NCBI RefSeq assembly: GCF_031432975.1
Contig: NZ_CP133838.1
Span: 2,046,001-2,110,000, forward strand
Direction of reading: 5' to 3'
Length of the DNA stretch: 64,000 bases
Source of the DNA: Buttiauxella selenatireducens
GTDB lineage: Bacteria; Pseudomonadota; Gammaproteobacteria; Enterobacterales; Enterobacteriaceae
Shown: positions 1 through 64,000 of the stretch, piece after piece
How the letters are laid out: each line of letters begins with the position of its first letter
Position numbering within the stretch: position 1 is the first letter of the stretch
The notes under the pieces: model-generated
Seen by the model: only the letters and a program-made list of their open reading frames with translations
Databases searched by the model: none
What the model was told of the DNA's origin: nothing
Position numbers and translations under genes: made by a program

Positions 1-1236
1 GGTGCCGGAACGGTCAAAACCGATGCACGCCAAATCACTTGGATATGTCGGCAAAACGAAGTAACCGTAGGATGCCGGGAAGAAGGCAATCAACATTTTC
101 GGCTCAACGCCCAGCATCAAGCCCATCGGAGCGACGGCCGTTAACGCCGCAGCCTGGCTGTTCACCAATTTCGAAACCAAAAACAGCACAATGGCATACG
201 TCCATGGATGGCTTTTCACCACGCCTTCCAGCGCCATTTTTAGCTCTTCAAGATGGGCCTGGAAAAAGGTATCGCTCATCCACGCGACACCAAATACCGA
301 GAAAATCGCCACCATGCCGGCTTTAAACACCGCACCGTTGGAGATAGCCGAAGCATTTACTTTGCACACGATGAGCATCACGGCACCGGCAATCAACATC
401 ATCATCTGGATAACCAGATTCATTGATAACGGCTTTAACGAACCTTTGATGTCGAAAGCCGGGCGCAGCGCCGGAATCGCCCCTAACAACACCACGACCA
501 GAATGCCGGCAAAGAAAATCCACGTTGACCAGTAGGCTTGCTTGGGGAAAACCTGGTTCATCAGGGTTTCGCTGCTGCCGTAGATAAATTCACGCTGTTT
601 TGGATCCTGGAGTCTTTCCTGAAACTCCACGTCATCTTGCAAATCTTTGCCACGACGCAAACTCCACAGCGCCGCAATCAACACTCCAAATAAGGAGGCG
701 GGCACGGAAACGCAGAGAATATCGAGGATGCCCCACGCATGGCCAATGCCGTGGTTTGCCGCCAGAATCGAAATCAGCGAAACCACCGCCACCGAGACGG
801 GAGAAGCGGTAATCGCCATCTGTGAGGCAATCGATGCAACCGCCATCGGGCGTTCCGGGCGAATGCCTTTCTTCAGCGCGATATCGGCAATGATCGGGAA
901 CATGGTGTACACCACATGGCCAGTGCCGCACAGGAAAGTCAGCATCCAGGTGGTGAAAGGGGCAAGCAGAGTGATGTGCTGAGGGTGTTTGCGTAGCAGA
1001 CGCTCGGCAAATTGCATCATGACATTCAGGCCACCTGCAGTTTGCAAAGTGGCGGCACAACCGATTACCGCAAGAATGGTCAGCATCACATCAACGGGCG
1101 GTTTTCCTGGCTCAAGACCAAAGATAAAGGTGAGAATAAACAGCCCAATCCCACTGATCAGGCCAAGTCCCATCCCGCCAAAGCGTGTGCCGACTAACAG
1201 GCATAAAATAATAACAATGAATTCAATAGTTATCAT
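1..1236 (-). CDS. Anaerobic C4-dicarboxylate transporter, Dcu family (DcuB-like), 3' part cut by window edge
   Basis: Inner-membrane antiporter of the DcuA/DcuB family, which exchanges succinate for fumarate, malate or aspartate. The 412 codons seen begin MITIEFIVIILCLLVGTRFG and contain GLEPGKPPVDVMLTILAVIG, LLRRKHP-type and CGTGHVVYTMFPII segments, GIRPERPMAVASI, and near the edge LPTYPSDLACIGFDRSGT. The CGTGHVVYT stretch and a hydrophilic loop reading RRGKDLQDDVEFQ resemble DcuB more than DcuA. ATG is preceded by GGGGAC on the minus strand. About 30-40 C-terminal residues lie outside the window. It follows the heparinase-like gene on the same strand, but a strong hairpin separates them, so it probably has its own promoter. 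A role in exporting succinate or taking up dicarboxylates during uronate fermentation is inference. It is divergent enough from E. coli DcuB that a paralogue is possible. Confidence 0.85.
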   Translation of the reverse strand, partial: MITIEFIVIILCLLVGTRFGGMGLGLISGIGLFILTFIFGLEPGKPPVDVMLTILAVIGCAATLQTAGGLNVMMQFAERLLRKHPQHITLLAPFTTWMLTFLCGTGHVVYTMFPIIADIALKKGIRPERPMAVASIASQMAITASPVSVAVVSLISILAANHGIGHAWGILDILCVSVPASLFGVLIAALWSLRRGKDLQDDVEFQERLQDPKQREFIYGSSETLMNQVFPKQAYWSTWIFFAGILVVVLLGAIPALRPAFDIKGSLKPLSMNLVIQMMMLIAGAVMLIVCKVNASAISNGAVFKAGMVAIFSVFGVAWMSDTFFQAHLEELKMALEGVVKSHPWTYAIVLFLVSKLVNSQAAALTAVAPMGLMLGVEPKMLIAFFPASYGYFVLPTYPSDLACIGFDRSGT

Positions 1237-1353
1237 GGTCGTCCCCTAAAATTACACATGCCATTAGCATTACAGAATGTAGGGATAACCATTGAGACGC
1301 AGATCTTGTTTGTTTAAATTCAATAAAAACAGTTGGTTAGTAACAAAATATTA

Positions 1354-1380
1354 ACACTCCGCCTATAACCGGCGGAGTGT
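1354..1380 (-). terminator. Rho-independent terminator after the heparinase-like gene
   Basis: A perfect 10-bp stem, ACACTCCGCC with GGCGGAGTGT and a 7-nt loop, lies 4 bases beyond the stop codon of the lyase gene. On the minus strand a T-rich stretch follows. It should end the lyase transcript before the dcuB-like gene. Confidence 0.75.
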
Positions 1381-1384
1381 AATC

Positions 1385-3403
1385 TCATAACGGCAAATGT
1401 GAATGCTGAAGACGAGGAAGGGGCGTGTTGTCATTTGTCACATCGACGACTAACACCTCTTCACCACGTTTTAGCAAAATACGCATACCCCCGTTGTCCG
1501 GCGTAACCTGCATATCAGTGATAGGTTGCTGGTTATCAAAATCCCAAACGCTGACGAACTCCGGTTGAAGGTCATGGCTGCGTAACACCAGATAACTTAA
1601 CTCCCCAACGGCAGGATTATCCGGTGCGTTTCCCTGCCACAACTCGGCCTGACCATAAAGCCATAATGCTTGCCCGTGAGGGTGGGTGGCAAAGTGGCGA
1701 GGCTGACAGTTCGTTAACGATGCACAATGCGCGTCATTCATCATCGTCAGTGGGCCGTAGGCGCTAAACTGACTCGGCTCCCCCTCAACATCCAGCGCTT
1801 TCCCCTGAAGATGAAGCGTCCAGTCCACTTGTTGGCAATGCGGATTTTGCACACTGCTGATATCAATTAATGCGTTATCCAGCCATAACAAACGGCGGCG
1901 AAAACGGACGTCACGCCACGCTTCGCTATCCCACTGTACGCGAGTGTGGCTGTCGAGTTCAGGCGGCGTTTGTCGCCAGTCGACTTCTGTATCCAGCCAG
2001 CAGAACGCCTTGCTTTCATGATACTGATGCACCACAGGTAGCGCAGGGGGCTGGTTGGTTTGATTGACCGTAATGGTGTTATGAGTGGCGCTGTTTTTGT
2101 AATACGCATAATGCATTGGCGCACCGTAACCGGTGGTGCCAAGATCGGGCAGGATCTCTTGTCCATCATTAAACAGTAGAATATTCAGGCGGTCATAATG
2201 GTCATGCTCACCGCCGAAAGGCGTGTGTTTAATCAATAACGCACGTTGCTTTTCTGCGTTACGCCACAGAGTCAGGCCGCAATCAGGGGCATGAAGATGG
2301 CCGGCTGGAATGAGCTCAGGAACCGTCTCTGGCAGTGGAGTGGCGTAAAGAAAAGCATCGAGATTCGGTTGTGGATGCTGCGCATTGATAGCCTTGAGCG
2401 CGGCGGCATACTGCTCATCACGATAGTAATGCCATGCAAATTGATAAAGATGGCTGTGGTCTAATTTTTCCTGGCCGTAGATACAATCATTGATACGTGG
2501 AAAGGTACCGTCTGGCATCAAAAGAGTCAGTGGGAAACTGAGCATTTTTTTATAGTAAGGTTTGTCCAGCAAACTCCAGCGTGTACCGATGGCCAGCTTT
2601 TCGAAGGCGAGAAAGCCTTGTAGCGCGTAGAAGTGATAATGAATAGAACCTTCGAACCATAGCCCTTCGTCGAATAAACCCTGCTCAAGCTGATAACGCA
2701 GCCCGTAAGGTTGATTGACCGCGAATTCGACTAACGCATCGTCCTCCAGCACCAGACCCAAAACACCCACCGCGCTGCCGATTTTCACTTCATGGTTATG
2801 TAATTGGGCTGTGCGATGGGCCATCAAAAACTGCGCACCTTCGTGCAACAAACGCGTCGTAATCGTGTTGCGCTGCTCGACGGTAAGCGCCTCAGCGATG
2901 CAATCATAGCCGAGGGCGAAATCCAGCATGCAGTTCGCTTCACACAGCGTCTGGGCATTCATTTTCCCTGGCCCATTGTACGGAATGCCGCCGTGAATTT
3001 CGTAATCCGGATAGAATTCGGCATAGCGCAGTAGCAGTTCACGGACTTTATCCAGATAGACCTGCTCACCGGTAAGTTGCCACAATAAACCCAACTGATG
3101 GCAGGCTTTGGCGTTCAGGCCGTTGAGCTCACGCCACCATGCGCCATCAAAGGGCTCGCCGCTAAACTGTTGCCCATCGACCGGGCAACAATGGGCGTCC
3201 GGGGAGTGGCGATCCCACACCAGCCTGACGCCGTGCTCAGGGCAAAAATAATAGAGATTCCAGGTTGCCCGCGCAGTTTCCGGCACGAGTACGGGGTTGT
3301 TGAGAACCACATTGTTGTCGTCAATCAACTGCTCAATAATTTCGGGTTGGGCGCTAACGCGTTGCTGAAGAAGAATAAGTTGTTGCGTGGTGAACTGCTT
3401 CAT
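1385..3403 (-). CDS. Heparinase II/III-family polysaccharide lyase (PL15-like), cytoplasmic
   Basis: Predicted 672-residue lyase with an N-terminal alpha/alpha toroid and C-terminal heparinase II/III beta-sandwich domain. The family cleaves uronic-acid-containing glycans by beta-elimination. The N-terminal half has GGIPYNGPGKMNAQTLCEAN and a QLHNHEVKIGSAVG helix. The C-terminal half has GGEHDHYDRLNILLF, ILPDLGTTGYGAPMHY and YYKNSATHNTITVNQ, with the His and Tyr cluster expected at the active site. This resembles PL15 exolyases acting on alginate or heparin-type oligosaccharides (family knowledge, recalled). No signal peptide is visible, so it probably acts on imported oligosaccharides. The ATG at 3403 is preferred over one at 3418 because AAGGA lies seven bases upstream. 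It follows the secreted alginate-lyase-like gene by 11 bases. Substrate cannot be read from sequence. Confidence 0.85.
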   Translation of the reverse strand: MKQFTTQQLILLQQRVSAQPEIIEQLIDDNNVVLNNPVLVPETARATWNLYYFCPEHGVRLVWDRHSPDAHCCPVDGQQFSGEPFDGAWWRELNGLNAKACHQLGLLWQLTGEQVYLDKVRELLLRYAEFYPDYEIHGGIPYNGPGKMNAQTLCEANCMLDFALGYDCIAEALTVEQRNTITTRLLHEGAQFLMAHRTAQLHNHEVKIGSAVGVLGLVLEDDALVEFAVNQPYGLRYQLEQGLFDEGLWFEGSIHYHFYALQGFLAFEKLAIGTRWSLLDKPYYKKMLSFPLTLLMPDGTFPRINDCIYGQEKLDHSHLYQFAWHYYRDEQYAAALKAINAQHPQPNLDAFLYATPLPETVPELIPAGHLHAPDCGLTLWRNAEKQRALLIKHTPFGGEHDHYDRLNILLFNDGQEILPDLGTTGYGAPMHYAYYKNSATHNTITVNQTNQPPALPVVHQYHESKAFCWLDTEVDWRQTPPELDSHTRVQWDSEAWRDVRFRRRLLWLDNALIDISSVQNPHCQQVDWTLHLQGKALDVEGEPSQFSAYGPLTMMNDAHCASLTNCQPRHFATHPHGQALWLYGQAELWQGNAPDNPAVGELSYLVLRSHDLQPEFVSVWDFDNQQPITDMQVTPDNGGMRILLKRGEEVLVVDVTNDNTPLPRLQHSHLPL

Positions 3404-3414
3404 CGCTCGATCCT

Positions 3415-4662
3415 TCATCCCTGGCTATGTGGTTTTAACGGGGTAATTAGATGTGAAATATCATCGGGATATTTCGCCATTAGCCACGCGGCTTTTTCAG
3501 AAAACACGTTGTCGTCAGGCCAGGCTCGTGCGGCACTGACCATGTTGATCAGGGCTTTTTTATCGTCCATTTTATCAATATCCTTCCAGGGCCATGATTC
3601 ATTGCCATTGATGTAGTGTGCGATGTAGTGATAACCCTTGCGCAAACTATGGTCATCAAGGGAGAAATTCCACACATCAACCCCTGCAACTTCCCCCAAA
3701 CGGCCCAGTTTGTTGTAAGCCTCAAGATGGAAATTGCTGTAATGCCACGGACGTGTGCGCTCAATTTCCGCCATCTGGCGGCCTTCCTTATCAAAGTGGG
3801 AAGGAATACGTCGCAGTTGGGTTATTTGCAGTCGTTTCTTTGCCGCTGCCGTATCGCCGCTAAACAGGGCAAAGGACGCCGCTTGTAAATCAAAATAAGT
3901 GCCGTGATTGTTGTGCCAGTTATCTTCTTCAAATCCGTTTTGGCTGGTGGTCATCCAGTGGTAAAAATCGCCATACCACTGTTTTATCTTCTGATAATCT
4001 TCATCGCTTATCACATTCGCCGGGCGTAATAATTCAACCGCATCAATCACGTCTACCAGAGCACGGCTGTCAATCAGACCGATTCCCCGCCCATCGTTGA
4101 TACCAGGAATCGCCTGCGCATACTGCAAATTAGGATTCATGCGCGTTTCTGGCTTCACAAACCAGTTCAATAACTGGTCGCGTGCTTTTTCAGCGTAGGC
4201 TGGTTTTTGCGTAAATTGCCATGCCAACGCCAGTGTCCACACGTCATTACTCATGCTGACTAAGCGTTTTTTGTCTGTGGCATCACTGTTGGCATCGGGA
4301 TTGGTTTCTCCGTCTTTACGCAGATAAGGCAGCCCATCTTTTTTCGTCGGGTCAGGCCACCAGTAGGGCGGGAAGCTGTAGTAATCATGCTTATCGCCAC
4401 TGGCGGCGATCAGCGTTTTATCCATCACCGAATACAGTGGTTTATTCAGTGCGTTATCCGCGCCAGCAATGAGTTTGTGATACGCGCCAACAAACTGTGG
4501 GTTTTGTGCGTTCACTTGCTGTTGGCTGTAGCGCAAATCTTCGAGCTTAATTTGCAATGGATGTGCATCGGCGGCGTATAGCGGCGAGGCGGTTAGAGCA
4601 CCCACCACAGCCAGCGAAAGCAATGACAGGCAAGACAATAAATGAGTCTTTTTCTGGCGCAT
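3415..4662 (-). CDS. Secreted alginate-lyase-family protein (PF05426)
   Basis: Periplasmic or secreted 415-residue protein with an alpha/alpha-barrel alginate-lyase fold. It begins MRQKKTHLLSCLSLLSLAVV and has a cleavage site near SPLYAA, a clear Sec signal peptide. Family hallmarks are HDYYSFPPYWWPDPTKKDGL, INDGRGIGLIDSRALVD, and WHNNHGTYFDLQAASFALFS, where the NNH and Tyr are the likely catalytic region. ERTRPWHYSNFHLEAYNKLG follows. PF05426 includes alginate and glucuronan lyases, so polyuronate chain cleavage is likely but the polymer is unknown. The ATG at 4662 has GAGA upstream; an in-frame ATG at 4677 has no visible ribosome-binding site. First gene of the leftward operon, divergent from the ABC importer. 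It is a homologue of the cytoplasmic protein at 9661-10797. Confidence 0.85.
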   Translation of the reverse strand: MRQKKTHLLSCLSLLSLAVVGALTASPLYAADAHPLQIKLEDLRYSQQQVNAQNPQFVGAYHKLIAGADNALNKPLYSVMDKTLIAASGDKHDYYSFPPYWWPDPTKKDGLPYLRKDGETNPDANSDATDKKRLVSMSNDVWTLALAWQFTQKPAYAEKARDQLLNWFVKPETRMNPNLQYAQAIPGINDGRGIGLIDSRALVDVIDAVELLRPANVISDEDYQKIKQWYGDFYHWMTTSQNGFEEDNWHNNHGTYFDLQAASFALFSGDTAAAKKRLQITQLRRIPSHFDKEGRQMAEIERTRPWHYSNFHLEAYNKLGRLGEVAGVDVWNFSLDDHSLRKGYHYIAHYINGNESWPWKDIDKMDDKKALINMVSAARAWPDDNVFSEKAAWLMAKYPDDISHLITPLKPHSQG

Positions 4663-4784
4663 ATTCTCTACGTCCATCAGTAGGTTGAAAAAATTATTCC
4701 GGAGCGAAAAGAATCCATCGCATGGGGTCGCTGCGATATATTTAAACGCTCACTGATATTATTAATTTTTCGTCAAATATGAGA

Positions 4785-4803
4785 TTTGAAATAATGTTTC
4801 GAA
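4785..4803. promoter_or_regulatory. Candidate KdgR operator
   Basis: TTTGAAATAATGTTTCGAA matches the recalled KdgR consensus AATGAAACATTGTTTCATT at 12 of 19 positions, including both TGAAA and GTTTC cores at correct spacing. KdgR represses uronate and pectin catabolism until 2-keto-3-deoxygluconate accumulates. That fits lyases whose products enter the KDG pathway. Confidence 0.5.
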
Positions 4804-4841
4804 TGTTGAGTGCGCAGTGTAAGAGACGGATTTAAAATTTA

Positions 4842-4857
4842 TGTGATACATATCAAA
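4842..4857. promoter_or_regulatory. Candidate CRP site
   Basis: TGTGATACATATCAAA keeps a perfect left half (TGTGA), six-base spacer and a right half TCAAA against TCACA. Catabolite control of the divergent carbohydrate operons would be expected. Confidence 0.45.
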
Positions 4858-5192
4858 TTAATGCCGCCAATGTAAAAATCCCTCTAAAAATGCATTCTAT
4901 GTCACATAAAACAGCGTTTTTAAACTTTTATTGATTTTGTGTTGTTATTGTTTAATTTTGTAATTTATTGATTTTATTGTGAATTTAATAATGCATTTTT
5001 TCTTCGTTACTTGCGAGCGTGATTTGCAGCATACTTTTTGATTATGAAATATCATTTCTTTTTTTTGCTGTTGTTTTTGAGAGAGGTGTTCTATTTAATT
5101 GCTGGACGGTTTTTTTCATTTCAGAAATAACGTGCTTCACTCCATTAAGCTATTAATTGAACCTCTTAAATTAAATAAGGAAGTGAAAATAA

Positions 5193-6485
5193 ATGTTTCC
5201 TACAAAATTAAAATCCCTATTGCTGATTTCAACTCTTGGTTTAAGTGTCACGCAAACATTTGCGGCTGAAACCCTGAATGTCTGGATCCGTGCCAGTAAC
5301 GACTCCAAAAATATTTACAAACAAGAGGCTGAAACGTTTGAGAAAAAAACCGGGATTAAAATCGAGTACTTTAATGCCACTACCGACTTCGAACAGCGCC
5401 TCGCCAGGGCGGCGGCAGGCAACGCACTGCCTGACCTCATCTTTAACGATGCCGTCGCGATTGGGCAATTTATCCAGCTAGGTATCGCGGAAGAAATTGA
5501 CCCGAAAGCCATTGCCGGAGGTGAAAACCTTTATCCAACCGCGTGGGAAAGTACCCGCTACACCGACGGTAAATTCTATGGGGTTCCGACGTCAGCTCAA
5601 ACCTTTGCACTGTTCGTGCGTAAAGACTGGCGCGAAAAATTAGGCTTACCTGCGCCAAAAACCTGGAGCGACGTCGAAACGCTAGCCAAAGCCTTTACGA
5701 CTCAAGATCCTGATGGCAATGGCAAAAACGACACTTACGGCTTTTTACTGCCGGGTGCCACCACACGCGGATACGCCAGCTGGTTTATGAGTGCATTCCT
5801 GTGGCAGGCCGGCGGTGATTTTATCCGCGAAGGGGCGAAAGGGACGTTTAAAGCGTCACTCGACGAACCAGCGGCTAGCGAAGCGTTGAAATTTATGCGC
5901 GGCATGCTGTGCGAAAAAGTCGTCCAGCCTGGTGCCATTAACGCCACCACTGCCGACATCATTCCGTCCTTCCGCTCCGGGCAAACCGGAATGTTCTTCA
6001 CCGGCCCTTATCACATCGCGTTATTTGATAAAGACCCAGGCAAAGACAAGTTCGAAGTGGTGACGCTAACGGGGCCAAAAGGCAGCGCGACGCTTGCTGA
6101 AGGGACTACGGCGTTCATGATGAAAAGCAGCAAAAACAAAGAGGCGGCTCGCAAATTCATTGAGTTTATGATTTCCCAGGAAGGGCAAGAAATTGGTATG
6201 GGCAAAGGCAGCAAACATATGCCTGTGGTGCGCTTGCCTGTAAACAAAATGGTTGATACGCAAGCGGTCTATAACGATGAACGCTGGGCAACGTTCAGCA
6301 AACTTTACGCCGAACAGGGCCGCTACGTGCCGCAAGTTCCAAACTGGACGCCAATTCGCCAGATAACCGCCGATGGTTTCAATAGCATTCTGGCTGACTG
6401 CAACAGCGATATTGCCGCCGAACTAAAAACCACCAACGAAAAGGTCAACGCTGAGTTGGCTAAACAGCAGGTGCTGGCGAAGTAA
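5193..6485 (+). CDS. ABC transporter sugar-binding protein (family 1 SBP)
   Basis: Periplasmic solute-binding protein of 430 residues and first gene of a MalEFGK-type importer operon. The N-terminus MFPTKLKSLLLISTLGLSVT ending TFAAET is a Sec signal peptide. The mature part begins LNVWIRASNDSKNIYKQEAE, typical of family 1 binding proteins, with PGATTRGYASWFMSAFLWQA and FRSGQTGMFFTGPYHIALFD as recognisable ligand-domain segments. A GGAAG ribosome-binding site precedes ATG. Its ligand is probably an oligosaccharide released by the secreted alginate-lyase-like protein encoded divergently (inference from context). A block of tandem repeats separates it from the permease genes and may raise its mRNA level over theirs. 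Confidence 0.9.
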   Translation: MFPTKLKSLLLISTLGLSVTQTFAAETLNVWIRASNDSKNIYKQEAETFEKKTGIKIEYFNATTDFEQRLARAAAGNALPDLIFNDAVAIGQFIQLGIAEEIDPKAIAGGENLYPTAWESTRYTDGKFYGVPTSAQTFALFVRKDWREKLGLPAPKTWSDVETLAKAFTTQDPDGNGKNDTYGFLLPGATTRGYASWFMSAFLWQAGGDFIREGAKGTFKASLDEPAASEALKFMRGMLCEKVVQPGAINATTADIIPSFRSGQTGMFFTGPYHIALFDKDPGKDKFEVVTLTGPKGSATLAEGTTAFMMKSSKNKEAARKFIEFMISQEGQEIGMGKGSKHMPVVRLPVNKMVDTQAVYNDERWATFSKLYAEQGRYVPQVPNWTPIRQITADGFNSILADCNSDIAAELKTTNEKVNAELAKQQVLAK

Positions 6486-6499
6486 TCCCGGTTGTGAAT

Positions 6500-6782
6500 C
6501 CCCCTCACCCCAACCCTCTCCCCAGGGAGAGGGAGAAAACCGGTATACCCCTTTCCTCAGGGTGAGGGAGAAAACCGGTATACCCCTTTCCTCAGGGTGA
6601 GGGAGAAAACCGGTATACCCCTTTCCTCAGAGTGAGGGAGAAAACCGGTATACCCCTTTCCCAGGGAGAGGGAGAAAACCGGTATACCCCTTTCCTCAGG
6701 GTGAGAGTGAAAACCGGTATACCCCTTTCCCCAGGGTGAGCGGTCAATTCCCTCTCCTGGGGGAGAGGGCCAGGGTGAGGGG
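6500..6782. repeat. Six-copy 35-bp tandem repeat flanked by REP-like CCCTCTCC/GGAGAGGG hairpin sequences
   Basis: CCGGTATACC recurs at 6540, 6575, 6610, 6645, 6679 and 6714, a period of 34-35 bp. Units read roughly GAAAACCGGTATACCCC followed by TTTCCTCAGGGTGAGGGA. The array is bounded by CCCTCACCCCAACCCTCTCC with AGGGAGAGGG on the left and CCCTCTCCTGGGGGAGAGGG on the right. The same CCCTCTCCCT/AGGGAGAGGG motif recurs three times at 40676-40806. It lies inside the ABC operon between binding-protein and permease genes, the position where hairpins often stabilise upstream mRNA. Units are near-identical with no variable spacers, so it is not CRISPR. Confidence 0.85.
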
Positions 6783-6822
6783 GCAACGGATCAACTCAAC
6801 TTAAACAAGAGCGAAAACAACG

Positions 6823-7701
6823 ATGTTAACCTCCCGCCAGAAACGAAACCTGGTGCCGTGGATATTTCTTGCTCCGGCGCTAGTCATTTTCACCTGGTTT
6901 AAATTCATCCCGATGCTGCAAGGCCTGGTGATGAGTTTTTACAAAGTGAACTTCAATCAACCTGACGAATGGGTTGGGTTTGCCAACTTTGCCCGCGCGT
7001 TTGCAGATGTTGAACTGCATTCGGCCGTTTTCAACACCTTTCTCTATGTGGTGGTGACCATGGTGGTTGGGGCCATTCTGGCATTCTTCCTGGCGATGTT
7101 GCTTGAAGGACCCGCCCGCCATTTGCGTTTCATCCGTACCGCGATTTTCTTACCGGCTGTGACCAGTGCGGCTATCGTCGCCGAAATGTGGCGCATCCTG
7201 TTTAACCCTACGCCTAATGGTGTAGTGAACCATATCCTGAGCTGGTTCGGTGTTGCAGACCAGGGGTTCCTCGCCAGTGCCGATCAGTCACTTTGGGTGA
7301 TCATGTTGCTGCATATCTGGAAAGCGGTGCCGTACAACATGGTTATCTTTATTGCCGGTCTGGCGGGGATTAGCCGTGATTTGTACGACGCCTCAAATGT
7401 GGATGGCGCGAACTGGTGGAACCGCCTGCGTTACGTCACCTTGCCTGGCATGATCCCGGCCATTTCTGTGGTGCTGATGCTTTCGTTCATTCGCGGTTTC
7501 CGCGTATTTGCTGAAGTGTATGCCACGACAGGCGGTGGGCCATCCGGTGCCACTGAAATGATCATGACCCATATCTACAAACTCGGTTTTGAACAATTTG
7601 ACTACGGCTATGCTTCGGCGGTGTCGTTCCTGTTATTCGCCTTCACGGTGGTGCTGACAATCTGTCACCTCACGTTGAAAAAGCGTATTGCCCGCTATTA
7701 A
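6823..7701 (+). CDS. ABC sugar transporter permease (MalF-like)
   Basis: Inner-membrane permease of 292 residues with six predicted transmembrane segments, starting MLTSRQKRNLVPWIFLAPAL. The cytoplasmic coupling (EAA-type) loop is seen as LYDASNVDGANWWNRLRYVT followed by LPGMIP, which contacts the ATPase. It pairs with the second permease 10 bases downstream. Length and topology match MalF/UgpA-type proteins that lack the large periplasmic insert of E. coli MalF. Preceded by a repeat array rather than a promoter of recognisable form. Substrate is inferred only from neighbouring lyases. Confidence 0.9.
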   Translation: MLTSRQKRNLVPWIFLAPALVIFTWFKFIPMLQGLVMSFYKVNFNQPDEWVGFANFARAFADVELHSAVFNTFLYVVVTMVVGAILAFFLAMLLEGPARHLRFIRTAIFLPAVTSAAIVAEMWRILFNPTPNGVVNHILSWFGVADQGFLASADQSLWVIMLLHIWKAVPYNMVIFIAGLAGISRDLYDASNVDGANWWNRLRYVTLPGMIPAISVVLMLSFIRGFRVFAEVYATTGGGPSGATEMIMTHIYKLGFEQFDYGYASAVSFLLFAFTVVLTICHLTLKKRIARY

Positions 7702-7711
7702 GGAGCAGCCC

Positions 7712-8551
7712 ATGTTAGGTAAACGTTGGGATACGGTAGGTCGCTGGATGATTTATGGCTTGCTGTTAATTGTATTTGTTGGACCGTTCTGGGGCATTGT
7801 CGCCACGGCATTCAGCGGTGCACCGGTTAAACCAGGCGAGCTCCTGGCGTGGCCGAATGAGTTTTCAATGGAGAACTTTATTTTTGCCTGGCAGGACATC
7901 GGCGTTTGGCAATATTTGCTGAACTCGATGGTGGTGGTGTTCTTTGGCACCATTTTGCAGGTTGCCGTCAGTGCTCTTGCTGCCTACGCGCTGGCGCGCA
8001 AAAAATTCATCGGGGTATCGTTGGTCAGCCTGATCATTCTTTCGACCATGATGCTGCCGGAGGAAGTGATCGCCATTCCGCTGTACATGATCATCAACTG
8101 GCAACTGCCGCTGATTGATTCGTCACTCTACAACACCTATCTGGGCATGATTATGCCGGTGGTAGGTTGGGCGTTTTCCATTTTCGTATTAAGCGAATTT
8201 ATGGCCGCGATCCCTAAGGAGCTGGAAGAAGCGGCGCGTATTGATGGCGCGAATGAATGGCAGATTTTCTTCCACGTCATTTTACCGCTGGTCAAACCGG
8301 CCCTGGGGACCGTCGTGACGTTTGGCTTCATCATGATTTGGGACCAGTACCTGCTGCCGCTGATTGTGGTGAACCATGACAGCCTGAATACCATCCCGGT
8401 CATTCTTGGCCGCCTGCGTACTGACGAAAGCATTACGCCGAACATTTTTATTGCCATCACCTTACTGGCGATGTTGCCAAGCATCATTGTTTATCTCGGT
8501 CTGCAAAAACATTTCAATCGCGGGATTATGTCCGGCGCGGTCAAAGGATAA
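7712..8551 (+). CDS. ABC sugar transporter permease (MalG-like)
   Basis: Second inner-membrane permease, 279 residues. ATG at 7712 is chosen because AAGGAG lies seven bases upstream and overlaps the end of the previous gene; the upstream in-frame extension has no ribosome-binding site. The EAA loop is well conserved (LEEAARIDGANEWQIFFHVI then LPLVKP), as in MalG/UgpE. The N-terminal segment WMIYGLLLIVFVGPFWGIVA is the first membrane helix. It forms the translocation pore with the MalF-like partner. Confidence 0.9.
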   Translation: MLGKRWDTVGRWMIYGLLLIVFVGPFWGIVATAFSGAPVKPGELLAWPNEFSMENFIFAWQDIGVWQYLLNSMVVVFFGTILQVAVSALAAYALARKKFIGVSLVSLIILSTMMLPEEVIAIPLYMIINWQLPLIDSSLYNTYLGMIMPVVGWAFSIFVLSEFMAAIPKELEEAARIDGANEWQIFFHVILPLVKPALGTVVTFGFIMIWDQYLLPLIVVNHDSLNTIPVILGRLRTDESITPNIFIAITLLAMLPSIIVYLGLQKHFNRGIMSGAVKG

Positions 8552-8561
8552 GGAGCGACAA

Positions 8562-9650
8562 ATGGGTTCCGTAGTATTGAAAAATGTCTGTAAATCATAT
8601 GGCGATGTGCACGTCATCAAAGATGTCTCGTTGACGATCCCGGACGGGGAGTTCTGTGTGTTGGTTGGCCCAAGTGGCTGCGGTAAATCAACGCTGCTGC
8701 GCATGATTGCCGGACTTGAAGAGATAACCGGTGGGCAGGTTGCTATCAATGAGAAGGACGTGACTGACGTCGAGCCAAAGCTGCGCGATATCGCGATGGT
8801 ATTCCAGAGTTATGCGCTCTATCCGCAGATGACCGTGCGCGAAAATATGGGCTTTGCACTCAAAATGGCGAAGCTGCCGAAGGCGGAAATCAGCCAAAAA
8901 GTGGAGGGTGCCGCAGAACTGCTGGGATTAGGTGTGCTTCTGGATCGCTTACCGAAAGATCTTTCCGGCGGCCAGCGCCAGCGTGTGGCGATGGGGCGTG
9001 CCATCGTGCGCAATCCGCAAGTATTCTTGTTCGATGAGCCGCTCTCTAACCTTGATGCAAAATTGCGTACTCAGGTGCGTGGGGAAATCCGTGAACTGCA
9101 TCGTCGCCTGAAAACCACGTCTGTTTACGTGACGCACGACCAAATCGAAGCAATGACCATGGGGCAGATGATTGTTGTGCTACGGGAAGGGCGCATTGAA
9201 CAGGTGGGCAGCCCGCTGGAGTTGTATGACCGTCCCGCCAATTTGTTCGTGGCCGGGTTTATCGGCTCACCGGAAATCAATCAGCTAAAAGGTGAAGTGA
9301 CGCTACATAACGGCGAGATGATGTTACGCCTCGCCGACGGCTCGCTGTTAAGCTTGCCACCGGGCATACAGGTGAAGCCGCAGCAAAACGTGGTTTATGC
9401 GATTCGCCCAGAGCAGGTCAATGTAGTCAGTGAAACGGAACAGAGTGGGGCGCTAAAAGCGACTATCACCGCCATCGAAAATACCGGTTCTGATATGCAG
9501 TTGTTCTGTAACACAGGAGGCGGTTCATTCACCTCGGTGTTTAAACAGCGCTTAAATGTTAAGGAAGGCGAAACGGTATGGCTGCAACCCAGGGTGACCG
9601 GTATTCACATTTTTGATGCTGAAAGCGGGCAACGTATCGCGTGCCAGTAA
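8562..9650 (+). CDS. ABC transporter ATPase, MalK/UgpC/MsmX type
   Basis: Cytoplasmic ATPase of 362 residues energising the importer. Visible motifs are Walker A GPSGCGKST, the Q-loop VFQSYALYP, signature LSGGQRQR, Walker B VFLFDEPLSNLD and switch YVTHDQIEAMTMG. A C-terminal TOBE-like regulatory domain from about residue 240 includes FIGSPEINQL and VYAIRPEQVNVV, as in MalK and UgpC. ATG at 8562 follows AAGGAGCGACA; longer in-frame starts lie inside the permease gene. The importer is therefore complete, which is not always so because such ATPases are often shared between systems. Confidence 0.93.
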   Translation: MGSVVLKNVCKSYGDVHVIKDVSLTIPDGEFCVLVGPSGCGKSTLLRMIAGLEEITGGQVAINEKDVTDVEPKLRDIAMVFQSYALYPQMTVRENMGFALKMAKLPKAEISQKVEGAAELLGLGVLLDRLPKDLSGGQRQRVAMGRAIVRNPQVFLFDEPLSNLDAKLRTQVRGEIRELHRRLKTTSVYVTHDQIEAMTMGQMIVVLREGRIEQVGSPLELYDRPANLFVAGFIGSPEINQLKGEVTLHNGEMMLRLADGSLLSLPPGIQVKPQQNVVYAIRPEQVNVVSETEQSGALKATITAIENTGSDMQLFCNTGGGSFTSVFKQRLNVKEGETVWLQPRVTGIHIFDAESGQRIACQ

Positions 9651-9660
9651 GGAGCAATAA

Positions 9661-10797
9661 ATGAAGTTGTATACTCTCGATGTGGCGTGTCTTGAAAATG
9701 CCCGCCGTGGCTTACAGCAGCCTTTTTCTCCTTTACAACTGGCGCTGGGGCAACTGGTCAGCGAGGCGGATAAACTCCGTGGCCAGCCCACAGAAAGCGT
9801 GGTGCATAAAAAATTGCGCCCGGTGAGTGGTGATCCGCATGATTACTACAGCCTGGGAACATACTGGTGGCCTAACCCGCGCAGGCCAAACGGCCTGCCC
9901 TATATTCGCCGCGACGGGCATACCAACCCGCAATGTCAAAATAACGATACCGACACCACGCGCATTATTCGCATGTGTGAACGTAGCCTGACATTAGGCC
10001 TTGCCTGGTATTTTACCGGTGAGCGTAAATATGCTCAGGCTGCGGCGGAACAAATCAAGTGCTGGTTCCTTGATGAACAGACGCGCATGAATCCGCACCT
10101 GAACTACGGTCAGGCCATTCCTGGCATTGTTTCTGGCCGTGGTACGGGGCTTATTGATACACGTCTGTTATGGATGGTGATTGATACGGTGGGTTTGATT
10201 AGCGGGGCAGGTGTACTGGACACCGACGACATTATCGGTTTGCACCAGTGGTTCAGGGACTTTAACCACTGGATGTATTACAGCGATGTCGGTCACTCTG
10301 AATATGTCTGGCATAACAACCACGGCACCTGGTATGACGCGCAGCGTGCGGCTAATGCCCTGTTTTATGGTGATAAAGGGTTGGTCGCGCGCATTATCCA
10401 GCAGGGGATAACGCAACGTATGGCGGCGCAAATCGACCAGGAAGGTAAACAGACCATGGAACTGGAACGCCCGGTGCCGTTCCACTATTCCTTGTTTAAC
10501 CTCGAAGCGCATTTGTTGTTAAATCGCTACGCAGAACATGTCGAGTTTGATCGCTGGAATGCGGTGCAGGATGGGCGAAGTGTGAAACTCGGTATCGATT
10601 ATCTGATGCCGTTTATCGCCGACCCAGATTTATGGCCGTATAGCGATTTACAAGGCATCGTCTGGGATAGCGCTTTGCGTATTTTGTTGCAATCGATACG
10701 AGGGCTTCCAAAAGAGGCGACACGCTATAAAACGGTGCTGACCAGCTTCCCGGAAAATACCTTGAGTATGCGTGAACAACTGATGTGGTGTGCGTAG
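9661..10797 (+). CDS. Cytoplasmic alginate-lyase-family protein (PF05426)
   Basis: 378-residue protein of the same family as the secreted one at 3415-4662 but without a signal peptide (MKLYTLDVACLENARRG). Shared hallmarks include PHDYYSLGTYWWPNPRRPNG, IRRDGHTNPQC, GQAIPGIVSGRGTGLIDTR and the active-site-like WHNNHGTWYDAQRAANALFY. GGAGCAATAA precedes ATG, ten bases after the ATPase stop, so it is the last gene of the importer operon. A plausible scheme is that the secreted paralogue cuts polymer, the ABC system imports oligomers, and this enzyme shortens them inside the cell. Substrate (alginate, glucuronan or another uronan) is unproven, and a hydrolase-like activity cannot be excluded. Confidence 0.85.
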   Translation: MKLYTLDVACLENARRGLQQPFSPLQLALGQLVSEADKLRGQPTESVVHKKLRPVSGDPHDYYSLGTYWWPNPRRPNGLPYIRRDGHTNPQCQNNDTDTTRIIRMCERSLTLGLAWYFTGERKYAQAAAEQIKCWFLDEQTRMNPHLNYGQAIPGIVSGRGTGLIDTRLLWMVIDTVGLISGAGVLDTDDIIGLHQWFRDFNHWMYYSDVGHSEYVWHNNHGTWYDAQRAANALFYGDKGLVARIIQQGITQRMAAQIDQEGKQTMELERPVPFHYSLFNLEAHLLLNRYAEHVEFDRWNAVQDGRSVKLGIDYLMPFIADPDLWPYSDLQGIVWDSALRILLQSIRGLPKEATRYKTVLTSFPENTLSMREQLMWCA

Positions 10798-10814
10798 AAC
10801 AACGCTTAAACAGA

Positions 10815-10832
10815 GGTCGGGCACGCCCGACC
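10815..10832. terminator. Hairpin between convergent importer operon and ftnB
   Basis: GGTCGGGCACGCCCGACC is a perfect short palindrome in the 44-bp gap between convergent stop codons. It is a likely bidirectional terminator, although no strong T-run follows on either strand. Confidence 0.5.
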
Positions 10833-10841
10833 CTAAGGGGC

Positions 10842-11345
10842 TTAATGTTGCTGATGATTGACGAGATTCGTTAAATGCTCATCGGTCTGGGTCATACACA
10901 GGCCGGCTTTATGGGCGCTACGTACTTCGTCGAGAATAGTCGTCAGCAACACGCCTTCTTCTTGTTGCTCCCGATCGACTGTTTTAAGGAAGGTGAGTGT
11001 AGGGTAATCTTTCAGGTCGGTCGCTTCAGCGGTGAGTTTCGATAGGGTAACGCAACGTTGGCGATGATCCTCCAGTGTTTGTTCAAACAGCATTTCTAAA
11101 GAGTTGCATTCACAGTGTTGAGTATCAATTGCGCCAACAATGGGGGTGCCACCTGCTTGCTTCATGAAATTAAATACGCGCATCATTTGCGTCACATTAC
11201 TTTGTGCCTGGCCCCTTAAGAAATTCGCGGTGCCGGTTAAACTCTTTTCTGAGCACCAGGCGCTGAGTCGCAAATAAAGGTTAGAGGAACAAAAATCACG
11301 GTTTATCTGTAAGTTAAGTCTTTGGACCATTCCGGAATTGGTCAT
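10842..11345 (-). CDS. ftnB: Ferritin-like protein FtnB
   Basis: 167-residue ferritin-like protein matching E. coli FtnB in length and in segments [40 protein letters not shown] and [19 protein letters not shown]. coli FtnB lacks part of the ferroxidase centre and is linked to iron-sulfur repair and oxidative stress (family knowledge). ATG at 11345 follows AAGGAAAAT; a 9-residue upstream extension has no ribosome-binding site. In E. coli ftnB sits next to araF, but here about 8 kb of carbohydrate and effector genes separate them. It is a core gene stranded within an accessory island. Confidence 0.92.
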
Positions 11346-11717
11346 AATATTTTCCTTTTTGACGTGACACATCAGTTAAGCCTGGAATAAAAGCCGTGCC
11401 AGAATTCCAATAACGGTGAAGGAAAGGGTTTTCTATAATTATCAGATAAAACAACAGCATCGCATTCATTATATTTTCATCGGGCAGCGTCATGAATGCA
11501 TTAATAAAAATAATACCTCTTTTGGGTTATCTATGGAATTGTTAATTTTGCTGTTTTAACTCTAATTTTCAAAGTGATTCACTATGAAATAATAAAAAAC
11601 AAAACAAAAAATAACTTTCATGCCGGAATTATAAATATGGACAATTAAATATAATGACGAGAATTGTGATTGGTCTCGTAATAGCAAAATATCAAATAGA
11701 TACTTTATTGTGTTAGA
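11346..11717. other. AT-rich gap upstream of ftnB
   Basis: This 372-bp gap carries the ftnB promoter and the 3' end of the araC-type transcript. I see no gene. An 8-bp inverted repeat GCATTCAT/ATGAATGC lies near 11462-11499, with no assigned role. Confidence 0.4.
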
Positions 11718-12584
11718 TCATATTTTCAACTCATCGGATAATTTCGCTCGCGACTGCTTTCTGTACTGCAACGGGGTCTGGTTCATCATCTTCTTGAAAC
11801 AGGTTATGAAATACGTGACCTCAATAAACCCCACTTCTTGTGCGATGGCGTCAATGCTTAACGGGGAAGTGCGCAACAGGTCGCAACTTTTCTTGAGGCG
11901 CCGGGTTAACAAATATTCATGAATGCTGCCCCCGGTCTGCTGGCGGAAAATACGTGAAGTGTAGCTACGCGATAAGCCGACAGACTGTGCCAGTTCATCC
12001 AGTGAAAATTTGCCGCTGTAATTATTCTCCACCCATTGCATGATGCGTGATGAAACCGTTTGTTGTTGCGGGATAAATTCCTGCGGCTGTGCGGGCAGGA
12101 AGGCCATTATCTGCATCACCATCAATGCAACCTCACTGGCCGTTGAGTGGGCTGTCTGGTCCAGTTTGTCGAACTTACTGAGGATCACCTCCATAAATTC
12201 TGCCTGCTCGCTCAAATCATAAATCTGAGCGGGAACATGACTGGCGGCGAGGGCTGAAAACTGCGCCTGCTGGCGCGGGAAAGCTTGCAGAATGCCGATC
12301 ACCGATGAATGCTCGATGTGCATGGCGGTACGGTGATACTGATTTTTGTCACTGGCCTCGACATGCACTTTGTGTAAGCGGAATGGCGGGAAGATGAACA
12401 GTCGGCCCGGTCGCGCGGTGTAATGCTGATTATCCACTACAACAATTCCATATCCTTTTGAAATATAGAGAAATTCAACACACTGGTGCCAGTGGTAATA
12501 CTGTGCGCTGGATGCCTGCAAACGATGAAATGAGATAACCTGGCTATCGAGCGTAATTCGCTCCATTAATTGTGCTTCACTCAT
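11718..12584 (-). CDS. AraC-family transcriptional regulator
   Basis: 288-residue regulator with an N-terminal cupin-like sugar-sensing domain (about residues 15-150, including YYHWHQCVEFLYISKGYGIV and RPGRLFIFPPFRLHKVH). A C-terminal pair of helix-turn-helix motifs (about 185-280) includes FSLDELAQSVGLSRSYTSRI and LSIDAIAQEVGFIEVTYFIT. GGAGGGGAA precedes ATG. It is divergent from the DUF2264-MFS-GH88 operon across a 228-bp gap with a strong CRP-like site, so it most likely activates that operon. It may also act on the ABC/lyase genes, which have no adjacent regulator. Confidence 0.9.
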   Translation of the reverse strand: MSEAQLMERITLDSQVISFHRLQASSAQYYHWHQCVEFLYISKGYGIVVVDNQHYTARPGRLFIFPPFRLHKVHVEASDKNQYHRTAMHIEHSSVIGILQAFPRQQAQFSALAASHVPAQIYDLSEQAEFMEVILSKFDKLDQTAHSTASEVALMVMQIMAFLPAQPQEFIPQQQTVSSRIMQWVENNYSGKFSLDELAQSVGLSRSYTSRIFRQQTGGSIHEYLLTRRLKKSCDLLRTSPLSIDAIAQEVGFIEVTYFITCFKKMMNQTPLQYRKQSRAKLSDELKI

Positions 12585-12686
12585 TTCCCCTCCAGGACAA
12601 TAGATTTAAGTTTTTACGCCATCATTTGTAATTTATTCACTCGCTAAAAAGAAAATGCCAGCAAAATTGAAATGGCGGTTTATTTT

Positions 12687-12702
12687 TGTGATGTGGCTCA
12701 CT
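12687..12702. promoter_or_regulatory. CRP site upstream of the GH88 operon
   Basis: TGTGATGTGGCTCACT matches TGTGA-N6-TCACA at 9 of 10 core bases. It lies about 110 bp upstream of the DUF2264 start and between divergent genes, consistent with catabolite control together with the AraC-type regulator. Confidence 0.65.
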
Positions 12703-12812
12703 CTGAGTCGGGATTAAAAGCGACTACTCTGTGCATCAACGCGAAGTATTAGCGCTTAGAAAATATGGATAACAATAACTTACAAAATTCTCGTGTTTGA
12801 CGGGAGGGTATC

Positions 12813-14645
12813 TTGCAACCTAAAAACATCACACTAAACAATCGCCTGGAAAGCAGGGGCGATCTCCAAAAACTGGTCAATGAGTTATTGAATGCCGTTT
12901 CGCCATTCTTTAAAAAAGACGCCAGTCGGGTTGACCTTGCAAATTTCACAGCACATTACGGCCAGCAGATTGCCAATATGGAAACCTTCTCGCGTTTGCT
13001 GTGGGGTGTCACTCCATTACTGGCGGGTGGGCATGAGCCTGAGCATTTCTCTTTCTATATTCAGGCGATTAAAAACGGCACTAACCCGGAACACGCGGAT
13101 TACTGGGGCGAAGTTGACCCTTGCGACCAGCGCATTGTGGAGATGGCCGCTTACGGCTTGTTGCTGGCGGTCGCTCATAAACCGCTGCTGGCGCACTTCA
13201 ATGAACAAGAAAAGCAGCATCTTTGGCAGTGGTTAAAGCAAAGTGAAAACCAGGCGATTCCAGATAACAACTGGCATTTCTTCCCGATTCTGGTGCAGGT
13301 CGGTTTTCATCATTGCGACATGCCGACCAATGCCGATGCGCTGGAAACGCATTTTGCCGCGATGGAGCGCTATTACCTTGGCGATGGCTGGTATTCAGAC
13401 GGTCCTGGGCGTCCGCGCGATTACTATATCTCGATGGGCTTCCATTTCTATGGGCTGATCTACGCCAAATTAATGGCAGATGTGGACCCTGAGCGCTGCA
13501 AAAAACTTCGTGAACGTGCGGCTCTGTTTGCCACCGATTTTATCCATTTCTTTGCTGACGATGGTTCCGCCATTCCCTTTGGCCGCAGCATGACCTATCG
13601 CTTCGCGCAGGCAGCATTCTGGAGTGCAGCCGCGTTTGCTGGGCTTGAAGTCTTCGAGCCGGGCGTGGTGAAGGGCATTGTGATGCGCCATTTGCGCTGG
13701 TGGCTGCAACAACCGATGTTCGACAGAGATGGGGTGCTGAGTGTCGGTTACAGCTATCCAAACCTGATCATGGCTGAAGATTACAATGCGCCAGGCTCTC
13801 CGTACTGGGGGCTTAAAATCATGTTGGTCATGGCGTTAGGCGAAGAAGATGCATTCTGGCAGGCGCAAGAATTGCCGCTGCCACCGTTTGATGCGCACCA
13901 TAGCATTCCTCATGCTGCGCAAATTCTGGTTCATCAGCCTAACCATTTATGGATGCTGACATCCGGGCAGCTTGAGCTGAACAACTTCGTTAATACCGAA
14001 GCCAAATACTGCAAATTTGCCTACTCCACACGCTACGGTTTCACCATTGAACGTGGCCGTTACGGGCTTAATCATGCCGCGCCAGATTCGATGCTGCTGC
14101 TTTCGGAGAAAGACGATTACTGGCGTGGACGTCGCGATTGCGAGAGCGTCACCACCGCCGAGGGCATGATTTACAGCCGTTGGCAGCCGTGGAGTGATGT
14201 GACTATCGACACCTGGTTGTTGCCATTGGGCGACTGGCAAGTGCGCGTCCACCACCTCAAAACTGCGCGTGAACTGGATGCCGTCGAAGGCGGGTTTAGT
14301 GTGCCTAACCGTCCACTGCCACAGATCCAGGCAGCACAGGCGGTATGTCAGGTGACAACGCATGATGATATTAGCGCCGTTTATTGCTTAAGCCCGCAAC
14401 CTCGTCGCGGCGAGCAGGTTGTGACACCACCAAACAGCAACCTGTTGTTTGCTGAACGGGCCGCTATTCCGTTGCTACGCGGTGAATTGACTGTCGGGAC
14501 GCACATACTGATCAGCGCCGTTTGGGCGGGTGATGCGAGCGCGTTTGACCCACATTCATGCCCACAAGCCGAGATCCGCGAGGGTGTGGTCAGCGTGGTG
14601 ATGGGCAGTCATGAAAAGCACATTACGTTACATAAATTGCCGTGA
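12813..14645 (+). CDS. DUF2264 domain protein, predicted glycoside-active alpha/alpha-toroid enzyme
   Basis: 610-residue protein of the DUF2264 family. Conserved segments are LLWGVTPLLAGGHEPEHFSF, YWGEVDPCDQRIVEMAAYG, DNNWHFFPILVQVGFHHC and GDGWYSDGPGRPRDYYISMG, followed by a beta-rich C-terminal part. The family is repeatedly found beside GH88/GH105 and uronate-active genes. I recall that a DUF2264 member founded a beta-glucuronidase family (GH154), but cannot confirm it here. Start is TTG, with GGGAGGGTATC immediately upstream and no better in-frame ATG. No signal peptide, so cytoplasmic. First gene of an operon with an oligosaccharide symporter and GH88, which supports glucuronide cleavage. 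Confidence 0.85.
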   Translation: MQPKNITLNNRLESRGDLQKLVNELLNAVSPFFKKDASRVDLANFTAHYGQQIANMETFSRLLWGVTPLLAGGHEPEHFSFYIQAIKNGTNPEHADYWGEVDPCDQRIVEMAAYGLLLAVAHKPLLAHFNEQEKQHLWQWLKQSENQAIPDNNWHFFPILVQVGFHHCDMPTNADALETHFAAMERYYLGDGWYSDGPGRPRDYYISMGFHFYGLIYAKLMADVDPERCKKLRERAALFATDFIHFFADDGSAIPFGRSMTYRFAQAAFWSAAAFAGLEVFEPGVVKGIVMRHLRWWLQQPMFDRDGVLSVGYSYPNLIMAEDYNAPGSPYWGLKIMLVMALGEEDAFWQAQELPLPPFDAHHSIPHAAQILVHQPNHLWMLTSGQLELNNFVNTEAKYCKFAYSTRYGFTIERGRYGLNHAAPDSMLLLSEKDDYWRGRRDCESVTTAEGMIYSRWQPWSDVTIDTWLLPLGDWQVRVHHLKTARELDAVEGGFSVPNRPLPQIQAAQAVCQVTTHDDISAVYCLSPQPRRGEQVVTPPNSNLLFAERAAIPLLRGELTVGTHILISAVWAGDASAFDPHSCPQAEIREGVVSVVMGSHEKHITLHKLP

Positions 14646-14664
14646 TGATTCAGGAGAAACATCA

Positions 14665-15942
14665 ATGAACACGTCGTCACTCACGCGTACCGCTCAAATA
14701 AAAATGAGCAGCTTTATTTTTCTCTACTTCTTTACCTGGTCTTCAAGCTTCGGGCTGTATGCCCTGTGGCTGAGCCAAAAAGTCGGTTTGGACAGCATTA
14801 CCATCGGTAGCGTTTTTGCCATCAACGGTGTCTTTGCCGTCATGATGAAGCCCGTCTACGGCTACATCATGGACAAAATTGGCATGAGCAAGTGGCTGTT
14901 GTACGGTGTTTGCGCCGTATCGGCACTGATGGCTCCGTTCTTTACCTTCGTCTATCAGCCGTTATTACTCTCTCACACCATGGTGGGGATCTTCATTGGT
15001 GCAATCTACCTGAGCCTGGGGTGGTATGCCGGTGTGGCCGCGTCCGAATCCTATGCTGACCGCTTTAGCCGCCTGTATGGTCTTGAGTTTGGCCGCATTC
15101 GTATGTGGGGCTCGCTTGGCTGGGCAATGGCTGCTTCGGTTTCCGGTTTACTGTTCAACTACACGCCGCTGGCAAACTTCCTCGTCAGTAGTACGACTTC
15201 AGTCCTGATGCTGCTGGTGTTGGTTAGCCTCAAGATTGGTGATGAGCAACTGCGTAATAACAACATCATTTCATCGAACAAAATTGTGTTTACCGATGTG
15301 CTGATGCTGATGAAGAACAGCAAGTTCTGGATGTTCAGCCTGTATGTCGCGGGTGTGGCATGGATGATGTTTATCGCCGAACAGCAATTCCCACGCTATT
15401 TCGTTTCATTCTTTGAAACCAAAGAGCAGGGTAATGCCTGGTACGGTTACCTGAGCACCGTACAGTCCGGCACGGAATTTGTGATGATGATGTTCATCCC
15501 GCTGCTGGTAAACCATTACGGCGCCAAAAAAGGCCTGTTGTTCTGCGGCATTGTGGTCGGCGCACGCCTGATTGCTTCTGGCCTGGCAACGGATCCACTG
15601 GTTATTTCGATTATCAAACCGTTATACGGTATTGAGATCTCACTGCTGCTTATCTCGGTATTCAAATACATTGCGGAGCATTTCGATAAGAAAATCAACG
15701 CCACCATGTATTTGCTGGGTTACCAGGCAATGCTCTACGTCGGCTCTGTGGTTGTGGCGCCGCCAGCAGGCTACCTGTACGACAAAATTGGCTTCGGGAA
15801 CACCTACTTAATCATGGGAAGCTGTGCCCTGGTATTCACGTTCATCTCTGCTTTCACACTGTCTCGTTGTCAGTCAAAACGCGATGAATCCAGCTTTCTT
15901 AAACCCGCTTTAAATTCTGCTCCGGTAGAACCCGCTAAATAA
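14665..15942 (+). CDS. MFS oligosaccharide:H+ symporter (LacY/RafB family)
   Basis: 425-residue 12-helix transporter of the oligosaccharide:H+ symporter family. The N-terminus contains SFIFLYFFTWSSSFGLYALW and VFAINGVFAVMMKPVYGYIM, then DKIGMSKWLLY, typical of LacY/RafB-like proteins. A first-half loop reads YGLEFGRIRMWGSLGWAMAA, with the Arg-containing RMWGSLGWA family motif. ATG at 14665 has CAGGAGAAACATCA upstream. Located between the DUF2264 enzyme and GH88, it probably imports the uronate-containing disaccharide or oligosaccharide they process. Confidence 0.9.
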   Translation: MNTSSLTRTAQIKMSSFIFLYFFTWSSSFGLYALWLSQKVGLDSITIGSVFAINGVFAVMMKPVYGYIMDKIGMSKWLLYGVCAVSALMAPFFTFVYQPLLLSHTMVGIFIGAIYLSLGWYAGVAASESYADRFSRLYGLEFGRIRMWGSLGWAMAASVSGLLFNYTPLANFLVSSTTSVLMLLVLVSLKIGDEQLRNNNIISSNKIVFTDVLMLMKNSKFWMFSLYVAGVAWMMFIAEQQFPRYFVSFFETKEQGNAWYGYLSTVQSGTEFVMMMFIPLLVNHYGAKKGLLFCGIVVGARLIASGLATDPLVISIIKPLYGIEISLLLISVFKYIAEHFDKKINATMYLLGYQAMLYVGSVVVAPPAGYLYDKIGFGNTYLIMGSCALVFTFISAFTLSRCQSKRDESSFLKPALNSAPVEPAK

Positions 15943-15958
15943 AATGTCAGGAGAAGTT

Positions 15959-17164
15959 ATGACCCATATTAATGTCACTGAAAAAGTCGTGACCGAGGCA
16001 CTGCGCCCGATTGAATTGCACCAGGTTGACCGTCTGGCATTGAATCGCAAACTGGATGCTGCTTTACAGAGCGTCACCAAAAAACTGGATAAAAATATCG
16101 TCGCATTCGGTGACAAATTCCCGAATGAAAACTGTGAAGGCGGAAAATGGCAGCCTTCCGATAACGTTGAGTGGACCACCAGTTTTTGGACTGGCCAGCT
16201 GTGGCTTGCCTGGGAGATGACCGGGGATGATAAATACCGTCAGGCTGCCGAACGTTATCTGCCTTCGTATGCTGAACGCATCGAAAACCGTATCGATACC
16301 GCGACCCATGACCTGGGCTTCCTGTATACGCTGTCTTGCGTTAATGCCTGGCGCTTAACCGGCAATGAAGAAGCTCGTCAAACGGCGCTGCATGCGGCTG
16401 ACGTATTAATGGAGCGTTACAATTCGGTGGCCAAAATCATTCAGGCGTGGGGTGATTTGAATGATCCAGAACAACAGGGCCGGATGATTATTGACTGTAA
16501 TATGAACCTCCCGCTGCTTTATTGGGCAAGCCAGCAAACCGGTGATGCGCGTTATGCGGAAGCGGCAACGGCGCACTCACAGCAGGCTGCGAAGTATATC
16601 GTCCGTCCGGATGCGTCCACCTTCCACACCTTCTATATGGATGTGAATACCGGCGAACCACGCTTTGGCAATACACACCAGGGTTTCAGTGACAGCTCGT
16701 GCTGGTCGCGTGGGCAGGCGTGGGGCATTTATGGCTTCATGCTGAGCTACCTGTATACCGGCGACAAGAGCATGGTGGAGTTGAGCCGTAAGCTTGCCCA
16801 CTACTTCATCAACCGTTTGCCAGAAGATGATGTTTGTCACTGGGATCTGGCGTTGCTGGGGACCGACGCGGTTCGCGATAGCTCTGCTGCGGCGATTACG
16901 GCGTGTGGTTTGCTTGAGCTGATTAAAGCGTTGCCAGTGCAAGACGAGCATCGCGCCCATTACGAAGAGATGGCGCTGCGTATCATCGAGTCACTGACCG
17001 ATAACTATCTGGCGCGTGACGACGAAGCGTGTGAGGGGCTGCTGAAACACTCGGTTTATCACATGGCTAGCGGCAAAGGCGTTGATGAATGCTGTAGCTG
17101 GGGAGACTATTTCTACCTTGAAGCACTGACACGCGTGCGCCAGGTATGGAATCTTTACTGGTAA
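15959..17164 (+). CDS. Glycoside hydrolase family 88, unsaturated glucuronyl hydrolase
   Basis: 401-residue cytoplasmic GH88 enzyme. The family removes the 4,5-unsaturated uronic acid left at the non-reducing end by polysaccharide lyases, via hydration of the vinyl ether. Two catalytic-region aspartates align with the Bacillus GL1 UGL pair: D118 in THDLGFLYTLS and D179 in MIIDCNMNLPLLYWAS. GNTHQGFSDSSCWSRGQAWG and SSAAAITACGLLELI are further family segments. ATG at 15959 follows CAGGAG; a start at 15944 lacks one. Its presence is the strongest evidence that the lyases of this locus produce unsaturated uronyl oligosaccharides. Confidence 0.93.
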   Translation: MTHINVTEKVVTEALRPIELHQVDRLALNRKLDAALQSVTKKLDKNIVAFGDKFPNENCEGGKWQPSDNVEWTTSFWTGQLWLAWEMTGDDKYRQAAERYLPSYAERIENRIDTATHDLGFLYTLSCVNAWRLTGNEEARQTALHAADVLMERYNSVAKIIQAWGDLNDPEQQGRMIIDCNMNLPLLYWASQQTGDARYAEAATAHSQQAAKYIVRPDASTFHTFYMDVNTGEPRFGNTHQGFSDSSCWSRGQAWGIYGFMLSYLYTGDKSMVELSRKLAHYFINRLPEDDVCHWDLALLGTDAVRDSSAAAITACGLLELIKALPVQDEHRAHYEEMALRIIESLTDNYLARDDEACEGLLKHSVYHMASGKGVDECCSWGDYFYLEALTRVRQVWNLYW

Positions 17165-17171
17165 ATATTTC

Positions 17172-17193
17172 GCCCCCGCGGTCATGCGGGGGC
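17172..17193 (+). terminator. GC-rich intercistronic hairpin after GH88
   Basis: GCCCCCGC and GCGGGGGC pair around a 6-nt loop eight bases after the GH88 stop. No T-run follows and the next gene's ribosome-binding site is 7 bases further, so partial termination or mRNA stabilisation is more likely than a full stop. Confidence 0.5.
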
Positions 17194-17209
17194 AACATGG
17201 AGAGTCGAG

Positions 17210-17767
17210 ATGAAAACCGTTGCAGTCCTGTTGGCCCCTGGTTTTGAAGAAGGGGAAGCCATTGTCACTATTGATATTTTACGTCGCCTGAAAATTGAAG
17301 TGCGCACACTGTCATGCGTGGATACCCGTGCAGTGGTCAGTTACCATGACATTCCGATGGTTGCGGATGCCGCCTTAAGTGAATGTTTTGATGAAACCTT
17401 TGATGCGGTGGTATTGCCAGGCGGCCCGGCAGGCAGCGTCTTTTTGGCGGGCAGTGAGAGTGTGATTGCCTTCGTGCGCCGTCATGACGAACTGGGCAAA
17501 TTCATCTGCCCAATTTGTTCCGCAGCGGCGCGCGTACTGGGCGGTAATGGTTTGCTGAAAGGCCGCCGTTATGTCTGTTCCGGTGATTTATGGCAGCAGG
17601 TCACCGACGGGGAATATGTCGACGCCGACGTGGTTGAAGACGGTAACCTGATTAGCGGCAGAGGACTGGGTAAAGTATTTGATTTTGCCCTGACCGTGGC
17701 AGCTCGACTGGAAGGTGATGAAGCCCCAGCACGTGACCACGCGGATCATATTTATTATCCTTGGTAA
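17210..17767 (+). CDS. DJ-1/PfpI (YajL-like) family protein
   Basis: 185-residue class I glutamine-amidotransferase-like protein of the DJ-1/PfpI superfamily. It has the nucleophile elbow KFICPICSAAARVLGGNG with Cys103 and the acidic partner in APGFEEGEAI (Glu16). The central VVLPGGPAGSVFL and EDGNLISGRGLGKVFDFAL segments match YajL/DJ-1. Proposed roles in this family include protein and nucleic-acid deglycase or chaperone activity against glyoxal damage. As last gene of the GH88 operon, it might handle reactive keto-uronate sugars (speculative). Confidence 0.85.
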   Translation: MKTVAVLLAPGFEEGEAIVTIDILRRLKIEVRTLSCVDTRAVVSYHDIPMVADAALSECFDETFDAVVLPGGPAGSVFLAGSESVIAFVRRHDELGKFICPICSAAARVLGGNGLLKGRRYVCSGDLWQQVTDGEYVDADVVEDGNLISGRGLGKVFDFALTVAARLEGDEAPARDHADHIYYPW

Positions 17768-17782
17768 CAGGCCCAGAACACT

Positions 17783-17813
17783 GGCGGGAAAGCGCAAGGC
17801 TTTACCCGCCTTT
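17783..17813 (+). terminator. Rho-independent terminator of the GH88 operon
   Basis: GGCGGGAAAGC pairs with GCTTTACCCGCC with one bulged base, followed by TTTCTGT, 16 bases after the PfpI stop codon. Confidence 0.75.
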
Positions 17814-17890
17814 CTGTAACTTGAATTATTTTAGCTATAGATCTTAATTTAAAAAACTTTGCAGAAGTTACCTCAGACTCTGTACAGTTT

Positions 17891-18370
17891 TTAAAATATA
17901 CGGTCCATCCATAAACTATAACTACTTGTCCCCGCAGTACAATGTTCCCAACTTATTGACTCATACACAAAGGATACTGTTTCCTCAGGTAATCCTTTGT
18001 TGTCATTAATTACATGGGGAGTATTGATATGTAAGTCACATATGTGAGCTTCAGTGAGTTTAATAGTATAATATAACTCATTGATTCCAAATTGATTGAC
18101 CCTATACATTGAAAACTCGCAGGTTAATGTTTCGTTGTCGGTGATTGCTTTACCCAATAGTGGTGAGGATTTATCAATTGGTTTTTTTATTGTCAACATT
18201 TGATGATTCACGTTATCGATACGTGTTAAGCGATGATTTAATTCATATACCATAATTTGATCCAGGTGAGCAATCTGTGCTCTATTGCCGATCGAATCAA
18301 GTGAAGAACAGCCTGCCGAGATCAATCCCTGATTCTTTCCATTTAATTTCAGGTAAGTTAAATTTGCCAT
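17891..18370 (-). CDS. Orphan Hcp-like type VI secretion protein
   Basis: 159-residue Hcp-family protein. Hcp forms the hexameric inner tube of the type VI secretion apparatus and also carries effectors. It begins MANLTYLKLNGKNQGLISAG and has SIGNRAQIAHLDQIMVYELN, then PIDKSSPLLGKAIT, ELYYTIKLTEAHICDLHINT and ETVSFVYESISWEHCTAGTS, all in Hcp order. ATG at 18370 has CGGAGAAT upstream; a 13-residue extension lacks one. No other T6SS structural gene is in the window, so it depends on an apparatus elsewhere or is a relic. It is AT-rich relative to neighbours, suggesting transfer, and is divergent from a Tlde1-like effector. Confidence 0.85.
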   Translation of the reverse strand: MANLTYLKLNGKNQGLISAGCSSLDSIGNRAQIAHLDQIMVYELNHRLTRIDNVNHQMLTIKKPIDKSSPLLGKAITDNETLTCEFSMYRVNQFGINELYYTIKLTEAHICDLHINTPHVINDNKGLPEETVSFVYESISWEHCTAGTSSYSLWMDRIF

Positions 18371-18673
18371 ATATTCTCCGTGGTTTATTCTTATTCCAGC
18401 ATGTGGCATACGACGAGATTAGTATCAGTTGTGAATTATAATTGTGGTTTCATTTTGCATTGATGATATTTCTACTTTCATATGTGGTCTATGATTTTTT
18501 TTGCGCTTTTTATGACTAAAAGTCAATTTTTATTACCTTGTTTTATGTAATGTGGGAATCAGTATTAATAGTGGGTTGTATATGTTTTTTAACTGAATTT
18601 GTTTGTGGTATTTACTTCATCAATAGTTAGAAGAGATATATTGGATGTCGTTGCAATAAAAAGTGGAAAATAA
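18371..18673. promoter_or_regulatory. AT-rich divergent promoter region of hcp and the Tlde1-like gene
   Basis: 303 bp, strongly AT-rich, no gene visible. It must contain both divergent promoters. I cannot pick a reliable sigma-70 or sigma-54 site by eye. Confidence 0.4.
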
Positions 18674-19180
18674 ATGATAGCGTGTGAGTTAAATTATAAT
18701 GACCGAGAGCCAGATGGAGCATTAAGGTTGAAATGTGCTGGTGTAGGTATGTTCCCTGTTTTCTCCGGACTTGATGCTTTTAAAGATGTGCTCGAATTTT
18801 CTCGCAGGAAAAATGGGCCGATCCCATTAGGTAAATATTGGATAGTCGATAGACCTAAAGGTGGAGTATATTCAAGAATCAGGCAATTAGAAAAAGAGTT
18901 TAGAACCGGGAATGATTATGACAAATGGTTTGCATTGTTCAAACAAGATAGCGTGATGGATGATTATACATTTGTTGATCTCTTTCAACGAGGAAACTTT
19001 AGATTACATCCATTAAGACCCGATGGAACAGGGGGGTCTGATGGCTGCATAACTTTTTATAATCAGGTTGACTTCAATACGCTAAGGGAGGCTTTACTAA
19101 ATACATCGCAACGGGTCGTTGGTCATTCTGGCGTTGTAGCTTATGGCGAAATTAATGTGATAGGGATTTCTCGTGTGTAA
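18674..19180 (+). CDS. DUF2778 / Tlde1-like T6SS L,D-transpeptidase-fold effector
   Basis: 168-residue protein with DUF2778 features: NGPIPLGKYWIVDRPKGGVY in the centre and NFRLHPLRPDGTGGSDGC near the C-terminus. His112 and the S122-x-G-C125 motif match the catalytic His and (S/T)xGC of L,D-transpeptidase-like enzymes. Tlde1, a Salmonella T6SS effector of this family, attacks or exchanges peptidoglycan peptide stems in the target periplasm (family knowledge). No signal peptide, as expected for a T6SS-delivered toxin. It overlaps the downstream membrane-protein gene by 8 bp and is divergent from an Hcp-like gene. Both contexts support an effector-immunity unit. Confidence 0.8.
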   Translation: MIACELNYNDREPDGALRLKCAGVGMFPVFSGLDAFKDVLEFSRRKNGPIPLGKYWIVDRPKGGVYSRIRQLEKEFRTGNDYDKWFALFKQDSVMDDYTFVDLFQRGNFRLHPLRPDGTGGSDGCITFYNQVDFNTLREALLNTSQRVVGHSGVVAYGEINVIGISRV

Positions 19181-19688
19181 TAAATATTATTGGGTTCATA
19201 ATTTCATATGGGTTTTGTTGTCCCCGATTCCTTTATTCATTACTTTTGTGATGTTAGAGTTAGATATGAATTTTTTGAGTATATTTCCGGAAATGAATGT
19301 AATTTTTAGTCGGTGTCTGGATTTAGCTCTGTCAGTTGTTTGCCAAATATTGCTTTTTTGGCTACTCATAAAATACATCCTGAAATCAGCAGAAAGTACA
19401 TTTAAGTTTGGTTCGATTTATTTTTGTGTGTTCTATCTCTTCCTTGGCGGATTTGCTTTATCAGATGTAATCATTTTCACCAAAGAATTGATTGAGTGTT
19501 TTTTGCGAAGCCTCGGCGGCTACTCAGTTGATTCTGGTCTTGAACATTTTGAAAAACAGAAACAGTTAAGAGATTTTATTTTAATCTCGGGGTTCTTTGT
19601 AATAGACACTGTTACCTCCAGTTGTATTGTTCTTATTATCAAGTTCCTGAATATTATCCCAACATCTTCTCATTTATCCAGACGCTAA
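19173..19688 (+). CDS. Four-helix membrane protein, candidate immunity protein for the Tlde1-like effector
   Basis: 171-residue integral membrane protein with hydrophobic segments around residues 8-28, 48-70, 82-105 and 135-158 (for example FIWVLLSPIPLFITFVML and SVVCQILLFWLLIKYIL). I do not recognise a family. The GTG start at 19173 overlaps the effector stop codon and has TAGGGATTTCTC upstream, so the two are translationally coupled. Known Tlde1 immunity proteins (Tldi1) are periplasmic, so a multi-spanning membrane partner would be unusual. The alternative is a membrane protein of unrelated function. Strongly AT-rich, like the effector gene. Confidence 0.6.
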   Translation: MCNKYYWVHNFIWVLLSPIPLFITFVMLELDMNFLSIFPEMNVIFSRCLDLALSVVCQILLFWLLIKYILKSAESTFKFGSIYFCVFYLFLGGFALSDVIIFTKELIECFLRSLGGYSVDSGLEHFEKQKQLRDFILISGFFVIDTVTSSCIVLIIKFLNIIPTSSHLSRR

Positions 19689-20028
19689 GGATTGATCTGG
19701 AATGGGGAGCCAAAAAGATCACTCAACCCAGCGGTGATCACCCGGTCTGTTTTGGTGCCGGGTAAAACGTTGTACGGCATCTGCTTTTTTTATGGATAAA
19801 TCAGCTAACCTCTCGGCTATTTGTCCTACATATCTTTCGGTTTTTATGTCTTTAATAGCTGAATACATGCACGGTTTTACTGTATTTCTGCTGTGTGATT
19901 CGGCTCTCCTATGGATTATTAATTTCCCGCTACAACTACTTCAGCCCAGAAAGTAAAAGCCCACACGGCTAATGGCTTGTTTTAACTAAACCTTACCCTA
20001 CAGATAATAAAATCGAGCTGGAGTACAC
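19689..20028 (+). promoter_or_regulatory. araFGH promoter region
   Basis: 340-bp gap with a clear AraC half-site on the minus strand, annotated separately. Weaker similar sequences, TCGGCTATTTGTCCTACA (about 19813-19830) and TCGGTTTTTATGTC (about 19837-19850), lie on the plus strand. TGTGATTCGGCTCTC near 19891 could be a poor CRP site. No gene is visible. Confidence 0.65.
19791..19807 (-). promoter_or_regulatory. AraC-binding half-site upstream of araF
   Basis: The minus strand reads TAGCTGATTTATCCATA, matching the recalled araI1 sequence TAGCATTTTTATCCATA at 13 or more of 17 positions. It lies about 220 bp before araF, fitting arabinose induction of the transporter. Confidence 0.7.
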
Positions 20029-21018
20029 ATGCACAAATTTACTAAAGCGCTGGCGGCCCTTGGCATCGCTGCGGTTATGTCACAATCCGCTATTGCAGAA
20101 ACCATGAAGCTCGGTTTTCTGGTTAAACAGCCAGAAGAACCGTGGTTCCAGACCGAGTGGAAGTTTGCCGATAAAGCGGGGAAAGATCTCGGTTTTGAAG
20201 TGATTAAGATTGCGGTTCCAGATGGTGAGAAAACGCTGAACGCCATCGACAGCCTGGCCGCCAGTGGCGCGAAAGGCTTTGTGATTTGCACCCCAGATCC
20301 GAAACTCGGCTCCGCGATTGTTGCTAAAGCAAAAAGCTACGACATGAAAGTGATTGCCGTGGATGACCAATTCGTGACCGCCAAAGGTGCGCCGATGGAA
20401 ACCGTGCCGTTAGTGATGATGGCAGCAACCAAAATCGGTGAACGTCAGGGGCAAGAACTGTACAAAGAGATGCAAAAACGTGGCTGGGACGTGAAAGAGT
20501 CAGCGGTCATGGCGATTACAGCGGATGAGCTCGACACGGCACGTCGCCGCACTTCTGGCTCGATGGACGCCCTGAAAGCCGCCGGTTTCCCGGAAAAACA
20601 AATCTATAAAGTGCCGACCAAATCTAACGACATCCCTGGGGCATTCGATGCAGCAAACTCAATGCTGGTACAACATCCAGAAGTGAAACACTGGCTGATT
20701 GTCGGCATGAATGACAACACCGTACTGGGCGGCGTGCGCGCCACAGAAGGGCAGGGCTTTAAAGCGCCGGATGTGATTGGCGTCGGTATCAACGGTGTTG
20801 ATGCGGTAAGCGAACTGTCGAAAGCTCAGGCGACCGGTTTCTACGGCTCGCTGCTGCCAAGCCCGGACGTTCACGGTTATAAGAGCAGCGAAATGCTCTA
20901 CAACTGGGTGACGAAAGGCGCTGAACCACCGAAATTCACCGAAGTGACCGACGTGGTGCTGATCACGCGTGACAACTTTAAAGAAGAGCTGGCGAAAAAA
21001 GGCCTCGGCGGTAAGTAA
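20029..21018 (+). CDS. araF: L-arabinose ABC transporter periplasmic binding protein
   Basis: 329-residue high-affinity L-arabinose-binding protein, same length as E. coli AraF. Signal peptide MHKFTKALAALGIAAVMSQS ends SAIA before ETMKLGF. Mature segments include FLVKQPEEPWFQTEWKFADK, DGEKTLNAIDSLAASGAKGF and WLIVGMNDNTVLGGVRATEG, near-identical to E. coli. First gene of araFGH, followed by a large hairpin that probably favours its accumulation over araGH. Confidence 0.97.
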   Translation: MHKFTKALAALGIAAVMSQSAIAETMKLGFLVKQPEEPWFQTEWKFADKAGKDLGFEVIKIAVPDGEKTLNAIDSLAASGAKGFVICTPDPKLGSAIVAKAKSYDMKVIAVDDQFVTAKGAPMETVPLVMMAATKIGERQGQELYKEMQKRGWDVKESAVMAITADELDTARRRTSGSMDALKAAGFPEKQIYKVPTKSNDIPGAFDAANSMLVQHPEVKHWLIVGMNDNTVLGGVRATEGQGFKAPDVIGVGINGVDAVSELSKAQATGFYGSLLPSPDVHGYKSSEMLYNWVTKGAEPPKFTEVTDVVLITRDNFKEELAKKGLGGK

Positions 21019-21031
21019 TCCCCGGAAATGC

Positions 21032-21103
21032 GGTGGATGACACTGTGTTTATCCACTCTACAAGCCCGAACCGTAGAGTGGATAAATGTTAGTGCCATCC
21101 ACC
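21032..21103 (+). other. Two-tier stem-loop between araF and araG
   Basis: Inner arms TTTATCCACTCTAC (21048-21061) and its exact complement (21073-21086) form a perfect 14-bp stem with an 11-nt loop. Outer arms GGTGGATGACACT (21032-21044) and AGTGCCATCCACC (21091-21103) pair at 12 of 13 positions. The 72-nt structure has no T-run. It probably stabilises the araF mRNA end and lowers araGH expression. Confidence 0.8.
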
Positions 21104-21149
21104 CTCCGGTGGTCAGTCGTTCAACCCTGGGTAAAGCAAAGGGTCAATC

Positions 21150-22664
21150 ATGCAACAGCACACTCCGTATCTCTCTTTTCGTGGTATAGGCAAAACCTTC
21201 CCCGGCGTGAAAGCTTTACAGGACATCAGTTTCGACTGCTATGCCGGGCAAGTTCACGCTCTGATGGGGGAGAATGGCGCAGGAAAATCAACGCTTCTGA
21301 AGATCCTCAGCGGGAACTACGCGCCGAGTGAAGGCAGCATCGTCCTGCGTGGCGAAGAGGTCACTTTTGCCGATACGCCCGCCGCACTCAATGCTGGCGT
21401 GGCGATTATTTATCAGGAACTCCACCTGATACCGGAAATGTCGGTCGCCGAAAATATTTACCTCGGGCAACTGCCGCATAAAGCCGGTTTTGTGAACCGT
21501 TCGCTATTGAATTACGAAGCGAAATTGCAGCTTGAGCATCTTGGGCTGGATATTGACCCGACCACACCGCTCAAATATTTGTCCATCGGCCAGTGGCAGA
21601 TGGTGGAAATCGCCAAGGCACTGGCGCGCAATGCAAAAGTGATCGCCTTCGATGAGCCGACCAGTTCTCTGTCGCGCCGTGAAATCGACAACTTGTTCCG
21701 CGTGATTCGTGAATTGCGTGCCGAAGGCCGTGTCATTCTCTACGTTTCGCATCGTATGGAAGAAATTTTCGCCCTCAGCGACGCGATTACCGTGTTCAAA
21801 GATGGGCGTTACGTACGCACGTTTGATGATATGGAGCAGGTCAATCATGACTCGCTGGTGCAGGCGATGGTCGGGCGCGATCTGGGTGATATTTACGGCT
21901 GGAAACCGCGTGAGCATGGCGCTGAGCGCTTGCGACTTGTGGACGTAAAAGCCCCTGGTGTACGCACTCCCATTTCGCTTACGGTCCGCCGTGGTGAAAT
22001 CGTTGGGTTGTTTGGTCTGGTGGGCGCTGGGCGAAGTGAATTAATGAAGGGGATGTTTGGCGGCACGCGCATCACTGACGGCAGCGTGCAGATTGATGGC
22101 GAGGTGATAAACATCAACAAACCCGCCGACGCGATTCGTGCTGGCATGATGCTGTGCCCGGAAGACCGTAAAGCGGATGGCATCATTCCGGTGCACTCGG
22201 TGCGCGACAATATCAACATCAGTGCGCGGCGCAAGCATATCAGTGCAGGTTGCCTGATTAATAACCGCTGGGAAGCGGATAACGCGGCGTCACACATTCG
22301 TTCCCTGAATATCAAAACCCCTTCAGCGGAACAACTGATCATGAATCTTTCCGGCGGTAACCAGCAAAAAGCGATTTTAGGACGCTGGCTGTCAGAGGAG
22401 ATGAAAGTGATTTTGCTTGATGAGCCTACACGCGGCATCGACGTTGGTGCTAAACACGAAATCTATAACGTCATTTATGCCCTGGCTGAACAAGGTGTAG
22501 CAGTGCTGTTTGCATCAAGCGATTTGCCTGAAGTGTTAGGACTTGCCGATCGCATCATTGTGATGCGCGAAGGGGAAATAGCCGGTGAATTGCACCATGG
22601 CGAAGCCAATGAACAGCAAGCACTGAGTCTCGCGATGCCTAAAACCAGCGCATCTGCTGCATGA
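21150..22664 (+). CDS. araG: L-arabinose ABC transporter ATPase
   Basis: 504-residue ATPase with two fused nucleotide-binding domains. The first has Walker [10 protein letters not shown] and [20 protein letters not shown]. The second has a degenerate Walker A (GLVGAGRSE), signature LSGGNQQK and [20 protein letters not shown], as in all AraG/RbsA/MglA proteins. It powers arabinose import through AraH. Stop codon overlaps an ATG 15 bp before the real araH start. Confidence 0.97.
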
Positions 22665-22678
22665 GTAAGGAGAGAAAA

Positions 22679-23683
22679 ATGTCTGCATTAACGCCATCAT
22701 CAACAAATACATCATCGGGCGACAACAAGAAAAAGTCGTCTCTGAGTCTCGGTCGCATTTGGGACAACTACGGCATGCTGGTGGTGTTTGCGGTGCTGTT
22801 TATCGCCTGCGCCATTTTCGTGCCCAATTTCTCTTCTTTCGTGAATATGAAGGGCTTGGGGCTGGCCATTTCAATGTCGGGCATGGTGGCCTGTGGCATG
22901 TTGTTCTGCCTGGCATCAGGTGATTTCGACTTGTCAGTCGCCTCCGTGATTGCCTGTGCTGGGGTCACCACGGCGGTGGTTATCAATATGACCGAAAGCC
23001 TGTGGATTGGCGTGGCGGCAGGATTGTTGTTGGGTGTGTTAAGTGGCCTGGTCAACGGTTTTGTTATCGCCAGGCTTAAAATCAACGCGCTGATTACCAC
23101 ACTCGCCACCATGCAGATTGTCCGCGGCCTGGCATACATTATTTCGGACGGTAAAGCGGTCGGCATCGAAGATGAGCGTTTCTTTACGCTGGGCTATGCC
23201 AACTGGTTGGGTCTGCCTGCGCCAATCTGGTTGACGGTGGGCTGCCTGATTATTTTTGGTTTCTTGCTCAATAAAACCACCTTTGGCCGCAATACGCTGG
23301 CGATTGGCGGCAATGAGGAGGCAGCTCGTCTGGCGGGTGTGCCGGTGGTGCGTACCAAAATCATCATCTTTATTCTCTCCGGGTTGGTGTCGGCCGCAGC
23401 GGGGATAATCCTTGCTTCGCGGATGACCAGCGGCCAGCCGATGACCTCGATCGGCTACGAGTTGATTGTGATTTCAGCCTGTGTGTTGGGGGGCGTATCG
23501 CTGAAAGGGGGGATCGGTAAGATTTCCTACGTGATTGCCGGTATTTTGATTCTCGGCACCGTAGAAAATGCCATGAATTTGCTGAACATTTCGCCTTTCT
23601 CGCAATATGTGGTGCGTGGGTTGATTCTGCTGGCGGCGGTTATTTTTGACCGTTACAAACAGAAAGCGAAACGGAGTGTATAG
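22679..23683 (+). CDS. araH: L-arabinose ABC transporter permease
   Basis: 334-residue inner-membrane permease, matching E. coli AraH from GRIWDNYGMLVVFAVLFIAC to its end (RYKQKAKRSV). ATG at 22679 is chosen because TAAGGAGAGAAAA lies just upstream and the resulting N-terminus (MSALTPSSTNTSSG) fits E. coli. The ATG at 22661, overlapping the araG stop, lacks a ribosome-binding site. Followed by a 554-bp inverted repeat instead of a simple terminator. Confidence 0.96.
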   Translation: MSALTPSSTNTSSGDNKKKSSLSLGRIWDNYGMLVVFAVLFIACAIFVPNFSSFVNMKGLGLAISMSGMVACGMLFCLASGDFDLSVASVIACAGVTTAVVINMTESLWIGVAAGLLLGVLSGLVNGFVIARLKINALITTLATMQIVRGLAYIISDGKAVGIEDERFFTLGYANWLGLPAPIWLTVGCLIIFGFLLNKTTFGRNTLAIGGNEEAARLAGVPVVRTKIIIFILSGLVSAAAGIILASRMTSGQPMTSIGYELIVISACVLGGVSLKGGIGKISYVIAGILILGTVENAMNLLNISPFSQYVVRGLILLAAVIFDRYKQKAKRSV

Positions 23684-23728
23684 GCGTGCTCGCTCATTGC
23701 CTGTGCATCGTGAGATCTGCAATTCCGA

Positions 23729-24282
23729 GGTGTTTCCGTTCACCCGGACGGCTGACTATCTCTTTAAACGTTGCTAACGGTGAACGTGCCAGGTGGCTCA
23801 CGCCAGCCCCCTGGCAACCCCGGCGCCCGGTTTTAAATTGCCGCTGGCGCGGTAAACCCCAGCTTATCCCCAACGTTCAGGGTCGTTCGCGACTCGCTCC
23901 CGGCGATCGCTCACTGGCGTGGTTCCCGACCACGCCCCCCTGACTTATGGGGAACACTGGGGCAATTTATACCGGGAACAAGGTCAAAACCGGTTTGGCT
24001 TTTGACGTTAGGTTTTGACGTTGACTTTGGTTCCGGCTTAAATCGCGCCGTTTTATGCCCTTCAGTCGTGGTTGAGCCGCCGGGAGCGGCGAAAGAGAGC
24101 GATCGTCGGGAACGAATCGCGAACGACCGCGAATGTTGGGTAAAAAACGGTGTTTACCGCGCAGCGGCGATTTATTTGCCGGGAGTCCGGGTTCTTAGGG
24201 TGGCGACGGTGGCCACCCTAAGACGTTCACCGGTTCGGTGGCTATATATATCGAAATACTTTGAGTGAACGGAACCATCACC
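23729..24282. repeat. Large near-symmetric inverted repeat (about 554 bp) between araH and otsB
   Basis: The two halves are imperfect reverse complements about a centre near 24004. GGTGTTTCCGTTCAC at 23729 faces GTGAACGGAACCATCACC ending 24282. CGCGGTAAAC (23848-23857) faces GTTTACCGCG (24152-24161). GGTCGTTCGCGA (23881-23892) faces TCGCGAACGACC (24117-24128). These anchors share the same centre, so there are few net indels. Each arm carries its own nested hairpin at mirrored positions (23788-23815 and 24194-24222) with different sequences. Translations of this stretch look random and GC-rich, so I call no gene. It could be a dispersed non-coding repeat, a structured RNA or a fused pair of palindromic elements. 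Confidence 0.8.
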
Positions 24283-24449
24283 GCTTCCAACATAAACAAC
24301 TAAACCTCGTCTCGAAGAGATGATTGCATCCCCCCCGATTATTCCTGGAAAATTGCGACACCCGTCACCCTGTCTATACTTACATGGCTAATCATCATCA
24401 CTCGTTACCGTTACGGTGGCGAAATTAACTGTGTAAGGAGGAGCCACTG

Positions 24450-25253
24450 GTGGCTGATGTATCTTCTGTACCACCTCTACTTTCAGGAAACCTTGCCTTT
24501 TTCTTTGACCTCGATGGCACGCTTGCAGAAATCAAACCGCACCCGGATCAAGTCACTATTCCGGCCGCAGTGCGTACGTTGCTGCAAAAAATCTCCATTA
24601 TGAGCGATGGGGCACTGGCATTGATTTCAGGGCGCTCAATGGCTGAGCTCGATAAACTCGCGACGCCATTTCACTTCCCGCTTGCGGGAGTGCATGGCGC
24701 TGAGCGCCGTGACATCAATGATAAAACCCACGTTGTGACTCTACCTGAGCCTGTTGTATCTGCACTCCAGCAACAATTAACTGAAGCGCTATTGCAGTTC
24801 CCGGGGGCGGATTTAGAAGCCAAGGGCATGGCCTTTGCGCTCCATTATCGCCATGCACCCGAGGCGGCAGACGCAATCTTACAATTGGCACAGTCGATGA
24901 CGCTGCGCTATCCCGAACTGGCGTTGCAGCCGGGGAAATGTGTTGTGGAGTTGAAACCGTTGGGAATTGATAAAGGTGCCGCGATCCGCGCCTTTATGCA
25001 GGAAGCGCCCTTTGCGGGTAGAACTCCTGTCTTCATAGGAGACGACCTCACGGATGAGGCGGGATTTAAACAGGTCAATGCGCTGGGAGGATTGACCATA
25101 AAAGTCGGTAGTGGTGAGACCATTGCCCATTATCGACTGGCCAATGTTCGCATGGTTTATCACTGGCTTGGAAAATTAACGCATCACATAGAACAACAAA
25201 AGTCAGCCATTTCACGGGGAGAAGATTATGAGTCGCTTAGTGGTAGTCTCTAA
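24450..25253 (+). CDS. otsB: Trehalose-6-phosphate phosphatase
   Basis: 267-residue HAD-superfamily phosphatase converting trehalose-6-phosphate to trehalose for osmoprotection. HAD motif I is FFFDLDGTLAEIKPHPDQV with nucleophile Asp20, motif II lies in ALALISGRSMAEL, and motif IV is PVFIGDDLTDEAGF. GTG start at 24450 with AAGGAGGAGCC upstream; E. coli OtsB has a similar length. It overlaps otsA by 26 bp, indicating translational coupling. In E. coli the operon is sigma-S controlled; the promoter is not identified here. Confidence 0.96.
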   Translation: MADVSSVPPLLSGNLAFFFDLDGTLAEIKPHPDQVTIPAAVRTLLQKISIMSDGALALISGRSMAELDKLATPFHFPLAGVHGAERRDINDKTHVVTLPEPVVSALQQQLTEALLQFPGADLEAKGMAFALHYRHAPEAADAILQLAQSMTLRYPELALQPGKCVVELKPLGIDKGAAIRAFMQEAPFAGRTPVFIGDDLTDEAGFKQVNALGGLTIKVGSGETIAHYRLANVRMVYHWLGKLTHHIEQQKSAISRGEDYESLSGSL

Positions 25254-26652
25254 TCGCATTGCACCACCGGATGATAAAAAAACCAGTGCCGGTGGCCTGG
25301 CGGTGGGCATTTTAGGCGCATTAAAAACGGCGGGTGGATTATGGTTTGGCTGGAGCGGCGAAGTGGGGGATCCTGATGCTGCTTTAAAAAAGACCAAGCG
25401 CGGCAACATTACCTGGGCATCCTTCAATCTCAGCCAGGAAGATTACGAAAGCTATTATCTGCAATTCTCTAACGCCGTACTTTGGCCTGCGTTTCACTAC
25501 CGTTTGGATCTGGTCGATTTCCAGCGCGAAGCCTGGGAAGGCTATCGCCGGGTCAATACGTTGTTGGTCAGCAAATTAAAACCGCTACTGGAACAAGATG
25601 ACATCCTGTGGGTGCATGACTACCACTTGCTGCCTTTTGCTGCTGAATGCCGTAAACAGAAGCTCGATCATCGTATCGGTTTCTTCTTACATATCCCGTT
25701 CCCCACTCCTGAAATTTTCAACGCGCTGCCGCCACATGAAGAGCTTATCGAGGCGCTGTGTGAATACGATTTGCTGGGCTTCCAGACGGAAAACGACAGG
25801 CAGGCTTTCCTCGATTGTGTCGCCTCTCAAACACGCCTCGACCATCAGGGTAAAAACCAATATCAGGCGTTCGGCAACACGTTTTGTGCCGAGGTTTACC
25901 CAATAGGTATTGAGCCGCAAGAGATCAAAAAGAACGCACAAGGGCCGTTACCTCCGAAGCTTGCGCAACTCAAAGCCGAACTGGGCAGTATCAAAAATAT
26001 CTTCTCGGTGGAGCGACTGGATTATTCCAAAGGGCTGCCAGAGCGCTTCCTCGCATTTGAAGCATTGCTGGAAAACTTCCCGCAGCATCACGGTAAAATT
26101 CGCTATACGCAAATCGCACCGACCTCGCGTGGCGATGTGCAAGCGTATCAGGACATTCGTCACCAACTGGAAACTGAAGCGGGGCGCATCAATGGTAAAT
26201 ACGGTCAACTGGGCTGGACGCCGCTGTACTATTTAAACCAGCACTTTGACCGCAAACTGGTGATGAAAGTGTTCCGTCACGCTGATGTCGGTTTAGTCAC
26301 ACCGCTGCGCGATGGGATGAATCTGGTGGCGAAAGAGTATGTAGCCGCGCAAGATCCGGCAAACCCAGGTGTACTGGTGTTGTCAAAATTTGCCGGTGCG
26401 GCGCATGAGTTGTCGTCGGCACTTATCGTTAACCCCTACGACCGTGATGAAGTCGCGGCGGCACTGGACAGGGCATTAACGATGCCACTCGCCGAACGTA
26501 TTGCGCGTCATAGCGAAATGATGGCGGTGATTGAGAAGAACGATATTCATCACTGGCAAAAGAGGTTTATTGGGGATTTAAAGCAGGCGGCGGCACGCAG
26601 TGATAAGTCTCATTTGGATAAAAAGGTGGCGACGTTTCCTAAGCTGGCGTGA
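25228..26652 (+). CDS. otsA: Trehalose-6-phosphate synthase
   Basis: 474-residue GT20 glycosyltransferase making trehalose-6-phosphate from UDP-glucose and glucose-6-phosphate. Conserved segments are [62 protein letters not shown], and [17 protein letters not shown], which binds the nucleotide sugar. Full length relative to E. coli. Starts inside otsB, as in E. coli. Followed by a strong terminator. Confidence 0.97.
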
Positions 26653-26685
26653 GCCGTTTTTACTCGTGTAAGTCGAGCCCTGGAG

Positions 26686-26730
26686 AATGTATCAGGGAAG
26701 CTAATTTAAGCTCCCTTGATACATTTTTTA
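26686..26730 (+). terminator. Rho-independent terminator of otsBA
   Basis: AATGTATCAGGGAAGCT pairs with AGCTCCCTTGATACATT (about 15 of 17 with G-U pairs) around a 6-nt loop, followed by TTTTT. Confidence 0.85.
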
Positions 26731-26849
26731 TCGCGTGCAGAGGTCTTTGCTCCGGGAATCGAATGATCCGCACAATGTGAAAGAGTAATGTGTGTCTAAT
26801 TTTTTCTTATACATTGCGCTAAAAGAGCATGACTTATCTTAAATCGCCC

Positions 26850-27272
26850 TTATCTCAGTGGGACCAACAGTACATCCACCTTGCTTGACTCCACCACAGC
26901 CTTCGCGGAGCAAATTATCTTGCTGAAAAAGGTTTGATTGTGGTTACCGCAAATCACTAAATCCACCGAACCTTTATTACAAATAGCCATTATATGCTCA
27001 CTTAATTCGCCCGTAGCAATAACGGTTTGTGCAATGGGGTAATGGGCTTTCTCGATCAATTCATCAATAAAAATTTGCGTCTCTTCAAGCATTAATTCCC
27101 GAAGGTTTTCCAGCATTGGCGCGGCGAATTGATTATAGAGTTCGGGTTCTGATGCGAGTGTAATCAGTGTGATTTTCCCATTAACGGGCTGAGCAATGGA
27201 GACTGCCCGGGCCACCAATAAATGACTTTCCGGGCTGATGGCGACAGCAACCAGTATATGTTTGTAACTCAT
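26850..27272 (-). CDS. uspC: Universal stress protein UspC
   Basis: 140-residue universal stress protein with N-terminus MSYKHILVAVAISPESHLLV and C-terminal nucleotide-binding-like GNHNQTFFSKIICSAKAVVE then DVLLVPL. The position divergent from flhDC is the same as uspC (yecG) in E. coli. E. coli UspC is linked to motility, UV and osmotic stress responses. It reads convergently with otsA across a terminator. Confidence 0.92.
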   Translation of the reverse strand: MSYKHILVAVAISPESHLLVARAVSIAQPVNGKITLITLASEPELYNQFAAPMLENLRELMLEETQIFIDELIEKAHYPIAQTVIATGELSEHIMAICNKGSVDLVICGNHNQTFFSKIICSAKAVVESSKVDVLLVPLR

Positions 27273-27775
27273 TACAACCTCCTGTTGCCTGATAACCAGA
27301 CGGTTAACATTTTCCTACATCAAACACCATTTTTACGCAAGGATAGTAACCATGTAAAACGTGAGCCTGCTCATGAAAAATGATTAATAACGCTAATGTA
27401 AAATAGTTGTAATGAAAATGTAATGCATGGATTGTTCATTTATCCATCAAACTTTCGTATTATTTTTCGTACATTTACGACCAACTCGCTTTCACTGAGG
27501 ATTTATTCGATTTCAACGTCAAAACATATCATTACAAGGTGTTGTGTACTGAAGATGTCGTGATTGTCAGGATTTTTGTTGGTGAATGGAAAAATGCGAT
27601 ATAAATCACATGACTAAGCCAGGGTCAGGACCCGTTATGAAGAGTAAGTCATTAGATTGTTAGCCAGAAGAAAACCAAATACCAGATTATCGTAACGGAT
27701 ATTCCCAATCTGCTCGTAAAACGCTCAATTGAAAAGTCTTTCTGATGTTTGAGGAGGATGCATAAAGTAAATATA

Positions 27776-27791
27776 TGTGATCTACGTCACA
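27776..27791. promoter_or_regulatory. CRP site of the flhDC promoter
   Basis: TGTGATCTACGTCACA is a perfect TGTGA-N6-TCACA. Its centre is 71.5 bases before the predicted transcription start, the spacing I recall for the E. coli flhDC promoter. Confidence 0.85.
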
Positions 27792-27819
27792 TAAACTTGA
27801 AAATTCGTCGGCACCCGCA

Positions 27820-27848
27820 TTGTATGTCTAAAAGGCTACGAGTAGAGT
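27820..27848 (+). promoter_or_regulatory. flhDC sigma-70 promoter
   Basis: TTGTAT, a 17-base spacer and TAGAGT fit sigma-70 -35 and -10 elements. The predicted start is near 27855, about 219 bases before flhD. Confidence 0.6.
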
Positions 27849-28073
27849 TTGCGCGGAATTAGGAAAAATCTTAATTTCTTACAAAAAATTTACGCTCAGA
27901 TAAAACGCACTTACAAGGACGTCTCCACCGCATTTTGTATCGGTGGTTTCAGTGCATGTTATCGGTTAAATAATGAGCTTTTTTGGTAGGTTTAATTTTA
28001 ACCGGGATTTCCCGGCGACTCACGGGGTGCGGTAAAGCCGCATGGTTAAAAGTAAGTTTTTCAGGATGACAAA

Positions 28074-28424
28074 ATGCATACATCCGAGTTGTTAAAACAT
28101 ATCTACGATATTAATTTGTCGTATTTACTTCTTGCGCAGCGCCTTATTAACGGCGACAAACCCTCCGCAATGTTTCGTTTGGGCGTAACAGAAGAAATGG
28201 CAAATACCCTTAGCGAATTAACCTTGCCACAAATGGTGAAATTAGCGGAAACCAATCAACTGATTTGTCAGTTCCGTTTTAGTGATAACCAAACCATCAC
28301 TCGTTTAACACAAGACTCACGTGTGGATGATTTACAGCAAATTCACACCGGCATTTTGTTATCCACCCGTTTATTAAATGAGGTGTCCCCGATAGACGAG
28401 GCATCTCGCAAAAAAAGGGCGTAA
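28074..28424 (+). CDS. flhD: Flagellar master regulator subunit FlhD
   Basis: 116 residues, same length as E. coli FlhD, starting [20 protein letters not shown] and ending RKKRA. It forms the FlhD4C2 complex that activates class II flagellar promoters. [20 protein letters not shown] and [20 protein letters not shown] are essentially E. coli-like. Four bases separate it from flhC. Confidence 0.97.
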
Positions 28425-28428
28425 CAAA

Positions 28429-29007
28429 ATGAGCGAGAAAAGTATTGTTCAGGAAGCCCGCGACATACAACTGGCGATGGAATTAATCACGCTAGGCGCT
28501 CGATTGCAGATGCTTGAGAGCGAAACACAATTAAGCCGTGGCAGACTAATCAAACTTTATAAAGAGCTCCGTGGCAGTCCTCCGCCAAAAGGTATGCTGC
28601 CTTTTTCTACCGACTGGTTTATGACCTGGGAGCAAAATATCCATGCTTCCATGTTTTGTAACACCTGGCAGTTTTTGTTACGCACCGGATTATGTTCCGG
28701 CGTTGATGCGGTGATTAAAGCTTACCGCCTGTATCTTGAACAGTGTCCGGCACAAGAAGGTGGCCCGCTATTAGCACTGACTCGCGCCTGGACACTGGTG
28801 CGTTTTGTTGAAAGCCACATGCTTGAATTGAGCAGCTGCAACTGCTGCGGGGGTAACTTTATTACCCATGCACACCAACCCGCAGGTAGCTTTGCTTGCA
28901 GTTTGTGCCAGCCTCCATCCAGAGCAGTAAAAAGACGTAAACTTTCTACGAATACTGCCGATATTATTCCACAACTGCTGGATGAACAGGTCAAACAGGC
29001 CGTTTAA
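28429..29007 (+). CDS. flhC: Flagellar master regulator subunit FlhC
   Basis: 192-residue DNA-binding partner of FlhD. The zinc-binding cysteines are visible as [10 protein letters not shown] and [18 protein letters not shown]. Same length and C-terminus ([14 protein letters not shown]) as the E. coli protein. Followed by a strong terminator that separates flhDC from motA. Confidence 0.97.
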
Positions 29008-29031
29008 CAGTTCGGTGTGGATAAACACTCC

Positions 29032-29064
29032 AGCAGCGATAAGCCATTATCGCTGCTTTTTTTT
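29032..29064 (+). terminator. Rho-independent terminator of flhDC
   Basis: AGCAGCGATAA and TTATCGCTGCT form a perfect 11-bp stem with loop GCCA, followed by eight T residues counting the stem-adjacent one. Confidence 0.92.
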
Positions 29065-29135
29065 GCCCAGCACCCGGCTGTTATCACCTCTGATTTGTGA
29101 TTCCTCATCACATTTAACAGCAGAAGGATGTACTC

Positions 29136-30029
29136 GTGCTGATTGTAATAGGTTATCTGGTCGTTATTGCGACAGTATTCGGCGGCTATATGATGACCGG
29201 GGGTCATCTTGGCGCTCTCTATCAACCAGCTGAATTTATCATCATTGGTGGAGCAGGGGTGGGTGCCTTTATCGTGGGGAATAACGGTAAAGCAATCAAA
29301 GCGACGTTAAAAGCGTTGCCATTACTTTTCCGCCGCTCGAAATACACCAAAAGCATGTATATGGATCTCATGGCGCTGCTTTATCGCCTGATGGCGAAAT
29401 CACGCCAACAGGGAATGTTCTCGCTGGAACGCGATATTGAAAACCCGAAAGAGAGTGAAATATTTGCCAGCTACCCGCGCATTTTAGCTGACGCACTGAT
29501 GCTGGATTTTATTATTGATTACCTGCGTCTGATCATCAGCGGGAATATGAATTCATTTGAAATTGAAGCGCTGATGGATGAAGAAATTGAAACCCACGAA
29601 AGTGAGGCGGAAATACCCGCGAATAGCCTCGCAATAATGGGGGACTCACTCCCGGCATTCGGTATTGTGGCGGCAGTTATGGGAGTGGTTCACGCCCTGG
29701 CTTCTGCGGACCGTCCAGCGGGCGAGCTGGGTTCATTGATTGCGCACGCGATGGTGGGAACCTTTTTGGGTATTTTGCTGGCATACGGTTTTATTTCGCC
29801 GCTGGCGACCGTGTTACGTCAAAAAAGCGCCGAAACCACCAAAATGATGCAGTGCGTGAAAGTCACATTACTCTCAAGTCTTAACGGTTACGCGCCGCCT
29901 ATTGCCGTCGAATTTGGTCGTAAAACACTCTATTCCAGTGAACGTCCTTCGTTCATTGAACTTGAAGAACATGTGCGTGCCGTTCGTTCGCCGAATGCGC
30001 AAGCCCGTGCCACGGAAGAAGAAGTATGA
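29136..30029 (+). CDS. motA: Flagellar motor stator protein MotA
   Basis: 297-residue inner-membrane stator subunit that conducts protons with MotB. GTG start as in E. coli, with AGAAGGATG upstream. Four membrane segments, and the cytoplasmic loop with [20 protein letters not shown] carries the charged residues that drive the rotor. Overlaps motB by 4 bp. I could not find a convincing sigma-28 promoter just upstream. Confidence 0.97.
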
Positions 30030-30955
30030 AACACAACGCGCGCCCCATTGTTGTCGTAAAACGACGCAAGCACAAAGGCCACGGCGGCGGCGCGCACGGT
30101 TCATGGAAGATTGCCTACGCAGACTTCATGACGGCGATGATGGCCTTTTTTCTGGTGATGTGGCTGATTTCAATCTCCAGCCCTAAAGAACTGGCGCAAA
30201 TTGCCGACTATTTCCGTACGCCACTTTCGGCGGCTATTACCGGTGGGCAGCGTATTTCTGATAGCCAAAGCCCGATTCCTGGCGGCGGGGATGACGTAAC
30301 CCAACAACAGGGCGAAGTGAAAAGACAGCCCAATATTGAAGAACTCAGAAAACGGATGGAAACCAGCCGCCTCAAGCGACTGGGAGACAAACTGGATCAA
30401 CTGATTGACGCCGACCCTAAGTTGCGCGCACTGCGCCCGCATCTGCAGATTGATCTGGTTCAAGAGGGATTGCGGATACAAATTATCGACAGCCAAAACC
30501 GTCCGATGTTTAAGAACGGCAGCGCTGAAGTTGAGCCTTACATGCGCGATATTTTGCGCAGTATCGCGCCATTACTGAATGAGTTTCCTAACAGAATAAG
30601 TTTGTCGGGTCACACGGATGATTTGCCCTATGCAATGGGCGAGCGTGGTTATAGCAACTGGGAATTATCTGCTGACCGGGCAAACGCTTCGCGGCGCGAA
30701 CTGATGTCAGGCGGACTTATTGACGGCAAAGTCTTACGCGTCGTGGGCATGGCATCCACTATGCGCCTGACCAACCGCGGGCCTGACGATGCGATCAACC
30801 GACGCATCAGTTTGCTGGTACTGAATAAACAAGCTGAAGAGGCCATCGTGCACGAAAACGCAGAAAGCGATAATCAGCCACTAAGCATTCTCCAACAACC
30901 TGCGGCCGTGGAACCGGCGCAGAACACATTACCGCCACAATCCGGTACGAGGTGA
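30026..30955 (+). CDS. motB: Flagellar motor stator protein MotB
   Basis: 309 residues: short cytoplasmic tail, one membrane helix with the proton-binding Asp33 in [20 protein letters not shown], and a C-terminal OmpA-like peptidoglycan-binding domain (about 150-270; [32 protein letters not shown]). It anchors the stator to the wall. One residue longer at the N-terminus than E. coli, so the essential Asp is 33 not 32. Confidence 0.97.
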
Positions 30956-30959
30956 TAGC

Positions 30960-32981
30960 GTGAGTATGGATATCAGCGATTTTTACCAGACATTTTTTGA
31001 CGAGGCCGACGAGTTACTGGCTGATATGGAGCAACATCTGCTGAACCTGGCCCCTGAAGCGCCAGATTCAGAACAGCTAAATGCCATATTTCGTGCTGCA
31101 CACTCGATCAAAGGAGGGGCGGGTACGTTCGGCTTCTCCATTTTGCAGGAAACCACGCACCTCATGGAAAACCTGCTTGACGAGGCGCGGCGCGGTGAGA
31201 TGCAACTCAACACCGATATCATCAACCTGTTTTTGGAAACCAAAGATATTATGCAGGAACAGCTGGACGCTTATAAAAACTCCCTGGAACCGGATGCTGA
31301 GAGTTTCGATTATATCTGCAAAGCGTTACGCCAACTGGCGCTGGAAGCCAAAGGCGAAGCACCTGTGCCGGCCACAAAATTAACGGTTGTTGAGAAAGAA
31401 ACCGTTGACGCGTTGCCTGCCAGTGACGGCCATTTACGCATTGCCATTACCGGCCTGAAAGCCAGCGAACGCAATTTGTTGCTGGAAGAGTTATCCAACC
31501 TCGGCACGGTAAGCGATGTCGAACAGGGTGAGGGTTCCGTCACCGCCACGTTAGAAACCACCGTCAGCGCCGATGACATCAGCGCGGTGCTCTGTTTTGT
31601 TATCGAACCTGAACAAATCGAGTTTCTGCCATTAATAGCGCGCAGCGCGGTTGCAGATATTGCGGCTATTGAAGAGCCGGTTGCCGTTGCGGTGAATCCG
31701 CCGCAAGTCGTGGCTGTAGGGACAAAAGAAGCCACACCTGCTGCACCTGTTTCACCGCGTAGCGAAAGAGAAAACAAAGCGCCGCGTGTCAGCGAGTCGA
31801 GCAGCATTCGTGTCGCGGTTGAAAAGGTCGATCAGCTCATTAACCTGGTGGGCGAACTGGTCATCACGCAGTCGATGTTAGCCCAACGTTCCAACGAACT
31901 TGACCCGGTTGAACACGGTGAACTGATTACCAGTATGGGTCAGTTACAACGTAACGCCCGCGATTTGCAAGAGTCGGTAATGTCTATCCGTATGATGCCA
32001 ATGGAATATGTCTTCAGCCGCTTCCCGCGTCTGGTGCGTGATCTGGCTGGAAAACTGGGTAAACAGGTCGAACTGACGTTGCAGGGTAGCTCTACTGAGC
32101 TGGATAAAAGTTTAATCGAACGCATTATCGATCCGCTGACTCACCTGGTGCGTAACAGCCTCGATCATGGCATCGAATCTCCGGAAAAACGCCTCGCTGC
32201 GGGTAAATCGGCAGTGGGTAATTTGATTCTTTCGGCAGAGCATCAGGGCGGGAACATCTGCATTGAAGTGTCCGATGATGGCGCAGGCCTGAACCGTGAA
32301 CGTATTCTTGCTAAAGCGCTGTCGCAAGGCATGGCCGTTCACGAAAACATGTCAGACGACGAAGTGGGAATGTTAATTTTCGCCCCTGGATTCTCGACCG
32401 CCGAGCAGGTCACTGACGTGTCCGGACGCGGCGTGGGCATGGACGTGGTGAAGCGTAACATCCAGGAAATGGGTGGCCATGTCGAAATCAAATCTCAGGC
32501 CAATGTCGGTACCACGATCCGCATTATGCTGCCGCTAACACTCGCCATTCTTGATGGGATGTCGGTTAAAGTCAGCGACGAAGTCTTTATCCTGCCGCTC
32601 AACGCGGTGATGGAATCGTTGCAGCCGAAGGAAGATGATTTACATCCTCTTGCCGGGGGCGAGCGCGTGCTGGAAGTGCGTGGCGAATACTTGCCGCTGG
32701 TTGAACTGTGGAAAGTATTTGATGTGGCTGGGGCTAAAACGGAAGCGACGCAAGGCATCGTGGTGATTTTGCAGAGTGCCGGGCGACGCTACGCGCTGCT
32801 GGTTGATCAGCTGATTGGTCAGCATCAGGTGGTGGTGAAAAACCTCGAGAGTAACTATCGCAAAGTGCCGGGTATTTCGGCCGCAACCATCCTCGGTGAT
32901 GGCAGTGTGGCGCTGATTGTCGATGTTTCAGCGCTGCAAGGTTTGAATCGTGAACAACGTATGGCCGGCCACGCCGCCTAG
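30960..32981 (+). CDS. cheA: Chemotaxis sensor histidine kinase CheA
   Basis: 673-residue kinase that passes phosphate to CheY and CheB. The P1 domain has phospho-accepting His48 in IFRAAHSIKGGAGTFGF. P2 (about 150-230) is the least conserved. P3 has RVAVEKVDQLINLVGELVIT. The P4 ATPase has N-box HLVRNSLDHGIESPEKR, DDGAGLNRERI and GRGVGMDVVK. P5 follows to the end. GTG start at 30960, as in E. coli. Met98 is conserved at the position of the internal start of short CheA. Confidence 0.97.
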   Translation: MSMDISDFYQTFFDEADELLADMEQHLLNLAPEAPDSEQLNAIFRAAHSIKGGAGTFGFSILQETTHLMENLLDEARRGEMQLNTDIINLFLETKDIMQEQLDAYKNSLEPDAESFDYICKALRQLALEAKGEAPVPATKLTVVEKETVDALPASDGHLRIAITGLKASERNLLLEELSNLGTVSDVEQGEGSVTATLETTVSADDISAVLCFVIEPEQIEFLPLIARSAVADIAAIEEPVAVAVNPPQVVAVGTKEATPAAPVSPRSERENKAPRVSESSSIRVAVEKVDQLINLVGELVITQSMLAQRSNELDPVEHGELITSMGQLQRNARDLQESVMSIRMMPMEYVFSRFPRLVRDLAGKLGKQVELTLQGSSTELDKSLIERIIDPLTHLVRNSLDHGIESPEKRLAAGKSAVGNLILSAEHQGGNICIEVSDDGAGLNRERILAKALSQGMAVHENMSDDEVGMLIFAPGFSTAEQVTDVSGRGVGMDVVKRNIQEMGGHVEIKSQANVGTTIRIMLPLTLAILDGMSVKVSDEVFILPLNAVMESLQPKEDDLHPLAGGERVLEVRGEYLPLVELWKVFDVAGAKTEATQGIVVILQSAGRRYALLVDQLIGQHQVVVKNLESNYRKVPGISAATILGDGSVALIVDVSALQGLNREQRMAGHAA

Positions 32982-33009
32982 TCCTCCGGATTTGAGAAAG
33001 GATAAGTAA

Positions 33010-33510
33010 ATGACTGGATTAACCAATGTGACAAAAATGACCGGGGAAACGGTAGGGCAAGAGTTCCTCGTTTTCACCCTGGGCGACGAAGAGTACGGCA
33101 TCGACATTTTAAAAGTGCAGGAAATCCGCGGGTACGATCAAGTCACGCGTATTGCCAACACGCCTGCGTTTATCAAAGGGGTGACTAACCTGCGCGGTGT
33201 GATTGTGCCAATTCTCGACCTGCGGATTAAGTTTGCGCAAGATGGCGTCGAATATAACGATAACACGGTGGTTATCGTGCTGAACTTCGGCCAACGTGTG
33301 GTGGGTATTGTGGTGGATGGCGTGTCGGATGTGTTGTCTCTGACTGCCGAACAAATCCGCCCGGCACCTGAATTTGCCGTGACGCTGTCGACTGAATACC
33401 TGACCGGCCTCGGCGCACTGGGCGACCGAATGCTGATTTTGGTTAATATCGAGAAGTTGCTCAATAGCGAAGAAATGGCGCTGATTGATGATGTAAGCCG
33501 CGTAGCCTAG
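33010..33510 (+). CDS. cheW: Chemotaxis adaptor CheW
   Basis: 166-residue adaptor linking CheA to receptors. Conserved segments are [40 protein letters not shown] and [15 protein letters not shown]. Last gene of the motAB-cheAW (mocha) operon. In E. coli tar follows almost directly; here 7.4 kb intervenes. Confidence 0.97.
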
Positions 33511-33519
33511 TTTGATGAA

Positions 33520-33600
33520 GTCGGGTGTCGCTCACGCTAACCCGACCAGGGCAATGAGTGGTGGTTTTTAAGGGCGGATGGGCGCAAAGCGCTATCCGCC
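33520..33600. repeat. Pair of REP-like palindromes after cheW
   Basis: GTCGGGT...ACCCGAC (33520-33546) and GGCGGAT...ATCCGCC (33573-33600) are two short palindromes of REP type in the convergent gap between cheW and the symporter. They may end transcription from both sides or protect mRNA ends. Confidence 0.65.
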
Positions 33601-33615
33601 ACTATCACAGGCAAA

Positions 33616-34878
33616 TTACGCTTCTACGCGCTCGCCAGCTTCCACTTCTTCTTCCATCTCACCTTCATTTTTCGACAACATTGCCGTCGCCACACCGTTA
33701 CCCAGCACGTTAATCGCTGAACGGCCCATGTCGAGGAAATGGTCAATCCCCATCAGCAGCAGGATACCCGCGACCGGAATATTAAAGCTCGGAATGGTAG
33801 CAGCCAGCACGACCAGCGCAGAACGCGGCACGCCCGCAATACCTTTAGACGCCAGCATCAATGTCAGCATCAGCACCACTATCTCGGAAAACGTCAGATG
33901 GATGTTGTAGGCCTGCGCGATAAACATGGAGGCAAAAGAGCAGTACACCATCGAACCGACCAGATTGAACGAATAACCAATCGGCAATACGAAAGACGCG
34001 ATGTTACGAGAACAGCCAAAACGGGTCAGCTGATCGAGCGTTTTAGGGTAAGCCGCTTCGGAGCTGCTGGTGGTAAATGCCACCAGAACCGGATCTTTCA
34101 GCATGGCAATCAGGCGGAATACATCACGCTTGAGCACCATATAACCGACGCCAATCAGCACCATGCACGTCAGGATAATCGCCAGATAGTAACCGCCGAT
34201 GAACGATGCATAGTTGAGTAAAATGCCCAACCCTTCGGTGGCTACCACAGAAGAAATCGCAGCGAAAATAGCCAGTGGTGCCACATACATGACGTAGCCC
34301 GTCACTTTGAGCATGATATGGGAAACCACATCCAGTGCCGCGACTAATGGCGTGTTGAATTTCTCACCCAGTGACGCGCCGGCAATACCGAAGAACAGCG
34401 AGAAAACTACAATTTGCAGGATTTCGTTATTCGACATTGCGCCCGCAATGCTGGTTGGAATGGTATGCGAGATAAAGGCTTTCAGGTTCATACCGCTTAC
34501 CGCAAGACCGGTTTGCACATCACCGGCTGGAACCTGGAGATTCATGCCTGCACCCGGCTGCTGAAGGGTGACGATGAACAAGCCCACCAGAATCGAGAGC
34601 ACTGAAGAGGAGACAAACCACACCATCGCTTTGCCACCTACGCGGCCAATGGTTGAGGTTTCACCCATCTTCATGATGCCAACGGTCAAAGTGCTGAACA
34701 CCAACGGTGCGATGACCATTTTGATCAGTCGTAAAAAAATATCGGTAAACAGCGTGATGTTATCGGCATAACTTTTGATGTTGTCTGCTGCAGCGTATTC
34801 GTGAATGGCTGCGCCAGAGAGAATACCGGCGAACATGAAGAGAAGAATAAATAACGTGAGTTTGTTTGAGCTAGACAA
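33616..34878 (-). CDS. Dicarboxylate/amino-acid:cation symporter (DAACS family)
   Basis: 420-residue inner-membrane symporter of the GltP/DctA superfamily, which imports glutamate, aspartate or C4-dicarboxylates with H+ or Na+. The two re-entrant hairpins are seen as AFTTSSSEAAYPKTLDQL (serine-rich HP1) and LASKGIAGVPRSALVVLAAT (HP2). PIGYSFNLVGSMVYCSFASM carries the helix-7 substrate/cation region. Start is TTG at 34878: an in-frame TAA lies directly upstream, and GGGGA is ten bases away. The opening KLTLFILLFMFAGILSGAAI is unlike E. coli DctA, so I give no symbol. It lies in the cheW-tar insert near the aspartate receptor gene; any link to taxis is inference. Confidence 0.9.
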   Translation of the reverse strand: MSSSNKLTLFILLFMFAGILSGAAIHEYAAADNIKSYADNITLFTDIFLRLIKMVIAPLVFSTLTVGIMKMGETSTIGRVGGKAMVWFVSSSVLSILVGLFIVTLQQPGAGMNLQVPAGDVQTGLAVSGMNLKAFISHTIPTSIAGAMSNNEILQIVVFSLFFGIAGASLGEKFNTPLVAALDVVSHIMLKVTGYVMYVAPLAIFAAISSVVATEGLGILLNYASFIGGYYLAIILTCMVLIGVGYMVLKRDVFRLIAMLKDPVLVAFTTSSSEAAYPKTLDQLTRFGCSRNIASFVLPIGYSFNLVGSMVYCSFASMFIAQAYNIHLTFSEIVVLMLTLMLASKGIAGVPRSALVVLAATIPSFNIPVAGILLLMGIDHFLDMGRSAINVLGNGVATAMLSKNEGEMEEEVEAGERVEA

Positions 34879-34897
34879 TTACGTAGTATCCCCATCG

Positions 34898-35023
34898 ATA
34901 CCCTTCATACTTCAAGCTGCATGTGCGTTGGCTACGTTCAATCACCCAAATCACTTACTCTAGTAAGCTCATCGGGATTCTCTCTCTTGCCGCCTTCCTG
35001 CAACTCGAATTATTTCGGGTATA
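34898..35023. repeat. ERIC element (126 bp)
   Basis: Begins ATACCCTTCATACTTCAAGC, contains TGCATGTGCGTTGGCTACG and CACTTACTCTAGTAAGCTC, and ends CAACTCGAATTATTTCGGGT followed by ATA. These are the terminal and central palindromes of the enterobacterial repetitive intergenic consensus, at full length. Confidence 0.88.
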
Positions 35024-35413
35024 TTAATTAACAATTATTTAACTTATTGAACTATATATAATTATTATGTTTGTCCAATTTCTATTCGGCTCATAAATTG
35101 AAGCAAACTGAGTTCGGATACAACTTTTTTTTACTTTTTGTCGTATTTGTTAATTCAGCAGGCCTTATGTAACAACGTGACTACAATCACGAAAATAATA
35201 TTAATATTTCCGCAAAAACAAGAGGGTGTTCCTATGGGTTTGCTGTTAATGCATTGATTATGAAGTTAAATATTTTGCAATAGTCCATTAGGCTGATTCG
35301 TTGTAAGGTTTCTGGTCATTTCTGAATACCTAATCTAAATTTCAATAAGTTAGTGGATTCAGCACCCTGGCCGTTGAAGGGGATCGGATGTGCAAACAAC
35401 ATGAGGCTTAACT
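35024..35413 (+). promoter_or_regulatory. AT-rich region upstream of the Csu-like pilus operon
   Basis: About 390 bp without a gene, strongly AT-rich, between the ERIC element and the first pilin. It presumably contains the pilus promoter; I cannot assign one confidently. Confidence 0.4.
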
Positions 35414-35983
35414 ATGAAAGCACATGCACTCTTATTGCTTTGTGGAAGTGGTTTGCTTTGCGGCATAACCGGAGCGCACGCGGTGTCCAGTAACGGGACC
35501 ATTAATGCGACACTGACGCTGACCAACGGCTGCCTGATCAACGGCTCACCCGCTCAGAATGGCATCAACTTCGGTACCCTGGATTTTGGTGAGCATCCGG
35601 CAACCTTCTCAACGCTGACTACAGAGTTAGCGGGTGCCGCTGGCGGTAACAGCTTCGGCATTCAATGTACCACCGGTTCTACTTACACCGTGCAGGTGAC
35701 GGGCAGCACCAACGGCGCGCCAGGAACGACCGTCGGCACCCCCGGAACGCCCGCCCGCTATCTGGTCAATACCTCTGACGCGACACAAGGTGTGGCGTAC
35801 AGCATCTATAGCGACAGCGCATTCAATAATGTCATCACCAACAACACCGCGATCCCGAAAGCTTCCACCACTGATGGCGTCGACAATTACATTGTTTACG
35901 GGCGTATTCAGGGCGGGGGAGACAGCGTGACGGTGAAACCGGGGACGTACACGGACATTATTAATGTCAGCGTAACCTACTAA
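35414..35983 (+). CDS. Spore-coat-U (SCPU) domain pilin, major subunit candidate
   Basis: 189-residue secreted protein with signal peptide MKAHALLLLCGSGLLCGITG ending GAHA, then an SCPU-type beta-sandwich: TLTLTNGCLINGSPAQNGIN, FGTLDFGEHPATFSTLTT, SFGIQCTTGSTYTVQVTG and C-terminal GTYTDIINVSVTY. Two cysteines form the conserved disulfide. SCPU proteins are subunits of archaic chaperone-usher (Csu-like) pili. First gene of a five-gene operon with chaperone, usher and tip protein. Confidence 0.9.
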   Translation: MKAHALLLLCGSGLLCGITGAHAVSSNGTINATLTLTNGCLINGSPAQNGINFGTLDFGEHPATFSTLTTELAGAAGGNSFGIQCTTGSTYTVQVTGSTNGAPGTTVGTPGTPARYLVNTSDATQGVAYSIYSDSAFNNVITNNTAIPKASTTDGVDNYIVYGRIQGGGDSVTVKPGTYTDIINVSVTY

Positions 35984-36039
35984 CAAACTGACTCTTGTCT
36001 GATTTTACGGCAGGTAGCACACCTGCTGAGGGCCGCGCT

Positions 36040-36543
36040 TTGCATAAAATTCAGCTCTGCTTGTGGGGATTGATGGTTGCACTCCCGGTGGGCGCGGTCA
36101 CTCAGCAGTCCTTTCAGGTCGGCGCGACCATCACGCCGGGATGTTCTGTCGCCAGCGGCAGCGGAAGCAATTTTGGTAGCCTGAATTTTGGTACGCACAG
36201 CGGTGTGGAAAGCGGCATCACCAGTAACGCATTCATACCCAACACCTCGCTGGCACTGGCTTGTACACCAGGTGTGGCGTTGAGTATGTCCATCGATGGC
36301 GGCAAAAATTACACCTCAGTACGCAATATGGTCCGCACCGGTAGCAGTGAAAAAGTGCCGTACCGCCTTTATACCAGCGGCGCGCTCACCGCCAATACCG
36401 AAATTCTGGTTAATCAGGCGGTGGCGATTACCTACAGCAACAGCAACAGTATTTCGTTGCCCATTTTTGGCGCGGCGCAATTAACCGGATTCAGTCCGGC
36501 AGGGGCTTATACCGACCAACTCACTGTGACGTTGTCATGGTAA
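36040..36543 (+). CDS. Second SCPU-domain pilin
   Basis: 167-residue SCPU pilin, with VGATITPGCSVASGSGSNFG, SLNFGTHSGVESG and C-terminal GAYTDQLTVTLSW as donor-strand and domain marks. I prefer the TTG at 36040 because GAGGGC lies just upstream and it gives a normal signal peptide (LHKIQLCLWGLMVALPVGAV). An in-frame TTG at 35995 has no ribosome-binding site. No ATG gives a full signal sequence, so the weak start may keep this subunit scarce relative to the first pilin. Confidence 0.82.
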   Translation: MHKIQLCLWGLMVALPVGAVTQQSFQVGATITPGCSVASGSGSNFGSLNFGTHSGVESGITSNAFIPNTSLALACTPGVALSMSIDGGKNYTSVRNMVRTGSSEKVPYRLYTSGALTANTEILVNQAVAITYSNSNSISLPIFGAAQLTGFSPAGAYTDQLTVTLSW

Positions 36544-36558
36544 AAAAGGGAGCAAACA

Positions 36559-37311
36559 ATGATGCAATGGCGCTCGCGTACACTGTTACTCGCCGCAGGT
36601 TTGTCGGTCAGCGCGCAGGTGCTGGCGGCAGGAAACATTCTGATTTGGCCGATAGATCCCTATCTTGATGCCGATGCCAAAGCCGCGGAATTGTGGATCC
36701 AAAACCAAAGCGACACCGCCACCACCATGCAGGTGCGGGTAGTCGGCTGGCAGCAACAACAAGGACATGAAAAGTATCAACCGCAGCAGGATGTGGTCGC
36801 CAGCCCGCCGATTGTGCGTATTGAAGGAGGGGGCAAACAACTTATCCGCCTGATCAAACAAAATGTGGTGCCAGCGGGACAAGAACTGGCATACCGCATT
36901 GTGGTGGATGAAATTCCCCCGACTGTGGAAAGCGGCAATCCGCAAATGGGGCTCAAGTTGCAGATGCGCTACTCCATTCCGCTATTTTCTTATGGCGCGG
37001 GTATGGAAATCCATAAAACCGCCAGCAACCACGCGAATGCTGAATCGGAGAAACTGTCGTGGCGGGTGGTGAATGAAAATGGCCAGTCTACTTTGCAGGT
37101 CACTAATCGCGGCAATGTTCATGCGCGACTGAGTCAGGTGACATTACGCCAGGGGAGCCAAAAGCGTGCATTGACCGACGGGCTGATGGGCTACGTGTTA
37201 CCGGGTAGCCAGCGTGAATGGCCGCTGCCAGCATCATTCACCCAGCCTGACCACCTGTCAGCAACGATCAATACTCGTTCCGGGCAATGGCAATCCTCTC
37301 CGGTCAATTGA
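36559..37311 (+). CDS. Fimbrial periplasmic chaperone (Csu-like)
   Basis: 250-residue PapD-like chaperone that folds and delivers pilin subunits. Signal peptide ends QVLAA before GNILIWPIDPYLDADAKAAE. The G1 strand region is PQMGLKLQMRYSIPLFSYGA. AGGGAGCAAACA precedes ATG. It overlaps the usher gene by 25 bp. Confidence 0.9.
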   Translation: MMQWRSRTLLLAAGLSVSAQVLAAGNILIWPIDPYLDADAKAAELWIQNQSDTATTMQVRVVGWQQQQGHEKYQPQQDVVASPPIVRIEGGGKQLIRLIKQNVVPAGQELAYRIVVDEIPPTVESGNPQMGLKLQMRYSIPLFSYGAGMEIHKTASNHANAESEKLSWRVVNENGQSTLQVTNRGNVHARLSQVTLRQGSQKRALTDGLMGYVLPGSQREWPLPASFTQPDHLSATINTRSGQWQSSPVN

Positions 37312-39680
37312 GTCGATTACCCGTGGCTATGCTGATTTTATCTTTGCCGCTGTGCAGTCATGCCGCGCAGCAAGATGACGTATTGCCCCCGCCGCCGGAT
37401 GCGCAATCGCTGAACCCATCGGCACCGTTCCATTTATCCCTGGTGTTCAACCAGTGGGATAGCGGGGTGGTGGTGCCGGTGACTCAACGCAGCGGGCAAT
37501 TTTTTGTCAGCCGCGCAGATTTACAGCGCGCCGGATTGCCGGGGGATAAATTTAGCCATGAGGAGGTGAATGTCTCGGCACTCAACGGCGTGAAAACGCA
37601 GTACGACAGCGCCGGGCAGCGCCTGCTAATGGAGGTTCCCAACGATTGGCTGCCCAGCCAGGCTATCGCTCTTGGCAAACAGGAAGCCAGCTTCAAGCCG
37701 TTAAGCGGCAGCGGGGCGCTGCTCAATTACGACGTCTATGCCAACCATACTCAAAACAGCGGCGCTCAGGCCTCGGTTTGGCATGAGTTACGGGTATTTA
37801 GCGGCAATCTCAGCCTGTCTTCAACCGGAACCTGGCGTCAGGATTTCTCCGGCTACGATGCCGGAGGCACCGAAGGCTATCTGCGTTATGACACCACCTT
37901 AACCGGGACTGATGAAGATGAGATCATTAGCTGGTCAGCAGGGGATGTGGTGAGTGGCGCATTAAGCTGGAGTAACAGCGTGCGTATGGGCGGGATTTCA
38001 ATTGGCCGCGATTTCTCGTTGCGCCCGGACTTAATTACCTATCCGCTACCGGCATTTTCCGGTGAAGCGGCGGTGCCTTCCACCGTTGATGTGTTTATCA
38101 ATGGCTATCGCAGCGGCAGTACACAACTGCAACCTGGCCCTTTTACCCTGACCAATCTGCCTTACATCAATGGTTCCGGCGATGCCGTGCTGGTCACCAC
38201 CGATGCGTTGGGTCGCCAGGTTTCCACCACGCTGCCGTTTTATGTTGCAAGCCAACTGCTAAAACCGGGCTTAAGCGACGGAGCGTTCACGCTCGGCAGC
38301 TTACGGCGTGACTATGGCATCGACAATTTTTCCTATGGCCCTGCGGCAGTCAGCGGTTCTTATCGTTACGGGGTGAACGATAACTGGACACTGGAAAGCC
38401 ACGCAGAAGGCGCACAATCGCTGGTGTTGGGTGGCATCGGAACGCTGGTGAAACTGGGACGTTTTGGGGTGGTGAACGGGGCTTATTCGCGCAGTGAAAT
38501 GCGCGGAGAGAGCGGGCAGCAGATGAACTGGGGTTATCAATACAACACCGAATGGTTCAACATCGGCACGCAACACAGCCACCGCGACCGGGGGTTTGGC
38601 AACCTCGCGCTCTATGACTCACCGGACATGTATGACGAAAACAACCAACCAATAGCCAGCCTTAGCCGCAGCACCGACCAATATTCACTCTCTTTTAATC
38701 TCGGAAGCTATGGCAACCTCGGTGCGGCATGGATTGACATCCGCAGTTTCGATAATGAAAAAACCCAACTGCTGAATCTGTCATGGAGCAAAAATCTGTG
38801 GGGAAACAGCAGTTTTTATCTCGCGGCCAGTCACGATCCCGCACAAAACGGCTGGAGTCTGGCACTGTCATTACAAGTGCCGTTTGGCACGGAAAACAGT
38901 GCCGCATTCAGTGTCGAAAGCACCCCTGATGCGGGCAGTACGCAGCGAGTCAATTACAACCATGCGATGCCAAGCAACGGCGGTTTTAGCTGGAATCTGG
39001 CATACGCGCATCAGAGCGACGCTGACGATTACCAGCAGGCCACACTTGGCTGGCGCAACAATAAAGTGGAGTTGCAGGGCGGTGTTTACGGGCAGCGCGA
39101 TAACCTTACCCAGTGGGGCGAAATGTCCGGCTCGTTGGTGATGATGGATAACACTTTGCTGGCGGCCAACCGGATTAACGATGCATTTATGGTGGTCAGC
39201 ACCGACGGTTATCGCGATGTGACGGTGAATTTTGAAAACCAGCCAGCCGGTACGACTGACGATGACGGCTATCTGCTGATAAGCGGTGTTTCGTCTTATT
39301 ATCCGGCTAATTACAGTATCAATACGCTGAATCTGCCCGCGGATACGCGGATTAAAGAGACTGAACGCCGTGTGGCCTTACGCCGTCACAGCGGGTATTT
39401 TCTCAATTTTCCGATGGAGCAGCAGCGCGCCGCCAGCGTGATTTTGCAAGACAGCAATGGCAACGATTTACCCGTATCAAGCCAGGTGTATCGCGCTTTG
39501 CAACCTCCTTCACCGGTGGGTTATGACGGAATTGTTTACCTCGAAAACCTCAGTGATGTGAATCCACTGACGGTGACGTTGCCGGATGGTAAGCGTTGCA
39601 GCACCCAATTAACCCTGGATAAAAATCCCGATCGTAAGCTGAAAACCTACGGCCCGCTGATTTGTCGGGACGGCGCATGA
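37287..39680 (+). CDS. Outer-membrane usher (Csu-like)
   Basis: 797-residue outer-membrane usher through which pilin subunits are assembled. Signal peptide MLILSLPLCSHA region, N-terminal chaperone-binding domain, a long beta-barrel with plug (PSTVDVFINGYRSGSTQLQP, GPFTLTNLPYINGSGDAVLV) and C-terminal domains (KRCSTQLTLDKNPD). The short N-terminal domain and length near 800 fit the archaic/sigma class rather than FimD. Overlaps the tip-protein gene by 4 bp. Confidence 0.92.
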   Translation: MAILSGQLSRLPVAMLILSLPLCSHAAQQDDVLPPPPDAQSLNPSAPFHLSLVFNQWDSGVVVPVTQRSGQFFVSRADLQRAGLPGDKFSHEEVNVSALNGVKTQYDSAGQRLLMEVPNDWLPSQAIALGKQEASFKPLSGSGALLNYDVYANHTQNSGAQASVWHELRVFSGNLSLSSTGTWRQDFSGYDAGGTEGYLRYDTTLTGTDEDEIISWSAGDVVSGALSWSNSVRMGGISIGRDFSLRPDLITYPLPAFSGEAAVPSTVDVFINGYRSGSTQLQPGPFTLTNLPYINGSGDAVLVTTDALGRQVSTTLPFYVASQLLKPGLSDGAFTLGSLRRDYGIDNFSYGPAAVSGSYRYGVNDNWTLESHAEGAQSLVLGGIGTLVKLGRFGVVNGAYSRSEMRGESGQQMNWGYQYNTEWFNIGTQHSHRDRGFGNLALYDSPDMYDENNQPIASLSRSTDQYSLSFNLGSYGNLGAAWIDIRSFDNEKTQLLNLSWSKNLWGNSSFYLAASHDPAQNGWSLALSLQVPFGTENSAAFSVESTPDAGSTQRVNYNHAMPSNGGFSWNLAYAHQSDADDYQQATLGWRNNKVELQGGVYGQRDNLTQWGEMSGSLVMMDNTLLAANRINDAFMVVSTDGYRDVTVNFENQPAGTTDDDGYLLISGVSSYYPANYSINTLNLPADTRIKETERRVALRRHSGYFLNFPMEQQRAASVILQDSNGNDLPVSSQVYRALQPPSPVGYDGIVYLENLSDVNPLTVTLPDGKRCSTQLTLDKNPDRKLKTYGPLICRDGA

Positions 39681-40654
39681 TTATCGGGCGCGGGTTAGGG
39701 GTTTTGCTGGCTATCATGCTGCTGCAAATCACGATGCCTGCCCACGCTGACTGCCGCTTGAGTGGTGTGAATGGTTCGTTTGGCAGCCAAAGTTCGTTTG
39801 TGGTGGGTTCCACTGTGCAAAACACCACCGCATCAATTTCCGTCGATTGCGACAAAGTGCTGAGTTTGCTCACCGCCGACTCGATAAAACTCACTTATCT
39901 TGGGGCAACGCCTGCGGTAACGGGAGTGCGCGGTTTGCTCAGACGCACCGACGATACCAGTAATCCCGATAACGTCCCGGTGGTGGTCTGCGTTCAGTCT
40001 GGATGTGCGGGGAGCAGTGAAATTCAGGTTGGGGGAAGTTACACCTGGAGTGGCACTATATTGCTGGGTTTACTGACCAGCCAGCGCTATACCTTGCCGA
40101 TTTACTTGCGCACGGTGGCCGGACAAAACGTCAGCGCGGGGCCTTACAGCGTGGCGCTAAATTTCCGTATTGACTGGAATGTGTGCAATCTCGGCGTCGC
40201 GGTTTGTCTGGCTTACCAGACCGGCAGCGGCTCGCCTGGCACCACCGTATCACTGACAGTCTCCAACGATTGCAGCACGATAACCGCGCCGGCGGTCAAC
40301 TTCGATAGCGCACCGCTGGTGCAAAACTTTAAAAGCGTTTCGCAAAGCATTGCTGTTACCTGCACCAAAGGCAGCACTTACACCGTGGGCGTGAGCAATG
40401 GCGCAAATGTCTCTGGCAATGTACGACGGATGAAAAGTGGCAATAACTTTATGAGTTATGAAATTTATAAATCCAATGGGACTGACCGCTGGGGGAGCCT
40501 TGGTGCAGAACGCTGGGCCAGTTCTGCATCATCTGGCTTGAGTAGCGATGGTTTACTGCGTAACTACAATTACGTGGCAAAGGTGTTGACGACGCAAACG
40601 ACACCCCCCGCCGGGAGTTATACCGATACGCTGGTGGTGGATGTGGCCTTTTAG
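39677..40654 (+). CDS. SCPU-domain tip adhesin (CsuE-like)
   Basis: 325-residue protein with a signal peptide (GLGVLLAIMLLQITMPAHA) and two SCPU-type domains, N-terminal from DCRLSGVNGSFGSQSSFVVG and C-terminal from VSLTVSNDCSTITAPAVNFD to PPAGSYTDTLVVDVAF. CsuE-type two-domain proteins sit at the tip of archaic pili and bind surfaces by hydrophobic loops. ATG at 39677 overlaps the usher TGA; an upstream TTG is less likely. Last gene of the operon. Confidence 0.9.
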   Translation: MIIGRGLGVLLAIMLLQITMPAHADCRLSGVNGSFGSQSSFVVGSTVQNTTASISVDCDKVLSLLTADSIKLTYLGATPAVTGVRGLLRRTDDTSNPDNVPVVVCVQSGCAGSSEIQVGGSYTWSGTILLGLLTSQRYTLPIYLRTVAGQNVSAGPYSVALNFRIDWNVCNLGVAVCLAYQTGSGSPGTTVSLTVSNDCSTITAPAVNFDSAPLVQNFKSVSQSIAVTCTKGSTYTVGVSNGANVSGNVRRMKSGNNFMSYEIYKSNGTDRWGSLGAERWASSASSGLSSDGLLRNYNYVAKVLTTQTTPPAGSYTDTLVVDVAF

Positions 40655-40675
40655 GTTGTACCACCCTCACCCCAG

Positions 40676-40806
40676 CCCTCTCCCTGAGGGAGAGGGAGGA
40701 ACCGGATAATCCCATCATCCTCAGTAGAAGGATAACTCGATCCAGCCCCCCTCTCCCTAAGGGAGAGGGAGAATCCGATCCAGTCCCCTCTCCCTGAGGG
40801 AGAGGG
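40676..40806. repeat. Three CCCTCTCCCT/AGGGAGAGGG palindromes downstream of the pilus operon
   Basis: CCCTCTCCCTGAGGGAGAGG-type palindromes occur at 40676-40696, 40749-40769 and 40786-40806. They match the flanks of the repeat array at 6500-6782. They lie between the pilus operon and tar and may terminate pilus transcription. Confidence 0.8.
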
Positions 40807-40862
40807 TTAGGGTGAGGGGAGTAAACGAAGCGCCATCCACCCGTTGCGCCTGCAATTTCCGT

Positions 40863-40889
40863 TAAAGTTCCTTTTCCTCACGCCGATAA
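40863..40889 (+). promoter_or_regulatory. Sigma-28 (FliA) promoter of the tar operon
   Basis: TAAAGTTC, 11 bases, GCCGATAA matches the flagellar class III consensus (TAAAGTTT-N11-GCCGATAA) at 15 of 16 positions, 31 bases before tar. It shows that the meche operon keeps its own flagellar control despite the insertion upstream. Confidence 0.92.
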
Positions 40890-40920
40890 CACCGATAAGA
40901 AATCATTAAAAGGGTGTTAT

Positions 40921-42582
40921 ATGTTGAACCGTATTCGCGTTGTCACCATGCTAATGATGGTGCTGGTGGTGTTCGCGCTCCTCCAACTCATCTCTGGCGG
41001 AATGTTTTTTAACTCACTCAAACAAAATAACGACAGTTTTAAAGTCTCCAGAGAGTTACGCGTTCAGCAATCCGAACTGGCGAATGCCTGGGAATTGATG
41101 CTGCAAACGCGCATTAACCTGAGCCGCTCCGCTGCCCGTATGATGATGGATGCCAGCAATGGTCAAAGTGCGGCAAAAACCGAGCTATTAAATAACGCCA
41201 AGAAAACCCTGGCGCAAGCACATACCCATTACGAAGCCTTCAAAAAAATCCCTGCGATTAATCCAGAACTTGAATCCCTGGTAAAAGGCATTGATGACGA
41301 CTACCAGAACTACAACCAGGCGTTGAGCGAACTGGTGGGTTATCTGGAAAGCGGCAACATGGATGCCTATTTTGCGCAGTCCACACAAAGCCTGCAAAAC
41401 ACCCTTCAGACCGAATATGGCAACTACATTGCCATGAACGACCGCATGTACGAGCAGTCATTTATTGCCAGCACCCATGATTACAACTTTGCCAAATGGC
41501 AAATTGCCGCACTGGCGTTAGCGCTGTTTGCGGTTATTGTGCTGGTCTGGCTTGGCATGCGCCGCATCCTGCTGCAGCCGCTATCGGTGGTTATCGGCCA
41601 TATTCGTGAAATTGCCAATGGCAACCTGACCGAAAACATCATTTCCACCGGGCGTAATGAAATCAGCGAACTGACCGCAAGCGTTCGCCATATGCAGCAA
41701 GAGTTGATTATCACCGTCGGCAGCGTGCGTGATGGATCTGACGCGATTTATAGCGGTGCCACTGAAATTGCTGCCGGAAATAACGACCTCTCTTCCCGTA
41801 CAGAGCAGCAGGCTGCCTCTCTTGAAGAAACCGCAGCCAGCATGGAGCAACTCACCGCGACGGTGAAACAAAATGCTGAAAACGCCCGTCAGGCTTCACA
41901 ACTTGCATTAAGCGCCTCCGAAACCGCTCAGCGCGGCGGAAAAGTGGTGGATGGTGTGGTGAAAACCATGCACGACATTGCGGGCTCCTCGAAAAAAATT
42001 GCTGACATTACCGGCGTGATTGACGGTATCGCCTTCCAGACCAACATCCTGGCGCTGAACGCCGCCGTTGAAGCAGCAAGGGCAGGTGAGCAGGGGCGCG
42101 GATTCGCGGTAGTTGCAGGCGAAGTACGCAATCTTGCACAACGCAGCGCGCAGGCGGCCAAAGAGATCAAATTACTGATTGAAGACTCTGTCTCCCGCGT
42201 TGATACCGGCTCGGTATTGGTGGAAAGCGCCGGGGAAACCATGAGCGACATCGTCAATGCGGTCACGCGTGTGACCGACATCATGGGCGAAATAGCATCC
42301 GCTTCTGATGAACAAAGTCGCGGTATCGATCAAGTTGCGTTGGCGGTTTCTGAAATGGACCGCGTGACACAACAAAACGCCTCTTTAGTGGAGGAGTCCG
42401 CGTCTGCGGCCGCCGCCCTTGAAGAACAAGCCAGCATGCTCAACCAACTGGTTGCTGCCTTCCATTTACAGGCTGAGCCTGCGGCTACACCTCCTGTTAT
42501 TGCCTCGACGTCAACGGCTCCGGTACGCAAGACCAGCAAGCCGGCAGTCAGTGGGCATGACGATAATTGGGAAACTTTCTAA
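40921..42582 (+). CDS. tar: Methyl-accepting chemotaxis protein II, aspartate receptor Tar
   Basis: 553-residue inner-membrane chemoreceptor. The periplasmic domain keeps the aspartate-binding arginines R64, R69 and R73 ([18 protein letters not shown]) and the threonine equivalent to T154 in [12 protein letters not shown] domain about 212-265. The signalling tip is [20 protein letters not shown] followed by [18 protein letters not shown]. The C-terminal NWETF pentapeptide tethers CheR and CheB. First gene of the tar-tap-cheRBYZ operon. Confidence 0.94.
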
Positions 42583-42624
42583 GCATCATTAATGGCTGTC
42601 AGACGTGCTAACTGAGGGGAATTG

Positions 42625-44229
42625 ATGTTCAACCGTATCCGAATTTCGACCACGCTGTTGTTAATCTTGATCGTCTGCGGCGTACTGCAGATTGGGAGTA
42701 ATGGACTCTCCTTTTGGGCATTCAGGGATGACTTTCAGAATTTAAAAATGGTTGAAGTCGGAAACCAGCAGCGCGACACCTTAACGCAAAGCCGTGCAGC
42801 ATTGTTGCAAGCCAGTACCGCTCTAAGCCGTGCCGGTACGCTGACAGCATTGAGTTACCCGCAGGAAGATATTAAACGCCTGATGGCGAATACCCGTAGC
42901 AGCCTGAAACAGGCTGACATGCTGTTTAACCAGTTTTTGGAGATCCCTCCTTTAAATAAAGAGGGTGAAGATATGGTGGCGTCGACGAAACAAAGTTACG
43001 CCGCCTGGCGGGATGACTTGCAGCATCAGGCCACCTGGCTTGAAAGCAATCAGCTGTCTGATTTCCTCAGCGCGCCGACCCAGAAGTCACAGGATATTTT
43101 TGACGCCTACTTTAACGCCTGGCAGCAAAGCATTAATGACACCGTGGCGGCATCGAGTGCGGACAGCAAACTGAACTATCAGACCTCGGCGATTATTTTT
43201 GCCGTCGTGACGGTGATTGCGATTCTGATGCTGATTGGCTCCATCGTCTGGTCACGCAAAATGCTGGTGCAACCGTTGAACATTGTGCGCAACCATTTTG
43301 AGCATATTGCCGCAGGGGATTTGGCGCGCCCTATACATGTATTTGGGCGAAACGAAATTTCCGAGATTTTCCTCAGCCTGAAAAACATGCAACTCGCGTT
43401 GAAAGAGACCGTCTTACAAGTGCGTCAGGGCAGCAGCGCGATGCATACCGGTATCGCAGAAATTGCCGCAGGCAACAATGACCTGTCTTCACGTACCGAA
43501 CAGCAGGCCGCATCGCTGGCCGAAACCGCCGCCAGCATGGAACAACTGACCGCGACAGTCAGCCAGAACGCTGACAACGCGCGCCAGGCAGCCCAACTTT
43601 CCCGCACGGCGGCGGACACTGCCCAGCAAGGCGGCCAACAGGCAGCAAATGTCGCTCGCACTATGCACGACATCGCAGGCAGCTCGAAGAAAATTGGCGA
43701 TATCACCAGCGTGATTGATGGCATTGCTTTCCAGACCAACATCCTCGCGCTGAACGCCGCCGTTGAAGCGGCACGAGCGGGTGAGCAGGGGCGCGGATTT
43801 GCCGTCGTCGCAGGCGAAGTGCGCAACCTGGCAAGCCGCAGTGCGCAGGCGGCAAAAGAGATCAAAGTATTGATCGAAGAGTCGGTTAACCGCGTACAGC
43901 AGGGCTCGCAACTGGTGGATACCGCTGCCTCAACGATGGCGGAGATCGTCCGTTCAGTCACGCAGGTGAACGATATTATGGGCGAAATTGCCTCTGCCTC
44001 TGACGAACAACGTCGCGGTATCGAACAGGTGGCGCAGGCAGTCAGCCAGATGGATCAGGTCACACAACAAAACGCCGCACTGGTAGAAGAAGCGGCAGCA
44101 GCTACCGATGCGCTGGCAAACCAGGCCGAACACCTGAGCGGTGTCGTTTCGGTGTTTAATCTGGATGATGTTGCTACAGAGAGCATCAACAGAGATTTAC
44201 AGGCCACTGGGGTGCTTGCCACCTCCTGA
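42625..44229 (+). CDS. tap: Methyl-accepting chemotaxis protein IV, Tap
   Basis: 534-residue receptor that in E. coli senses dipeptides through DppA, and pyrimidines. N-terminus [20 protein letters not shown] and periplasmic [12 protein letters not shown] and EHQ-type [20 protein letters not shown] align with E. coli Tap. The cytoplasmic half is highly conserved with Tar. It lacks the C-terminal NWETF pentapeptide, as in E. coli Tap. ATG at 42625 follows GAGGGG; the TTG three bases earlier is a less likely start. Confidence 0.94.
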
Positions 44230-44248
44230 TTGTGAGTAAGAAGGCGCT

Positions 44249-45115
44249 ATGACATCACCACTGTCCACCGGACAATCGTCATTACTGTTACAGATGACAC
44301 TGCGTCTACCGCTGTCCGACACGCACTTTCGTCGGATATGCCAGTTGATTTACCAGCGTGCAGGTATCGTGCTGGCCGATCATAAACGCGACATGGTTTA
44401 CAACCGCCTTGTGCGCCGTTTGCGCACGTTGGGGTTGGAGGATTTCGGGCACTATTTGAGCATGCTGGAAGCCAACGGCAGTAACGCCGAATGGCAGGCG
44501 TTCGTCAATTCCCTGACCACCAACCTGACCGCGTTTTTTCGTGAGGGTCACCACTTCCCGATCCTCGCAGAACATGCGCGTAAACGGAGCGGCGAATACC
44601 GGGTTTGGAGTGCGGCGGCGTCCACGGGCGAAGAACCGTATTCCATTGCGATTACTCTCGCCGATGTTGTCGGCATGGCACCGGGCCGCTGGAAAGTCTT
44701 TGCCAGTGATATTGACACTCAGGTACTGGAGAAAGCCCAAAGTGGGGTTTATCGCCAGGATGAGCTGAAAACCCTGGCACCGCTCCAGATGCAGCGCTAT
44801 TTCATGCGCGGCACCGGGCCACATGAAGGACTGGTGCGCGTCCGCAGCGACCTGGTCAGTCACATGGAATTTGCGCCGATTAATCTACTGGATAAGCAAG
44901 CGCCAATTCCAGGGCCGTTTGACGCCATTTTTTGTCGTAATGTGATGATTTATTTTGACAAAATGACACAGCAGCAAATTTTGCAGCGCTTTGTGCCGCT
45001 GCTTAAACCGGGCGGATTGCTGTTTGCCGGGCATTCGGAGAATTTCAGTAATCTCAGCCGTGAATTTTTGCTGCGAGGGCAAACGGTATACGGACTGAGT
45101 AAGGAAAGATCATGA
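44249..45115 (+). CDS. cheR: Chemotaxis receptor methyltransferase CheR
   Basis: 288-residue S-adenosylmethionine-dependent glutamate methyltransferase acting on receptors. Marks are [35 protein letters not shown] and [20 protein letters not shown]. It overlaps cheB by 4 bp. Length equals the E. coli protein within two residues. Confidence 0.97.
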
Positions 45116-46161
45116 CAAAAATAACCGTGCTTTGTGTCGATGATTCCGCCCTGATGCGCCAAATCATGACAGAAATAGTGAACAGCCACGATGACATGGA
45201 AATGGTGGCGACCGCGCCAGACCCGCTGGTGGCGCGGGATTTGATCAAGAAATTTAATCCCGACGTGCTGACGTTAGATGTCGAAATGCCGCGCATGGAC
45301 GGGTTGGACTTCCTCGAAAAGCTGATGCGCTTACGTCCAATGCCGGTGGTAATGGTGTCATCGCTGACCGGCAAAGGCTCGGAAGTCACATTACGGGCGC
45401 TGGAGTTGGGGGCGATTGATTTTGTCACCAAGCCGCAGTTGGGTATCCGTGAAGGGATGTTGGCGTACAGCGAAACCATTGCTGAGAAAGTACGGACTGC
45501 GGCAAAAGCTAAACTGGCGGCTCGCGCCCCGGTTGCCGCACCTACCGCACTGAAAGCCGGGCCGTTGTTAAGCTCAGAAAAACTGATAGCTATTGGTGCG
45601 TCAACCGGTGGCACTGAGGCGATTCGCCATGTGCTTCAGCCGCTACCGCTGACCAGCCCTGCGGTGTTAATTACCCAGCACATGCCGCCTGGTTTTACGC
45701 GCTCGTTTGCCGACAGGCTCAATAAGCTGTGCCAAATCGCCGTGAAAGAAGCGGAAGACGGCGAACGTGTATTGCCCGGGCATGCTTACATTGCCCCTGG
45801 CGATAAACATATGGAGCTTGCTCGCAGTGGGGCGAACTACCAAATCAAGATTCATGATGGCCCGCCCGTGAACCGGCATCGCCCGGCCGTGGACGTGCTG
45901 TTCCATTCTGTTGCGAAATACGCCGGGCGAAATGCCGTGGGCGTGATCCTCACCGGAATGGGGAATGACGGTGCCGCCGGGATGCTGGCAATGCATAAAG
46001 CCGGGGCATGGACAATCGCCCAAAACGAAGCAAGTTGTGTGGTGTTCGGCATGCCGCGTGAAGCCATTAACAGTGGTGGCGTCAGCGAAGTGGTCGATTT
46101 AAGCCAGATTAGCCAGCAGATGTTGATCAAGATTAGTGCCGGACAGGCAATAAGAATATAA
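45112..46161 (+). CDS. cheB: Chemotaxis methylesterase/deamidase CheB
   Basis: 349-residue response regulator with methylesterase effector domain. Phospho-acceptor Asp56 lies in [20 protein letters not shown]. Catalytic Ser164 is in [14 protein letters not shown] and His190 in [11 protein letters not shown], same numbering as E. coli. It removes receptor methyl groups when phosphorylated by CheA. Confidence 0.97.
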
Positions 46162-46178
46162 CCGAAGGAACCCAATAA

Positions 46179-46568
<390 letters not shown>

Positions 46569-46578
46569 GGAGAGGCAC

Positions 46579-47223
46579 ATGCACTCATCTACAAATCCCG
46601 CGTCAGAGTTAAACTCAACCGGCGATATTATCGTTCGGATTGGTAGCCTGACGCGTATGCTGCGTGACAGCTTGCGCGAGTTGGGCCTTGATCAGGCGAT
46701 TGCTGAAGCGGCAGAAGCCATTCCTGATGCCCGCGACCGTCTGGACTACGTGGTGCAAATGACCGCGCAAGCTGCCGAACGCGCACTGAACTGTGTGGAG
46801 TTGGCTCAACCTCACCAGAACAAACTGGAAAGTGATGCCAAAGCGTTAAATGGCCGCTGGGACGCCTGGTTTGAAAACCCTATTGAGCTGGGTGATGCAC
46901 GTGAACTGGTGACCGATACGCGTAATTATCTTTCTGCCGTGCCGTCGCATACCAGTTTCACCAACGCCCAGCTTCTGGAAATCATGATGGCGCAAGATTT
47001 CCAGGATTTAACCGGGCAGGTTATCAAGCGAATGATGGATGTTATCCAGGAAATTGAACGCCAGTTATTGATGGTGTTGATGGAGAACATGCCGGAACTG
47101 GATGCTCGGGCAAAACGTCCTGCTGACAGTCTGCTCAATGGCCCACAAATGAACGCCAGCGCGGCGGGTGTGGTGGCAAGCCAGGATCAGGTTGATGATT
47201 TGCTGGATAGTTTAGGGTTTTAG
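46579..47223 (+). CDS. cheZ: CheY phosphatase CheZ
   Basis: 214-residue phosphatase. The catalytic helix is visible as [20 protein letters not shown], with the Asp and Gln that dephosphorylate CheY. The C-terminal CheY-binding peptide is [11 protein letters not shown]. In E. coli flhB follows after a short gap; here 15.6 kb of inserted genes intervene. A decayed copy of its 3' end occurs at 52842-52933. Confidence 0.97.
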
Positions 47224-47230
47224 GTGTGAA

Positions 47231-47260
47231 CATCGTGCGGGGAGGCTTCCCTGCACGATG
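47231..47260. terminator. Hairpin between cheZ and the convergent fimbrial operon
   Basis: CATCGTGCGGGGA pairs with TCCCTGCACGATG with one mismatch, in the 47-bp gap between convergent stop codons. It is a likely bidirectional terminator, with no clear T-run. Confidence 0.6.
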
Positions 47261-47270
47261 ATAATTGTCC

Positions 47271-48446
47271 TCAACGAATATCCATTTTTACCGTGACATT
47301 TCCTTCATAGTCGCCAGCGGCAGGGCGCGTAGAGGTCGTGCTAACAGGTGCGGCTTTTAGTTTTATGCTGCCATTTCCGTTGGTATCCAGCGTAACCGGA
47401 AAATCAAACGAACCATCCAGCACCACATCCTGATCGTTTTTGTCATACAGCCGAACCCCAAGGTCGTCGCGGCCCATCATCTTTGCAATCATTCCCTGCG
47501 GATCGCTCACGCCTTGATCGGCTGTTAACGTCAGTTTAATTTTGCCAGAGGTGCTTTCTACCGGGTTATCGCAATGATAAGAAATGTCCACGTCCCGAAG
47601 GCTATAGCCTTTCGGTGGCACGCCGGGTGTCCTGAAGTTGGAACTGACTACGCTGCCCAGTTCAATTTCAATCGTGTGCCCCGCATTAATCGTGCAGCTT
47701 AAAGGTGCCGTGAGTTTACCGCTGAGATAGACGTTAGAAACCAGTTGAGAGGTTGAAGCTGTACAACTGCCGTCTCGGTCAAACGAGAGGCAGGAATAAT
47801 ATTGAGCAACAAGGGTCGATGGAATGATTTCCTCCCCCAGGATGGCTTTCTTAATGTAAAACTTAGCGGCAATGACGTTCCATTTGAACTGCCGTTTAAC
47901 CCGGTTAGGTGGGCTTACCGGGCTGGATGAATCGCTGCAAACGGACTCAGACTCTTCGTAGATTGACCAGTTTTGTACACGCGAATTCATGTTCGCCATT
48001 GGCGTGGGATAGCTGTTGATGGGAATAGAGGTTAATCCCGCGCCGTCTGGGGAGTTAATGGCGTCGGTGTAACCTTGCACGCTAATATCAATATTGTTGG
48101 TTAAGAAGCCGTAAGTGCTGCTATGACCAGCGCTCAGTGGGCTTCCCACGGCCGTAAGCTCATTAATTTCTTCATTCGCTTCGAGGCTTGTTGGGCATTC
48201 ACAACTGGCTGTCATGACGGGGCCGTTACCCACAAGATGGCCTGGGTTTGACAAAATTTCCTTGCCGGTTTTGTTTATTCCGGCGGATAACTCCTGCTGA
48301 TAATCAATGCTGTAAGAGGTCGGGCCGTTAAAGCAGTTTTGCAGGACTTCTGCTGAGGCATCGACGTTTCCTAATAACAGTACGCAGCAAAGCAGGTTGC
48401 TGGTGTTAAGTGTCGGTCGGCAAAAATTAATGATGGTGGGTAACAT
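47271..48446 (-). CDS. Fimbrial tip adhesin-like protein
   Basis: 391-residue secreted protein, last gene of a chaperone-usher operon. It starts MLPTIINFCRPTLNTSNLLC with a hydrophobic signal region ending DASA. ATG at 48446 has GGAGCAGCCCG upstream and overlaps the usher stop. The N-terminal 200 residues have no family I recognise. The C-terminal part has pilin features, CTINAGHTIEIELGSVVSSN and YEGNVTVKMDIR, so this is a two-domain tip adhesin with a variable receptor-binding domain. Cys pairs suggest disulfides. Confidence 0.82.
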   Translation of the reverse strand: MLPTIINFCRPTLNTSNLLCCVLLLGNVDASAEVLQNCFNGPTSYSIDYQQELSAGINKTGKEILSNPGHLVGNGPVMTASCECPTSLEANEEINELTAVGSPLSAGHSSTYGFLTNNIDISVQGYTDAINSPDGAGLTSIPINSYPTPMANMNSRVQNWSIYEESESVCSDSSSPVSPPNRVKRQFKWNVIAAKFYIKKAILGEEIIPSTLVAQYYSCLSFDRDGSCTASTSQLVSNVYLSGKLTAPLSCTINAGHTIEIELGSVVSSNFRTPGVPPKGYSLRDVDISYHCDNPVESTSGKIKLTLTADQGVSDPQGMIAKMMGRDDLGVRLYDKNDQDVVLDGSFDFPVTLDTNGNGSIKLKAAPVSTTSTRPAAGDYEGNVTVKMDIR

Positions 48447-50997
48447 CGGGCTGCTCCTTGTTGCAGGTGGCACGCAATTCAAGTAACCCGGCTGGGTTTT
48501 CCGTTTGGGAGGGGGATTGGGGAAGCATCAGGGTGGCATGACACTGTTGAGCCGGTTGCTCGCCCCATTTTGCGGTGATATCAGTGTTGTCGGTAATCCC
48601 CGAGAGATACACCACACCGTTTTCATCAACAATTCCGCTTTGTGCAGGATTTTGAATGCTGGCCATGGCCCCGAACGGGACTAATTTAGCGTTCTCACGG
48701 GTCAATGTGATAAGCGTCCGATAGCCTTTGCGGGCATCGATATGTGCTATCACCGCGGCGTTACGGGTAGGAACTAAAGTGATTGCTGTCTCGCCGGTTT
48801 CTACATCATCAGGCAGGGTGGTGGTATCAACGCCGATGCGATTTTCCTGGTACGCACTGAGTGACGGAATAATCGCGTTGCCAAACCCGTCCGTTTGCAC
48901 GCCGCGTTGGTTTTCAAAACGAACGCCGGATGCGCCGTTAGCATCAATGATGGCGAACTCGTCGCCCAGGGGTTGTGACAGGGTGATTCCAGCCGGGTGC
49001 GCAACCCATGCTCCGCTGATGCCATAATTCAACTGGCTGCTGTTGTCTGTCGCGTAATAATATCCCGCATTCAGATTGGCATATTGCGAGCGATACGTAG
49101 CATAAACGCTACTGTTATCAGTCCCATCGTGATTAGTTTGGCTTTGTTGAAGTGAATAGTTGAGCCGTTGATCATCGAGCATCGTACCGCTTAACCCAAG
49201 CGTTTGGCTGGTGTTACCGTTGCGGCTATTACTGATGTTATAGGTTGCCCAACTGTTCGATAACCAGCGACTTAAAGGCACACTAAAACCAAAGGCTAAC
49301 ATGCGGTCATCTTGATTATCGTTGAGCTTGCTGTAGCTGTAGTTCAGATGCCAGCTAATCCCACTGATGACAGAACTCAGCCCGGCGGAGATGCTGCGCT
49401 CTTTATTATTGGTTCCCCAGTAATCTTGTTGATAGCCATTAATGTACAAACTACTGTTCAAAATGTTCTGATTGATGTTGATCTGAATGCGGCTGCGTTT
49501 GTTGTAATTAAATGACCAGTCATCTTCTTTACCCTCATCTTTTTGGTTTGCATCGGCAAAGCTATAGAAACCGCTGGTCGAATATCGGTAACTGGCGACG
49601 CTAAAGTTAGTGTCTGTGGTTTCAATGCTTTTGCTGTACATCATCCGCCAGGATTGACCCTGGCTTTTTTCACCGCTGTCGAGTTGCGCATCAGCCCACG
49701 TTACGTCGGCTGAAAGCGAGCCAAAATATCCCATCGCCATACCGAGGCCCGAAACCACAGACCCGTAATCGGGTGAGCCCACCAGACCGCCATAAACCGT
49801 AAAGTTATTGTTCAGGCCGTAAACGGCACTGCCTTGCACAAATCCAGGCTCATTGGTGTTGTTCTCGTCTCCTTGTGCGCGATATGTCCCGGCTGTGAGT
49901 TCATATTTGGTCTGGCCAGGTCGTTGCATTAAAGGGACGCTGGCATACGGTTGGGTGAAACGATGTTCAGTGCCATCCGCTTCCTTGATAGTAATATCAA
50001 GATCGCCGCTATTGGAGGTTGAGTTAATATCGGTCAGCGCAAAGGCACCTGGTGCGACGTTTGCCCGATAAATCAAATAGCCATTTTGCCGTACGGACAC
50101 TTCCGCATTGCTGTTGGCGATCCCACGGATGACCGGGGCAAAACCGCGCTGGTTAAAAGGGAGCATTTCTTCGTCCGAGGCGAGGTTAACCCCACGGTAT
50201 TGCAGGCTGTCAAAAACATCTCCCCGGGTGTTGCTTTCGCCAGCAGTAAACTGAGATTTTAATGTTTGTACATCGTGTTGAAGATAGGTCTGGAGTGCTT
50301 CCCAGCTTTGTTGGTCTTCATCTTTATTCCATGTTGAATAATTGCGTAATCGCCAACCGCCAACGTTCAGTCCGCTGCGTAAATTCAGATACTGATTGGT
50401 GGACGTTGTGTTGTCACTGCCCTCGGATTGCGAGGCCGCAAAGGCATAATCCGAAAACAAAACCGGAACACCATCGTCCCACAAGGCAGGATCAACACCG
50501 CCTTGGTTCGCCTGAAAAACGGCAATTTGCGGCATACTGATGTTTAAGGTGAGTTTGTTGAAATCGAACTCGGTGGTGGCGGCAGGGATGTAATCACCCA
50601 GCGGTTTAGCCAGCGGAGTATCGGGCGGTGATGCGACAAGCTCGGGGAAAGCATCCACTCTGACTCCCCATTTGCGCAGCATCCTGGGCGTAAGCTGGGG
50701 TTGCAGCGAACCATCAGCGGCATTGGTGAAGGCGATGTTTCCGATACCCAGGCGCTGTTTATTCATTATCGTAATGGTTTGATAAGTGCCGGGCAGCTGC
50801 GCTTTAGTATTTGAAAAGAGAGATAAATCAACATCCTGATATAGCCTGGGATCCCCCTCCAATTCTGATGCATTAAAGATGTACTCGCCCGCAGTAGCGG
50901 AGTGGGAAGACAAGAGATAGACACCGGTGAGACAGCGTAAAAACGCGTTAAGCCTCCATGAGAAAAAAGGAAAAATGCTGTTGGCGTGATTTGACAT
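48427..50997 (-). CDS. Outer-membrane fimbrial usher (FimD/PapC family)
   Basis: 856-residue usher with N-terminal domain GEYIFNASELEGDPRLYQDV then DLSLFSN, a plug/barrel with AVIRGIANSNAEVSVRQNGY and YASVPLMQRPGQTKYELTAG, and a C-terminal Cys pair in the CTD2-like domain. The full-length FimD/PapC layout differs from the 797-residue Csu-like usher at 37287-39680, so the two pili are unrelated. It overlaps the adhesin gene by 20 bp and is 20 bp from the chaperone gene. Confidence 0.92.
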   Translation of the reverse strand: MSNHANSIFPFFSWRLNAFLRCLTGVYLLSSHSATAGEYIFNASELEGDPRLYQDVDLSLFSNTKAQLPGTYQTITIMNKQRLGIGNIAFTNAADGSLQPQLTPRMLRKWGVRVDAFPELVASPPDTPLAKPLGDYIPAATTEFDFNKLTLNISMPQIAVFQANQGGVDPALWDDGVPVLFSDYAFAASQSEGSDNTTSTNQYLNLRSGLNVGGWRLRNYSTWNKDEDQQSWEALQTYLQHDVQTLKSQFTAGESNTRGDVFDSLQYRGVNLASDEEMLPFNQRGFAPVIRGIANSNAEVSVRQNGYLIYRANVAPGAFALTDINSTSNSGDLDITIKEADGTEHRFTQPYASVPLMQRPGQTKYELTAGTYRAQGDENNTNEPGFVQGSAVYGLNNNFTVYGGLVGSPDYGSVVSGLGMAMGYFGSLSADVTWADAQLDSGEKSQGQSWRMMYSKSIETTDTNFSVASYRYSTSGFYSFADANQKDEGKEDDWSFNYNKRSRIQININQNILNSSLYINGYQQDYWGTNNKERSISAGLSSVISGISWHLNYSYSKLNDNQDDRMLAFGFSVPLSRWLSNSWATYNISNSRNGNTSQTLGLSGTMLDDQRLNYSLQQSQTNHDGTDNSSVYATYRSQYANLNAGYYYATDNSSQLNYGISGAWVAHPAGITLSQPLGDEFAIIDANGASGVRFENQRGVQTDGFGNAIIPSLSAYQENRIGVDTTTLPDDVETGETAITLVPTRNAAVIAHIDARKGYRTLITLTRENAKLVPFGAMASIQNPAQSGIVDENGVVYLSGITDNTDITAKWGEQPAQQCHATLMLPQSPSQTENPAGLLELRATCNKEQPDVTHHH

Positions 50998-51017
50998 TTT
51001 TTTGCGTCATCCATGGG

Positions 51018-51710
51018 TTATTGATAACTGGCCTCAAATTTCTCCGAGGCATTACCGTAATCAGTAATGCAGTGCCAGTTGACGTTCCTTGCCGTAGCCG
51101 TGGAGGGGATTTCAATTTGAACGGTACTTTTTGGGGCGACCATATCGGCTTTAGGTACGGGTGTAGACCCCAGTAATAAGGAGTCAAAGACAACGTAAAA
51201 TGCCGCATTGTTGGTGATAGAAAGTGCGCTGCCCTGACGTTGAAATTCCAGGTTTTTACAGGCTTCTGCTGGTGTACCATCGAGGTTTTTAGGACGGAAA
51301 AAGAGTTTCAAACGGGTTTTGAAAATCAATTTGAGGATGTTTTTTTCTTCATCATCTTTGGGCGTTGCCGGAATGGTGCGGACATTAAGATAAAAGAGTG
51401 ATTCACGATCCTTCGCCACTGCGGCGCCCGTCCACGAAATACGCAGGCTTTGTTCTTTTTGTGCATCAAGGCGGAATAAGGGCGGGGTAACAATAAACGG
51501 GCCACGTGTTTTTCCATCACCTGTATCTGTCCAGGATTGCACCAGCCACGGAGATGATTTTTCAGTATTTGTTAACGATAAAGCGACTTCTCTTTTATTT
51601 GCATCATAAACAACACGTGTTCGCCCTATTTGTATGCCATTCGCGTGGCCCTGAGACATAAACGATGCCGATAAGATAATAAGACAGCCTGTGAGAAAAA
51701 TGCTGCGCAT
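51018..51710 (-). CDS. Fimbrial periplasmic chaperone (PapD-like)
   Basis: 230-residue chaperone. Signal peptide MRSIFLTGCLIILSASFMSQ ending GHANG, then IQIGRTRVVYDANKREVALS with the subunit-anchoring Arg and IFKTRLKLFFRPKNLDGTP with the Lys and G1 strand. The short F1-G1 loop is of FGS type. Located between subunit and usher genes of the minus-strand fimbrial operon. Confidence 0.92.
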   Translation of the reverse strand: MRSIFLTGCLIILSASFMSQGHANGIQIGRTRVVYDANKREVALSLTNTEKSSPWLVQSWTDTGDGKTRGPFIVTPPLFRLDAQKEQSLRISWTGAAVAKDRESLFYLNVRTIPATPKDDEEKNILKLIFKTRLKLFFRPKNLDGTPAEACKNLEFQRQGSALSITNNAAFYVVFDSLLLGSTPVPKADMVAPKSTVQIEIPSTATARNVNWHCITDYGNASEKFEASYQ

Positions 51711-51749
51711 AGGAGTCCTTTCGTATTTTTTTAATAATGCAAAAATGAC

Positions 51750-51781
51750 GTAAAACGCCAGCAGGGGAACTGGTGTTTTAC
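51750..51781 (-). terminator. Intercistronic hairpin after the major pilin gene
   Basis: GTAAAACGCCAG pairs with CTGGTGTTTTAC around an 8-nt loop. On the minus strand it is followed by GTCATTTTTGC. This fits a partial terminator that keeps major pilin expression higher than chaperone and usher. Confidence 0.65.
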
Positions 51782-51851
51782 GGGTTAAGAATAAGAGGGA
51801 TATCTCCCGTTTTAGCGAGGGAAATAGTCAACTCCTAAAAGTATATTCACG

Positions 51852-52418
51852 CTATCGATACAAAATATTTACCGTCATATCTGCATCTGCCGGGCCTGCG
51901 GTGACAGGAATCGCAAAGGCTTTATAACGCGCGTTGAAATCCGCAATAATGCTATCGTTTGCAAGAGACGGAAGCCCTAATTCAATACTCTTCTCATCGG
52001 TTCCATCCATTTTTAGCAACGTAGTGCTGCCTTTCAGGCTAACCGCAATACCCACATTGGTAGCGGCGGTGGCAGCAGCGGAGCTGACATCCAGCAAATT
52101 ATTGCTATTGGTTAATGCCGTTGGACCTTCGAAGGTGAGATGGATATTGGGTAGGCCAGCGGAGGTGACAGGGCAGTTGATAAGCTCAATACTAAACGGT
52201 ACCAGGTCAGATTCATCGCTAACCTGGGTGAAAAGCGATGTGGGGTATGTACCTAAAGGGACATTATTAGTCGTACCTGTATCCCCTTTGATGGTGCAAC
52301 TGGGTTCGATAATTTCACCCGTGAAATGAACAATCCCGGCATTCATTTCGGCCCCGTAAGCGCTGGTTGCAGAAATAGAGACGAGTGCTGAGAGCAACAA
52401 CAATTTCCTTAACAACAT
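51852..52418 (-). CDS. Major fimbrial subunit
   Basis: 188-residue pilin, first gene of the fimbrial operon. Signal peptide MLLRKLLLLSALVSISATSA ending YGAE, then the classical motif GIVHFTGEIIEPSCTIKGDT (donor-strand acceptor with Cys) and C-terminal ADADMTVNILYR. ATG at 52418 has GGAGAAG upstream; a 12-residue extension does not. Confidence 0.9.
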   Translation of the reverse strand: MLLRKLLLLSALVSISATSAYGAEMNAGIVHFTGEIIEPSCTIKGDTGTTNNVPLGTYPTSLFTQVSDESDLVPFSIELINCPVTSAGLPNIHLTFEGPTALTNSNNLLDVSSAAATAATNVGIAVSLKGSTTLLKMDGTDEKSIELGLPSLANDSIIADFNARYKAFAIPVTAGPADADMTVNILYR

Positions 52419-52962
52419 TTGAACTTCTCCATGTGTGAAGATACTGGAATACATGAAAAATCATGATTTCAATAAATGATATAATTGCATTGTTGAGATA
52501 AAATTTTCGCATGTAATACATAATCATTACTTAACAGTTCAATAAGCACTAATTAAAACTTCATTTCTCCGCGCTGAATGATTGGCATAGTATATATATT
52601 CGCTGTTCTGGTAAAAGTCTTTTTTAAATCAGGGTATAAGTAATTCTAAATGTGTTTTTATGGGTGTTATTCATCGGGATGATCATTACGATGCCAAAGA
52701 TCGATAATGTAAATATATCTATGTTGATGGTTGTGATTAATATAATGTGTTTGTGAATAACGTGTTTTAGTAATAAGGCGTGATTCTCTATAAGTTCGCT
52801 CAGTACGCTAGTATTCCCCATTAAGTCCCTGAATGACACAGTTTAACCGGGCAGGTTATCAGACGCAGTTATCCAGGAAATTGAACGCCAATGCAACTGG
52901 CGTTGTAGCAAGCCAGGATCAGGTTGATGATTTCCACGATGATTTTGATTCCTGCCCGATAG
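52419..52962. other. AT-rich fimbrial promoter region with a cheZ relic at its far end
   Basis: About 420 bp upstream of the pilin are very AT-rich and probably hold its promoter. I reject the 71-codon minus-strand reading frame in it. The last part, 52842-52933, is the cheZ fragment annotated separately. Confidence 0.5.
52842..52933 (+). pseudogene. Decayed duplicate of the cheZ 3' end
   Basis: TTTAACCGGGCAGGTTATC (19 bases), GTTATCCAGGAAATTGAACG plus CCA, and a 26-base run starting GCAAGCCAGGATCAGG all match cheZ (from about 47005, 47040 and 47174) in the same order and strand. Two internal segments are deleted and the final codons are lost. The fimbrial operon is thus bracketed by direct cheZ copies. 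This marks one boundary of an insertion or a duplication. Confidence 0.88.
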
Positions 52963-53862
52963 CTAAACGCCCTCCCGCAATAATCCAATCACTCTTCCTA
53001 TGAGTTCATCCCCCATATTTTGTTTATGGATATGCGCCACGTATTTCACATTTCCTCTATTAATAAAGTCGCATTGCACTTCCCGGATGGGGATGATTTT
53101 TTTCAATATCTGCACATAGCGGGAGGGGCAAAAGACTAATAAATCATCAAATATGCTTGCCAGAATAAGGTTGAAATGTGAATCACTGACAATAACCGGA
53201 TCGGTTTCTCGTAACGCAATCGCTTCGGCGGCATCCGTTCGCAAAAGAGTGCGGTAAAAAGGGGAGCCAAACCCGACGTATCTTTCTTTTGCAAATTGCT
53301 CTCTAGTGATGCTTTCACCGACTGTCTTGTGGTCATTGCGACAAATTAGCGTGAAATCCAGATCGAACAGAGGGCGGGCGACCAAACTGCTGTCCCCCGG
53401 CAGTTGCAGGCCAATATCAATGTCTATTTCTTTGTTACGCAGTTTACTGACGCGCTGTTCGCTATCAAGCGTGACATAGCGGAATTCGGCACTGCACTCG
53501 TCGGGGATAATATGCTGTCTGAGAAGCTTCTCGGTTAACCAAAACTCAGTAAGCGGATCACAGCGGATATAAACACTTCGTTTTGTGTTCTGAGAAATTG
53601 ACTTGAGGTTAAGAACGTTTGTGATATCTGCATCTATTACTTTGAATTTGTTGTAAAGATTCATCGCAAGCGCAGTCGGCATGACACCATTGAGGGTGCG
53701 TGTAAATAAGGGATCGTGGTAATGATCACGCATTTTTTTTACCGCATAGCTTACTGCTGAAGGCGCAACATTAAGCACCTCTGCCGCGTTAGCCATACTG
53801 CGAGTTTCAACGATGATGACCAGGTAACGTATTAAATTATAATCAAATTTTTTCGAATCCAT
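52963..53862 (-). CDS. LysR-family transcriptional regulator
   Basis: 299-residue regulator. The winged helix-turn-helix at residues 8-65 reads LIRYLVIIVETRSMANAAEV followed by LNVAPSAVSYAVKKMR, and a substrate-binding-like domain fills the rest. The ribosome-binding site is weak (AGAC). It lies between the fimbrial operon and the wHTH/autotransporter genes. It may control either, or be unrelated; ligand unknown. Confidence 0.88.
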   Translation of the reverse strand: MDSKKFDYNLIRYLVIIVETRSMANAAEVLNVAPSAVSYAVKKMRDHYHDPLFTRTLNGVMPTALAMNLYNKFKVIDADITNVLNLKSISQNTKRSVYIRCDPLTEFWLTEKLLRQHIIPDECSAEFRYVTLDSEQRVSKLRNKEIDIDIGLQLPGDSSLVARPLFDLDFTLICRNDHKTVGESITREQFAKERYVGFGSPFYRTLLRTDAAEAIALRETDPVIVSDSHFNLILASIFDDLLVFCPSRYVQILKKIIPIREVQCDFINRGNVKYVAHIHKQNMGDELIGRVIGLLREGV

Positions 53863-54426
53863 CGCGTCTATCGACTGGTTTATGTAGAAGAGGTTTAGCT
53901 TTGAGTATAGTTCAGCTAATTTTTACGTGAATGCAATTCTGCTCATTCATTTTTGTGATGAATGTATTTGTGGTTCAATAGCCCTGTCCCGGAATGTTGA
54001 AGATGTCCTGTTGTTTCCATTAACATGATTTTAACTTTCAGGGCGCCAGGTCGTTAATTTAAATAAGTCCTCAATAACATTTCAGAATGTACGTATAAAT
54101 TATCCTTTTTTGGACTCTCTTTTTTTATAGATAAATCATGATGGTTTCGTACTGATCAGCATTTGTCACTGCCAGTAAACAAAAAACAAGATTATCCGTT
54201 GAGTCTGTGGCTTAGGCGTCTCTGATGAAAAATGCTGACATTTTTAATTTTGCAGAGTTAACGTCTGTCGATGTGCGCCTCACAGATACTAACATCTACA
54301 TTTAACACTATTTAAACATCATCCATCTCGCAGGTTCATTGGATTACTGATTCATGGTGTTTATATAAAATACGAGTAATTGCACGATTGCTTTAAAACG
54401 AAGCTCAATCAAATCAGGGCAAAATT
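53863..54426. other. AT-rich gap between LysR and the winged-helix regulator
   Basis: 564 bp with no convincing gene and strong AT bias. It holds divergent promoters for the two regulators. No repeat or known operator stands out. Confidence 0.4.
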
Positions 54427-54816
54427 ATGTTCAGGACGACTTTTGGATTCTTGATCAACGACAATATTCAAATTGATATACATAACCGTAGAATTATAAA
54501 GCTCGACATAGAAGAAGATCGCAAACCCTATGTTCTTAATGTCAGCGTCATTTCCATTAAGGATCTGCAAATGATGTTGCTGGCATATTTACTGGCTAAT
54601 GGGATTAGGCACCCGGTTAAGCGGGACGATATCTTAAAAAATGTCTGGGATAACAGAGATCTGAAATCCTCCAGTCAGATTCTATGGGCCACCTTAAAAG
54701 ACCTTAAATCTAATCTTTCGCGAGTGGGTTTAGGCGAGGATTTTATTGTTAGCGATAAAGGGGCAAAGTACAGCATTAATGCTATGAAAGTGCAGGCGCT
54801 ATATATGGGAATCTGA
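54427..54816 (+). CDS. Small winged-helix (OmpR/ToxR-type) transcriptional regulator
   Basis: 129-residue protein with a C-terminal winged-helix resembling the DNA-binding domains of CadC/ToxR and OmpR: LLAYLLANGIRHPVKRDDIL then KNVWDNR, and LWATLKDLKSNLSRVGLGED then FIVSDKGAKYSI. It lacks a receiver domain and a membrane helix. It is immediately upstream of the giant autotransporter (200 bp gap) and is a good candidate for its activator or repressor. Confidence 0.75.
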   Translation: MFRTTFGFLINDNIQIDIHNRRIIKLDIEEDRKPYVLNVSVISIKDLQMMLLAYLLANGIRHPVKRDDILKNVWDNRDLKSSSQILWATLKDLKSNLSRVGLGEDFIVSDKGAKYSINAMKVQALYMGI

Positions 54817-54865
54817 AGGAGTAGAGATACACTACATTAAAGTAGTTCGCATTATCGTTTTAACA

Positions 54866-54944
54866 ACAAAATCAGTCATATGTATTCATTGTTTATCCAC
54901 TTGATAGTGGAGGCCTGACTATACATTAAATTCACTGATTTTGT
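54866..54944. promoter_or_regulatory. Spaced perfect inverted repeat upstream of the autotransporter
   Basis: ACAAAATCAGT (54866-54876) and its exact complement ACTGATTTTGT (54934-54944) are separated by 57 bases and lie 71-150 bases before the autotransporter start. Between them CCACTTGATAGTGG forms a smaller palindrome. This could be a pair of operator half-sites or a leader RNA structure. Confidence 0.5.
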
Positions 54945-55015
54945 CTTACGGGTTGAATAAATACCTTATTTAACCTTAACAAAGTTAATTATATTTAAGC
55001 ATGATCGGGTGTCTT

Positions 55016-58000
55016 ATGAATAAGTTTTACAAAGTGATTTGGAATGCCACGCTTGGCAGATATGTTGTCGCCTCCGAACTTTCCCAGGGCCGGAAGAAAA
55101 GTAAATCATCTTGCGCGGGCGCGATATTAGCCGATGTTATTTTCTCCAGGAAAATGCTGCTGACCTGCATTTTATCGGCACTGGCGACAGAAAAAACCTT
55201 CGCGGTAGACAGCGAGGTGGGCTACTTTACGCCACAGGATAGTGCTTATTCAATAATTACCGGACAGGTGAACCTGATTACTGGCGGCAGTAATGGTTTT
55301 GCTAATATTAGCAAAGGCGACCCCGGTTATAAAAACTTCACGCTACAACAAGCACTTGATGCAGGTATAGTCACTTCAGGATCTGAATATATCTCCGGTG
55401 ATATATTTAAAATTGGTAAAAAAAGCCAGACTATTTCATATACAGATAAGCAAACGCAGAATCAAGTGACCGTTTCCGTTTACGATAATGCAAACATGGC
55501 CGTCAGCTCTGCGGCTTCATTTATGTTCCCTAACTCTTATGCGGTGGGCGAGCATGGCCAGTATGTTGACACAAACCTTTTCTCTGTTAAATCAGGGGGC
55601 GATCTGGCGGTTAATGTCGGTTCTACTGCGACAAACTGGGTGAATAATGCCGCGAATAACCTTTCAGTAATAATGAAGGGAAGCCAAAAGGATATTCCTA
55701 CTGCCAGCGTCTTTGATGTTAGTGGAACGGGTGTACTTGATTACAATTCTAAAACTGTCGCCACGCTGGGTAACACTAATAATAATAACTCTGGTGCTAA
55801 GTCGGTCGCCTCTTTTGTCAGTGGTTTCAGCAATGCGGTAAACAGCAAAATTGGTAACTTTGTTGTTAACGATCTGGCAGGTTTCCAGGCTTACAATACT
55901 GCACTGCAAAATGCGATTAAAACCGGTGCGCTAGCCGCTGCGGATTATGATGCCGAAATTGCTAAAGCTTATGATACAACGCTGAAACAGGTTTATGTCA
56001 GTGCGGATATTCCTGCCAATGACGCAACCAATATGAATGTTGACCGTGACCGTGTGTCCTTTATTAAGGCCGACGGTGCCGATGCACGGGTTAATATTAG
56101 CCAGGACGCTAATATACAATTATATAACTCTGATGCTTCGCTGGTCAGGCTGTTAAATGGTGCAGTGCTAAATAACCTGGGTGTTCTGGGTACAGCCTAT
56201 AACTCTTTGCGTGGAGCCTATGTTGTCTATGCAAATAATAGTGTGGTCAATAACCAGGGGGTTATTGATGCGGGTACCAATCCTGAAATGCAGGCATACA
56301 CCCCGGCCAAAAGCAAAGGGACCAATACCGGCATCGGTATGCAGGTGGGTATTAATGCCAATGGCAACAGTACGGTATTAAACGACGGCATTATTAACGT
56401 GGCACCCGTTCAGGATTACGCGTTGAGCACGGGTGTTTCACTCAATGATACCGCGACACTTGTCAACAACGGCGCTATAAATGTTGCTGCACTTCCGCCT
56501 CCTGCCTCGGTTAATGGTGGGTATGTTGCAACCGGTGTGATTGTGCAAAACCAGGCTAAATTCGACAATAACGGTCAACTCTATATTGGGCGTCAGGCAC
56601 AGCGATCGTTATCCGATATGACCAGCGATGTATTGGTTAATCAGTTCGGGACTGTTGGAGTCAACGTCATTAAAGGCGGTGTATTTAATAACAATGCCAC
56701 GGCCAATATTACTTTGGGTTCACAAACTCAGGGCGCAACGGCTATTTCCGCATCAGACGCGGCTTCAGTGGTTAATCAAAAAGGCACGATTGATATTAAT
56801 GGTCGTGTTGCCCAGAACGGGGATTCCAGCGGTCTTAATACCGGGATAAGTTCTTCTGGCGGCGCTAAACAGGTGACAAACAGCGGAACCATTAATCTTA
56901 ACGGTATTAACGCCAAAGGGCTGATGGTCAATGCCGGGAGTACGGCAACGAACAGCGGTACGATTAATGTTAACCAGGGCGTTGATCCGGTCAGCAAAAC
57001 TGCCAACTACGGTATTCAGGCTGAAGGTGCAGGTGCGGTTGCGACACAATCAGGCACGGTTGCGCTAAAAGGCGATCGCGCAATTGGGATTTATGCAAAA
57101 AATAAAGGCGTTGTGAAACTCGAGGGGGCGGGCCAGGTTGCCTTCGACTCCGGTGAAAACCAGCTTGGCTACTTTGTCTACGGTGCGGGTTCGGCCATCG
57201 TCGATAACAGCGCGGGTGAGCAGAATGTCTCAACCAAAGGTTCAACACTTTATCGCATTGATGGCGGTTCGACGTTTGCGGGTAGTGACAGCAGCACTTC
57301 TGTGATGAAAGCCAGCGGTGAGAACAGCACGATTCTGTTGGTTACCGGGAAAAGTGATGACGGTAAAACCATCAGTAAATTGAACACCGGGAAGATGGTG
57401 CTCAACGTTAATGCTAAAGGTGCCACCGCAGTTAAAGTTGAAGGTGGCGCGCAGGGCGTTTTGGATCAGGGTGTCATACTGGCTCTGACGGCTGAAAATG
57501 CGACGGCCGGGATTGTGGATGGTAATTCAACATCCATCATGGGAGCGGCGGGTGCCACGGGTGCTTCACAGCTTACGTCTTACGCGAAAATTGATAACAC
57601 CAACGCCGCCACGGGGGCGATGGGGTATATCGCGCGTAACAATGGCACATTGATTCACAAGGGATCGTTGTCATTTACCGCAGCCAACAGCACTGGCGTT
57701 TTGGTTGACGGTGGCAAGCTGGAAAACAGCAGTGATATCTCGGTAAATGGGATTGCCGTTGATATCGTGGGTGGCGCATCGAAAGTGTTAAACACCGGAA
57801 CTGTGACGGCGACAGGCGGAACGGCGGCTTATCGTCTGAAAGATGGGGCTTCGCTGGCGTTAAGCGGGCAAGGAACGACAATTGCCAAAAACGGCGCACA
57901 CGGTGTTTTGTTGGATGTTCCAACAAACCCTACGCTTTTACGTGCATCGCCAGATCCTGAATTGACCGTGACCGATGCGACCATTTCTGTGACCGAAACG

Positions 58001-61000
58001 GGCAACGCCATTGAAAACGCGGCTGAAGTTGCTGGTATTCGTATCGTTAATGCGAAGCTGAACGTGGAACAGGGCGCAGCTATTCGAACCGGAGCCGAAT
58101 TGGGTCTGTCCAACAGCGGCGCGATCACGGTTAACGGTTCGGGTAAAGGTATTGCCTTAATGCATGCTGATGGTTCCGCAACCACGGCGGATTTAAATCT
58201 GCTGGATTCCGATGGTTTGACGATCAATGTCACTGGGGCAAATGGCTCAGGCATTGTCACTAATACCAGCGGTTCAGTGAAGAATGGGACGACGGTTAAC
58301 GTTCAGGCTGATAACGGCGGTGCAGCCCTTGCCGTGGGGGGCACAACCACCAATGTATTACAGGCAGGCCAGTTAAATTCGACTTCACTGACCACAGAAG
58401 TGGTGAATCTGGATAACGGTAACGTCAATAGCTTTACCAACAGCGGTGTTATCAAAGCTAAAGATGCCAGCCAGGTTGCCGTATTAAGCAACTCAGGCAG
58501 CGGAATGACCTTCAACAACAATAGCGGCGCTGAAATTATCGGCAAAGTGAATCTGCTGACGGGTGATAATACCGTTAATCTGCAAAGCGGCAGTAAAGGC
58601 ACTGATTTCTTTACGGGTAACGGTGTTGATATTTTCAACCTGGTGAATATTGGCGAGCAGGAAACGTCACTCTTCACTTCGCTCAACGGTGGAGAGGGGA
58701 AAGACACCCTGAATCTGGACAATTCGCAATATATTCTCAAGGATGCGAATGCGATTACCGGAATGGAAACCGTTAATCTTAAAAATGGTTCCCGCTTAAC
58801 AGAAGCGAATGTGTTGTTAGCATTAGGGGATGATAAAGCCGACCGTACCGACACGACATTTAACATTGATGAGAGCAGTAGCCTGGTGCTCAACAATACC
58901 AGTGATGTGGAATTTAAAAACCACCTGGCAGGCAGCGGGACGGTAAAAGCCGATTTATCAAATAAAGCCTTTACCTTTACCAATAATAATAAAGCCGATG
59001 GATTTAACGGCACGTTGGATCTGGCAAACAGCACTTTTGCACTGGCAGATGTGAATACTCAGGCGCTGAGTGCAGCACGTTTAAAATTAAGTTCTGGCAG
59101 TATTGCGACTGTAGGTCAAGGGCCGCAAAACATCGGTGGACTGGCCTTTAATGGTGGTACGGCTGACTTTGGTGCGCTAAACCCAGGGATGACAATCGCT
59201 GACAACTTGATTCATACGGCGAACAACCTTGATATCAGTGGGCAGGGTGTCATTAAAGTCGCGCTAACGAATGTGATTAACGACAACCCGTTACCGAATA
59301 ATCATCTACCGTTGATGGCGCAGGACGACGCACAAACGCTGGTAACAATGGCGGATAGCAGCGGCACCGTGATCGGCAGCGGCGGCAACCTCAAGCTTGT
59401 CGATCAGAACGGCAACGAAATCACCGATGCTGCCACCGTCGATATCACCCAGGCAGGTGAAACCGTCGCCAAAGGAACGTGGGATTACCGCATGACCAGC
59501 GGCGAAAACGCCGACGGCTTGTATATCAACTATGGCCTGAAGCAAGTCGAATTGTTGGGCGAAGGTGCCAGTGCGCTGGTGCTCGACAGTAACGGCGCAA
59601 CCGGTGCGGCCAGTGACCTGAGTGCGAAAGTGACAGGTAACGGCGACTTACATATTGATACCGGAACTGGCAACGTTTCACTGTCTAACCTTGATAACGA
59701 TTATCTGGGTGAAACGCTCGTTAGCAGCGGCACGTTGGACTTTGCCAATGACAACGTACTGGGCAAAACCCGTCGTCTGACGATTGAAGATCTGGCTTTT
59801 GTTAACACCCAAGGTTTCAGCCAAAGTATCGGCGCACTGAACACCGCAGCAGGCAGCCTTTTGAACTTAGCCGAAGGCAGCGTGTTGACCATCACCGATG
59901 CCCAACGCAGCGCGGGTGATGTTAACGGCGGCGTGATCAATGCGGATACGCTGGCGGGTGCCGGTAAGTTAGTTATCGACCCAAGCGTGGTGACGGTCAA
60001 CGGCGCAAATACCGGCTTTACCGGCGATGTGGCGCTGCAAGGCGGCTCGCAGGTACTGCTGAATAATGTTTCTGGCCTCGGGGATTCGGGGCGGGTCACG
60101 CTGACCGGCGAAGATGACCGCTTAACGTTTGCGAAGCAACTGGCGACGGATGCCGCAGCGGTGGGTAATCTGGCTAAACAACTGGCAGGTGTTGGCAGCG
60201 TTGAGCTGAAAGACAACGCAGATATCAACCTTGTTGCGGATAACCGCGCTTTTGCGGGCGAATTCGCTCTGGATTCCGGTACGCATCTTCGTGCATCTGG
60301 TGCAGAAAATCTGGGGGATGCGAGCATCAGTAACAACGGCAGCCTGCATCTTACCGCCGATAGCGACTGGGAGCTGGCTAATGCGGTGACGGGTTCTGGC
60401 GAGCTTGAAAAACTGGGCAATGCTGCGTTAATCGTGAACCGTGATTTGGCCTATACCAGCGAAACCCATCTGCGAGCGGGTAGCCTTATCCTGGGTGATG
60501 ACACGGCAGCCAGCGGTAAGCTTTCGGGCAACGGGCTGGTGAATATCGCCGAAGGTGCCACGCTGGGGGGTAACGGTGAAGTTACCGGAAGCGTGAATAA
60601 CCTCGGGACGATTGCGGCTCTGAACGCCATGAGCGGTTACGAAGATCGTGCTGCGGGTGATTTTAAAGTCGGTAGCCTGAACAACAGTGGAACGGTGAAT
60701 CTTGCCGGGTCTGCTGCGGGTAACACGCTGACGGTGAACGGAAACTATGTCGGTAACAATGGGTTGTTGAACCTGAACACTGCGCTGGGTGATGACAGCT
60801 CGGCAACGGATAAACTGGTGGTGAAGGGCGATACTTCGGGCAATACGCGTGTCCAGGTAAACAACCTTGGCGGCGCGGGTGCGCAGACTATCAACGGGAT
60901 TGAAGTGGTTCATGTGGATGGCGCGTCGGCGGGGGATTTTGCTCTGCAAGGCCGTGCTGTGGCAGGAGCTTATGACTACTTCCTGAATAAAGGGAATACG

Positions 61001-62110
61001 GGCAACTGGTATTTGCAGTCGCAGACTCCGGCCCCGGCACCAACGCCAGATCCCGTCCCGGATAACATTGTTAACCCTGTCGATCCGGTAAACCCGGTAA
61101 ACCCGGTTAGCCCGACAGACCCGATTGTGCGTCCGGAAGCCGGTGCCTACACCGCAAACATTGCGGCAGCGAATACCATGTTTGTCACCACGTTGCACGA
61201 CAGGCTGGGTGAGACAAATTATGTGGATATGCTGACTGGCGAAACAAAAGTCACCAGTATGTGGATGCGTAATATCGGCGGGCACACAGCCTTCCGCGAT
61301 AACAGCGGCCAGCTTAAAACCCAAAGTAACCGTTATGTCTTGCAGATGGGCGGTGATATTGCGCAGTGGGGCAGCGAAAATGAAAACCGTACCCATCTGG
61401 GTGTGATGGCAGGTTACGGCAACAACCATAGCAATACGCGTTCTTCCGTCACGCATTACAGCGCAGACGGCTCGGTGAATGGTTATAGCGTCGGTGTTTA
61501 TGGCACCTGGCTTGCTAACGAAGCGGAACATACCGGCGTATATGTTGATACATGGGCGCAGTACAACTGGTTTAACAACAGTGTGAAAGGGGATGAATTA
61601 GACAGCGAGTCTTATAAATCTAAAGGTTTCACCGCTTCCGCGGAAACGGGTTACACCTTCAAAGTGGGCGAATATAGCGGCAGTAAGGGGTCGACCAACG
61701 CCTGGTATGTTCAACCACAAGCACAGGCTATATGGATGGGAGTTAAGGCTGACGATCATACCGAGAGCAATGGCACTCATGTTTCCTCTCAAGGTGACGG
61801 TAACCTGATGACCCGCCTGGGTGTCAGAACTTACCTGAAAGGCCATAACAAAATGGACGATGGCAAAGATCGCGAGTTCCAGCCATTTGTAGAGGCTAAC
61901 TGGCTCCATAACACCAATAATTTTGGTGCGACGATGAACGGTGTTTCATCTTCTATGGACGGGGCTAAAAATATTGCGGAACTGAAAGTTGGCGTTGAAG
62001 GACAGCTCAACAAAAACCTGAACGTTTGGGGCAATGTGACCTCTCAGATTGGCGATAAGGGTTATAACGACAATGCGGCCATGATTGGCGTTAAATATAA
62101 TTTCAAATAA
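55016..62110 (+). CDS. Giant autotransporter (type Va) adhesin-like protein with ESPR signal
   Basis: 2364-residue outer-membrane autotransporter. N-terminus MNKFYKVIWNATLGRYVVAS then ELSQGRKK is an extended signal peptide region (ESPR), with hydrophobic core near residues 46-58 and cleavage near TFA-VDS. The start at 55016 is chosen because the ESPR begins there. A long passenger (about 65-2000) is rich in Asn, Gly, Thr and repeats such as NNGAINV and NSGTINVNQG, the beta-helix pattern. A Pro-rich linker follows (about 2003-2040; PAPAPTPDPVPDNIV). The beta-barrel runs from EAGAYTANIAAANTMFVTTL to GVKYNFK. No serine-protease GDSGS motif is seen, so adhesion or aggregation is more likely than proteolysis. 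It ends with Lys after the usual terminal Phe. Confidence 0.92.
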   Translation: MNKFYKVIWNATLGRYVVASELSQGRKKSKSSCAGAILADVIFSRKMLLTCILSALATEKTFAVDSEVGYFTPQDSAYSIITGQVNLITGGSNGFANISKGDPGYKNFTLQQALDAGIVTSGSEYISGDIFKIGKKSQTISYTDKQTQNQVTVSVYDNANMAVSSAASFMFPNSYAVGEHGQYVDTNLFSVKSGGDLAVNVGSTATNWVNNAANNLSVIMKGSQKDIPTASVFDVSGTGVLDYNSKTVATLGNTNNNNSGAKSVASFVSGFSNAVNSKIGNFVVNDLAGFQAYNTALQNAIKTGALAAADYDAEIAKAYDTTLKQVYVSADIPANDATNMNVDRDRVSFIKADGADARVNISQDANIQLYNSDASLVRLLNGAVLNNLGVLGTAYNSLRGAYVVYANNSVVNNQGVIDAGTNPEMQAYTPAKSKGTNTGIGMQVGINANGNSTVLNDGIINVAPVQDYALSTGVSLNDTATLVNNGAINVAALPPPASVNGGYVATGVIVQNQAKFDNNGQLYIGRQAQRSLSDMTSDVLVNQFGTVGVNVIKGGVFNNNATANITLGSQTQGATAISASDAASVVNQKGTIDINGRVAQNGDSSGLNTGISSSGGAKQVTNSGTINLNGINAKGLMVNAGSTATNSGTINVNQGVDPVSKTANYGIQAEGAGAVATQSGTVALKGDRAIGIYAKNKGVVKLEGAGQVAFDSGENQLGYFVYGAGSAIVDNSAGEQNVSTKGSTLYRIDGGSTFAGSDSSTSVMKASGENSTILLVTGKSDDGKTISKLNTGKMVLNVNAKGATAVKVEGGAQGVLDQGVILALTAENATAGIVDGNSTSIMGAAGATGASQLTSYAKIDNTNAATGAMGYIARNNGTLIHKGSLSFTAANSTGVLVDGGKLENSSDISVNGIAVDIVGGASKVLNTGTVTATGGTAAYRLKDGASLALSGQGTTIAKNGAHGVLLDVPTNPTLLRASPDPELTVTDATISVTETGNAIENAAEVAGIRIVNAKLNVEQGAAIRTGAELGLSNSGAITVNGSGKGIALMHADGSATTADLNLLDSDGLTINVTGANGSGIVTNTSGSVKNGTTVNVQADNGGAALAVGGTTTNVLQAGQLNSTSLTTEVVNLDNGNVNSFTNSGVIKAKDASQVAVLSNSGSGMTFNNNSGAEIIGKVNLLTGDNTVNLQSGSKGTDFFTGNGVDIFNLVNIGEQETSLFTSLNGGEGKDTLNLDNSQYILKDANAITGMETVNLKNGSRLTEANVLLALGDDKADRTDTTFNIDESSSLVLNNTSDVEFKNHLAGSGTVKADLSNKAFTFTNNNKADGFNGTLDLANSTFALADVNTQALSAARLKLSSGSIATVGQGPQNIGGLAFNGGTADFGALNPGMTIADNLIHTANNLDISGQGVIKVALTNVINDNPLPNNHLPLMAQDDAQTLVTMADSSGTVIGSGGNLKLVDQNGNEITDAATVDITQAGETVAKGTWDYRMTSGENADGLYINYGLKQVELLGEGASALVLDSNGATGAASDLSAKVTGNGDLHIDTGTGNVSLSNLDNDYLGETLVSSGTLDFANDNVLGKTRRLTIEDLAFVNTQGFSQSIGALNTAAGSLLNLAEGSVLTITDAQRSAGDVNGGVINADTLAGAGKLVIDPSVVTVNGANTGFTGDVALQGGSQVLLNNVSGLGDSGRVTLTGEDDRLTFAKQLATDAAAVGNLAKQLAGVGSVELKDNADINLVADNRAFAGEFALDSGTHLRASGAENLGDASISNNGSLHLTADSDWELANAVTGSGELEKLGNAALIVNRDLAYTSETHLRAGSLILGDDTAASGKLSGNGLVNIAEGATLGGNGEVTGSVNNLGTIAALNAMSGYEDRAAGDFKVGSLNNSGTVNLAGSAAGNTLTVNGNYVGNNGLLNLNTALGDDSSATDKLVVKGDTSGNTRVQVNNLGGAGAQTINGIEVVHVDGASAGDFALQGRAVAGAYDYFLNKGNTGNWYLQSQTPAPAPTPDPVPDNIVNPVDPVNPVNPVSPTDPIVRPEAGAYTANIAAANTMFVTTLHDRLGETNYVDMLTGETKVTSMWMRNIGGHTAFRDNSGQLKTQSNRYVLQMGGDIAQWGSENENRTHLGVMAGYGNNHSNTRSSVTHYSADGSVNGYSVGVYGTWLANEAEHTGVYVDTWAQYNWFNNSVKGDELDSESYKSKGFTASAETGYTFKVGEYSGSKGSTNAWYVQPQAQAIWMGVKADDHTESNGTHVSSQGDGNLMTRLGVRTYLKGHNKMDDGKDREFQPFVEANWLHNTNNFGATMNGVSSSMDGAKNIAELKVGVEGQLNKNLNVWGNVTSQIGDKGYNDNAAMIGVKYNFK

Positions 62111-62126
62111 ATTTCCTTTCACATTA

Positions 62127-62144
62127 GGGGAGGGCAACCTCCCC
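62127..62144. terminator. Hairpin after the autotransporter
   Basis: GGGGAGG, loop GCAA, CCTCCCC lies 17 bases after the autotransporter stop. There is no T-run, so it is an attenuator or mRNA-end structure between the autotransporter and the LuxR-type gene. Confidence 0.5.
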
Positions 62145-62162
62145 ATTACTTGCGTAGATAAT

Positions 62163-62735
62163 ATGGATAATATCTTTGTTTACAGTGATGATATCTTTGC
62201 ACGGAAAGCCATTGTGGCGCTGCTTGCTGATATCGGTTCTATCCCTGGTTCCCTGAAAGATGTCGCTATTTTTAGTTTTGGCAATAACAATATTAGTCAG
62301 CAGGCGATGATGTTGTTATTGGAGTGTAAGGCAGAACGGATATTGATTTTAGCGAAGCCCTCAATACTTCAGTTTTTCGCCACATTATTACCTGGGGTGA
62401 ATATGGTTTTTGAACGTTATGACACTGCCATTAATATCATCAGAAAAGTGATTTTGTCATTCATACAACCAGTCAGAAAAATTACGTACGGTGAGAAGGA
62501 TAAAATGTTCACCATTAAAAAACTGAGTGCTAGCGAATATCGAATTACCGACCTTTATATACAAGGATTACCGCTTTCTAATATCGCACTACTCTTAAAT
62601 AAAAGTATCAAGACAATCAGTGCTCATCGCAGGAGTGCCATGAAAAAAATGGGTGTAGCCAGTAATATTGAATTAATTCAGAAAGGACATCTTATGCGTC
62701 TGTTGGAACAAAACACCCACTCGAGCTTTGCCTGA
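62163..62735 (+). CDS. LuxR-type (GerE domain) transcriptional regulator
   Basis: 190-residue regulator with an unclassified N-terminal domain (about 1-125, starting MDNIFVYSDDIFARKAIVAL) and a C-terminal GerE helix-turn-helix (about 130-185). The latter reads LSASEYRITDLYIQGLPLSN then IALLLNKSIKTISAHRRSAM. ATG at 62163 has no good ribosome-binding site. The N-terminal domain is receiver-sized, but I cannot identify a clear phospho-acceptor. It sits downstream of the autotransporter, upstream of flhB, and could link adhesion and flagellar genes. Confidence 0.82.
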   Translation: MDNIFVYSDDIFARKAIVALLADIGSIPGSLKDVAIFSFGNNNISQQAMMLLLECKAERILILAKPSILQFFATLLPGVNMVFERYDTAINIIRKVILSFIQPVRKITYGEKDKMFTIKKLSASEYRITDLYIQGLPLSNIALLLNKSIKTISAHRRSAMKKMGVASNIELIQKGHLMRLLEQNTHSSFA

Positions 62736-62756
62736 CCGCATAAAGCCGATTTTCAC

Positions 62757-62782
62757 CGGGTTCAGTTTACAACCTGAACCCG
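62757..62782. terminator. Hairpin between the LuxR-type gene and flhB
   Basis: CGGGTTCAG and CTGAACCCG pair perfectly over 9 bp with an 8-nt loop, 21 bases after the regulator stop. The following sequence lacks a T-run. Confidence 0.55.
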
Positions 62783-62875
62783 CAAACAAACGCAAAAACT
62801 CCCCCGTTTTCCCCCCATTAGCTTTATCCCCCTCTGGCATCCTGTGCTGGTAATTGCGGCCATGAGATTGTTGCG

Positions 62876-64000
62876 GTGTCAGAAGAAAGCGACGACGATA
62901 AAACAGAAGCCCCCACACCCCACCGACTTGAAAAGGCGCGTGAAGACGGGCAAATCCCACGTTCCCGTGAATTAACCTCGCTGCTGATGTTGCTGGCGGG
63001 ATTAAGCATTATCTGGATGGGCGGCGAACCCCTGGCGCGGCAACTGGCGGCGATGTTGTCGGCGGGTTTGCACTTTGACCACAGTATTATTAACGATCCA
63101 CGTCTTATCATCAGCCAAATCAGCCAACTGGGTAAACAAGCCGTTTGGGCGCTGCTGCCGCTGATTTTTGGCCTGGTGATTGTGGCGATTGCAGCACCGA
63201 TGATGCTCGGCGGGCTGTTATTTAGTGGCAAATCTATCGCGTTTAAGTTCAGCAAAATGAACCCCATTGCGGGATTAGGGCGCATGTTTTCGGCGCAGGC
63301 TGGGTCCGAATTACTTAAAGCGTTTTTGAAAGCTATTTTGGTGGGCAGCGTTACGACCTGGTATCTGTTGCACAAATGGCCAGAGATGATGCGCCTGATG
63401 AGTGAACCGCCGTTGGCGGCATTAGGCCATGCACTCAATATGGTGGCGGTATGTGGCTTGTTGATTGTACTGGGGCTGACGCCGATGGTCGGCTTTGATG
63501 TGTTTTTCCAGATTTTCAGCAACCTGAAAAAGCTACGTATGAGTCGCCAGGATATTCGTGACGAATTTAAGCAGCAAGAAGGTGACCCGCACGTTAAAGG
63601 TCGTATTCGTCAGCAACAACGAGCCATGGCGCGCCGCCGCATGATGGCGGATGTCCCACAGGCCGATGTGATTGTCACCAACCCGACGCACTATTCGGTG
63701 GCGTTGCAGTATGACGAAAACAAAATGAGCGCCCCCAAAGTTTTGGCGAAAGGCGCGGGTTTGGTCGCGCTGCGTATCCGTGAAATCGGTAACGAGCATC
63801 GCATTCCGATGCTGGAAGCGCCTCCGCTGGCTCGTGCGTTATATCGCCATGCAGAAATTGGCCAACAAATTCCTGGGCAGTTGTATTCCGCGGTGGCAGA
63901 AGTGCTGGCGTGGGTATGGCAACTGCGTCGCTGGCGTGTCGCTGGCGGTTTAATCCCGAAAAAACCTGAAAATCTTCCGGTGCCTGAGGCGCTGGACTTT
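62876..64000 (+). CDS. flhB: Flagellar type III export protein FlhB, 3' end cut by window edge
   Basis: 375 codons of the flagellar export-gate protein that switches substrate specificity from hook to filament. GTG start at 62876 gives VSEESDDDKTEAPTPHRLEK as in E. coli FlhB. Four membrane helices lie between about 30 and 210. The autocleavage site NPTH is at 269-272 in VIVTNPTHYSVALQY, same numbering as E. coli. The visible end VPEALDF implies only about eight residues are missing. In E. coli it follows cheZ directly; here it has been displaced by a 15.6-kb insert. Confidence 0.96.
   Translation, partial: MSEESDDDKTEAPTPHRLEKAREDGQIPRSRELTSLLMLLAGLSIIWMGGEPLARQLAAMLSAGLHFDHSIINDPRLIISQISQLGKQAVWALLPLIFGLVIVAIAAPMMLGGLLFSGKSIAFKFSKMNPIAGLGRMFSAQAGSELLKAFLKAILVGSVTTWYLLHKWPEMMRLMSEPPLAALGHALNMVAVCGLLIVLGLTPMVGFDVFFQIFSNLKKLRMSRQDIRDEFKQQEGDPHVKGRIRQQQRAMARRRMMADVPQADVIVTNPTHYSVALQYDENKMSAPKVLAKGAGLVALRIREIGNEHRIPMLEAPPLARALYRHAEIGQQIPGQLYSAVAEVLAWVWQLRRWRVAGGLIPKKPENLPVPEALDF

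Follow-up and report, generated by a model that had tools for sequence, protein, structure and literature searches.

Among the closest described systems is TwoAYGGAY RNA (RF01731), for which CsrA binding has been proposed (PMC4333381). Like the element described here, it has two GGA-loop hairpins side by side, and relatives of the element from the same bacterial family match RF01731. In contrast, the copy analysed here is unmatched, has CNGGA rather than AYGGAY loops and forms a head-to-head dimer in a putative transposon. The CsrA-sequestering sRNAs of the CsrB/CsrC type also present GGA in hairpin loops, and monomer cores related to the element contain a motif near the CsrA SELEX consensus. 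The unit described here has two putative sites as opposed to about 18, is mobile, and in the analysed copy has loops without ANGGA.

On the DNA side, the closest counterparts are MITEs of the Tn5/IS50 group (IS4 family), with which some copies share terminal CTGTCTCTTATACACA and 9-bp duplications. The element is unlike these in its structured cargo of about 0.65 kb, in the endless state of the analysed copy and in its occurrence in a genus whose examined genomes gave no IS50-group domain. REPIN/BIME, ERIC and YPAL repeats (compare PMC2229807) are likewise dispersed palindromic repeats that form inverted pairs, but the Buttiauxella repeat is larger, has another sequence and carries Tn5-type ends in relatives.

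A palindromic repeat between araH and otsB

The window is a stretch of 64,000 nucleotides from Buttiauxella selenatireducens (contig NZ_CP133838.1), and the element lies between two of its genes that, from their ORF translations, we take to be araH (stop at 23683) and otsB (start at 24450). A sequence-only reading had described a 554-bp palindrome at 23729-24282 with a single centre of symmetry near 24004. Inverted repeats are indeed arranged around that point: 23847-23951 matches 24058-24162 at 73% over 105 nt, and further mirrored repeats pair 23731-23743 with 24265-24277 and 23778-23787 with 24223-24232. The limits given proved too narrow, as recognisable element sequence covers approximately 23710-24323. 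Folding of the 554-bp stretch gave z-scores of -10.4 as RNA and -11.7 as DNA, and no shuffled sequence was equally stable (0/20 as RNA, 0/20 as DNA). The small hairpin that had been noticed in each arm exists on both sides, at 23786-23816 and 24194-24222. The sole listed ORF of at least 80 aa entirely within the element encodes 88 aa (24002-24268); an 85-aa ORF starts at 23686, just outside it.

The same reading had described two collinear arms of about 275 bp. The arms are inverted copies of one unit, and it is for this reason, not through a need for full-length pairing, that they are collinear; conserved long arm-to-arm pairing did not hold up. The window element is one worn copy of a repeat with two head-to-head, hairpin-rich units of about 250 nt. 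Read outward, each unit would present two GGA-loop hairpins, then a variable paired hairpin and then a GTTCAC/GTGAAC terminal motif. The parts are as follows.

23710-24323, no strand: whole recognisable element, from alignment with 10 other copies in the genome and from the ends of relatives
23710-23730, no strand: remnant of the left outer segment, GTGAGATCTG..., which in better-preserved copies follows CTGTCTCTTATACACAACTCACCCTGGCAATCTTGTCAGG or variants
23733-23788, no strand: left terminal motif TTTCCGTTCAC ... AACGGTGAACG, with a variable loop between stem parts that hardly vary (alignment A1)
23786-23816, minus strand: left nested hairpin, 8 of 12 pairs covarying among copies
23817-23977, minus strand (the predicted RNA strand, centre to left): left unit core, row L029:517-677 of alignment A2; plus-strand cells AC 43 versus GU 1
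23916-23936, minus strand: left unit hairpin 1 with GGA loop, GGCGUGGUCGGGAACCACGCC on the minus strand
23889-23910, minus strand: left unit hairpin 2 with GGA loop, GCGAUCGCCGGGAGCGAGUCGC on the minus strand
23978-24030, no strand: central spacer with GTCAAAA/TTTTGAC repeats, among the most length-variable parts in relatives
24031-24192, plus strand (the predicted RNA strand, centre to right): right unit core, row L029:731-892 of A2; cells GU 46 versus AC 6
24074-24090, plus strand: right unit hairpin 1 with GGA loop, GAGCCGCCGGGAGCGGC
24099-24120, plus strand: right unit hairpin 2 with GGA loop, GCGAUCGUCGGGAACGAAUCGC
24194-24222, plus strand: right nested hairpin, 8 of 11 pairs covarying among copies
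24223-24276, no strand: right terminal motif ACGTTCACC ... GTGAACGGAACC (alignment A1)
24290-24323, no strand: remnant of the right outer segment, which in relatives continues to GTGACTAAGAGACAG or GTGTATAAGAGACAG

Dispersed copies, which the sequence-only reading had named as support, were present in multiple genomic places. The window's genome contains six full and five partial copies of the repeat of about 0.65 kb, and the repeat was matched in 11 of 12 Buttiauxella genomes, the window's own included. Weaker matches were obtained in 21 of 149 genomes of the wider family (two of them Buttiauxella) in a survey that scored at most three candidates per genome, and short matches in 3904 of 5426 E. 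coli genomes. Phage records gave no match to the element; the three plasmid records that matched are 1.4-4.9 Mb in size and all labelled E. coli. In other genera the related unit is solitary or paired and comprises the GTTCAC/GTGAAC motif, a variable hairpin and a core that is bounded by GCCGG and contains two short hairpins. When read from the centre outward, the two arms of the window element each align with cores of this kind. Related units were also seen as tandem direct repeats (L255 in G096, L256 in G085; periods near 550 and 680 bases). A search of the main text of open-access journal papers found no description of the repeat or of TwoAYGGAY mobility.

In two related species (G001 and G005) the element is absent from the araH-otsB gap. 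In G001 this gap contains a GCCAGGC/GCCTGGC hairpin and, after it, a T-rich stretch, which by eye resemble a terminator. Another genome of the same species (G009, locus L207) has the element at araH-otsB with the flanks in the same orientation and the interior inverted: window positions 23710-24323 are 85% identical to the G009 interior when it is inverted and 69% when compared directly. This arrangement may have arisen by inversion between the arms or by substitution of another copy. The E. coli sites that were opened lie between asmA and yegH. A 136-base unit from this site was matched somewhere in 4428 of 5426 E. coli genomes, at a median of one place, and the alleles (L095, L201-L205) hold a complete unit of about 250 nt, an internally deleted unit (K-12-like), none, or a RelE/ParE-type toxin-antitoxin pair instead. 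A clean empty site at asmA-yegH was considered and rejected; the alleles differ by deletion or replacement, with no clean excision.

Ends, target duplications and mobility

The sequence-only reading had proposed, as one option, a composite mobile element of two inverted units. This is supported by the multiple copies, by Tn5-type ends, by some 9-bp target duplications and by head-to-head pairs in other genera. The well-preserved copies, found in B. agrestis and relatives, run past the coordinates first given and reach Tn5/IS50-type inverted repeats of the CTGTCTCTTATACACA type. Both ends were recognised in 21 of the 51 loci examined, and these two-ended relatives measure 613-660 bp from end to end in 14 cases, 438-475 bp in three and 707-727 bp in four. 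The target duplication is perfect (9/9) in three of the 21 and 8/9 in two. Mismatched flank pairings, used as background, never reached 9/9 (0/420); duplications of at least 7/9 were present in 5/21 two-ended copies as against 27/420 mismatched pairings, a background that is raised by palindromic targets of the form CCCTCTCCC...GGGAGAGGG. By eye, B. agrestis copies (e.g. L096, L105, L121) often sit in the middle of this other dispersed palindrome, and the element family may favour hairpin repeats as targets.

The family has multiple dispersed copies without a transposase gene, together with terminal inverted repeats and target duplications, as expected of MITEs; the window copy (L029) has no recognisable Tn5-type terminal repeat on either side and so lacks the terminal-repeat character. 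The IS50-group DNA-binding domain (PF14706) was found in 0 of 12 Buttiauxella genomes and in 14 of 295 genomes of the wider family. The exact 16-mer CTGTCTCTTATACACA occurs in seven of 30 loci with the IS50-group domain, in other genera (L176, L178, L181, L182, L183, L186 and L189), and L176 has a 9-bp duplication.

Several further sequences with such ends were encountered. The right end of L113, a natural genomic sequence, reads AGATGTGTATAAGAGACAG, presumably identical to the laboratory Tn5 mosaic end. In Serratia silvae, two near-identical elements of about 0.15 kb (L151, L169) have the same Tn5-type ends and a different interior, and a further sequence with a Tn5-type end is present in Pluralibacter gergoviae (L155). 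An autonomous partner was sought among the Serratia silvae matches and none was seen, the elements being only about 0.15 kb long. Tn5-type ends resemble Nextera adapters. An adapter artefact of assembly was rejected for this family, because its ends border diverged copies that lie within a contig of 5.14 Mb. In unrelated genomes, 21 of 35 matches to the Tn5-end sequence by our own count (e.g. L142, L148, L161) lie close to the end of a contig, and these are probably adapter remains.

Relation to TwoAYGGAY RNA and CsrA

The window element gave no match to any Rfam family, RF01731 included, at the gathering score or up to E 1, and RF01731 had no match in the window's own genome; the element is therefore termed TwoAYGGAY-like and not a member of that family. 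A scan of 16 related loci gave seven RF01731 matches in six loci at E 1, with 31.5-42.6 bits (gathering, 43). Among 99 genomes of the family, 18 match RF01731 at E 0.01 and eight exceed the gathering score; the matches are dispersed, with 10 to 23 at E 0.01 in each of eight of the 99 genomes. Among the matches listed, those lying no more than 400 bases apart form, by eye, at least eight head-to-head pairs, which are spread over three genomes; tail-to-tail pairs are absent from the list. One locus with an over-gathering match (L250 in G037) has GTTCAC ends and GGA hairpins on the minus and then the plus strand, as in the window.

Each window unit has two adjacent GGA hairpins with CNGGA (CGGGA) loops. 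In alignment A2, from which two of 15 monomers were left out and in which only seven of 34 Buttiauxella copies were included, GGA is kept in loop 1 of 27/27 units and in loop 2 of 26/27, and the stems vary. An ANGGA in the hairpin loop is absent from the window (CGGGA) and present in most other-genus monomers. Two motifs, ACAGGGAUGU in 6/13 monomer cores and UUACAGGGAUGU in 2/13, resemble the CsrA SELEX consensus RUACARGGAUGU, as given in PMC7652899. To judge by their sequence, which has no leading A, binding of CsrA by the window loops is doubtful. A promoter-like site was looked for inside the element and none was found.

Covariation, strand polarity and competing explanations

Covariation in homologues had also been named as support, and it was found. 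RNAalifold on alignment A1 (34 full cores; L039, L101, L111 and L121 left out of 38) predicted 142 pairs, 39 of which changed on both sides with the pair kept. None of 500 shuffles reached either the percentage paired (98.5) or the 39 covarying pairs, and sliding the partners by 1-3 columns left 31-45% paired and 6-10 covarying pairs. Extra pair types were not above those of shuffles in A1 (497/500 reached the value). At the nested hairpins, 16 of 23 pairs changed on both sides; the hairpins of the two sides are unrelated in sequence because each varies while its stem is kept. The near-invariant outer stem is uninformative either way.

A simple inverted repeat with conserved arm-to-arm pairing was rejected, as the inner fold of the window is 77% Watson-Crick with 2/53 pairs covarying. 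The local hairpin domains inside the arms are 92-93% Watson-Crick with 20/59 pairs covarying. Part of this difference is to be expected, because all copies went into fitting the local structure and a single copy into the window fold; the count of covarying pairs is the stronger part of the contrast.

Selection on a folded RNA or a cruciform had been suggested for the palindrome. The covariation of the nested hairpins and a strand-specific wobble in the Buttiauxella units support such selection; the long collinear arm pairing is the part that fell away. Over the whole dimer, wobble cells are about equal (GU 72, AC 82). An asymmetry within each unit, on the minus strand for the left and the plus strand for the right, was expected beforehand because relatives matched the RNA family on the outward strand. 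Read on the plus strand, the left domain has AC 43/GU 1 (pair types 7/1; 15/1 at the 70% cut) and the right domain GU 46/AC 6 (pair types 10/4; 11/5 at the 70% cut). These counts are limited to pairs with a Watson-Crick share of one half or more; without this filter, wobble-majority pairs of either strand's fold would enter. The strand-specific wobble of the Buttiauxella units thus matches the prediction for RNA read outward. An RNase P control (30 of 40 genomes used) gave GU 113/AC 53 (71/49 at the 70% cut), with the sense strand more stable in 30/30. The predicted strand is more stable in 33/34 left cores and 30/34 right cores. This persists without wobble pairs, and for the right inner domain the predicted strand is more stable in only 23/34; the stability test is therefore not one of wobble alone.

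The polarity was opposed outside these copies, in two alignments of poor quality. The cross-genus alignment (19 pairs) has AC 19 and GU 6 for the predicted strand. The monomer alignment (45 pairs) has GU 18 and AC 10 for the opposite strand; restricted to the 32 pairs that the folds of both strands have in common, it has GU 3 and AC 5. At the nested hairpins, the 90 changed cells on the left include 7 GU and 0 AC, and the 42 on the right 1 GU and 1 AC. Because there is almost no wobble at these hairpins, DNA-level upkeep or correction by template switching is possible there.

A real, recurrent and structured mobile element is indicated by these observations, and its anatomy is well supported; we infer an RNA function. 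It is, in our judgement, an evenly balanced proposition that the element is a degenerate non-autonomous Buttiauxella transposon (MITE) with Tn5/IS50-type ends and a TwoAYGGAY-like dimer as cargo, and a candidate mobile decoy of the CsrA type. An IS50-group transposase would presumably have acted in trans on the ends, and the cargo would be two head-to-head units of about 250 nt related to the TwoAYGGAY RNA candidate. The units would be transcribed from neighbouring or internal promoters, and the folded RNA would expose its paired GGA loops to a CsrA-type protein; the strong hairpins would also limit read-through. The window copy, without ends, would be immobile by that route and would persist as a structured araH-otsB spacer.

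Purely DNA-level structure stays a rival because the cross-genus alignments failed to repeat the opposite biases of the two units. It is a genuine possibility, if on the unlikely side, that the element is a selfish MITE, the hairpins of which act solely as DNA (as a cruciform or single-stranded hairpin) or as two-way terminators, with the RNA-like units as passive cargo. The balance of GU and AC over the whole element, a DNA fold as extreme as the RNA fold, the change of nested hairpins as whole Watson-Crick pairs with wobble nearly nil, the missing RNA-like polarity across genera and the terminator-like hairpin of G001 (by eye) are all in keeping with this explanation. However, each Buttiauxella unit has a strong GU/AC bias that is opposite between the units, as an RNA origin predicts, and the GGA loops are constant on variable stems.

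The covariation could also be mutational. Quasi-palindrome correction is template switching between hairpin arms, and such switching, with recombination among copies, would keep stems perfect without selection. The concerted Watson-Crick changes of the nested hairpins, with intermediates nearly absent, and the inverted or replaced interior in G009 would fit, but the process predicts neither the strand-specific wobble inside units, nor the constant GGA loops, nor a common hairpin plan across other genera, and we consider it decidedly unlikely as the explanation.

Another enzyme (e.g. a RAYT) could instead have spread a large repeat of the REP/BIME kind, with Tn5-type ends as a late addition in one branch. 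This would accommodate the E. coli units, in which GTTCAC is present and a Tn5-type end is, by eye, absent; the absence of that end from 14 loci (L250-L263), several with GTTCAC motifs; and sub-families (L252-L254) with other terminal motifs on the common plan. Yet it is highly improbable given the Tn5-type ends of Buttiauxella copies, some with target duplications, and, by eye, the similar left end in a copy from another genus (L087 in G075).

If the non-autonomous transposon with TwoAYGGAY-like cargo is the correct reading, RF01731, an orphan RNA family typed as cis-regulatory by Rfam, would belong to dispersed mobile elements in this bacterial family. The repeat family supplies natural Tn5-type ends and many diverged copies in which paired hairpins with changing sequence can be studied. 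Should the GGA loops bind CsrA, ready-made sites for a global regulator would travel with mobile elements. A broader and rather doubtful extension, put forward tentatively, is that the TwoAYGGAY-like units of Enterobacteriaceae are mobile RNA head-to-head dimers that borrow transposases and act as decoys or sensors for the CsrA family, and that they would thereby wire loci or genomes into the Csr network.
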